A DNA stretch of 26,751 nucleotides, taken from a virus. The notes under the pieces were generated by a model. The model was not told where the DNA came from. It was given only the letters and a program-made list of their open reading frames with translations, and did no database searches. Both the position numbers and the translations under genes were made by a program. The stretch covers positions 1 to 26,751 of IMG/VR virus record IMGVR_UViG_3300025646_000296, one strand, 5' to 3'. Positions 1 through 26,751 of this stretch are shown in pieces (positions within the stretch are counted from its first letter, which is position 1; every line of letters begins with the position of its first letter).

Positions 1-115
1 TGTCATTGATCAGATCCTGCAGGTGATCGAAGAAGGGGTAATCTTCCCGCTCTTCTTCTGTGGTCAGCTCGTGGAGCTGAGCGGCCAATACGGCCAGTTG
101 CCGGCGGCGTGTCAT
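1..115 (-). CDS. Hypothetical protein, 3' end outside window
   Basis: An open frame runs from an ATG at 115-113 off the left edge. The 38 visible residues begin MTRRRQLAVLAAQLHELT and continue with an acidic stretch (EEEREDYPFFDHLQDL). They look like a real helical phage protein, but I do not recognise a family. The gene continues the minus-strand direction of its upstream neighbour at 144-464, about 28 nt away. No clear Shine-Dalgarno sequence precedes the ATG. The frame stays open upstream of it, so the start is provisional. Confidence 0.5.
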   Translation of the reverse strand, partial: MTRRRQLAVLAAQLHELTTEEEREDYPFFDHLQDLIND

Positions 116-143
116 GAGCTTGCGGTAGGCCGTGTGGGGTGGG

Positions 144-464
144 TCAGGAGGCGGCGGGATCAGGGGGGTTGAGAGTTGCGAGTGGGGGGGGGCAGATCTT
201 GTTGTTTTTGCGCTCGGCAAAGTATTTACCAACTGGATCATTTGCATGTCCCCAGTCGCGAGCATCTGCATAGCTTTGAAATGGGCCCTGGAAGTGATTA
301 AAGTTTGGAAGGTGACAAGCGCTCTTATTCTTTACCCATTCTCCATTTTCAAACTTAAGAACATCTGGCGTATCTTCTTCCCATGGGGTTCCCCATGAAA
401 TCAGAATTGCATACCAGCCGTTAAGCACTGCATCTCCGTTGTCTGTGTTTTGCCATCCGGTCAT
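144..464 (-). CDS. Hypothetical protein, 106 aa
   Basis: The frame opens with MTGWQNTDNGDAVLNGWYAI and is rich in Trp, Asn and Gly (GWYAILISWGTPWEEDTP, then VLKFENGEWVKN). This style is typical of small phage proteins of the loose DUF551 kind, but the similarity is only by eye and I claim no function. The C-terminus is Pro-rich. It lies at the distal end of the minus-strand early module. A 73-nt gap with no obvious promoter or terminator separates it from the upstream gene ending at 538. Confidence 0.5.
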   Translation of the reverse strand: MTGWQNTDNGDAVLNGWYAILISWGTPWEEDTPDVLKFENGEWVKNKSACHLPNFNHFQGPFQSYADARDWGHANDPVGKYFAERKNNKICPPPLATLNPPDPAAS

Positions 465-537
465 GATGATGCGTTGAAAGATTTGTGGTGTTGCCGGGAT
501 GCGCTCCCCGCGGGCGGTGCAGCGGCAAACGCGAACT

Positions 538-645
538 CTATCGCATCACCTTAGACGCAATCTTAGCAACCCAGCTGCGGCATGTGGCGCCAGCAACATA
601 AAACGCAACACAAGCGCAAGCGAAGCCGCCAGCAAGCTTACGCAT
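538..645 (-). CDS. Small membrane-type peptide, 35 aa
   Basis: The ATG at 645-643 lies just upstream of, and overlaps, the stop codon of the preceding minus-strand gene (TAA at 640-638), an arrangement that favours translational coupling. The peptide begins MRKLAGGFACACVAFYVAG: a positive N-terminus, a hydrophobic stretch at about residues 4-21 with three Cys, then a basic tail. That fits a single-span membrane peptide or an uncleaved signal. No family recognised. The frame stays open upstream but only the short form is in a sensible position. Confidence 0.4.
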   Translation of the reverse strand: MRKLAGGFACACVAFYVAGATCRSWVAKIASKVMR

Positions 646-838
646 CGCAGGCCCCGGATCGCTCGACAAAACCTTGCGCTCGCAGATCAGCCATCTCTCG
701 TAAAGCCACAGCAGCATCGACATATCGGCCTGGGGCGTAGGCAAGCTGCCCGTGTCCCCAAAGCTGAAAGTAAGATCCTTCTCGTTTTTTGATGAAGACG
801 CAGAAGTCATCGTTCAATTGAAAGTGAAAGGTTTGCAT
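638..838 (-). CDS. Hypothetical protein, 66 aa
   Basis: The frame begins MQTFHFQLNDDFCVFIKK and continues through GSYFQLWGHGQLAYAPGRY to an Ala/Arg-rich helix. The alternation suggests a small N-terminal beta-sheet and a C-terminal helix. Its composition looks coding, and it ends in an overlap with the start of the 35-aa membrane-type peptide. It follows the 84-aa gene after only 5 nt. I do not recognise a family. Confidence 0.5.
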   Translation of the reverse strand: MQTFHFQLNDDFCVFIKKREGSYFQLWGHGQLAYAPGRYVDAAVALREMADLRAQGFVERSGACDA

Positions 839-843
839 AAACT

Positions 844-1098
844 TTAATTGCCCTTTTCGGCATCAGGCGCGTGGTATAAGCGTTCCAACATCATTGACTT
901 TGGGTCGGTATTGCCCGATCCCAAATTGTTTACGTTCCTTGCGTAGAACTCAAACGCAATTGGATCCGTCGGCGCTGCAGCCATAAAAATCTGACTGCAC
1001 TCGCGATCCTTGAACGCAAGCATCGTGATCTTGTCTGATCGCAGCAAAATACGAACTGCGAGTCCTTCAAAAAATCGGTTGAACCAGATCATGATCAC
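844..1098 (-). CDS. Hypothetical protein, 84 aa
   Basis: The GTG at 1098-1096 overlaps the ligase stop codon (TGA at 1097-1095), a GTGA-type junction that supports a GTG start. An ATG two codons in (1092-1090) is the alternative. The N-terminal half is hydrophobic and basic (WFNRFFEGLAVRILLRS, then ITMLAFKDRE); the C-terminal half is polar and acidic. It is not the missing OB-fold of the upstream ligase as far as I can see. Co-translation with the minimal ligase makes a DNA-metabolism role possible, but this is only context. Confidence 0.5.
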   Translation of the reverse strand: MIMIWFNRFFEGLAVRILLRSDKITMLAFKDRECSQIFMAAAPTDPIAFEFYARNVNNLGSGNTDPKSMMLERLYHAPDAEKGN

Positions 1099-1847
1099 TT
1101 CATCGCGAACGCGTAACGAGGGGCTTTGCTGTTAGAGCCCAGCTCCCGTTGTACGTCATGGTCCGCGATGCGGATCACGATGCCATCAGTCGGCAGCTCA
1201 GATCGGCCGAAACATCCAGCTTTCCACTGACGGTGGCAGGCCAACACCTCGGCTGCCGTGGTGCAGCACACACCGGTCACGGTGTCGAAGCCAAGCCGCG
1301 CAAGCCGCTCCAGAGACAGGAACTCATCGCCATCAGCCCCGACCAGCGTGTAGGCGATGAAGCCGAGCCCCTCGCCACTGGGTGCGGCAGCGCGACGTAG
1401 GGCCTGCGCGGGTACGCTCTGGCGGCCGGTAACGGCGTCGTACAGCTCGCCCCTCACCTCGATGGTCAGAGGCTGCGTGAGCGCCACAGGGGCGACCAGA
1501 GCGGCAAGCCGGGTTGCATCCTTCCCTGAGCGCGTCCAGGCGGCGCTCAGACGCCCTTCAACGTACCGGATGGCTAGAGCACACCCGTCAACCTTTTCCG
1601 CCACGCACAGAGCCTCCTGGGGGCCGCTCCGTGCGATCCAGTCCTCCAGAGCCTCAGCATCGCCGTTTTCCAGGCTCAGCAGCTTCGACCCACCACCCGG
1701 CACCTGCAGCTCAGGCGCATGGGGCGCAGCAGCACGAAGCTGCTGGGTGAGCTGGTCGAACTCGGCATCGGACATCACCGCACGGCCAGCGCGGTAAGCC
1801 GCATCGGCCTCCCGCACTTGGCGTCGCAGTGTCGCAACAGAAGTCAT
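1095..1847 (-). CDS. Minimal NAD+-dependent DNA ligase (nucleotidyltransferase part only)
   Basis: This 250-aa protein matches only the N-terminal part of bacterial LigA (normally about 670 aa). The helical NAD+-binding subdomain Ia is seen at residues 6-40 (LRRQVREADAAYRAG, SDAEFDQL), followed by the LSLEN motif. The adenylation motif KVDG has candidate lysine K85. Later come VRGELYD (131-137, motif III), TDGIVIRI (220-227, motif IV) and SKAPRYAFAMK (240-250, motif V). The protein stops at the motif V lysine, so the OB-fold, zinc finger, HhH and BRCT domains are absent. The ATG at 1847 is preferred because LigA proteins start close to this helix; the frame is open back to an ATG at 1919. The activity may be self-adenylation, ligation with a partner, or something else. 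Confidence 0.75.
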   Translation of the reverse strand: MTSVATLRRQVREADAAYRAGRAVMSDAEFDQLTQQLRAAAPHAPELQVPGGGSKLLSLENGDAEALEDWIARSGPQEALCVAEKVDGCALAIRYVEGRLSAAWTRSGKDATRLAALVAPVALTQPLTIEVRGELYDAVTGRQSVPAQALRRAAAPSGEGLGFIAYTLVGADGDEFLSLERLARLGFDTVTGVCCTTAAEVLACHRQWKAGCFGRSELPTDGIVIRIADHDVQRELGSNSKAPRYAFAMK

Positions 1848-1899
1848 AAGTAAACGCAACGAGGTGTGCAACGAGAGAATACCCGTTGAACGCAGCGTG

Positions 1900-2097
1900 T
1901 CAAGTATCAGGCGACACATTGCGAGTGAGGTTGAGGGCTGCCTCCCGCGCCAGCCAGTTCGCTCCGGCTTTGGTCTTGGAATACAGCCGCGACAGGTGCT
2001 CGATCACTTCCAGCAGCTCCTCTCGACTCATCTCCTTGGAGTCACGCCGTAGCCGCTCCATGAACATCTCCGCCTGCAGGCACGGTTCGATGCTCAT
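1900..2097 (-). CDS. NblA-like small protein (possible phycobilisome degradation factor)
   Basis: This 65-aa protein has the size and layout of NblA, the cyanobacterial adaptor that directs phycobilisomes to Clp proteolysis. The central stretch EMFMERLRRDSKEMSREELL (residues 10-29) matches the NblA pattern of an acidic/aromatic start, a basic helix, then MSREQAQ. A second helix follows (VIEHLSRLYSKTKAGANWLA), where NblA has its Leu/Arg-rich helix ending in the Clp/phycobilisome-binding region. NblA genes are known from Microcystis and Planktothrix phages. The ATG overlaps the stop of the upstream gene (ATGA, 2097-2094). The match is by pattern only; a generic helical hairpin is the alternative. 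Confidence 0.45.
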   Translation of the reverse strand: MSIEPCLQAEMFMERLRRDSKEMSREELLEVIEHLSRLYSKTKAGANWLAREAALNLTRNVSPDT

Positions 2098-2849
2098 CGC
2101 AGGGCCTCCGCCAGTGTCCGAGGCAGGATCTCCCTCAGCAGAGGCCCAGACTCATTCCGCGCAAAATCCTCGAAGCTCCACCTGCCGCTGATGGTCGGCA
2201 TCGTGCTCAGGTAGGAAAACAGCTTCGTCGGTGACTGGCCCGCTTTGACGCGGTAGATGCCCGGCTTGAATCCCTTCGCCTCTCGACCGCTCCGCCCATC
2301 CGGCACCGAAAAAAACCTGTAGCCCCGGTATTTGGTGCCCTTACCGCCTTCCGTCGTCTTCCCACTAAGCCGCTCCAGCACTGCGGAATACAGCGACGGC
2401 TTGACGTTGCCGTAACGATTGATCTCCCCAGCAAACGCTTTTTCGTTCTTCGTAGCTGGCCAGACGTAGGCGTACGCGCCGGTCATGATGCCCCGAGATT
2501 TCAATGCCCGGCTGAACCGCGTCGGGTAGATCTCACCGCCGGCCTGCTTTGGCGCGAGATAGCGAGCAGGATCCTGCCCGCCAGGCGCATCGCGGTTCAA
2601 GTCGATCCTGACCGTGAGGCCATCAGCGATGGCATTGATTCCACCGTTCCTGATACCAGGCCCGCCTGTGGTGAACGGGACCGGATTGCCCGACGTGAAC
2701 GTTCGCTGTGCATAAGCGGGCCAGGCTTCTTTCCGCAGCCTCGTCGCGAGCTGGAACATCGCCCGCCGACCGGCATACGGCAGCTGCGTCGAACGGATCG
2801 CATCCAGCTTCCCGATGAGTTCTTCTACGTCGAACGTGATGGTTTTCAT
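2094..2849 (-). CDS. Putative tail-completion/neck-like phage protein, 251 aa
   Basis: From the ATG at 2849 the protein starts MKTITFDVEELIGKLDAI, then an Arg-rich helix (GRRAMFQLATRLRKEA). The late region reads FKPGIYRVKAGQSPTKLFSY, then SGRWSFEDFARN and a helical end. The pattern of 'PGIYRR..., K..LLF, .Y....FEF...A' is one I associate with phage neck and tail-completion proteins (HK97 gp10-like group). Its place downstream of the repeat region and among replication genes is odd for a virion gene. A TTG at 2876 would extend it by nine residues, but no ribosome-binding site supports either start. Confidence 0.4.
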   Translation of the reverse strand: MKTITFDVEELIGKLDAIRSTQLPYAGRRAMFQLATRLRKEAWPAYAQRTFTSGNPVPFTTGGPGIRNGGINAIADGLTVRIDLNRDAPGGQDPARYLAPKQAGGEIYPTRFSRALKSRGIMTGAYAYVWPATKNEKAFAGEINRYGNVKPSLYSAVLERLSGKTTEGGKGTKYRGYRFFSVPDGRSGREAKGFKPGIYRVKAGQSPTKLFSYLSTMPTISGRWSFEDFARNESGPLLREILPRTLAEALR

Positions 2850-2885
2850 GTCGGAACGGTAGCAGTTCCGCCACAAAAATCAATT

Positions 2886-3192
2886 TCTCACGCCCTCACG
2901 CCTTGTGCCGCAAGGGATCTCACGATTTCTCACGCCTTCTCACGCCTGCCGTGAGACGAAATCCCTTCCAGCGCAAGGCTTCTCACGTTCTCACACTTTT
3001 TTCCTAAATATAGATATTTATAGAGAGGGTCACCTCTCAATTTTTTTTTACCTATGTCTATAGGGGGGTGTCTTCCCAAAGCGTGAGACCGTGAGAACGT
3101 GAGAAATCGCCGAAATCCATTGCTACGACTGGGGTCTGTCGTCTCACGCCACCGTGAGAAATCGGCCATTTCTCACGCTTTTGCCCCTCACG
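2886..3192. repeat. Heptad repeat array TCTCACG/CGTGAGA
   Basis: Twelve exact copies on either strand are visible. In the left arm TCTCACG starts at 2886, 2918, 2928, 2938 and 2981, with the reverse form at 2950. In the right arm CGTGAGA starts at 3082, 3090, 3098 and 3153, with the reverse form at 3142 and 3171. Near-copies lie at 2894, 2989 and 3186, and another at 3207 spans the end of the primase gene. By chance a 7-mer would occur far less than once here on both strands. Spacing is often 8 bp (2886/2894, 2981/2989, 3082/3090/3098) or 10 bp (2918/2928/2938). Orientation is mostly inverted between the two arms. Confidence 0.9.
3153..3177. repeat. 25-bp inverted repeat in the right arm
   Basis: CGTGAGAAAT (3153-3162) is the exact reverse complement of ATTTCTCACG (3168-3177), with CGGCC between. 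It is built from two heptads facing each other and extends the motif by AAAT on the inner side, which suggests the full recognition unit may be about CGTGAGAAAT. A dimeric DNA-binding protein would see it as one high-affinity palindromic site. Confidence 0.75.
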
Positions 3193-3208
3193 CGGCGCTG
3201 AATGGCCC

Positions 3209-5710
3209 TCACAGAGCACTGAATGGCACACCCACGGCCCTGGCGGAGCTGCCCATCCCCTTGAAGTAAATCGAGCCGGTCTTGCATGCTCCCGGCAGCC
3301 GTTCAAGCTGATCCGACCAAGAATTTGACCATTGAGTATCCCTAAGAATCGACGCAATAGCACTAGAACTGTTCGATATGCAGACCTTGCCGCGATCGAC
3401 CTTGATTCCGTTGCGTCCAAGGGTCGCTTCAACGGTCGATTTCAGTAGATCGCGATCGAGCACCTTGTCAGCTGCAATCTCGACCAGCTCGCCAATGGTG
3501 CGTGTGAGAGTCTTCACGTCGCCCTCGATCCTGAGCTGGTGTTGCATGATCAGGTCGATGCAGCGCTTCTCGTCGGTCTTTTCGTTGTTCTTGCAGAACT
3601 CTTGAAGTTGGGCTTCAGCGCAAAGCTGAAGCGCCTGCTCTTTGGTGGGTGCCTCGTCGTTACACATGACCCACGATCCGGCTAGCAGGGTGCCGTACTG
3701 GTCGCCGTTGCGTTGATTGCCGTCGAGGTATTCGGCTGCAGCTTCGGTGAGGACCGCGATTGATTCACGGACGACTGGGATGAGGCTGAAGATCCTGGCC
3801 TGAAGCTTGCGGCCGACTTCAGGCGAGATGGTGGATAAATCTTTCTTGAGACCGTCCCAATGCTTCTGCCGCTTGTCCTTGTCCGGGAATCTGTCTTCGG
3901 GTTTCTTTAGCGTAATTTGTGCAAAACGTGACCTATCCGCACCTTGCTTCAGTGCAGTGGCGATTGACGAAAACAGGAACATCGACCTAATTTTGAAATT
4001 CTGCATTGAGCCATCAGGTGAACCCTTAAGGATATTTGCGTCAGTCTCGAATGATGCGACGCGAGCAAGGCTAAGGATTGATTGGATTCTGGCTTGATCT
4101 GGTTTCTCGTTGGACTCTGCTTCGTCGAAGACAACTGGTAATGCGTCGGCTTTGAGCGATTGGCGGATACCGGCTTCAGATGTGTTACCGACAACGATCA
4201 GCCTCATGTCACCAAGTAGCGGTGCAATGAAGTCCTCAAGAAGCGTTGACTTGCCGGACCCAGCACCGGCAGTCAGCCACATGTGAGGCCGCCAGTCGAG
4301 GATGCCACAGATCGGAGCAAGTGCGATCCAGCCTGTTACGAGCATGGCTGAACCTTGCGTCTCCCAAAGAAATTTAGCTGCAATTTTTGCTATTTCTTCA
4401 GCTTCCTTTTTTGGCAGCGGCTTAGGCAAATCCGGCCCCTTGAGTTCAATCAAGCGTTGATAATAGTAAGAAGAATTTTCAAGTTGTTTGTTGCTTGCCC
4501 TCGCTTGACCATCAACGATGATGCGATCACCTAGGTGAAGAACTGATCGGCCATTGTCCCACCATGCGCCACGACCGCGAAGCATGGCTGGGTTATAGAA
4601 ACCGGCTTTGTAACAGCGCTGAAACAGTGAGGATGCGGCGGCAATCCAGTTGACGCCGGTTTTGTTTGGGTAAAGATTTTCCCAGTATGAGAGTGGTGCA
4701 AGTGCGCAGAGATTGGTGCCAGTGTGCGAACCACGAGCGAGCGCTACGACTTGACCAGTAGAGAAAGGCTGGTAGTAGAAGGTGTTTTCTTGAAAGCCAA
4801 TACAGATGAAGTGATCATCAGCTCCAGGCAGTGGGCCTGCTGCTTCTATCGGTTCAGGTTCAAACTCAGGTTTCGGGTCTTCTGGAGGTGTGATTGATTC
4901 GCTGAGGTGCGATTCGAGGTATTCGCGTGCCTGGTCCGGTGACCAGATCGCATCAGCAAGATCCCAGCCTTCGGGCGCGTTTTCTGGTGGTGTGACGATG
5001 CGGACTTCGACGACACCGTGCTGAAGGAGCTTCGGCGCGAGCTTGGCCATGGCTTGACGACCAACGTCATCAGCATCGGGCCAGAGGATGACGGTGCGAC
5101 CTTCGAGAGGCGACCAGTCTGCTTTGTTGAATGCTTTGCAACCTGATGGCCAGGTCGTGGCGACGTATTCGGGGAAGAGCTTGGCGGCTGCGTCTGCGGC
5201 CTTCTCCCCTTCGGCGATGATGACCGTGGCATCGGAGTTGGCGTGAAGGCCGAGCAGGTTGTAAATCGGCCTTGGCTCTGGAGGGGCCTTCCACTCCCAT
5301 TTTGTGCCGTTGTACCAAAGCGGGCGGATCTTCTTGCCGGGGAAGCGGCAGACGTAGAACTCGTTGGTGTATTGCCAGACGTTCTCTGCTTTGCCAATAG
5401 GTGGCTTCGGGATCGATGGTGCGACGCCTAGATGCTGCTCTACAGCACGGGCAGCGGACTTGAAATCCCAGTTCTTGACGCGCATGAGGAGATCCATACC
5501 GGATCCGCCGCCACCTTGATGGTCCTTGCCACCGCACTGATTGCAGTACCAAGAACCAGTACCATTCTGATCGTCAAAACGGTAGCGATCGGTTCCGCCG
5601 CAGAGAGGGCAGGGCTGATGGGTGTTGGTGAGCTGATCAGCGGAAAGGCCACCAAGGTTTTGCAGCAGGTCAGGCCACCTGCCGTTGGCGAGATCTTGAA
5701 TGCGGGTCAT
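3209..5710 (-). CDS. Phage primase-helicase (zinc ribbon, Toprim, ATPase domain)
   Basis: This 833-aa protein probably primes and unwinds phage DNA. The N-terminus has a primase zinc ribbon (C34-P-L-C37 and C56-N-Q-C59). A Toprim domain follows, with EGEK at 167-170 and WPDAD at 210-214. After an acidic Pro/Glu-rich linker (about 275-290) comes a DUF927-like P-loop domain with AGAGSGKST (Walker A, 481-489) and PVVFDEAE (Walker B, 525-532). The ATG at 5710 overlaps the stop codon of the RHH gene (ATGA), so the two are probably translationally coupled; frames upstream of that ATG lack family features. Its C-terminus abuts the repeat array. Family assignment is from motifs; the order resembles primases of phages and plasmids. 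Confidence 0.88.
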   Translation of the reverse strand: MTRIQDLANGRWPDLLQNLGGLSADQLTNTHQPCPLCGGTDRYRFDDQNGTGSWYCNQCGGKDHQGGGGSGMDLLMRVKNWDFKSAARAVEQHLGVAPSIPKPPIGKAENVWQYTNEFYVCRFPGKKIRPLWYNGTKWEWKAPPEPRPIYNLLGLHANSDATVIIAEGEKAADAAAKLFPEYVATTWPSGCKAFNKADWSPLEGRTVILWPDADDVGRQAMAKLAPKLLQHGVVEVRIVTPPENAPEGWDLADAIWSPDQAREYLESHLSESITPPEDPKPEFEPEPIEAAGPLPGADDHFICIGFQENTFYYQPFSTGQVVALARGSHTGTNLCALAPLSYWENLYPNKTGVNWIAAASSLFQRCYKAGFYNPAMLRGRGAWWDNGRSVLHLGDRIIVDGQARASNKQLENSSYYYQRLIELKGPDLPKPLPKKEAEEIAKIAAKFLWETQGSAMLVTGWIALAPICGILDWRPHMWLTAGAGSGKSTLLEDFIAPLLGDMRLIVVGNTSEAGIRQSLKADALPVVFDEAESNEKPDQARIQSILSLARVASFETDANILKGSPDGSMQNFKIRSMFLFSSIATALKQGADRSRFAQITLKKPEDRFPDKDKRQKHWDGLKKDLSTISPEVGRKLQARIFSLIPVVRESIAVLTEAAAEYLDGNQRNGDQYGTLLAGSWVMCNDEAPTKEQALQLCAEAQLQEFCKNNEKTDEKRCIDLIMQHQLRIEGDVKTLTRTIGELVEIAADKVLDRDLLKSTVEATLGRNGIKVDRGKVCISNSSSAIASILRDTQWSNSWSDQLERLPGACKTGSIYFKGMGSSARAVGVPFSAL

Positions 5711-5853
5711 GCTTGGTCGCGCTCCATGGCGGCAGCAATAAGGGAGCGGATCAGCGCAGCTCGCGACATGAGCTGACCGGCCCTGGAATCGAGCCACTGA
5801 AGCTGCTCGACTGGAAGCTCAAGGGATATGGCCTTCTTCCGTTGTTTTGACAT
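5707..5853 (-). CDS. Ribbon-helix-helix DNA-binding protein, 48 aa
   Basis: The frame reads MSKQRKKAISLELPVEQLQW, then LDSRAGQLMSRAALIRSLIA and AAMERDQA. A basic tail, a short strand (KAISLELP), helix 1 (VEQLQWLDSRAGQ) and helix 2 starting SRAALIRSLIAAA are the standard MetJ/Arc/CopG fold. Such proteins bind as dimers, with the strands in the major groove, often at tandem short repeats. Its stop overlaps the primase-helicase ATG. A second in-frame ATG at 5862 would add three residues. A likely promoter lies just upstream. Two repeat sets are candidate targets: GTCAACC at its own promoter and the TCTCACG array beyond the primase gene. The target is inference. Confidence 0.75.
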   Translation of the reverse strand: MSKQRKKAISLELPVEQLQWLDSRAGQLMSRAALIRSLIAAAMERDQA

Positions 5854-5862
5854 GGTTGCCAT

Positions 5863-7302
5863 ATGGGTTTGATGCCGTTACTATACGAGTCAACCTGTAT
5901 CGGTCAACCCTTGAGCGACTTGATTCTGAACGAGGGGCAGCAGGCTGCCCTTGATGCGATCGTAGGCGGAGCGGAAGATTTCGCCCTTCATGGCGCTGCT
6001 GGCACTGGCAAGACAACCGTGCTGCAAGTTGCGGCAAAGCTGCTGGACCAAAAGCGTGTGATCTTTTTGGCACCTACCAACAAGGCGTTAACTGTTCTAC
6101 AGAGCAAGCTGCCGGATGGTTCCTTTTCGAGAACGATTCAGTCGTTCCTTGGAGTGAAGAGAAGAATCGAAGAGGGTGTGGAGCTTTTCGAGGTTACATC
6201 TGATGGAATACAAAAGGCCGCTCAACTTCTCCATGAGAAGGAGTTTGACCTGGTTATTGTTGACGAATCTTCTATGATTTCGTCCGAAATAGAGAATGCA
6301 CTGGTTTCGGCAATCAGCGGCTCAAGCAAGTTTGTTCGTTGTATTTGGTCTGGTGACAAATATCAACTTCCGCCTCCGTCTGGAGAGAAAGCTTTGTCTT
6401 TCTGGCAACCTAAATACGCAGTTGAGCTTGCGGAGGTTGTCAGGCATGGCGGCGCAGTTCTTGACTATGCTACAAGGATAAGGAGAGACTTCGAGAAGCT
6501 TGCCGAATCCCCTGAAGCATCCAAGAAGGGTGGTAGCGAGATTTTATTGCTAGAGGAGCACAAGTGGGAGAGAGAGTTTATTGAAGACGTAAGGAAAAAC
6601 GGAACAACATCAAGAGCTATTTGTTGGAAAAATGCAAGCGTTAATGCTCTTTCTTCTAGTCTGAGACTTGAGCTTTTTGGTCCTGACACCGCGCTCAAGT
6701 GGTTGCCGGGAGAGGTTTTGCAGTTCAGGAAAAGGTACATCACGCCGACAATTGACCAAGCCAGGTTCAACAATTCGTCCGAGGTCGTGGTACTTGAGAC
6801 GAAAGATGTTACTGTAGATGAATCCATATTTCAACATTTTAAGCTTGAATACAGCACCACCATCAAAGGCGTAGATGGTGTTGTTGAGTGGAAGCCGCAA
6901 GGAACTGTTCATAGGCTCAGGGTTTCTCGAATCGATTTGTTGACAGGCGAGAAGAGTGAAGGGTATGTTGACAACGTTTATACATTGCCATCGGTTTCGC
7001 CGCTGAAAACTAGCCTCTCGAAGGTAAAGCAAAACCTGAGAAGAATTAAGGGCAGCAAGTATAAGTATTCTCCCTCTGAGTACAAAAAAGCGTGGAATGT
7101 TGTGACCGCGTTTGAAGATTACTTTGCGTCTCTCGGATCTGCGTTCGTGATGACAGTCCATCGCTCGCAGGGATCTACATTCGATAAGACCTACATCCAT
7201 AAAGACATCTGGAATGGCAGGTTCAGAGGAGCGGAATCGCTGAATCCGCTTGTTTACACGGCTACAACCAGATCCAGGATTGCGAGTATTTTTTCCTACT
7301 GA
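5863..7302 (+). CDS. SF1 DNA helicase, Dda/RecD2-like
   Basis: The motifs are those of a superfamily 1B helicase: GAAGTGKT (Walker A, 44-51), VIVDESS (motif II, 131-137), GDKYQLPP (motif III, 164-171), MTVHRSQGST (motif V, from 430) and YTATTRS (motif VI). At up to 479 aa it is close to T4 Dda (439 aa), which removes proteins from DNA and assists replication and recombination. The divergent RHH promoter overlaps the first 15 codons. The homologous part starts near LNEGQQAAL (residue 22), so a start later than ATG 5863 (ATG 5872 or TTG 5911/5920) is possible. It heads the plus-strand early operon and is followed after 5 nt by a second helicase. Confidence 0.85.
   Translation: MGLMPLLYESTCIGQPLSDLILNEGQQAALDAIVGGAEDFALHGAAGTGKTTVLQVAAKLLDQKRVIFLAPTNKALTVLQSKLPDGSFSRTIQSFLGVKRRIEEGVELFEVTSDGIQKAAQLLHEKEFDLVIVDESSMISSEIENALVSAISGSSKFVRCIWSGDKYQLPPPSGEKALSFWQPKYAVELAEVVRHGGAVLDYATRIRRDFEKLAESPEASKKGGSEILLLEEHKWEREFIEDVRKNGTTSRAICWKNASVNALSSSLRLELFGPDTALKWLPGEVLQFRKRYITPTIDQARFNNSSEVVVLETKDVTVDESIFQHFKLEYSTTIKGVDGVVEWKPQGTVHRLRVSRIDLLTGEKSEGYVDNVYTLPSVSPLKTSLSKVKQNLRRIKGSKYKYSPSEYKKAWNVVTAFEDYFASLGSAFVMTVHRSQGSTFDKTYIHKDIWNGRFRGAESLNPLVYTATTRSRIASIFSY
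5880..5907 (-). promoter_or_regulatory. Sigma70-type promoter for the RHH/primase operon
   Basis: On the minus strand TTGACC (5907-5902) is followed after 16 nt by TATAGT (5885-5880). The predicted transcript would begin about 10-20 nt before the RHH start codons. The element lies inside the first codons of the divergent helicase frame, so that gene's true start may be further in or the two transcripts may interfere. Confidence 0.55.
5889..5909. repeat. Direct repeat GTCAACC x2 at the divergent promoter (candidate operator)
   Basis: GTCAACC occurs at 5889-5895 and 5903-5909, starts 14 bp apart. One copy covers the -35 element of the minus-strand promoter and the other sits in the spacer. A protein bound here would block RNA polymerase. 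The RHH product transcribed from this promoter is the obvious autoregulation candidate, but this is inference. Confidence 0.5.
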
Positions 7303-7307
7303 TTCTC

Positions 7308-8687
7308 ATGAACCTCCGCCCCTACCAGCAACAGCTCATCAATGAGATCCGTGGCCAGTACCAGCTTGGTCACAAGTCAGTGCTTGCGGTACTGCCGACC
7401 GGTGGCGGCAAGACTGTCTGTTTCAGCCATATCGCGGAACAGGCCGCCAAGCGCGGCAACCGTGTGTGTGTGCTGGTGCATCGAGCTGAACTGCTTGACC
7501 AAGCCAGCAGATCGATGCCCGTGCATCATGGCTTGATTGCAGCTGGCCGCAGCGTGGACTTAAGCCATGCCGTGCAGATCGCATCAGTGCAGACACTGGC
7601 CAGGCGACTGCGGCTTATGCCGCGTGATTTTTTTCAGCTGCTGGTGGTTGATGAAGCGCATCACACCACGGCTGGCACCTGGGCAAAGGTGCTTGAGTAT
7701 TTCAATACGGCAAGGTTGCTAGGTGTTACCGCAACTCCGATTAGGTGCGACGGTCGCGGTTTGGGTGAGAACTACGAGTCGATGGTTCTTGGACCTAGCG
7801 CGAAGTGGTTGACTGAGCAGGGATTTTTGGCCGATGCGAAGGTGCTTGCGCCGCCTGGCATCCAAACCAAGGGACTGCGGAAGCGTATGGGCGATTTTGA
7901 CATGAAGCAAGCTGAGGGATTGCTGCAGGAAGGGCAGGCGATGGGCGACTGCTTGACGCATTATCGGCAGCATCTTGACGGCCAGACTGCGATTGCGTTT
8001 TGCTGCTCAGTCGCTCATGCGGAAGCTGTTGCTGGATTGTTTATGGCGAACGGCATATCCGCTGCGAGCATTGATGGAAAGATGGATGCAGTGCGACGAC
8101 GCGGATTGCTGGATTCTTTAGGTCGCGGCGAGATTAAGGTTTTGACAAGTTGCAGCTTGATTGGTGAGGGCGTTGACGTGCCATCGGTTGGCGGCTGCAT
8201 TTTGCTGAGGCCGACACAGAGCACTGCACTGCATCTGCAGATGATTGGCAGGTGCCTGCGGCCATCACCAGGCAAGGATAAGGCAGTGGTGCTGGATCAC
8301 GTTGGGAATACGTTGCGATTGGGTCACCACTTGGAGGAGAGGGAATGGACGCTTGATGGCGAGCAGAAGCAGAAGCGCGAAAAGATAACTTCAGTAAAAG
8401 TGTGCCCGAAATGCTTTGCTGCAACGAATGCGCAAGCAAGTAGATGCGAGGAATGCGGCCATCAGTTTGCAGCTGAATCAAGGCGTGAGCTGACAACTGT
8501 TGCCGGCACGCTCCAGGAGCTGCGAGTTGAAGCCGCTCGGGAGCGCAATGAAAAGAAGCAACGAAAACGTGAACAGGGTCAAGCTCAGAGCATCGAGCAG
8601 TTGATCGAACTGGGTCGAAACCGAGGGTACAAGAATCCCGTAGGCTGGGCACGCAGAGTTATGGCTGGACGTGGCAAGCGAAACTGA
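7308..8687 (+). CDS. SF2 DEAD/DEAH-box helicase with C-terminal zinc ribbon
   Basis: This 459-aa protein starts MNLRPYQQQLINEIR, the usual start of a RecG/UvrB-like SF2 helicase of phages. Motifs are PTGGGKT (30-36), DEAH (115-118), TATP (141-144), the GEGVD region (near 287-290) and QMIGRCLRP (311-319). A zinc ribbon follows (C366, C369, C380, C383), then a long Lys/Arg/Glu-rich tail that probably binds DNA or a partner. Related phage helicases (for example T4 UvsW-like) process branched intermediates. It overlaps the VRR-NUC gene by 17 nt, which suggests that helicase and nuclease work together. Confidence 0.87.
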   Translation: MNLRPYQQQLINEIRGQYQLGHKSVLAVLPTGGGKTVCFSHIAEQAAKRGNRVCVLVHRAELLDQASRSMPVHHGLIAAGRSVDLSHAVQIASVQTLARRLRLMPRDFFQLLVVDEAHHTTAGTWAKVLEYFNTARLLGVTATPIRCDGRGLGENYESMVLGPSAKWLTEQGFLADAKVLAPPGIQTKGLRKRMGDFDMKQAEGLLQEGQAMGDCLTHYRQHLDGQTAIAFCCSVAHAEAVAGLFMANGISAASIDGKMDAVRRRGLLDSLGRGEIKVLTSCSLIGEGVDVPSVGGCILLRPTQSTALHLQMIGRCLRPSPGKDKAVVLDHVGNTLRLGHHLEEREWTLDGEQKQKREKITSVKVCPKCFAATNAQASRCEECGHQFAAESRRELTTVAGTLQELRVEAARERNEKKQRKREQGQAQSIEQLIELGRNRGYKNPVGWARRVMAGRGKRN

Positions 8688-9021
8688 AATCCAACAGCAG
8701 ATTCGATTGCAATGCAGTAAAGGTGGTGTGCGGTTATGGCGGAATAATAGTGGAAGTTTGCCGGACCCGAGGACTGGTCGTTATGTGCAGTTTGGCGTGG
8801 GCAGCCCTGGCGGCTCGGACCTGATCGGGTATCGCCGTGTGCGGGTGACTGCTGAGATGGTGGGTCAGGAGATCGCGCAGTTTGCTGCGGTGGAGGTGAA
8901 ATCTGCTCGCGGGCGGGTGCGGCCTGAACAGCAGCAATTCATCGACCACATCGTAAGCGCAGGCGGAATCGCAGGAATTGCCAGATCCGTTGACGAAGCG
9001 AAGGACATACTGTTATCCTAA
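8671..9021 (+). CDS. VRR-NUC domain nuclease
   Basis: This 116-aa protein is a single PD-(D/E)XK domain of the VRR-NUC family. The early RNNSG stretch, GSPGGSD (44-50, metal-binding D50), AVEVKS (73-78, catalytic E75 and K77) and a following Gln-rich helix (PEQQQF) fit the family, which cuts branched DNA or acts as a small phage nuclease. The GTG start at 8671 overlaps the helicase gene by 17 nt. The length is usual for stand-alone phage VRR-NUC proteins. Confidence 0.83.
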   Translation: MASETEIQQQIRLQCSKGGVRLWRNNSGSLPDPRTGRYVQFGVGSPGGSDLIGYRRVRVTAEMVGQEIAQFAAVEVKSARGRVRPEQQQFIDHIVSAGGIAGIARSVDEAKDILLS

Positions 9022-9043
9022 GCGGGTCCGCTGCCTTTGTGTT

Positions 9044-9223
9044 TTGTATCACTTCTGCGTTGCTTGCGAAAGTCGCGGCTGGGGCCGCAAGTATGTCGAG
9101 GTCATGGCTGCGAACGAGCGCCAGGCTATTCATAAGGCTTCCTGTGTTTATCCTGACTGCAGCTACCGGCTATTGGTGCCGGAACCCGTTGTGAGGTATG
9201 GACTGGCGCAAGATCATGTCTGA
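9044..9223 (+). CDS. Hypothetical protein, about 59 aa, start uncertain
   Basis: The stretch YHFCVACESRGWGRKYVEVM followed by AANERQAIHKASCVYPDCSY reads as a genuine small phage protein: a strand pair, then a helix of the 'A-N-E-x-Q-A-I' type and two further Cys. The start is unclear. I give the in-frame TTG at 9044; a TTG at 8978 and an ATG at 9104 are alternatives, and the frame remains open into the VRR-NUC gene. The end overlaps the next gene by 26 nt, and GAGGT within it serves as that gene's ribosome-binding site. No function assigned. Confidence 0.45.
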   Translation: MYHFCVACESRGWGRKYVEVMAANERQAIHKASCVYPDCSYRLLVPEPVVRYGLAQDHV

Positions 9224-9425
9224 CGCTGGCATCCCAGAATCGCCCGGTCGCGATGAAGCGATCCAGAGCATGAGCGAGCCGAGGCCGTACCGTGCGACGT
9301 TTCGCGAGAAGAAGTCTGGCCTGATGCGCACCGAGCGGATCATGGCATTGAATTTCAAGGATGCGTTACGACAGGTCAAGCGTGATGGCGCAACTGTTAT
9401 TTCGATTTTGGAGGACTGGTCATGA
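9198..9425 (+). CDS. Hypothetical protein, 75 aa
   Basis: The ATG at 9198 follows GAGGT by a few bases. The protein has a polar N-terminal half and a C-terminal part with the pattern of strand, helix (FKDALRQVKRDG), strand (ATVISILEDW). The same general build (extracellular-looking 'ALN..DALRQ' helix) is seen in many small phage proteins. Its stop overlaps the ATG of the PP-loop gene (ATGA, 9422-9425), so expression is coupled. No family recognised. Confidence 0.6.
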   Translation: MDWRKIMSDAGIPESPGRDEAIQSMSEPRPYRATFREKKSGLMRTERIMALNFKDALRQVKRDGATVISILEDWS

Positions 9426-10192
9426 AGCACATCGTATTTTTCAGCTCTGGCATTGCCAGCTGGGTTGCCGCAAAGCGTGTTGCTGAAAGGTTTGGTGTTG
9501 ATGATGTGCGGCTTGTTTTTGCGGATACGCTTATTGAAGATGAAGACAATTATCGGTTTTTGCATGAAGCTGCCGCAAATGTTGGCGCTGATCTTGTGGT
9601 CTTGCGTGACGGGAGGGATCCTTGGCAAGTTTTTAAGGACGATCGATTCCTTGGCAACAGCAGGCTTGCCACTTGCTCCAAACGCTTAAAGCAGGAAACA
9701 TGCAGGAAGTACATTGAATCAATTGCCGAGGAAGTCGTCCTTTATCTCGGGATTGATTGGCAAGAGGCTCACAGGACAGACGCGATTGTGAATGGATGGT
9801 CGCCACGCAAGGTCGAGTTCCCTTTGATGTGGGAGCCTTGGCTTTCAAGGCCAGACTTTTTTGCGCTTGCTGATGCCGAGGGATTAAAGCCGCCAAGGCT
9901 TTATGACATGGGCTTTGCACATGCAAACTGTGGGGGGTTTTGCGTTAAGGGTGGACACAGCGCATTCAAGCATTTGCTGCAGCACTTTCCTGAACGCTAC
10001 GCTTTTCACGAACAAAAAGAAGAGGAAATGCGTAAATACCTTGAAAAGGATATTGCAATTATGCGAGATCGGTCTGGCGGCAAATCAACTCCAATGACGA
10101 TGAGAGAGTTTCGCCTTAGGCAAGCGCCAAATCTTACTCAGCTTACGCTTGATGATTGGGGCGGCTGTAACTGTTTCGCGGGGTCCGAATGA
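9422..10192 (+). CDS. PP-loop superfamily protein, PAPS-reductase-like
   Basis: This 256-aa protein resembles phage 'phosphoadenosine phosphosulfate reductase-like' proteins. The N-terminus HIVFFSSGIASWVAA has a PP-loop, but it reads SSGIASW where the classical form is SGGKDS. Other marks are VFADTLIEDEDNY (strand 2 and substrate region), LATCSKRLKQ (C85), CGGFC (C170/C174) and GGCNC near the C-terminus (C249/C251). The four late cysteines could hold zinc or an Fe-S cluster. Relatives include CysH, DndC and tRNA-modifying enzymes, so the role may be nucleic-acid modification rather than sulfate assimilation. It lies in an operon of DNA-processing genes, which favours DNA modification; this is inference. 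Confidence 0.75.
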   Translation: MKHIVFFSSGIASWVAAKRVAERFGVDDVRLVFADTLIEDEDNYRFLHEAAANVGADLVVLRDGRDPWQVFKDDRFLGNSRLATCSKRLKQETCRKYIESIAEEVVLYLGIDWQEAHRTDAIVNGWSPRKVEFPLMWEPWLSRPDFFALADAEGLKPPRLYDMGFAHANCGGFCVKGGHSAFKHLLQHFPERYAFHEQKEEEMRKYLEKDIAIMRDRSGGKSTPMTMREFRLRQAPNLTQLTLDDWGGCNCFAGSE

Positions 10193-10314
10193 CGGATCAC
10201 GACATCCAAGCGGCGATCGACCGCTATGACTATTTTCTGACTGATCTTTGCCACGAATGGGAGCCTGACGATGAAGAAGATCTTGATTGTCGACACGGAG
10301 ACAACCGGGACTGA
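10189..10314 (+). CDS. Small, strongly acidic protein, 41 aa
   Basis: The ATG at 10189 overlaps the stop of the PP-loop gene (ATGA) and the frame runs 44 nt into the next gene. The protein begins MTDHDIQAAIDRYDYFLTDL and continues with WEPDDEEDLDC. About 15 of 41 residues are Asp or Glu against three Arg and no Lys. The coupled start and the amino acid pattern suggest a real gene, though the large overlap leaves doubt. Very acidic small phage proteins are sometimes DNA mimics; nothing here proves that. Confidence 0.4.
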   Translation: MTDHDIQAAIDRYDYFLTDLCHEWEPDDEEDLDCRHGDNRD

Positions 10315-10954
10315 CCCCGCCGATGGCGCGTGCGTCATTGAGGTTGCTGGGATTCTTTTTGATGTGGAGCTTCGTGATGTGGTGGCGCAATGCAGTTTTT
10401 TGCTGCCATCAGAGACGAATGATGCTGAGCACGTCAATCGGATCAGGCCGGAGCTGACGCGATCAGCGCCGTGGCTGAGGATGCCGATGTTGAAAGCGTT
10501 TTACAGAATGGCGCGGGGCGCTGATTATGCCGTTGCGCACAACGCTGAGTTTGACCGGAAGTGGTTCAAAAGCCACTGGTTGCCCGAGCTGGATCTGCAG
10601 TGGATCTGCACAATGGATGACGTGCGGTGGCCTAGGAACTCGAAACGCGGCCGGCCATCGGTTGTGAGCCTGGCGCTGGATTATGGCGTGCCGGTGTGGT
10701 CCGCCCACCGTGCGTTGACGGATTGCGTGTATTTGGCGGAGGTGATGAAGCGGGAACCTGATCTGACCAGGCTGCTGATCGAGGCGTTGGAGCCGAGGAA
10801 GGTGTATGTGGCGCAGTTGCCATATGAGAAGCGGCAGCAGTGCAAGGATGCTGGCTTCGTGTGGGACCAGATCGTGGCGAAGGCATGGGCTCGCAAGCTG
10901 CGGCCGAGCGAAGCCGAGCAGCTGGGGTTCCCAGTGCGCGAGGCAGCGGTATGA
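10271..10954 (+). CDS. DnaQ-like DEDDh 3'-5' exonuclease
   Basis: The three exonuclease motifs are clear: VDTETTG (7-13, D8 and E10), HNAEFD (90-95, D95) and HRALTD (146-151, H146 and D151), making it a DEDDh enzyme. This is the fold of DNA polymerase III epsilon and of phage exonucleases that trim 3' ends. The 227-aa length exceeds the basic domain by about 60 residues; the extra C-terminal part is helical and basic. No polymerase gene is in view. It is the last gene before the terminator at 10978, so it closes this transcription unit. Confidence 0.85.
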   Translation: MKKILIVDTETTGTDPADGACVIEVAGILFDVELRDVVAQCSFLLPSETNDAEHVNRIRPELTRSAPWLRMPMLKAFYRMARGADYAVAHNAEFDRKWFKSHWLPELDLQWICTMDDVRWPRNSKRGRPSVVSLALDYGVPVWSAHRALTDCVYLAEVMKREPDLTRLLIEALEPRKVYVAQLPYEKRQQCKDAGFVWDQIVAKAWARKLRPSEAEQLGFPVREAAV

Positions 10955-10977
10955 TGTGAGCGTGGATCAGTGGGATT

Positions 10978-11009
10978 CGCTCTGTCGTTGCAGCGACAGG
11001 GCGTTTTTT
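10978..11009 (+). terminator. Rho-independent terminator
   Basis: CGCTCTGTCG (10978-10987) pairs with CGACAGGGCG (10994-11003) over ten base pairs, one of them G-U, around a 6-nt loop. Six T follow directly (11004-11009). It lies 24 nt after the exonuclease stop codon and is the best intrinsic terminator seen in the window. Confidence 0.9.
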
Positions 11010-11010
11010 A

Positions 11011-11019
11011 TGGTATGAT
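11011..11019 (+). promoter_or_regulatory. Extended -10 promoter for the recombination module
   Basis: TGGTATGAT (11011-11019) is an extended -10 element (TGn plus TATGAT). No good -35 is found at the usual distance, which overlaps the terminator stem, and extended -10 promoters do not need one. Transcription would start near 11026, about 11 nt before the TTG start codon of the nuclease gene. Confidence 0.5.
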
Positions 11020-11036
11020 TCTGGCTGTACGCCACC

Positions 11037-11885
11037 TTGCGTTTTACATTGAACTATCACGACCACCCAGCGATCTCAGCGAGCAAGCTGAAAAAGATCG
11101 CGTGCGGCACGCCGGTTGATTACTGGGCTGCATATGAGGATCCGCAGCGGATGCCGGTGCAGCCGACAGATGCGATGACGCAGGGCAGCTTGGTCGATTG
11201 CTTGATCACCGAGCCGCAGAAATTTGACCGCAAGTATGTGGTCGCACCAGAAGTCAACCGCCGCACCAAGGCGGGCAAGGAAGCTTGGGATGCGTGCGAA
11301 GAGCAGGCCCAGGCCAGCCTTGCAACCGTGATTCCGCAGGATTGGCACCACACTGCGAAAGCAATCGCCACCACGTTGCGCAACGACCCAGTGGCATCGA
11401 TCTACCTGCAAGGCCAAGGGCAGCAACCGCATTTTTGGCACGACACCGAGCACGAAATGGATTGCCGGTATCTCCCCGACATCGAAGATGCTTATCACGG
11501 CTTGCTGGTTGACTTGAAGAAATCCCGCAGCGCAAATCCTGCGCATTTCTCAAGGCAGGCGTATTCGCTTGGTTACGACATCCAAGTGGCGCATTACGCC
11601 GAAGGGTACCGCGATCGTTACGGCGATTACCCAAGGCAGATCGTGTTGCTTGCCTACGAATGGCAGTGGCCATACAACTGGTCGGTGAACGTGATCTCGG
11701 ATGACCTGCTCGACGAAGGCCGTCGCCGCCGGGAGGAAGCGATGTGCTTGATCAAGGAGTGCCGTGGCATCAATGAGTGGCCAAGCTGGGGTGTGCATGT
11801 GATGGATGCACCACGCTGGATCCGCCCTGATGATCCAGCCAATGACACCGATGCTGACGACCTGGAACTGGAGGGCCTCGACTGA
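11037..11885 (+). CDS. RecE/DUF3799-like PD-(D/E)XK exonuclease
   Basis: This 282-aa protein fits the phage RecE-C-terminal/DUF3799 group, which resect double-stranded DNA for single-strand annealing recombination. Family marks are the start NYHDHPAISASKLKKI, the GSLVDCLITEPQKFD helix (50-64), DCRYLPD (142-148), LLVDLKKSR (156-164, D159 and K161 as the D-x-K pair) and the GYDIQVAHYAEGY motif (179-191). The acidic C-terminus (DDPANDTDADDLELE) may hold a partner. The start is a TTG at 11037 or 11049; a weak purine stretch precedes neither. It opens the module that contains an OB-fold candidate and an SSB-like protein. Confidence 0.8.
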   Translation: MRFTLNYHDHPAISASKLKKIACGTPVDYWAAYEDPQRMPVQPTDAMTQGSLVDCLITEPQKFDRKYVVAPEVNRRTKAGKEAWDACEEQAQASLATVIPQDWHHTAKAIATTLRNDPVASIYLQGQGQQPHFWHDTEHEMDCRYLPDIEDAYHGLLVDLKKSRSANPAHFSRQAYSLGYDIQVAHYAEGYRDRYGDYPRQIVLLAYEWQWPYNWSVNVISDDLLDEGRRRREEAMCLIKECRGINEWPSWGVHVMDAPRWIRPDDPANDTDADDLELEGLD

Positions 11886-12433
11886 TGAATTTTGACGACT
11901 TGTATCCGAGCCGATTCCTGAAAGCTGGGAATATCCCGAATGGGAAGGCGACCTACTCGATCAAGGCTGTGGCGAAGGAGCCACTGGAAACCGACCAGGG
12001 CACAGAAGAAAAGGTAGTCATGACGTTCGAGGAAACCGCGATGCAGCTGGTGCTCGCGAAGGTGAATGCGGTGTGCATTCGTGCGATGTTCGGCAGTGAT
12101 GTGCAGGAATGGATCGGTAAGAGGGTGACGCTGTACACCACGACAGCGATCATGCCGTTCCCGCGTCGGCGGGATGAGCCGTGCATCCGAATTTTCGGTA
12201 GCCCAGACATCAAGGAAGAGGTGGTGTGCGAGTGGACGCCGCCGAAACGCCGGAAGCTTGTGCAGAAACTGCAGCCGACTGGGTATTTCCAAGTTGCTGC
12301 GCGTGCGATTAAGCAGGCCACGCCAGATCAGTTACCGGCAATGCGCAAACGAGTTGACGATCTGCTAAAAGCCGAGGAGCTTACCGCAGAGGAGCACAAA
12401 ACGCTGATTGCACAAATCGCCGCTAGGGGTTAA
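11885..12433 (+). CDS. Phage protein of probable OB-fold type next to the recombination nuclease
   Basis: This 182-aa protein begins MNFDDLYPSRFLKAGNI and has the segment LVLAKVNAVCIRAMFGSDVQ EWIGKRVTLYTTTA. This resembles a widespread, unnamed phage protein whose core reads 'L.LNKTNA..I...YG.D...W.GK.I.LY' and which commonly lies beside phage nucleases. The strand-rich core would suit an OB-fold binding single-stranded DNA. The last 50 residues are helical (ATPDQLPAMRKRV, LTAEEHKTLI). Start and upstream stop overlap (TGATG). No Redbeta, RecT or ERF signature is seen, so a single-strand annealing role is only a hypothesis from the context. Confidence 0.6.
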   Translation: MNFDDLYPSRFLKAGNIPNGKATYSIKAVAKEPLETDQGTEEKVVMTFEETAMQLVLAKVNAVCIRAMFGSDVQEWIGKRVTLYTTTAIMPFPRRRDEPCIRIFGSPDIKEEVVCEWTPPKRRKLVQKLQPTGYFQVAARAIKQATPDQLPAMRKRVDDLLKAEELTAEEHKTLIAQIAARG

Positions 12434-12458
12434 GATTTCAAAGAGCAATTCAACACTC

Positions 12459-12740
12459 ATGCCTGCTATCGAAAAGGTCAGCATTGCTGACGTTCCGCCC
12501 CGCACCAGTCGTCGTAGCAAAACGTCACCGCTGCGCGAAGCGATTCTTGAGCTTAAACCCGAAGAAGCGTGCTTTGTGCAGTATCATGATAAGAAGTCCG
12601 GCGAGGGCTATAAGCGCTCGACCGTGGCTCAAGTGGTAGGACGGCTGTCCAAGGACAGTTCTGAGTATCGCTATTCTGTCCGTTCTGATGTTTCCAAGAA
12701 CGGATGTTACATCCTTTGCTCTGCTAAGTCTGATGACTGA
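12459..12740 (+). CDS. Hypothetical protein, 93 aa
   Basis: The ATG at 12459 starts MPAIEKVSIADVPPRTSRRS. After a basic linker comes a helix (SPLREAILELKPEEA) and then alternating strands and basic residues (KRSTVAQVVGRLSKDS, EYRYSVRSDV). A basic surface suggests nucleic-acid binding, but no family is recognised. It ends in an 8-nt overlap with the SSB-like gene, so the two are coupled. Confidence 0.55.
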   Translation: MPAIEKVSIADVPPRTSRRSKTSPLREAILELKPEEACFVQYHDKKSGEGYKRSTVAQVVGRLSKDSSEYRYSVRSDVSKNGCYILCSAKSDD

Positions 12741-13089
12741 TTTTGCCGTGAGTGGTGCTCTGTTTTCGCAGAGTGCCGAAGACATCAAGAAGCGGATGAA
12801 GGATCGCTACGATCCTTCCAAGAATTATCCGCAATACGATGGTGTGATGAACATCCCCGCTGACGTTGCTTATGCGTTGGCGGAGTACATCATGCAGGGC
12901 AAGCCGATCGGTGATCGCAATGAGATTCCTCTTGCGATCAGCGGCTGGAAGAAAACATCCAGCAGCGGCAAGCCTTACCTCAGCCTGAGCTTCAAGCCTC
13001 ACTACAAGTATGAAAAGGCTGAGGATGGTGCTGCGGCACTAGCCGAAGCCACTGGCGGGGATGTAGTCGAAGACGACTTCCCGTTCTGA
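12733..13089 (+). CDS. SSB-like single-stranded DNA-binding protein with DDFPF tail
   Basis: From ATG 12733 the product is 118 aa. The C-terminus ends VVEDDFPF, the acidic tip by which bacterial and phage SSB proteins recruit partners. The region IPLAISGWKKTSSSGKPYLS followed by LSFKPHYKY has the short strands and aromatic residues expected of a small ssDNA-binding fold, though an OB-fold is not obvious. It sits with a recombination nuclease and an OB-fold candidate. It begins ATGACTGA, overlapping the upstream stop by 8 nt. Confidence 0.65.
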   Translation: MTDFAVSGALFSQSAEDIKKRMKDRYDPSKNYPQYDGVMNIPADVAYALAEYIMQGKPIGDRNEIPLAISGWKKTSSSGKPYLSLSFKPHYKYEKAEDGAAALAEATGGDVVEDDFPF

Positions 13090-13097
13090 CTTTTACC

Positions 13098-13116
13098 GGG
13101 GCAGCATTGCTGCCCC
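13098..13116. other. 8-bp GC-rich hairpin between SSB-like gene and next gene
   Basis: GGGGCAGC (13098-13105) and GCTGCCCC (13109-13116) form a perfect stem with a 3-nt loop. It lies 8 nt after the SSB-like stop codon and 10 nt before the next start. No U-tract follows, so it is a weak terminator or an mRNA-end stabiliser rather than a standard intrinsic terminator. Confidence 0.5.
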
Positions 13117-13126
13117 TTCACCTGAT

Positions 13127-13522
13127 ATGGCAATTTTTAATAGCAAAGCGCTAGATCGTGCCGTTCATTCAACTGAATTGCCAGAGCTAAGCAAAGAAGA
13201 CCTTGCGACGCTCCAAAATGAATTGATCGAATGTATTCTAAGCATTCATACAGCTTTAGCTGAGGTCAAGAGTTTTGAAGGCAAGCACAACCTATTGCCT
13301 GACGAAGACTGGCAACATCGCGCTCAAAAAAAGCTTCGGATTTGCAAACAGTTTGCGGCAAAGATTGAAGCGTTTGAAAACGGTACGCCGCCAGCAACAT
13401 TCAAGGACGCATACGCAGCAAGGCTGCGTGAAATCCTGCTTGAAGAGCTAGGACCAACCTCATTAAAGAAGATTGAAGATGAAGCCGCAGAACTTGCCCG
13501 CGCTGACGTGGAACGACGATGA
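13127..13522 (+). CDS. Hypothetical helical protein, 131 aa
   Basis: It begins MAIFNSKALDRAVHSTELPE and is almost all helix, with charged and hydrophobic residues alternating (EDLATLQNELIECILSIHTA, then LRICKQFAAKIEAFEN) and an acidic C-terminal helix. A helical bundle or coiled-coil adaptor is likely. I recognise no family. Its end overlaps the next gene by 44 nt. Confidence 0.6.
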   Translation: MAIFNSKALDRAVHSTELPELSKEDLATLQNELIECILSIHTALAEVKSFEGKHNLLPDEDWQHRAQKKLRICKQFAAKIEAFENGTPPATFKDAYAARLREILLEELGPTSLKKIEDEAAELARADVERR

Positions 13523-13721
13523 CCCTCAAGCGTCGATCGGACCTGGGCAAAGCCGACCAGTGCCTGGCGCTCAGACTCGGATGTATCGACTGATGGTGAA
13601 GCCTACTGACGGGCAGCGCATGAAGGTGGTGCTGCACGCGGAGGATGCAGAGCGGGCGAAGCTTTACGCGTTAAACCGCTGGCCTAGCGCTGCGGTGAGC
13701 GAGCCGGAGCCCGTCACGTGA
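13479..13721 (+). CDS. Hypothetical protein, 80 aa
   Basis: The ATG at 13479 (AAGATGAAG context) starts MKPQNLPALTWNDDDPQASI. After a Pro/Gly-rich segment the core reads MYRLMVKPTDGQRMKVVLHA with EDAERAKLYALNRWP, a strand-strand-helix pattern that recalls the C-terminal half of the 75-aa protein at 9198-9425. That makes the two possible distant relatives, but the similarity is slight. No function assigned. Confidence 0.55.
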   Translation: MKPQNLPALTWNDDDPQASIGPGQSRPVPGAQTRMYRLMVKPTDGQRMKVVLHAEDAERAKLYALNRWPSAAVSEPEPVT

Positions 13722-13755
13722 TTACGGCTTCGTCCTTCATTGCGGATTTCGCATG

Positions 13756-13784
13756 TTGCAGTTCCTTCTTTTTTCGTGTAGTCT
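13756..13784 (+). promoter_or_regulatory. Possible promoter upstream of the ThyX/small-gene cassette
   Basis: TTGCAG (13756-13761) and TAGTCT (13779-13784) are separated by 17 nt in the 118-nt gap 13722-13839, the only real break between the SSB module and the ThyX cassette. Both hexamers deviate from consensus, so it is weak evidence. The gap shows no convincing open frame in either direction. Confidence 0.3.
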
Positions 13785-13839
13785 GAGCGAGCTTCTTGAG
13801 TAGGTGCTTGAGGAGCGCTAGATCCATTGCTTTTGAACT

Positions 13840-14010
13840 GTGTCCAAACTTGACAGACCACTTGACGTTACCGTAGATGCGGTCAGGAATCTACTGATCG
13901 AGGGGTACAACCGTTACGAGCAAGCGTTCAGGCAGGGTGACGCGGAGCAGCGTTACTGGGACGGCTACATTCGTGCTTTACATCACGTCATCGAACTGGA
14001 GGACGAGTGA
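13840..14010 (+). CDS. Hypothetical protein, 56 aa
   Basis: A GTG at 13840 opens the frame MSKLDRPLDVTVDAVRNLLI followed by EGYNRYEQAFRQGDAEQRYW and an acidic end (RALHHVIELEDE). The amphipathic helix composition and the coupled stop/start with the next gene (TGATG) make it likely real. 'RYWDGYIRALHHVIELEDE' is the sort of C-terminal helix often found in small phage proteins. Function unknown. Confidence 0.55.
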   Translation: MSKLDRPLDVTVDAVRNLLIEGYNRYEQAFRQGDAEQRYWDGYIRALHHVIELEDE

Positions 14011-14192
14011 TGCGTCATCGTGAACTGATTCGAGGGCTGAATCGCACGACAGGGCCACTGCAACGCATTGGTATGTCGCTGATGTCATTACTGTCACCAG
14101 GGACAGTGATTGTGGCCACTTTTATAGGCTTCAGTGAAGCCATCAAAGACATGGATGACGAACAGCTTGAGGCGGTGTTTAGTGATGAATGA
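14010..14192 (+). CDS. Small membrane protein, 60 aa
   Basis: The ATG at 14010 overlaps the previous stop (TGATG). After a basic N-terminus (MRHRELIRGLNRTTG) one hydrophobic span covers about residues 22-43 (GMSLMSLLSPGTVIVATFIG), then an acidic tail. It could be a single-span inner-membrane protein. Its stop lies inside the start of the ThyX gene (8-nt overlap), so both are made together. No family recognised. Confidence 0.5.
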   Translation: MRHRELIRGLNRTTGPLQRIGMSLMSLLSPGTVIVATFIGFSEAIKDMDDEQLEAVFSDE

Positions 14193-14913
14193 TCCCTATT
14201 TCCGCGTTGTGTGCTTGAACCGAACAGAGCAGCCACAAAAGCTGATCTGGCAGGCAATGCACCAGGACTACAGCGAACAATGCGTGGCCTACGAGGATCC
14301 GCCATGCGAGTCGGAAGCCGGCAGGATTGCTGTTAAGCGGCTGCTGCAAGGTGGTCGCGGGCACTACGGCCCACTGGAGCATCCGAGCATCACATTCAGC
14401 GTCGGCTGGTTTCCCCATTCAGTGATGCAGCAAGCCCGGACCCATCGAGTTGGCGTGAGCTTTGATGTGCAGTCGATGCGTTACACCGGTCAGCGTGTGG
14501 CGCAGATTGCTCGCCGTGGCATTGGCATTGACATCGAAGAGGTCTTCTACTTGCGGCCTGTTGGCGAATACACCGACCGGCAGGGCAAAAAGTACAGCTA
14601 CAGCTCGGAGCTTAGAGCGGAAGACGTAGAGAGCTGCTATGCCGCAGCTGAAGCGTACGCTGCCAAGCTGGAGTTGGGCTTTGCCGAGGAACATGCCCGT
14701 GGGCTGTTGCCGTTCGACTTTCGCCAGCATTTTGTTGTCAGCTTCAGTCTACGGGCTCTCATGCACTTCTTGGACCTTCGCGCCAAGCTCGATGCCCAAT
14801 GGGAGATTCAGCAGCTGTGTGAACTTATCTGGCCTCACTTCGAGGCATGGACACCCGAGATCGCCAGCTGGTATCGCGATCATCGATGGGGCAAAGCGAG
14901 GTTGGCGCCATGA
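14185..14913 (+). CDS. thyX: Flavin-dependent thymidylate synthase
   Basis: ThyX makes dTMP from dUMP with FAD and methylene-tetrahydrofolate. The signature is visible as HRVGVSFDVQSMRY (87-100), a variant of RHRxxSxNExSxRY with Asn-Glu replaced by Asp-Val and one extra residue after HR. The C-terminal part has LMHFLDLRAKLDAQWEI, matching the usual HFLxLRxxxxAQxEI helix. The length (242 aa) is typical. I chose ATG 14185 because the frame extending to 14134 adds unrelated residues. It fits with the dCTP deaminase gene at 19398-19913, which supplies dUMP precursors. Confidence 0.92.
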   Translation: MNDPYFRVVCLNRTEQPQKLIWQAMHQDYSEQCVAYEDPPCESEAGRIAVKRLLQGGRGHYGPLEHPSITFSVGWFPHSVMQQARTHRVGVSFDVQSMRYTGQRVAQIARRGIGIDIEEVFYLRPVGEYTDRQGKKYSYSSELRAEDVESCYAAAEAYAAKLELGFAEEHARGLLPFDFRQHFVVSFSLRALMHFLDLRAKLDAQWEIQQLCELIWPHFEAWTPEIASWYRDHRWGKARLAP

Positions 14914-15059
14914 GCAAACCATCCCGCCGCGAGCGCTACTTGAAAGCGCTTGAGATCGCCGAACGCCATGGCAATCGGTTCATGGCCGCAAACATCCGCG
15001 CTGAGTTGCGGAAGCTCGACGCGGAGCCCACCACCACCCCGGAGAGATTCAATGACTGA
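14910..15059 (+). CDS. Hypothetical protein, 49 aa
   Basis: The ATG at 14910 overlaps the ThyX stop (ATGA). The product is basic and helical (SKPSRRERYLKALEIAERHG, then AANIRAELRKLDAEP). It ends in FND with the stop codon inside the ATGACTGA start of the next gene. This is the first gene of the small-gene cassette by its junction type. No function known. Confidence 0.6.
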   Translation: MSKPSRRERYLKALEIAERHGNRFMAANIRAELRKLDAEPTTTPERFND

Positions 15060-15372
15060 CCACCCCATCACCCCACCGACTGAGCTGGTGCAGCAGTTGT
15101 ACGGGCTGCCTCAGATAAGGGCAATAGAAAAGGCATTTGAGGCGGGCGCCAACGAAGAGCTGGAGGCGTGCATTGCTTGGTTTGACAAACACATCCCTGG
15201 ATATGAGCTAGTGGCCGACCGTCTCCGCGCCGGACGCCGCCCGAAGCCACCGAGTCTGGCAGAGCAGGGGTTGGCGGCGCTGCGGTCAACGCCCTGCACC
15301 GAACAGTGTCACTACGACGCACTGTTCGCCGCCCTCAACCGCCTCGCTGAGCTGGAGGATTCCAATGACTGA
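15052..15372 (+). CDS. MTD-type cassette protein, paralogue 1, 106 aa
   Basis: Starts MTDHPITPPTELVQQL after GGAGAG. The shared frame of this family is: a Pro-rich N-terminus, an amphipathic helix with EELEACIAW, a short variable segment, the RPKPPSLAEQ motif and a C-terminal helix ending in ND. The last residues SND overlap the ATG of paralogue 2. The same family is common, I believe, in picocyanobacterial phages, always unnamed. Function unknown; the helical build suits a protein-binding adaptor. Confidence 0.65.
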   Translation: MTDHPITPPTELVQQLYGLPQIRAIEKAFEAGANEELEACIAWFDKHIPGYELVADRLRAGRRPKPPSLAEQGLAALRSTPCTEQCHYDALFAALNRLAELEDSND

Positions 15373-15784
15373 TCACCCCACCATCGTCCCACCGACCACC
15401 ATCGTCCCACCGCGAGAGCTGAAGCAACAGTGGCTAGAGCAGGCCCCGCGCTATCGCGATTGTGGCGTGGGCCGCGCACATTGGCTGATAGACCGCGCCG
15501 CCCAGTGGGTTTACGAGCAATGCGGCAAGGTCAACGAGGCCCAGCTGCAGAAGGCCCGTGACGAGGAGCTGGAGGCGTGCTGTGAGTGGTTACGCCACGA
15601 GTACGGTTACGGCGAAGAACTCGCCCTCAGGCTCCGCGCCGCCTTCCGCCCGAAGCCACCGAGCTTGAAGGCGCAGGCGTTGGAATTAGCAAGACCGGCA
15701 GGAACAGAAGGAGCTTATGTGACTTTTGGTCCTGAAGAACTTGCACTTATTCGCCGCGCCCTGGAGGCACTTCCTAATGACTGA
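15365..15784 (+). CDS. MTD-type cassette protein, paralogue 2, 139 aa
   Basis: Starts MTDHPTIVPPTTIVPPRELK: the Thr-Ile-Val-Pro-Pro unit is repeated, so the N-terminus has a small internal duplication. EELEACCEWL replaces EELEACIAW of paralogue 1, and RPKPPSLKAQAL follows. The C-terminus IRRALEALPND supplies GGAGG (15763-15767) for the next start codon. GAGCTGGAGGCGTG is shared at DNA level with paralogues 1 and 3. No function known. Confidence 0.65.
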   Translation: MTDHPTIVPPTTIVPPRELKQQWLEQAPRYRDCGVGRAHWLIDRAAQWVYEQCGKVNEAQLQKARDEELEACCEWLRHEYGYGEELALRLRAAFRPKPPSLKAQALELARPAGTEGAYVTFGPEELALIRRALEALPND

Positions 15785-16127
15785 CTACCCCATCACCCCA
15801 CCGCCAGAGCTGGTGCAGCAGTGGATTGCCGAAATCTGGCACGAAGGCACTCCTGTTCAAGTTGCACAAAGCGACCTGCACGTTGCCAACCGCGCTGCCC
15901 AATGGGGAGCAGACCAAGAGCTGGAGGCGTGTTGTAAGTGGCTCCCTAAGTTGCCGCCATGGAGTGGGGAAGACCTACGCAAGCATCGCCGCCCGAAGCC
16001 GCCGAGCTTGAAGGAGCAGGCGATGCAAGAGTTTGATCACTTGATGAGTGAATTGGTTGGAACGGAACGATACAAGGATCGTATCTCTATTATCCGCCGC
16101 GCACTGGAGGCTCTTGCTGATGACTGA
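15777..16127 (+). CDS. MTD-type cassette protein, paralogue 3, 116 aa
   Basis: Starts MTDYPITPPPELVQQW, closest to paralogue 1 at its N-terminus (also in DNA: ACCCCATCACCCCACCG is identical). The middle has QELEACCKWL and RPKPPSLKEQAM, and the end (IIRRALEALADD) matches paralogue 2. This mosaic suggests recombination between copies. Its end carries GGAGG and overlaps the ATG of a 23-aa peptide. Function unknown. Confidence 0.65.
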   Translation: MTDYPITPPPELVQQWIAEIWHEGTPVQVAQSDLHVANRAAQWGADQELEACCKWLPKLPPWSGEDLRKHRRPKPPSLKEQAMQEFDHLMSELVGTERYKDRISIIRRALEALADD

Positions 16128-16191
16128 CTACCAAGCAACCCTACTTTTCAGCATCGCCATTATTGCCCTCGTTGCATGGAAACTCAAATGA
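16120..16191 (+). CDS. 23-aa membrane peptide
   Basis: The frame MTDYQATLLFSIAIIALVAW followed by KLK consists of an MTD start, one hydrophobic span (about residues 7-20) and a basic end. GGAGG (16106-16110) lies 9 nt upstream and both its ends overlap neighbouring genes by 4-8 nt, so it is placed and translated like a real gene. A single-span peptide of this size could affect a membrane protein; nothing more can be said. Confidence 0.5.
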   Translation: MTDYQATLLFSIAIIALVAWKLK

Positions 16192-16415
16192 CTGACCTAT
16201 CACCCGCTGCGCAAGCGGCAGTTAATGCAGCAGTTGAAGCTGGTGGTGGATACGGAAAAGCAACGCCAGTGTTGCGTGCACGCTTAGCCGCTGCCCTGGA
16301 GGCTGTTGTTGCGAAAACCAAAATGCGCCAGTACGGCACTTGCTGGATCTGTGATGCCAATGAACTCCTCGCCATCGCCGACGAGCTGCGCGGTCAGGAG
16401 GGCTCCAATGGCTGA
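16188..16415 (+). CDS. MTD-type cassette protein, 75 aa
   Basis: Starts MTDLSPAAQAAVNAAVEAGG. Ala-rich helices are followed by a Cys pair (C52-W-I-C55) and the helix ANELLAIADELRGQ, which resembles HLREIADELS in the 54-aa protein at 16718. Both end with the same kind of helix, suggesting a shared C-terminal module in this cassette. The ATG overlaps the stop of the membrane peptide by 4 nt. No function known. Confidence 0.6.
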   Translation: MTDLSPAAQAAVNAAVEAGGGYGKATPVLRARLAAALEAVVAKTKMRQYGTCWICDANELLAIADELRGQEGSNG

Positions 16416-16641
16416 ACTCTCGCACGAAGACGGCTGGCGGCCGTTTAAGACAAACCCACGGGTCTTTTGCGATGCGTGTGGCGAATCCAGGGATTGCACC
16501 CTTCATCAGAGAGCTGAGTTTCCGCCAGACGCAGCAAAGAAATACCTCAGGAAGCATTGTAACAACGAGCCTGGTGCCTGCAAGTTTCGCTACCAAGCAG
16601 GTATTTGGTTTAACCCCAAACCCCCTAGAGAAGGATACTGA
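16408..16641 (+). CDS. Cys/His-rich small protein, 77 aa
   Basis: Starts MAELSHEDGWRPFKTNPRVF after GGAGG (16397-16401), overlapping the previous stop by 8 nt with ATGGCTGA, a variant of the recurring seam. C21, C24, C30 and H33 form one possible metal site; H50, C51 and C58 could form another. A small zinc-binding protein is likely. The C-terminus is Lys/Pro-rich. No family recognised. Confidence 0.6.
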   Translation: MAELSHEDGWRPFKTNPRVFCDACGESRDCTLHQRAEFPPDAAKKYLRKHCNNEPGACKFRYQAGIWFNPKPPREGY

Positions 16642-16721
16642 TGATTGAACTCTCGACTGAGCAAGCATTCGCCGCCCTAGAGGCAGTGCAACAACACACC
16701 ACTACGGAGCCAATCTCATGA
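16641..16721 (+). CDS. 26-aa peptide of the cassette
   Basis: Frame MIELSTEQAFAALEAVQQHT followed by TTEPIS. AAGGA lies 5 nt before the ATG, and both ends overlap neighbours (start with TGATG-type, stop with ATGA). An amphipathic helix is predicted. It is short, so it may be a translated linker that couples the genes on either side rather than a functional protein. Confidence 0.4.
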   Translation: MIELSTEQAFAALEAVQQHTTTEPIS

Positions 16722-16882
16722 AAGCAACTGTTCACTGGTATGGAAAATATGCTGATGTAGTTTTTCAAGATTGCAGCACAACCATGATGATATATTGTCT
16801 TAACCAGGCTGAGCAAAGTGATCTAGCCGAGCATTTGCGCGAAATTGCTGATGAACTGAGTCCCACCACGGAGGCACCATGA
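16718..16882 (+). CDS. Hypothetical protein, 54 aa
   Basis: Starts MKATVHWYGKYADVVFQDCS with two strands, a Met-rich middle (TTMMIYCLNQ) and the helix DLAEHLREIADELS. The start overlaps the previous stop (ATGA). GGAGG near its end (16870-16874) is the ribosome-binding site of the next gene. No family recognised. Confidence 0.5.
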   Translation: MKATVHWYGKYADVVFQDCSTTMMIYCLNQAEQSDLAEHLREIADELSPTTEAP

Positions 16883-17163
16883 CTGACGCCACACGCGAAC
16901 TGATCCAGCGCATGGCCAGGGAGCTGGATCTTTACCGACAGATGGCGCGAGACAACTGCACGTCAACCCATCCGCTCGCTGATGAAGCCCGCGCCTACCT
17001 CTCCCAGCCCGAGCCGAGTCTCACCGTTGAAAACTGCAGCAACATGCACAAGCATGCGGGAAACTACATAGCGGAAGACTTTGGAGAGATCACACTCGAT
17101 GGACTCTTCACTCGCGAAGATCCCATCGAAATTGCAAACACCTTACCAACAACAGAAGTATGA
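16879..17163 (+). CDS. MTD-type cassette protein, 94 aa
   Basis: Starts MTDATRELIQRMARELDLYR, an amphipathic helix, then ADEARAYLSQPEPS and a more polar C-terminal half (GNYIAEDFGEITLDGLF). It overlaps both neighbours by 4 nt. The N-terminal helix followed by 'AxAYLxxPEP' resembles short helical proteins common in this type of phage. No function known. Confidence 0.6.
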   Translation: MTDATRELIQRMARELDLYRQMARDNCTSTHPLADEARAYLSQPEPSLTVENCSNMHKHAGNYIAEDFGEITLDGLFTREDPIEIANTLPTTEV

Positions 17164-17471
17164 CTGACACATTCCGCGCACTGTGTGCTGAAGTCTTGGC
17201 ATTTAACAATGGAGAAAGTCCTTACAATTTTTCTGGCTTGAACCCTTATGACAGGGATAATGCTGCCTTCGATGCTTGGCAAGACATTAGGCAACGGCTC
17301 AAGTCTGCCCTGGCCGAGCCCGAACCTCAAACTCCTAGCAAGAGCGAGTTATTCAGGTTACTGATGCAGTCTGGCGGCGCTAATAGAGTCGTCTCTATTG
17401 AATGGCTGGAGCCTTTCGCCCAAGCCGTCCTCGCCCGCTGGGGTAGCGCCCTGCCTACACCGCAACCATGA
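17160..17471 (+). CDS. MTD-type cassette protein, 103 aa
   Basis: Starts MTDTFRALCAEVLAFNNGES and has a middle segment typical of this family (RQRLKSALAEPEPQ). The C-terminal part (GGANRVVSIEWLEPFAQAVL) resembles small cyanophage proteins I cannot name. It overlaps its neighbours by 4 nt on each side. No function assigned. Confidence 0.6.
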   Translation: MTDTFRALCAEVLAFNNGESPYNFSGLNPYDRDNAAFDAWQDIRQRLKSALAEPEPQTPSKSELFRLLMQSGGANRVVSIEWLEPFAQAVLARWGSALPTPQP

Positions 17472-17761
17472 CCGATTTTAAATTTCAGCCAGGCGATCGT
17501 GTTGCGGAACGCCCAAGGGTTAAGTTAAACATTGCGTCAACAGCGCAAGGTCAAGCTGTATTCAATCGTCATAGCAAGCAGCGTTATGGCACGGTGACCG
17601 CTACGACCATTCGAGTCAATTCCAAGGGATCGAAGCGAAAGGTCGTCTTGGTGCAGTGGGACGGCTCGCAGCAGTCGTCCGAGCATGAGCAAATGCGTCT
17701 ATGCGCAATTGACGATTTGCCTAAGCTAACGCAATCAACCCTGAACGGCCACGCAGCATGA
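17468..17761 (+). CDS. Small beta-rich protein, 97 aa, possible SH3/KOW-like fold
   Basis: Starts MTDFKFQPGDRVAERPRVKL. The two segments QPGDRVAERP and RYGTVTATTI with KVVLVQWDGS form the strand-turn pattern of an SH3-like or KOW-like barrel, in which GDRV and YGTV are usual. The C-terminus has HEQMRLCAIDDLPKL. The fold call is by eye. It precedes an HTH/zinc-type protein with a 4-nt overlap. Function unknown. Confidence 0.55.
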   Translation: MTDFKFQPGDRVAERPRVKLNIASTAQGQAVFNRHSKQRYGTVTATTIRVNSKGSKRKVVLVQWDGSQQSSEHEQMRLCAIDDLPKLTQSTLNGHAA

Positions 17762-18057
17762 GCAGTAAATTTGTCGGCAGATTTAGCGATGACCAAATCG
17801 CAGAAATACTGCTTAGCAGGGAAAGCGATGCCAAGATTGCAGAAAAGTTTGGTGTGTCGCGTGCCAGCATTGGCCAGATCAAAACAGGCAAGGTGTACAA
17901 GAACGTGCATCCTGAGATTCAGCGCAGGCTTGGTCGATCGTGCTTCAAGTGCAAAAACTGGAAAAACAACGCTTGCATGTTTGAATTTCCCGATCCGATA
18001 GAAGAAGGACCAAAAGCGGCAAACTATTGCAGCTTGTATCAGTTAAGCTGCGAGTAA
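17758..18057 (+). CDS. HTH plus four-Cys module protein, 99 aa
   Basis: The N-terminal half DDQIAEILLSRESDAKIAEK then FGVSRASIGQIKTGK is a helix-turn-helix of the simple recognition type (residues 11-45). It is followed by a four-Cys module: C62, C65, C73 and C91 (C-x2-C-x7-C-x17-C). A transcription regulator or a DNA-binding adaptor is likely. The same Cys spacing recurs in the 101-aa protein at 18278-18583. It overlaps the previous gene by 4 nt. Confidence 0.65.
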   Translation: MSSKFVGRFSDDQIAEILLSRESDAKIAEKFGVSRASIGQIKTGKVYKNVHPEIQRRLGRSCFKCKNWKNNACMFEFPDPIEEGPKAANYCSLYQLSCE

Positions 18058-18064
18058 CCGCTAT

Positions 18065-18268
18065 ATGGCAATGCAACCCGGCAACACCGGAGCGCAGTTG
18101 ATGACCTATGGCATCACTGCGTATTTCAAGCCTTGGTATTTTGATGGCAAGACTGTCTACTGGGGCGAGCCTGAGCGAACCAGATCCAGCGCAGAAGCTT
18201 CTGCCACCAGGATTAAGCAATCGATTTCATTGCGATCCGGTCAAGGCGGCTTCGTAAATCACTGGTAG
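18065..18268 (+). CDS. Hypothetical protein, 67 aa
   Basis: Starts MAMQPGNTGAQLMTYGITAY and continues FKPWYFDGKTVYWGEPER with alternating aromatics and a helix (SSAEASATRIKQSI). It lies 7 nt after the HTH protein. The composition suggests a small beta-rich protein. No family recognised. Confidence 0.5.
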   Translation: MAMQPGNTGAQLMTYGITAYFKPWYFDGKTVYWGEPERTRSSAEASATRIKQSISLRSGQGGFVNHW

Positions 18269-18277
18269 CATTCAGGC

Positions 18278-18583
18278 ATGGCAAGCTACCGTTTCCACGC
18301 AGGTCGTCTTGTGATCTTTGATCGCGATGCTACTTGGTTCGCGACGATCAAAACCCGCAAGGAAGCGATTGAGTTGAAGCTTGCTGCGACTGCGGCCGAT
18401 GCTGCGATCTTGGAAGCCGAGCAATTGTACGCAGATGCGCGAGGTGTAACAAATCCTAAACCTTACTGCTGGCAATGCGTTCACTGGGAACCGGTAGCAT
18501 CAAGCTGTGGGCTTGGGTTTCCAGAGGGTAAGCGCAGTGGCGGACGATTCGCAAACCAATGCTCAGCATTCTGGGCAGACTGA
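18278..18583 (+). CDS. Protein with four-Cys module, 101 aa
   Basis: The N-terminal half (YRFHAGRLVIFDRDATWFAT, then a long helix) is unlike the HTH protein at 17758. The C-terminal part has C64, C67, C77 and C95 (C-x2-C-x9-C-x17-C), with CVHW and GFPEG segments. Both proteins have C-x2-C, a Trp just after it, a Phe-Pro and an Ala-Asn close to the last Cys. A shared metal-binding module is likely. The next gene begins inside this one at 18537. Confidence 0.6.
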   Translation: MASYRFHAGRLVIFDRDATWFATIKTRKEAIELKLAATAADAAILEAEQLYADARGVTNPKPYCWQCVHWEPVASSCGLGFPEGKRSGGRFANQCSAFWAD

Positions 18584-18734
18584 AGTAATTGAGTGCGACA
18601 ACGGCTCGTACATTGAAACGCTGTACGATAAGCGTACCGGCGAGCCATACTACCGGACGTGCTCCAAGGGAGGCGCATTGTGTCGATACTCTTCTGATCT
18701 ATGGCAAGCGCAGATTTATGCGCAGTATTACTGA
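18537..18734 (+). CDS. Hypothetical protein, 65 aa
   Basis: I use the GTG at 18537, which follows AGAGGG at a suitable distance; the frame is open upstream. The core TEVIECDNGSYIETLYDKRT then GEPYYRTCSKGGALCRYSSD looks like a small beta-sheet with three Cys. It overlaps the previous gene by 47 nt. Its stop codon overlaps that of the convergent HNH gene (18728-18734), so the two transcription units meet with no gap. Confidence 0.5.
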   Translation: MADDSQTNAQHSGQTEVIECDNGSYIETLYDKRTGEPYYRTCSKGGALCRYSSDLWQAQIYAQYY

Positions 18735-19258
18735 TCTTGGTCGATCCACTCTTGAATTGCATCAGCGCGTTCTTGCGTAAAGAATGGTTGCCTCTCGAAC
18801 CATTCCCAGACTTCATCAGCACCCTTAGATCCATTGCAGCGTCGACAGCAGCTTGTCAAGTTGCTGCGAACGGTTAAGCCACCTTTATGTCGCGGGACAA
18901 TGTGATCAAGCGTATCCGCGTGTTCGCCACAGTAAGCGCATTGCCTGTTCCAGTGCTCAAATATATTCTTCCTGAAAGTGTGCTTGCTGGTTCGCTTGGT
19001 TACCAGCTCTGTGCCTTCAATTGCGTGTCCAATAAATCCGCCTTCCAACGGATAGACTTCGATTTCAAAATTTACTATTTCTTCGGTCAGTTCTTCAAGT
19101 CTTGCTGCAAAATTATCTGCGAAGTCATCTGGGTCTTGGCCGTTGGAATCGGAACTCAAGAACATGATTTTTGCGATATTGAGGTAGCGCTTTTCAACGC
19201 GGTACGTTGAGTCCTCTTGTTGCGGTGCTCGTCTTGGACATTTGGTTGGATCACACAT
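18728..19258 (-). CDS. HNH endonuclease
   Basis: The C-terminal part has C-x2-C (CAYC), TLDHIVPRHKGG (the D-H of the HNH core), VRSNL and CCRRC-N, the standard HNH/zinc arrangement with the histidine in LDHIVP. The N-terminal half (FADNFAARLEELTEEIV, FEIEVYPLEGGF) is unique. This type is common as a free-standing homing or restriction-like nuclease in phages. The ATG at 19258 (MCDPTKCPRR) is my choice. The frame is open up to a GTG at 19372, and an ATG at 19165 is another option. It sits at the convergence point with the plus-strand operon. Confidence 0.8.
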   Translation of the reverse strand: MCDPTKCPRRAPQQEDSTYRVEKRYLNIAKIMFLSSDSNGQDPDDFADNFAARLEELTEEIVNFEIEVYPLEGGFIGHAIEGTELVTKRTSKHTFRKNIFEHWNRQCAYCGEHADTLDHIVPRHKGGLTVRSNLTSCCRRCNGSKGADEVWEWFERQPFFTQERADAIQEWIDQDQ

Positions 19259-19262
19259 CCAG

Positions 19263-19328
19263 CTACCATTTATCAATGTGAGTTGACTTATTGGCAAAGA
19301 TTCCCTGCATAGAGAACTTCGCCTGCAT
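19263..19328 (-). CDS. Possible 21-aa leader peptide before the HNH gene
   Basis: The ATG at 19328 has an excellent GAGGAG eight bases upstream. The frame codes for MQAKFSMQGIFANKSTHIDK plus one residue and stops 4 nt before the likely HNH start. Translation of such a leader could set how often ribosomes reach the HNH gene. It lies inside a frame that could also be the N-terminus of the HNH protein, so this is speculative. Confidence 0.2.
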   Translation of the reverse strand: MQAKFSMQGIFANKSTHIDKW

Positions 19329-19397
19329 TGCCTTGACTCCTCAGCCACCTGAATGTGCGCAAGCTGACACACTCACGGTAGCCGTTGAGACCTTGTG

Positions 19398-19913
19398 TTA
19401 ACCCCTGCTTGCAGTTACCTTAACGTCTTTGTTGTATCTACCAGTTTCGGAGTAATCCTTCAGTGGCGATGTACACATTTTACGAAACACCATCTGGCCA
19501 ATCTTCAGCCCAGGATACAGCGGCAGATCATGAAACCGGCGTGCATTTTTGAGTTCAAGCGTGAGTTTGCTGCCATGCCAACCTGGATCACAGAATCCAG
19601 CGAGGAGGTGCTGATACCCTTCGCGTGCGCGGCTTGATTTCAATACAAATTGCGCTGAGATAAATCGTGGCAGGTTGAATGTTTCGATTGTTTCTGCTAA
19701 GCAAAACTCATTCGGCAGCAGCCAGTATGGGTGCTCCGCTGTGCGTTTGCTGATGTCGATTTCGACCAGCTCACGTTGATCGGCAACCTCAATCATCAGG
19801 TGATTGCCGAGTCTTACATCAATACTGGCAGGGTTGAGCAGTTCAGGGTCAAACGGTTCAACAATCGCATCCAGCTGTTCGTAGTAGCGGATTTGCCAAT
19901 CGCTAAGAATCAC
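19398..19913 (-). CDS. dcd: dCTP deaminase (Dcd/Dut family)
   Basis: The 171-aa protein begins MILSDWQIRYYEQLD and has LLNPASIDVRLGNHL, VLKSSRAREGYQHLLAGF, CDPGWHGSKLTLELKN (E120 is the likely catalytic acid) and YPGLKIGQMVF. These are the Dcd motifs, so it converts dCTP to dUTP or, if bifunctional, dUMP. The product feeds the ThyX enzyme encoded on the other strand. The start is a GTG at 19913. It lies 3 nt after the endolysin gene in the minus-strand operon, an unusual place for a nucleotide enzyme. Confidence 0.88.
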   Translation of the reverse strand: MILSDWQIRYYEQLDAIVEPFDPELLNPASIDVRLGNHLMIEVADQRELVEIDISKRTAEHPYWLLPNEFCLAETIETFNLPRFISAQFVLKSSRAREGYQHLLAGFCDPGWHGSKLTLELKNARRFHDLPLYPGLKIGQMVFRKMCTSPLKDYSETGRYNKDVKVTASRG

Positions 19914-19916
19914 GAT

Positions 19917-21053
19917 TCAAAATTCAGGCTTCACCAGAATAGCCCAACCTGTATTCGGACCGTCGATCTCCCAGCGTCGCAACCAATTCTTACGGCTGTA
20001 CTCGACGCGAGCACCGCGAGAAATGTGGTTGCTGATGTAGCCGCCGTTCTTCATGTCAGCTTCACCATTCGGGTCGTTGTGAACGATCGTGTCTTCGGTG
20101 TAACCGATCGCTACAGTCCAGTGTCCGCCGCCGGTAGGTGCCGTGACGCGGCCTTGATGCAACCAGCCAACAGCAACAGGGCGACCGGCGCCGATCTCGG
20201 CTTCGAGTGTTGCGGCTGAGCAATCGGTGCGGAACCGTGCATCAAAGCCCAGTGACCGCAGCGCTTTGACCTGGGCCTGCGCGTCAGTGGTGTCGCCGAA
20301 TCGTGCGCGGATGATGTTGTATTCATCATCGGAATCCACTTGACCGTGATACCGAGCGATCATTGCGCAGGAACTGCTAAAACATTCGCGGTATCCGGTG
20401 CCGCTCATGTTGTCAAGTTGGTACTCATAAGGCACATCAAGGATCAACCCTTCGCTGCCGAGCTGCGACTGCATGATGCCAATCAGCTTTTCGGCGTATT
20501 TCGGATCGGTTGCGTAGCCTTCTGCGATCAGCAACCGAGCGCATTCGTTGCGATCATCAGCGCGGTTCACGCCTTTGTGCTGTTGGTAATCCTTGTACCA
20601 ACGCGACACGAGGTACTCGACGCAAGCGGCAAGTGACGGGAAGTCGATGAAGCTATCGGTGATGGTGACCCATTGCCCATCCAAGAACTCGCGTGTGGTG
20701 GTGGATGTGCCGCCACCTTTAAGCCCGAAGTAGTTGTGTTGACCTGAGACGTGCTTACCCCAGCCTGACTCAAGCGCCCATTGCGCTGCAACGACTTCAG
20801 GGAACTTGGCGCCAGCAACTGCAGCAGCAGCCATGATGCCATTCCAGTCGTTGTCGTAACTGGCAGGCGCCTCGACTGCTGACGACCACGTTGAATACCA
20901 GTCTTGATCACGCGCAAGCAGGCCTGGGGCAGCAGCGTTGATGGCTTGCTCCAGTTCATGGATCGCGGCATCTTGATGCCCAAGCTTCTTGTAGTACTTG
21001 AACAGGTCAATCAGTCGGATCATCGAACCAGGGAGCACGGATGTGTAGGTCAT
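19917..21053 (-). CDS. Two-domain endolysin: glucosaminidase plus C39-like peptidase
   Basis: A helical N-terminus contains FKYYKKLGHQ. A glucosaminidase-type (FlgJ-like) domain follows, with AAQWALESGWGKHVSGQHNY carrying the catalytic Glu (E95 counting from ATG 21053). A C39-like papain-fold domain then begins at DVPYEYQLDNMSGTGYRECF with the likely Cys nucleophile at C224, and GHWTVAIGY and HNDP supply His and Asp. Together they would cut glycan and peptide bonds of peptidoglycan at lysis. The length is 378 aa. An ATG at 21023 is an alternative start; its upstream neighbour ends at 21007, so either overlaps. Confidence 0.75.
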   Translation of the reverse strand: MTYTSVLPGSMIRLIDLFKYYKKLGHQDAAIHELEQAINAAAPGLLARDQDWYSTWSSAVEAPASYDNDWNGIMAAAAVAGAKFPEVVAAQWALESGWGKHVSGQHNYFGLKGGGTSTTTREFLDGQWVTITDSFIDFPSLAACVEYLVSRWYKDYQQHKGVNRADDRNECARLLIAEGYATDPKYAEKLIGIMQSQLGSEGLILDVPYEYQLDNMSGTGYRECFSSSCAMIARYHGQVDSDDEYNIIRARFGDTTDAQAQVKALRSLGFDARFRTDCSAATLEAEIGAGRPVAVGWLHQGRVTAPTGGGHWTVAIGYTEDTIVHNDPNGEADMKNGGYISNHISRGARVEYSRKNWLRRWEIDGPNTGWAILVKPEF

Positions 21054-21219
21054 CAAGCCGCACTGGTGGCGGCATGGCGGGGGGTTGGGTTTTGTGCCAG
21101 TCCTCGATCTCAGCGTCGAGCCTTGGCTTCAGCGTCGCCTCGAACTTGCGGCGGTTGATCGCACGCTGCAGATCCTGCAGCGGCGACCGTGAGTCAAACC
21201 GCCACAGCCAGCGAGTCAG
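21007..21219 (-). CDS. Hypothetical protein, 70 aa, probable CTG start
   Basis: The frame reads LTRWLWRFDSRSPLQDLQRA and then INRRKFEATLKPRLDAEIED, a basic, Trp-rich helix that looks fully coding. It lacks ATG, GTG or TTG near its 5' end. The only well-placed start is CTG at 21219, whose last bases overlap the upstream stop (CTGA), with AAAAAAGGG just before it. The end overlaps the endolysin start. I do not know the family. Without a working start the gene would be dead. Confidence 0.5.
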   Translation of the reverse strand: MTRWLWRFDSRSPLQDLQRAINRRKFEATLKPRLDAEIEDWHKTQPPAMPPPVRLDDLHIRAPWFDDPTD

Positions 21220-21365
21220 CCCTTTTTTGCTTTGATCGAGCGCAACGCATGAAACACCAGCTGGATGACGCTGTTGTCACGCAGCGGCGACAAAGCGATG
21301 ATCTCAGACGCAGCGGCCACGATGATCCAAGTGATCGGGCTGGACAGGATTTCTTCGATGTGCAT
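21216..21365 (-). CDS. Small membrane protein, holin candidate, 49 aa
   Basis: The protein begins MHIEEILSSPITWIIVAAAS with one hydrophobic span (about 8-26), then a basic helix (DNSVIQLVFHALRSIKAKKG). Its place next to the endolysin and its build fit a single-span holin or holin partner. The start codon is an ATG at 21365; the stop overlaps the CTG of the next gene. The holin call is inference from context. Confidence 0.5.
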   Translation of the reverse strand: MHIEEILSSPITWIIVAAASEIIALSPLRDNSVIQLVFHALRSIKAKKG

Positions 21366-21392
21366 GGGATGCAGATGACTCGTGACTTGATC

Positions 21393-21638
21393 CTAGCGCC
21401 CTTTGTTTTCCAGTACAGTAATTCGATTACCGTGTTCGTTAAGCCTTGAATAGATCGTCCTGCGGTCTTCCCTCATATCTTGATGCAATTCTTCGAGCTT
21501 GCCGGCGATGCTCTCGACTGCTGCAGTCAGGCGGATGACTGCTTCGCGGGATTCGTTGGTGCGGCGGGTGAAGCCCGATACGGACATCCCGGCAATGCCA
21601 ATAGAGGCGCCCAGGATCGCTGCGTAGATTTCAATCAC
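21393..21638 (-). CDS. Holin-like/XhlA-like membrane coiled coil, 81 aa
   Basis: A transmembrane segment (about residues 4-22: IYAAILGASIGIAGMSVSG) is followed by a long amphipathic coiled coil (about 29-78) ending with a Lys/Arg tail. This is the build of XhlA-type and other accessory lysis proteins. The start is a GTG at 21638 with GAGG upstream. It could be the holin or the antiholin; with the 49-aa protein it would form a pair. The family call is by architecture only. Confidence 0.5.
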   Translation of the reverse strand: MIEIYAAILGASIGIAGMSVSGFTRRTNESREAVIRLTAAVESIAGKLEELHQDMREDRRTIYSRLNEHGNRITVLENKGR

Positions 21639-21666
21639 AGGTGCCTCTGGTGCCTCCTGGTTCAGT

Positions 21667-21867
21667 TTAGTCCCAAGCAGCGTTGGCGACTGCCACCACC
21701 TTTGGGTCTTCGTCAGTCAGGTCATCACCGGGCGCTAGCGTATGACGGTGATAGGACTGCGAGATGATCTCGCCATCCTCTAGTACGCGCATCGCTGAAC
21801 GCACCTGGATGATGCCGTTTTCCAGCACCTCGATTTTGTCAACAACGGTTTCTTTGGCGAGGCTCAT
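21667..21867 (-). CDS. Hypothetical protein, 66 aa
   Basis: The ATG at 21867 starts MSLAKETVVDKIEVLENGII then RSAMRVLEDGEIISQSYHRH. It is a strand-rich protein with LAPGDDLTDEDPKVV and VANAAWD at the end. This composition resembles small proteins found beside tail-fibre genes in cyanophages and also in some prophages. It may be a tail-tip accessory protein. The assignment is context-based. Confidence 0.5.
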   Translation of the reverse strand: MSLAKETVVDKIEVLENGIIQVRSAMRVLEDGEIISQSYHRHTLAPGDDLTDEDPKVVAVANAAWD

Positions 21868-21921
21868 GTGATGCAAAAAGCTGATGGGGCGTAGTTTTAA
21901 GCCGTTGCGGGCTTGGGTTTG

Positions 21922-24900
21922 CTACGGAGACAAGTAAGTAAACTCAATGTGCATATCTAGAGCACTTGCAGACGTAAAGTCTGGGGCGCTGGAATCAAGT
22001 GGACTGCCGTCTGATCCGCCGATTTTGTATCGACCGTTGGCATCCGGCACTATCAATACGAAATAAGTTGTTGCGCTAGGCCAACCCGCTCCGCCACCAG
22101 TAGTTTGGATCGTGCCAACAGCTTGACGACCTTTTTGGTTGGCATCACCTATCTGAGCTGGGACAAATGGAAGATTCATTGCATAAGGCCCAGGGATTGG
22201 GTTGAAGACGCTTGCCCGTCCAGACACAAACACAGTGACAAGATTACCAACCTTTGTGTACCGGGGCAGACTCAGTTGTGATGAGTTGAGTGAATCGCAT
22301 ACCAAGGTTGTTCCTGAATACAACTCAAAGACCCAACCACCAGATTCATAGTCATCCAGCGCATTAGCCGCTGCGGTGTCGCCGTTGAACTGGATGCCAC
22401 CAGTGCCGGATGCAAGTCGCATGTAGCCACCGGTAAAACGTGCTTGTTCCGTGCCACCAGTCGCAATGCCTAGCTCATCCGCACCGGGCCGAAAGATGCC
22501 GGTGTTGCTGTCACCATCAAATGCAACGCCAGGCGCTGAAGCTGTACCCGAACCTGCGTTTTCCATCAAGTCAGCAATGCTGACCTTTTTGGTTACATCT
22601 GTATTGCCATCTACAATCGGCAACACATCAGTGCTAGTTGGGTCTGTGTATTCCGGTAAATTGGGAAAGCTAAACGTACCGTCAATCGTTAAGGTGTTGA
22701 TTGTTGCAGTAGCCTCAACTGTTAAATTGCCGACAGTTAATTCATTGAAGAAATTCTCCTGCGCATCGTCAATGCTTGCAGCGCCGATGCTATTGATGTC
22801 AATTATTGCACCAGTTTCGATGTCTTCAAGACCACGCGGCGAGATGTTGAATCCATCTTCGTTGCTGCCTTGCGGTACGACTCGCCCGCCTGCAACATTG
22901 GTGAAATAATAGGTAAATTTGTTTTGCGGACCGAGTTCTTTCTGCGCTGCGGGAATTGCTTTTGAGTAGTTAAGGAATCCTGCCCATTCCCAAGCGTGGC
23001 CATAAAGCCTTAGCGTACTAGCGCGGCGGAACTCAACAGCCCAGTTACCAAGCCCAGAAGCTGCACCACCAGATGGGACACCGGTAAGGTCACTAGCTGG
23101 ATCAAGCTCGCGGGTTGCTGCAGCTTGAGGCACCAACGAAGCGTGAGCATTGGCTGAACTAAATCCAAGCGCAATCAAGAAAGCGTAAACACCTAGGTAA
23201 TCAGTCCCAGATCGGTATTGATCTAGTACGCTGCCGGATGATGTCCAAATAGTGGTGAAGTTAATCCCAAGATCAACGCTGCTGGCATCAGCATCGGTGT
23301 CGGTATCAAAAACGATAATTGGCTCTTGGTTCTTCCTTTCATCTTCTGCGTTGTAAGCCGATGGCATGTGAACGAAAGTCTCGCCCCAGTAGTCAGCATC
23401 TGGGTTTGTGGTTGTAGCAACATGATCAACAATTGCTTGGTAGTGTTTGTTGCTGTGCTTAACAATCGTGCCAGCGCGGTAATAGGTATCACCACCGCTG
23501 CGATAGGTGATGTCAGCAGCTGAACGTCGCAGGGTGATTTCTGCGGCAGTCGATACACCGGTTGTACTGCCAACACCAGTAGTGCCGACGACAAACACTT
23601 CCGAGCCACCTGCGGCAAATTCGTTATCAATTGCGCCACCCGCACGTGTCGGATCGGTTTGGATAACAAAATTACGCTCTGGCAATCGTGTGCTGCTGGT
23701 GTTGCTGAGCTGCAACGAAACGCGGCGTTCTGAAGGTGTGCGCGTATCAACCAACCGCCTGATGTAAACGCGGCGACCGATCGCAAGACTTGCGCCAGTG
23801 CTTGGATTGGTGCCAACTGGAGTGCCGGTATCGGATTCCGTTAGCTGCCCACTGATGTTGATCTCGTCAGGATCTGCATCGGACCACGCCGAAGAAGTCA
23901 AGCTGGCTTGCCAATCTTCACCGATTGAGTTCTCAACCCAGACCTTGGTGCCGCTTTTTAATGTGTAACCATCGGCTAGCAAAATTGCCGGAACAGTGGA
24001 ACTATCAGGGCTGATTGCGAGAGCGGAGCTAAGCGTGATCTTGCTACTTGTTACAGCAGAAACCGTGCCGAGGTAAAAGCGTCGAATGTTACCGGCCTTT
24101 TCGCTGACATTCAGCGGAACCTTAATGCTTGCAACGCTCCAGTCCTTATCCTGCGGAAACGCAAATGTTTTGTAGCCCTGGCTGACTGCAGCACAACCAC
24201 CGAAGCTACTGTTGCTGTTGGTGACTGTAATTTCGCCGCCCAGGTCAGTGAAATGATGCGTGCCTTGGCCGATGGCGAAGACTGACACCTCTTGGATGAA
24301 AGCATCGTTGATTGCGCTGATGTGACGACTGAGCCGCGCTGGATTCATGCGCGTATTGTCGGGATCTGCCGCGATGTATTGCTCATAGGTTGGTTGCACC
24401 CACGTGCTGCCGTTGTAAATCTGCCAGCAGCTCATGTCTTTCTGCAGGCTCACACCAGTGAAGTTGGCGCAAACCATGGACTTCAGGCCCTCGACCTTGG
24501 AGCCATCCATGAACGCACCGCCCATGCCGTAGTCGGATCGCACCGAGCAATTGAAGATGTACGGCGACGCAGAGGCAGTCGTGTCCCATGCGCTGGTGGG
24601 CGCTTGGGTGCGGTCAATCGGACCGACGATTTGGTACTCGGTGCCGCGTGTGACGGTCAGCGCAGAGCCAAGATCTGCGCCAGAGCCAACGGCGCTGAAG
24701 GTTTTGGCGTAGAAGTCATCAAGCTCCGCCTTGCTGGCGAATTGATAAGGGTCCAGCAGATGATGACTGGCCGCAAGGCCAATCTTGTCCATAAAAGTGA
24801 AACCGAAGAAGTAGCCGGTTCCGGTGATCTTCAGCATCCCTCGGCGGTTGCTGTAATCCGCCGCTTCATCAGCAACAGCAGGCACCCAGTTGGGGCGGAT

Positions 24901-25518
24901 GGTGGTCTTGCGCAGATCCGGGCCACACAGGCTGCAACCACGAGGCAGCAGTACACCGCCAACAGTGACAGGGTTGAACTTGATCAGCTCGGTGCTGTCG
25001 GGAATTTTTGAGACCCCCCAGCTTGCGATGCTAGTGCTGGCCTGTCCAGGATCGTTGTACAACGTGTGGACGCCAGTGCTGAGCACGATGCTCACGCAAT
25101 CCACATGAGCAGCAGGGTCGGTGATCGTGTACCAGTCTTTGGATGTGATGATCGCCGCTTCGATGACGGCGCGGTTGATCGTCTTGAACGGACGCTGCGG
25201 CGTGAAACCACACGTCAGGCGTTGCTTTTCGAGGCGCTTCAGCTTGGATGCAATGATCTCAGCCTGCGTAACGCCCTCTTCGTAATCGTTGTACGCACCA
25301 CCAACAAACTCATCGCTGCCGGTGTAAGGGTTGACGTAAAGCGTGAATGGAGCGTTGAGTGGATCAGCTTGAGCGGAGTCGCCAGCAGAGATCGCGGCAT
25401 TGCCTGCGATCTGACGCATCATGTCATTCAGCGCCGCGATCTGAGCGCGGAACTCACCCTGGGTTGCGTTGATGTCGCTCAGCGAACCACTGTCACCGGC
25501 AAATTCCAGACTCGCCAC
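21922..25518 (-). CDS. Large tail fibre/tailspike protein, 1198 aa
   Basis: The protein starts from a GTG at 25518 (MASLEFAGDSGSLSDINATQ). Repetitive, Ser/Thr/Gly-rich, strand-rich sequence fills most of it, which suits a long beta-solenoid fibre that reaches the host surface. Near residue 1000 FDGDSNTGIFRPGADELGIA is a motif often found in tail fibres, and the last 200 residues form a compact, probably receptor-binding, tip. The neighbour downstream (25561-26574, transcribed first) is another virion protein. The receptor cannot be inferred. Confidence 0.75.
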   Translation of the reverse strand: MASLEFAGDSGSLSDINATQGEFRAQIAALNDMMRQIAGNAAISAGDSAQADPLNAPFTLYVNPYTGSDEFVGGAYNDYEEGVTQAEIIASKLKRLEKQRLTCGFTPQRPFKTINRAVIEAAIITSKDWYTITDPAAHVDCVSIVLSTGVHTLYNDPGQASTSIASWGVSKIPDSTELIKFNPVTVGGVLLPRGCSLCGPDLRKTTIRPNWVPAVADEAADYSNRRGMLKITGTGYFFGFTFMDKIGLAASHHLLDPYQFASKAELDDFYAKTFSAVGSGADLGSALTVTRGTEYQIVGPIDRTQAPTSAWDTTASASPYIFNCSVRSDYGMGGAFMDGSKVEGLKSMVCANFTGVSLQKDMSCWQIYNGSTWVQPTYEQYIAADPDNTRMNPARLSRHISAINDAFIQEVSVFAIGQGTHHFTDLGGEITVTNSNSSFGGCAAVSQGYKTFAFPQDKDWSVASIKVPLNVSEKAGNIRRFYLGTVSAVTSSKITLSSALAISPDSSTVPAILLADGYTLKSGTKVWVENSIGEDWQASLTSSAWSDADPDEINISGQLTESDTGTPVGTNPSTGASLAIGRRVYIRRLVDTRTPSERRVSLQLSNTSSTRLPERNFVIQTDPTRAGGAIDNEFAAGGSEVFVVGTTGVGSTTGVSTAAEITLRRSAADITYRSGGDTYYRAGTIVKHSNKHYQAIVDHVATTTNPDADYWGETFVHMPSAYNAEDERKNQEPIIVFDTDTDADASSVDLGINFTTIWTSSGSVLDQYRSGTDYLGVYAFLIALGFSSANAHASLVPQAAATRELDPASDLTGVPSGGAASGLGNWAVEFRRASTLRLYGHAWEWAGFLNYSKAIPAAQKELGPQNKFTYYFTNVAGGRVVPQGSNEDGFNISPRGLEDIETGAIIDINSIGAASIDDAQENFFNELTVGNLTVEATATINTLTIDGTFSFPNLPEYTDPTSTDVLPIVDGNTDVTKKVSIADLMENAGSGTASAPGVAFDGDSNTGIFRPGADELGIATGGTEQARFTGGYMRLASGTGGIQFNGDTAAANALDDYESGGWVFELYSGTTLVCDSLNSSQLSLPRYTKVGNLVTVFVSGRASVFNPIPGPYAMNLPFVPAQIGDANQKGRQAVGTIQTTGGGAGWPSATTYFVLIVPDANGRYKIGGSDGSPLDSSAPDFTSASALDMHIEFTYLSP

Positions 25519-25560
25519 GCTTTTTTAGCTCTACATGTTGCCATCGTAGCAACCGCCGAA

Positions 25561-26574
25561 CTAGGCAGCTACCTTGAGCTTGATCTCTGATGTAGCAACG
25601 AAGTCAGCCGTACCAGCGATGACTTCAGTGGCGCGGGTGTTCAAACGGGTGTTGGTTAGGAGGATGTCGCACTCGTAGTAAACCGATCCATCGATGCGTG
25701 GTGATGGCGCTGAGCGATTTTTGTAGATGTGGAATCGAGCCTTGGTGTTGCATTGATTCTGCGTGAGCAGCACTAGTCTGAGGAATGCCAAGCCGTCTTG
25801 CTCAGTATCGACGCTGCTGTGTTCAGCCAGGAATTGCAGGCTGCCGGCGCCACGCACCAGTGATTTGACGTGCTCGCCGAAGGTTTCGCCGATCGCGGTG
25901 GTGTCGAGGTTGCTGGCGTCGATGCTCATCACCCATTCTTCAAGATCGCATTGCAGCTTCCAGTCGCGGTTTTCGCACACCACATTGAAGCCAGTGGGCA
26001 GCGTAATGACCGATTCAAGGCGCTGCTCAGAATCAGACAACGTCAACGGCTGGATTGCGTTGGCGGCAGCATCAATTGCGCTGGTGTAGGTGGAGTCGTT
26101 GTCGTAATGCGCGATGATGAAATTTGACGGCTTGACGGTGACCAGCGGTTTTTCCGTACCAGTTTCAGAATGCGCGGCGCCCTCGGTTGTCCACAGCTTG
26201 ATGCGATCCAGCACATCGCGACTCATGTAGCCGTCGACCTGTGTGGTCAGGCCAGTGGTCGATGCGGTGTTGTAGAACGCACCAGAATCCCCACCGGATA
26301 CATACGCAGCAGCGCCTAAGCTGCTGCGACTGGGGCCAAGCACCCAGCTGGAACCTGCGTAAAAGCCGTGACCATCGGGGCAGTCAGCATAGCCGTCGCC
26401 GTTGACATCAAACGGAACGCCACCAGCAGCAGCGATGATGATGCGGTCACCGGCCCAGTAAGCCTGATTGGCAAGTGAGATGCTGTCAGCGTTCAACCGC
26501 GCAGCAGTCAGCGCCATCGCATCAGGAATTTCCCGACTGATGTCAAGAACGCCGCCGCTACCGAGGACTGCCAT
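25561..26574 (-). CDS. Putative tail structural protein, 337 aa
   Basis: Starts MAVLGSGGVLDISREIPDAM, long and rich in Ala/Ser/Thr, with a Ca2+-binding-type loop (DVNGDGYADCPDG, about residues 56-68) and many beta-strands. The C-terminus reads LNTRATEVIAGTADFVATSE. It lies directly downstream of a probable tail protein and upstream of the fibre gene, with start and stop overlapping (TGATG). A baseplate-like or tail-tip protein is plausible. No specific family is claimed. Confidence 0.6.
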   Translation of the reverse strand: MAVLGSGGVLDISREIPDAMALTAARLNADSISLANQAYWAGDRIIIAAAGGVPFDVNGDGYADCPDGHGFYAGSSWVLGPSRSSLGAAAYVSGGDSGAFYNTASTTGLTTQVDGYMSRDVLDRIKLWTTEGAAHSETGTEKPLVTVKPSNFIIAHYDNDSTYTSAIDAAANAIQPLTLSDSEQRLESVITLPTGFNVVCENRDWKLQCDLEEWVMSIDASNLDTTAIGETFGEHVKSLVRGAGSLQFLAEHSSVDTEQDGLAFLRLVLLTQNQCNTKARFHIYKNRSAPSPRIDGSVYYECDILLTNTRLNTRATEVIAGTADFVATSEIKLKVAA

Positions 26575-26751
26575 CAGTAACTACCGCTAGGTTTGCCGCT
26601 GAACGTGAACGAAATCGGAATGCTGACCAGATCACCCACGCTGACGCTTGTGCCAGCTTGTGTGATCAAAGCGTCGCCCGTAATCGTGCCATCAGATGTC
26701 GAGGTGTCGAGCACCATCGAAATGCTATTGGTTGAGGTTGAATCGCTCAGC
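26574..26751 (-). CDS. C-terminal part of a probable major tail protein (5' end outside window)
   Basis: The last 58 codons read ...TITGDALITQAGTSVSVGDL followed by SIPISFTFSGKPSGSY and a stop that overlaps the next start. The segment 'VGDLVSIPISF..FSGKPSG' looks like the final strands of a phage tail-tube protein, which would fit the order tube protein, structural protein, fibre. Only the end is seen, so the identity is tentative. Confidence 0.5.
   Translation of the reverse strand, partial: LSDSTSTNSISMVLDTSTSDGTITGDALITQAGTSVSVGDLVSIPISFTFSGKPSGSY

Follow-up and report, generated by a model that had tools for sequence, protein, structure and literature searches.

What is the function of a dense cluster of 7-bp repeats that adjoins a phage primase-helicase gene, starting at its stop codon? 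The window analysed here is an IMG/VR virus record of 26,751 nucleotides, which may be a fragment. A first-pass annotation of its sequence had proposed three roles that could fit such repeats: an iteron origin, an operator array or a centromere-like site. The results presented below, which combine sequence comparison, structure prediction and analogy with characterised systems, argue that the array is very probably a phage replication origin recognised by the adjacent primase-helicase. Retargeting such an initiator needs a matching change in a dozen or more origin sites, and the process is little understood.

Organization of the heptad array

When both strands of the whole window are counted, twelve exact copies of TCTCACG/CGTGAGA are found, all within 2886-3177, in agreement with the first-pass annotation; the rest of the 26,751-nt window contains zero copies. 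Four variants with one mismatch bring the total to 16 heptads. With these variants, the array covers 2886-3213. It had been described as about 310 bp of non-coding DNA, an extent that needs correction at one end, since the array reaches across the primase-helicase stop codon. The features are as follows.

3209-5797, minus strand: primase-helicase ORF, 862 codons, the proposed initiator (Pfam, PHROGs)
3230-3283, minus strand: codons ~838-855 (placed by counting from the stop codon, 3209-3211), encoding the C-terminal hairpin of the structural prediction, in which Ser842 and Tyr844 lie
3142-3213, unstranded: block A, heptads 3142, 3153 (minus) and 3171, variants 3186 and 3207; spans the primase stop codon, 3209-3211
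3082-3104, plus strand: block B, three CGTGAGA with an 8-bp period, directed outward from the core
2996-3081, unstranded: AT-rich core, where unwinding presumably occurs; AT content is 73% over 2997-3060, in line with the core first described
2981-2995, minus strand: block C, TCTCACG 2981 and TCTCACA 2989 with an 8-bp period, directed outward from the core
2886-2956, unstranded: block D, heptads 2886, 2894 (variant), 2918, 2928, 2938 and 2950 (minus)
Exact heptads: 2886, 2918, 2928, 2938, 2950 (minus), 2981, 3082 (minus), 3090 (minus), 3098 (minus), 3142, 3153 (minus), 3171
One-mismatch heptads: 2894 CCTCACG, 2989 TCTCACA, 3186 CCTCACG, 3207 CCTCACA

The count and its comparison with shuffled sequence, a check suggested with the first description, showed a heptad confined to the array. 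The 12 copies of TCTCACG in the window compare with a mean of 4.5 and a maximum of 10 in whole-window shuffles, and the top 7-mer count per 300 bp is 12 versus 3-4 in 60 dinucleotide shuffles. The heptads had been thought to face each other, for the most part, across the core. The reverse is observed at the core-adjacent sites (2981, 2989; 3082-3104), which, read as CGTGAGA, face outward on both sides, and the outer blocks contain heptads in both orientations. Block D includes an inverted pair, 2938/2950, with an offset of 12 bp.

Heptad spacings in the window are 8, 10, 11 and 12 bp. The 8- and 10-bp spacings noted earlier are therefore present, together with two others, and the tandem period in relatives is mostly 8-9 bp. 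Sites spaced in this way do not lie on one face of the DNA, and an 8-9 bp period is at odds with the cooperative binding on one face that had been suggested.

The plus strand of the AT-rich core carries, at 3023-3038, a GC-containing hairpin (GAGAGGGTCACCTCTC) with a T run after it. It could be terminator-like, or else serve a structural role within the core.

The primase-helicase and its neighbours

Alignment with relatives indicates that the primase-helicase likely starts at an ATG near 5710. The protein is composed of a Zn ribbon, a Toprim region, an AAA+ helicase with a P-loop and a C-terminal domain bearing residues 842 and 844. Pfam gave Zn_Ribbon_Prim above cut-off, Toprim below cut-off and a P-loop; the helicase half alone gave weak P-loop matches only. 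To the right of the gene, helicases and other DNA-metabolism genes are found on the plus strand. On the far side of the array is a minor tail gene with the same reading direction as the primase gene.

The location of the array between these two co-directional genes would suit a regulatory site, where the primase-helicase or another phage protein bound to the heptads would control tail-gene transcription or readthrough of the primase gene. We consider this very unlikely. A search of the array region for a sigma-70-like promoter found none, the AT-rich core with its tandem flanking sites looks origin-like, and the array persists in relatives while the gene beyond it changes.

Elsewhere in the window, the match of the ORF at 1095-1919 to NAD-dependent DNA ligase is limited to the N-terminal part of that enzyme, which suggests a shortened or interrupted ligase gene. 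The overlapping adjacent ORFs 14950-15372 and 15365-15784 both belong to phrog_32006, a family of unknown function, and apparently represent a tandem duplication.

Conservation of the array in relatives

The Synechococcus phage S-H1 and one IMG/VR contig encode primases 60-61% identical to that of the window. In both, the region directly downstream of the primase gene contains an array built in the same way, with CGTTAGG/CGTTCGG replacing CGTGAGA. The sample was enlarged with 80 further loci and three more scans to reach 116 close loci, plus many distant ones. The comparison with related phages that had been called for bears out conservation of the array, which follows the primase gene directly in nearly all close relatives: a 7-mer with at least 5 copies in 350 bp is present in 64 of 75 full-length downstream regions versus 29 of 2873 control tiles taken from the same loci. 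GC skew, also put forward as a check, gave a mixed answer. In the window the skew reaches a trough near 3500; in S-H1, however, no skew extremum coincides with the array. GC skew was therefore dropped as support for an origin.

The heptads of the close loci are CGTGAGA, CGTGAGG, CGTTAGG, TGTTAGG, CGTTAGA, CGTAAGA, CGTCAGA, CGTAACA and CGTTACA. They vary but mostly share the form nGTnAnn, with the same place and layout. In the orientation of the primase gene, block A is at the stop codon and is followed by B, the core, C and D. Block B is made of tandem reversed heptads with an 8-9 bp period in 52 of 56 relatives; block C is made of tandem forward heptads in 49/56, and the inverted pair of block D, with its 12-bp offset, also occurs in 49/56. 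The core has a median length of 95 bp and an AT fraction of 0.56, versus 0.40 for whole loci.

Relatives in picocyanobacterial genomes have CGT(T/C)ACA arrays, often with low copy number. Heptads of distant relatives are GGTTACA, GGTAACA, CGTGACA, GGTTAGG or TGTAAAC, a few relatives have unrelated repeats, and in some the array is located away from the primase gene. Dense unrelated repeats downstream of the primase were seen in the distant loci L105 (TGCAGCA, 12 copies), L103 (CAATTTA, 9 copies) and L109 (TGGCCCA, 7 copies).

The gene after the array varies among relatives (tail protein, sliding clamp or, as judged by eye, a small RHH-like protein) and arrays are equally present. This observation bears on the possibility that an RHH protein, for instance omega, uses the array as a repressor or centromere-like site. 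The 7-bp units with a TCAC core are reminiscent of such sites, and the small RHH-like genes identified by eye do follow the array in some relatives. Nevertheless, we regard this explanation as extremely unlikely. No RHH Pfam family was matched by the subset of 30 window ORFs that was scanned, the next gene in the window is the minor tail gene, the array is also present where the following gene is not RHH-like, and heptad identity follows residues of the primase, as described in the next section.

Covariation of the heptads with residues 844 and 842

Across the sequences compared, the heptads of an array switch together, and their changes parallel those at residues 844 and 842 of the adjacent protein. 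This covariation, seen in more than 100 related phages, suggests how such initiators may switch DNA target. Residue 844 is Tyr or His with heptads ending in AGA, Trp with AGG and Arg with ACA. The counts for heptad positions 6-7 against residue 844 are 49 for CA-Arg, 30 for GG-Trp, 21 for GA-Tyr/His and 4 for other combinations; the automatic procedure assigned no heptad to 12 of the 116 loci, of which five were filled manually, and the ACA heptads, being nearly palindromic, were oriented by choice (C at position 1), consistent with block C. Five loci whose arrays were chimeric or poorly defined were excluded, and 57 representatives with well-defined arrays were retained for a column test. Among 814 columns, 844 alone has residue sets that are disjoint among the three heptad classes; the column searches for 844 and 842 were post hoc, after the data had been seen.

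A tree built from residues 60-790 has 8 changes in each of the two traits, and independent pairs agree in 6 of 6 cases (p = 0.03). Simulated labelings produced a tracking column in 0 of 185 cases on this tree and in 0 of 247 on the tree of the C-terminal region, where there are just 3 independent pairs in all, 1 of them supported. In addition, the differences between the L060 and L077 primases are mostly at both ends of the protein. Together with the few independent pairs on the C-terminal tree, this suggests that some switches may be transfers of a cassette carrying the C-terminus plus the origin.

Ser842 goes with G at heptad position 4 (8/8 versus 1/49, a raw count that ignores relatedness), with three independent pairs; the close pair L051/L069 is part of this pattern. 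It is absent from the distant locus L112, which has the heptad CGTGACA and no Ser. Residue 856 was also considered as a reader of position 4 and was rejected, as the fit is partial only.

Distant relatives mostly repeat the 844 pattern, with Trp in L107 and L116 and Arg in L096, L099, L102, L112, L342 and L343; the registers of L110, L124, L339 and L347 were set by eye. Two counterexamples were found, L098 (Trp with CGTAACA-like sites) and L013 (Arg with TGTAAGC).

Several arrays are mixed. In L077, L050, L087 and L095, CGTCAGA is found in block B and part of D, and CGTAAGA elsewhere; one protein may thus tolerate A or C at heptad position 4. In L150, where the array region extends to ~560 bases past the primase stop (locus ~5557-6064), blocks A and B have CGTGAGA and blocks C and D have CGTTACA. 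The L150 primase has Tyr844, matching its block A/B heptad. Its discordant halves may stem from recombination at a point within the core, or the assembly may be chimeric.

Structural models and comparison with known initiators

The last 190 residues were modeled with AlphaFold (pLDDT 92.5), from an input that excluded eight rows from named phage records. The model ends in a beta-hairpin made of residues 838-845 and 850-858. Residues 842 and 844 are two residues apart in the first strand of this predicted hairpin. If Arg844 faced the G paired with C6, the contact would be of a common kind.

A model of residues 320-862 (pLDDT 93.4) has SCCmec Cch as its best structural match (Z 15.8 over 423 residues). 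The SaPI5 primase-helicase follows at Z 13.8, and Foldseek finds SaPIbov1 Rep at E 3e-6. The helicase half matches MCM and D5-type helicases too, so that the fold class is broad. For the C-terminal domain alone the top match is again SaPIbov1 Rep, a weak one (Z 4.9), and a Foldseek search of the isolated domain against the PDB gave no significant match. Profile searches of PDB sequences with the primase-helicase gave nothing useful.

SaPI Rep is a self-loading AAA+ helicase with a short-iteron origin (PMC7581432). Its C-terminal domain recognises the iteron origin directly downstream of its own gene, and it appears to bind as two hexamers (PMC7581432). The phage protein shares with SaPIbov1 Rep and the SaPI5 primase-helicase an AAA+ helicase fold and an iteron array directly downstream of the gene. 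In contrast, it carries a fused DnaG-like Zn-ribbon/Toprim primase, unlike the AEP-type primases of SaPIs (PMC7581432). The C-terminal fold match is weak, and the PDB profile searches gave no detectable sequence match. In the SCCmec family, which provides the top match of the helicase half, the C-terminal domain of Cch2 binds direct repeats downstream of its own gene, a putative origin (PMC7581432). Unlike the phage protein, Cch and Cch2 have no fused DnaG-like primase, and the Cch2 site consists of just three AAGTG repeats.

P4 alpha is also a fused primase-helicase initiator with a Zn-ribbon/Toprim primase, and short DNA similarity is found in the Zn-ribbon part. P4 crr, directly downstream of alpha, has 8-bp direct and inverted (type 1) repeats, and its repeat GGTGAACA conforms to nGTnA. 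A profile comparison of the C-terminal domain with P4 alpha gave no match (hhalign probability 0.1), and sequence homology was therefore set aside, although the two may be related in fold. The P4 origin is divided into crr and a distant, separate ori. By this precedent, the phage array could be a cis-acting replication enhancer, bound by the primase-helicase while synthesis starts elsewhere. We find this unlikely, because a single array here includes an AT-rich core flanked on each side by tandem sites, an arrangement described for an origin and not for crr, and because the window, although the record may be incomplete, contains one heptad cluster and no second.

A proposed origin and recognition code

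Taken together, the conserved place and layout of the array, its covariation with the primase-helicase and the iteron-binding relatives of the fold strongly favour an iteron origin, one of the roles initially listed. In the mechanism that we propose, the C-terminal domain of the primase-helicase would bind the heptads and helicase rings would assemble on the tandem blocks B and C flanking the core. The AT-rich core would then melt, and the helicase with its fused primase would launch two forks. Blocks A and D would be accessory sites. An 8-9 bp period leaves each site ~50-85 degrees short of a full turn; one may speculate that this could suit a six-fold ring.

More tentatively, residues 842 and 844, on one face of a beta-strand, might form a simple iteron recognition code. 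A few substitutions would then re-address the initiator, the whole array would be recoded and orthogonal replicons would arise in close phages. We see this as possible, with the balance slightly against it. If the code holds, rivalry of co-infecting elements could drive switching, as has been argued for the iterons of the V. cholerae PLE RepA origin and for ICP1 Odn, a system in which iterons and initiator-domain specificity co-evolve under inter-element conflict (PMC8263062). PLE RepA differs from the phage protein: it belongs to the RepA_N initiator family and has neither primase nor helicase (PMC7145576).

A literature search restricted to open-licence papers found no report of this origin family or of the residue-heptad correspondence. 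Both appear to be new, within an already known kind of replicon. The family supplies several natural switches, close sister pairs included, with a specific residue-to-base hypothesis, and it is a possible source of orthogonal replicons. Arrays of this type may also help to locate origins in phages that have not been cultured and in elements carried by picocyanobacterial chromosomes.

Several picocyanobacterial genome record sets contain more than one primase-origin module: Synechococcus sp. HJ21-Hayes (L313, L315 and L335), Cyanobium sp. FGCU6 (L314 and L321) and Vulcanococcus sp. Clear-D1 (L331 and L332). The HJ21-Hayes copies all have CGTTACA.

Follow-up and report, generated by a model that had tools for sequence, protein, structure and literature searches.

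A recurring start-codon 8-mer at overlapping gene joints and exchange boundaries in small-gene islands of probable cyanobacterial viruses

Lambdoid phages possess short conserved boundary, or linker, sequences at the module borders where mosaics switch, and these sit between modules and not, as in the joint described here, within overlapping codons. Overlapping termination-reinitiation pairs (ATGA, TGATG) share the bases of the stop and the start and carry an SD in the upstream gene, and their downstream gene is probably re-initiated. Overlaps of 4 nt (about 45% of all) and 1 nt (about 15%) dominate in prokaryotes, according to the available part of one survey (PMC3887535). In cluster K mycobacteriophages, many unrelated small non-structural genes are preceded by the SAS, which the available account describes as a 13-bp sequence, GGGATAGGAGCCC, placed 3-7 bp ahead of the start, with an SD and mostly in one orientation (PMC3203893). 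PeSL elements of T4-type phages, known here from a citing paper, combine a promoter with a stem-loop and are short repeated elements at gene borders that have been proposed to mediate modular shuffling (PMC4503421). The same source, as far as available, terms the S-PM2 ORFanage, a hypervariable block of small orphan genes, a gene-exchange hotspot whose mechanism is unclear and for which PeSL elements are thought unlikely (PMC4503421).

The 26,751-base IMG/VR virus record analysed here (the window, meaning that whole stretch of DNA) contains a recurring 8-mer, ATGACTGA, hereafter the seam, at the starts of overlapping small genes. As in termination-reinitiation pairs, starts at the seam overlap the upstream stop by one of the coupled lengths of 1, 4 or 8 nt (8/8 exact seams in the window), but the seam is one fixed 8-mer, common to many unrelated genes, in which either other frame meets a stop. 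Whereas 4-nt and 1-nt overlaps dominate in prokaryotes generally, 8-nt overlaps make up 173 of the 669 short overlaps here. The seam resembles the SAS as a short repeat that starts many unrelated small genes; it differs in that the repeated bases are those of the start codon region, and its coincidence with exchange boundaries was put to the test. The 13-bp SAS was not found 3-7 bp upstream of the seam, and base frequencies ahead of 156 seams show nothing but a GGAG core at -11..-8. Nor is there intergenic space for a promoter plus stem-loop, as in PeSL cassettes, as neighbouring genes share 4 or 8 nt at the seams. The S-PM2 ORFanage, for which the available part of the published account gives no recurring start motif (PMC4503421), is a seam array too, with 14 seams in about 9.6 kb; KVP40, which is said to have an ORFan region, has 15 forward and 4 reverse sites in 245 kb and no dense array. 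No description of the ATGACTGA joint was found in the accessible, mostly non-subscription, literature on coupling, the SAS and S-PM2, in papers citing PeSL or among the titles listed by full-text searches for the 8-mer.

The seam and its genes in the window

Eight exact copies of the seam are present in the window, all on the + strand and none on the - strand, against a both-strand expectation of 1.07 that 0/100 shuffles raised to eight. A first-pass annotation of the sequence had listed these sites, including the early one at 12733, together with four variants, and all of them were recovered. Every exact copy begins an ORF with Met-Thr-Asp, the common 5' end that had been described, and the upstream stop, reported to lie inside the 8-mer in most cases, does so at 8/8 exact sites. 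Each of the two alternative frames meets a stop inside the seam, and both stops are used: TGA at bases 6-8 ends the upstream gene in five 8-nt overlaps (12733, 15052, 15365, 15777, 16120), and TGA at bases 2-4 does so in three 4-nt overlaps (16188, 16879, 17160). The GGAGG noted before several seams is present ahead of 15365, 15777, 16120, 16408 and 16879, and GGAGA is present ahead of 15052; neither precedes the seams at 12733, 16188 and 17160. The features of the region are as follows.

12733..12740, + strand: seam ATGACTGA, opening a gene of 118 aa that ends in DDFPF; 8-nt overlap; SSB-like by eye, no Pfam match
14185..14192, + strand: ATGAATGA, a seam variant with a stop in either other frame, opening thyX (14185-14913); 8-nt overlap
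14910..15059, + strand: R gene (MSKPSRRERYLKALEIAERHG..), overlapping thyX by 4 nt; its start is ATGAGCAA, and many relatives begin with ATGACTGA (MTEPSRRERYL)
15052..15372, + strand: seam ATGACTGA at the R/A1 joint (15052..15059) and A1, phrog_32006 family, 106 aa; 8-nt overlap, GGAGA upstream
15052..17467, + strand: variable island, flanks conserved in relatives L089 (81%) and L057 (83%, right side)
15365..15784, + strand: seam ATGACTGA and A2, phrog_32006 family, 139 aa; 8-nt overlap, GGAGG upstream
15777..16127, + strand: seam ATGACTGA and A3, phrog_32006 family, 116 aa; 8-nt overlap, GGAGG upstream
16120..16191, + strand: seam ATGACTGA and a 23-aa peptide, hydrophobic and by eye resembling a membrane peptide; 8-nt overlap, GGAGG upstream
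16188..16415, + strand: seam ATGACTGA and a C-family gene (MTDLSPAAQ..), 75 aa; 4-nt overlap
16408..16641, + strand: seam variant ATGGCTGA and a 77-aa gene; 8-nt overlap, GGAGG upstream
16641..16721, + strand: variant ATGATTGA and a 26-aa ORF; 1-nt overlap
16718..16882, + strand: 54-aa gene, ordinary 4-nt overlap (ATGAAAGC)
16879..17163, + strand: seam ATGACTGA and a B'-family gene (MTDATRELIQRMARELD..), 94 aa; 4-nt overlap, GGAGG upstream
17160..17471, + strand: seam ATGACTGA and a B-family gene (MTDTFRALCAEV..), 103 aa; 4-nt overlap
17468..17761, + strand: variant ATGACCGA and the 97-aa E gene, marking the right-hand limit of the variable island; 4-nt overlap

At the right end of the island, homology to L089 picks up again at window position 17467 and homology to L057 at 17447. 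Pfam and PADLOC gave nothing above cut-off among the small window genes, with ThyX as the sole match, and PHROGs assigned the cassette proteins mainly to phrog_32006, an unknown family. A structure model of this family (25 sequences, pLDDT 81.5, pTM 0.49) is predicted to be nearly all helical; a BFVD search with the model gave two matches, neither with a function, and a PDB search gave none at E 0.001. The isolates found with the family are the Synechococcus phages S-CBS2, S-H1 and S-RIP1, and the window primase has its best match in S-H1 (55%), suggesting a cyanobacterial host. A genome scan with the phrog_32006 profile found two loci, both on short metagenome-assembled contigs, and six genomes from the genus of the Cyanobium MAG contain the SD plus seam 7 times in all. 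A host habit of starting genes was therefore rejected as the source of the seam.

Sequence constraint and reading frame at the joint

Seam frequency was determined in 79 loci fetched by the phrog_32006 protein family. The coding strand contains 201 copies against 22.6 expected, and the other strand 14 against 12.1; ORFs of at least 40 aa lie on both sides of 126/156 non-redundant coding-strand sites but of only 1/13 other-strand sites, so that the 8-mer is not equally frequent away from gene starts, the comparison that the first-pass annotation had proposed. Among short-overlap joints, ATGACTGA accounts for 140/669, followed by ATGACTAA, likewise a double-stop 8-mer, with 37. An SD core lies in -16..-4, inside the upstream gene, at most but not all seams (66/94 with 8-nt and 18/33 with 4-nt overlaps, compared with 0.34-0.39 at other joints).

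The constraint extends to individual bases. Base N in ATGACNGA is T140 C6 G2 A1 at joints, compared with T139 C147 G94 A84 for ACN-GA within genes, and T is retained at base 6 in 25/38 cases where its stop goes unused, compared with 188/716 inside genes (Fisher P 8e-7). As a synonymous control, arrays of three seams at fixed spacing were counted, giving 37 for ATGACTGA and 2 for ATGACCGA. Few genes with 1-nt overlaps begin with Met-Thr-Asp or Met-Thr-Glu (MTD/MTE; 4/155), compared with 94/163 of those with 8-nt overlaps, and the shared Met-Thr-Asp seems to follow from the nucleotide motif.

Similar genes (at least 60% aa identity) occur at seams in differing overlap frames in 45 pairs, and 10/44 clusters are mixed. 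Loci L273 and L244 share 22 nt of the joint, and the gene that follows is 99% identical between them over its initial 200 nt, but their upstream genes terminate at different TGAs; between L307 and L308, a 1-nt indel has turned an 8-nt overlap into a 4-nt one. The 3' joint that occurs most often is nearly always entered in one frame by the upstream gene (133/142 are 8-nt).

Exchange boundaries between relatives

An anchored test took the place of a breakpoint test on raw BLAST ends, which with redundant loci had given a breakpoint excess at seams and also at other joints. The neighbour-switch rate was calculated per joint and anchored on the conserved flank, and loci were chosen without the joint. 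With the upstream flank conserved, the downstream gene differs at 0.69 [0.54-0.82] of seams compared with 0.18 [0.12-0.25] of nearby other overlapped joints, 0.11 of far joints and 0.21/0.09 of mid-gene positions. After register correction, identity in upstream-anchored switched pairs is high across the 8-mer and falls at +8, and in downstream-anchored switched pairs it stays at background to about -1 and climbs at the 8-mer. Sequence homology between relatives thus ends or begins at the seam, as at an exchange boundary of a phage mosaic. Overlapped joints other than seams likewise exchange above mid-gene positions, and so the seam sharpens a general trend. The gap is smaller when anchored on the downstream gene across all loci (85%), with 0.46 at seams and 0.32 at nearby other joints, and with this anchor the switch rates of other nearby double-stop 8-mers equal or exceed those of seams (0.95 and 0.53).

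The first-pass annotation had proposed that the seam lets genes be added, lost or reshuffled through microhomology at each border, and had named an invariant gene order without seam breakpoints, or an 8-mer equally common elsewhere, as contrary outcomes; neither was observed, and the proposal is partly supported. Gene content differs between relatives, with exchange boundaries far commoner at the 8-mer than at other joints, and one whole A-family gene is present or absent between two seams in L282 and L257, with 10 nt of homology (AATGACTGAC). The word 'reshuffled' is too strong for the four nearest genomes, which gain and lose members but roughly preserve the order of the families. The homology in L282/L257 covers the seam, and a 10-nt homology spans the SD in L205/L168. 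Of the distinct clean indels, 33/38 lie away from seams, most with 0-8 nt of homology, and a seam lies within 25 nt of an end in 5/38. Counted by ends, a seam is this close in 6/76 cases, against 0.6 expected from the footprint. The S-PM2d deletion (wild type 5798|15339), the sole laboratory deletion seen, involved no seam and a homology of 1 nt, and it was rejected as a seam-mediated event.

Competing explanations and a proposed role

Ordinary phage mosaicism, in which illegitimate recombination is random, selection against broken genes leaves the boundaries at gene starts and the seam is merely the commonest gene start of the region, is possible but doubtful. It fits the switching of other overlapped joints above mid-gene sites, the clean indels off seams and the 1-nt homology of S-PM2d, but the excess of switching at seams over nearby joints, the 10-nt homologies over the seam (L282/L257) and over the SD (L205/L168), and an identical 22-nt joint read in two frames (L273, L244) speak against it. 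An explanation by translational coupling and compaction alone, with the 8-mer as a convergent answer for tight 4/8-nt overlaps with an SD inside the upstream gene and with exchange incidental, is unlikely. The enrichment of overlaps and SD cores at seams agrees with it, as do arrays in loci without phrog_32006 and the use of the SD in cyanobacteria, which in the available part of one report is sparing de novo and ample at overlapping pairs (PMC6728339). Coupling alone has no need, however, for AC at bases 4-5 or for T at base 6 where the stop is unused, and does not predict a neighbour-switch rate above that of other overlapped joints.

Tandem duplication, by which paralogues inherit a repeated 5' end, is a very improbable general source. 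Ordinary duplication does explain part of the recurrence in the window, since paralogous genes start at 15052, 15365 and 15777, and L332, L358, L323, L346 and L359 resemble plain paralogue arrays. Against this, phrog_32006 genes start at only 48/209 sites in the family loci and the window; seam genes include HNH endonuclease and DUF3310 proteins; and 438 seam genes fall into 134 clusters with 101 singletons, a rough count in which the largest cluster (230) chains several families. Least probable is exchange driven by HNH homing endonucleases that cut near the seam. HNH_3 genes do begin at seams in L012 and L034, and L207 differs from L216 by a 511-bp HNH-gene insert right after MTDLSPAAQ (the HNH in L207 judged by eye), but most seam arrays have no HNH gene by eye, with 10 representative seam proteins outside the window scanned.

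The preferred reading, held with reasonable though far from full confidence, is that ATGACTGA is a frame-independent, translationally coupled gene joint that tolerates exchange. Base 1 starts the downstream gene, and the TGAs at bases 2-4 and 6-8 halt any upstream gene arriving in either other frame. Where the upstream gene also ends in codons that hold an SD core, the just-terminated ribosome would probably re-initiate at the seam. A cassette whose 5' end is a seam could therefore be placed behind almost any out-of-phase gene, with neither gene fused or disrupted, and its loss between two seams would leave one intact seam; the seam may be retained because it survives such exchange. The exchange reading is largely supported, whereas a role of the seam in driving or promoting recombination is unproven. 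A broader reading is tentative: the seam could be an evolved universal adaptor, kept so that any small gene can be inserted, lost or swapped within an operon in any out-of-phase frame and still be translated, with ORFan islands, including the S-PM2 ORFanage, as sets of interchangeable parts. Exchangeability itself would then be partly under selection, and crossovers would also take place within the joint of 8-22 bp.

A recognisable seam allows cassette borders to be called from sequence and gene starts to be corrected, and a defined 8-mer makes recombination and coupling in orphan-gene islands measurable. The seam suggests a compact rule by which operon genes are joined whatever the frame, and bears on how phage islands of tiny orphan genes are built up and renewed.

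The octamer seam and its enrichment at gene joints

The 8-mer ATGACTGA occurs eight times in the window, always on the + strand, whereas about one copy is expected over both strands and 0/100 shuffles reach eight. It contains TGA at bases 2-4 and 6-8, giving stops in both non-ATG frames. An ORF beginning Met-Thr-Asp starts at 8/8 copies, bearing out the recurring seam described in the first-pass annotation, and the upstream stop, which that annotation placed inside the 8-mer at most seams, lies there at 8/8 exact copies.

Exact seams in the window
Window; 26,751 bases; IMG/VR virus record
12733, 15052, 15365, 15777, 16120; + strand; second stop used, 8-nt overlap
16188, 16879, 17160; + strand; first stop used, 4-nt overlap

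The GGAGG noted before several seams is present, as GGAGG or GGAGA, at the 3' end of the gene upstream of six sites (15052, 15365, 15777, 16120, 16408 and 16879) and is absent there for the window seams at 12733, 16188 and 17160. The host is predicted from sequence to be cyanobacterial, because the isolates found carrying the window's cassette family are the Synechococcus phages S-CBS2, S-H1 and S-RIP1 and the window primase best matches that of S-H1 (55%). The replication region also contains a PAPS-reductase-like gene (phrog_424, 9422-10192).

Three of the window's seam genes (15052, 15365 and 15777) are members of phrog_32006, a PHROG family without assigned function; peptide patterns excluding the joint retrieved 79 virus loci for this family. 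ATGACTGA occurs 201 times on the coding strand of these loci (22.6 expected) and 14 times on the opposite strand (12.1 expected); in 80 loci retrieved with the window's ThyX, the counts are 43 (18.6 expected) and 16 (17.7 expected). phrog_32006 genes begin at only 48/209 sites in the 79 loci and the window, and the recurrence is more than duplication. With near-duplicates removed, ORFs of at least 40 aa on both sides are joined at the 8-mer at 126/156 coding-strand sites and 1/13 other-strand sites; counted against expectation and gene starts, the 8-mer is therefore both enriched and concentrated at joints. It is the commonest 8-mer among 669 short-overlap joints of these loci (140), followed by ATGACTAA (37), likewise a double stop. 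ACT follows ATG in 140/149 MTD/MTE starts and represents 139/464 ACN-GA inside genes. MTD/MTE starts are rare at 1-nt overlaps (4/155), reach 41/318 at 4-nt overlaps and are frequent at 8-nt overlaps (94/163), so the common protein start, claimed for each cassette gene and present at all eight exact window seams, seems to follow the nucleotide motif. Seam arrays in five further loci (L323, L332, L346, L358 and L359) resemble simple tandem paralogues or repeats.

Gene exchange at the seam

The ATGACTGA joint is an exchange boundary. A scan of IMG/VR for the recurrent 21-nt joint CTGGAGCAACTYGATGACTGA returned at least 120 stretches; among the matches listed, the upstream gene is phrog_32006 in 91/97 non-redundant cases, and the genes that follow form 25 clusters. 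A general switch test covered 279 loci (196 once near-duplicates were removed), taking short-overlap joints for which a relative matched the upstream 150 nt at no less than 80% identity and scoring the downstream flank as related or different; pairs were also anchored downstream.

Pairs with a different flank beyond the joint (upstream-anchored; downstream-anchored)
Seams; 428/579; 320/491
Near other joints (upstream-anchored, within 2.5 kb); 346/977; 482/1032
Far joints; 139/787; 148/719
Mid-gene, near; 35/192; 21/179
Mid-gene, far; 18/227; 13/241

When only loci selected independently of the joint are counted, the switch rate per joint is 0.69 [0.54-0.82] at seams, 0.18 [0.12-0.25] at near other joints and 0.11 [0.07-0.15] at far joints, which answers the check suggested in the first-pass annotation by placing breakpoints at the 8-mer; other double-stop 8-mers nearby switch at 0.49. 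Where the anchor gene is other than phrog_32006 (all loci), the rates are 0.59, 0.30 and 0.15, respectively, and the contrast is weaker with a downstream anchor (all loci, 85%; 0.46 versus 0.32 near other joints). In upstream-anchored switched pairs, identity remains high across the 8-mer before dropping to about 0.36 at +8; viewed from the other side, it climbs at the 8-mer. ATGACTGA is retained in 165/228 upstream-anchored relatives despite a different following gene, the ATG being fixed by construction in this comparison.

Relatives of the window locate its own boundaries. L089 is 81% identical up to 15097 and resumes from 17467, the L057 match begins at 17447, and L088 matches 14182-14922 and then from 19398, which together delimit a variable island (~15.05-17.47 kb) whose right edge is the 17468 seam. 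Island content varies among relatives, in line with the suggested addition and loss of genes, but family order is loosely kept (A, the phrog_32006 family; membrane peptide; C; B'; E), so that 'reshuffled' overstates the differences between the nearest genomes. The gene at 14910 (R) was traced separately, with 15 loci found and 12 resolved. The gene upstream of R is ThyX in L310 and has other C-termini in L307, L312, L313, L315, L317 and L318. R is followed by ATGACTGA and an A-family-like gene in L307, L308, L310, L311, L313, L315, L317 and L318, and by ATGACTGA and a C-family gene in L312; among the 12 resolved loci, the seam after R is absent in L309, L314 and L316. A single-base difference between L307 and L308 directly before the seam converts an 8-nt to a 4-nt overlap, with the R stop still inside the 8-mer. 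Comparison of L088 with the window at 14910 shows a 578-bp insertion precisely at the R start codon, between thyX and R, with 2-nt homology. A repeated Shine-Dalgarno and start unit, CAGGAG(A/G)ACAAC nn ATGA, precedes six genes of the single contig L315 (4720, 5381, 5716, 5949, 6935 and 7309), and phage lineages may therefore have their own versions of the joint.

Both stops of the seam are used. For frame INDEPENDENCE, pairs of similar seam genes (at least 60% aa identity from the first residues) have different overlap frames in 45 cases and the same in 148, and 10/44 clusters of similar seam genes have mixed frames. L273 and L244 share actggagcaactcgATGACTGA and are 99% identical over the gene's first 200 nt, but their upstream genes are unrelated, and each terminates at a different TGA within that 8-mer. 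Two-frame use is uncommon at this type of joint, since 133 of 142 examples are 8-nt overlaps, with three 4-nt overlaps, two in-frame fusions and four unclear cases. The T of the unused stop is retained in 25/38 4-nt joints with the second frame closed, compared with 188/716 inside genes (Fisher P 8e-7). In-frame upstream genes read through the seam, producing fusions, at L016:10310 (..WSNL-MTDQHPITPP..) and L178:327 (..WSNS-MTDYTATPKQW..).

The seam in S-PM2 and other phages

The 'ORFanage' of S-PM2 is described as a gene-exchange hotspot of unclear mechanism (PMC4503421) and, in PMC2984593, as no general feature of T4-like cyanophages. S-PM2 (196 kb) carries ATGACTGA 26 times forward and once in reverse, 14 copies lying between 6135 and 14531, and 13/50 short-overlap joints in its first 50 kb are ATGACTGA. 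Forward/reverse counts are 8/2 in Syn1, 2/8 in S-CAM1, 5/1 in Syn9, 10/1 in P-SSM2 and 6/6 in S-RSM4, all T4-like cyanophages, and 2/6 in T4, 0/2 in lambda and 0/1 in T7; ATGACTGA is at 0/44 short-overlap joints of lambda and 0/31 of T7. For four annotated S-PM2 starts (L293, NC_006820; 7285, 7689, 11880 and 13342), an in-frame ATGACTGA or ATGACTAA follows 3-9 nt downstream and is probably the true start.

An IMG/VR scan for three seams 188-218 bases apart, independent of gene family, found 37 stretches with ATGACTGA and two with the synonymous control ATGACCGA. These 37 arrays have 184 sites on the coding strand and two on the other, a phrog_32006 gene in 0/37, and in some cases S-PM2-type genes, in others plain paralogue arrays. 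Seam-array genes of L326, L331, L339, L342, L345 and L357 begin MTDDLVxxLR or a close variant, and apparently represent another phage group. A DUF3310 protein at a seam (L080:10375-10593) matches the anti-Thoeris family Tad4 weakly, below the cutoff, and some cassettes may be anti-defence genes.

A joint proposed to survive gain and loss

Termination-reinitiation can couple overlapping gene pairs, and cyanobacteria are reported to use the Shine-Dalgarno sequence little for first initiation and amply at overlaps (PMC6728339). An overlapping start with an upstream Shine-Dalgarno sequence would allow a small gene to be translated, and the double stop would let the joint work for either incoming out-of-phase frame. 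Loss of a gene between two seams, or gain at one seam, would leave a working joint, and seams would therefore persist as boundaries.

The seam repeat is also a candidate promoter of crossover. The clearest event, which speaks for this role, is an exact one in L282 against L257: two seams either enclose an A-family gene or lack it, with the direct repeat AATGACTGAC on its flanks and adjoining identity of 97.7%. A 10-nt repeat spanning the Shine-Dalgarno sequence (CTGGAGAACA) accompanies the difference between L205 and L168. Seams lie within 25 nt of an end in 5/38 distinct clean insertions or deletions, and 6/76 ends fall at seams against 0.6 expected from their footprint (0.8% of bases). However, the remaining 33 indels lie elsewhere, and the S-PM2d laboratory deletion joins wild-type 5798|15339 through 1-nt homology in a region with 14 seams, both of which argue against the repeat as a strong driver. 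In L207 (4594-5105), compared with L216, an HNH-like endonuclease gene, recognized by eye, is inserted just past the MTDLSPAAQ codons of a seam gene, and the insert carries GCGCAG at both ends. Among the window's products is an exonuclease VIII-like protein (phrog_412), which could possibly take part in crossover.

The first-pass interpretation is partly supported, in that exchange boundaries fall at the seam (0.69 versus 0.18) but microhomology is no more than a candidate driver. That interpretation is extended by the double stop of the seam and by its connection with the S-PM2 ORFanage, and the seam adds a new variant to the phage boundary sequences without opening a new category.
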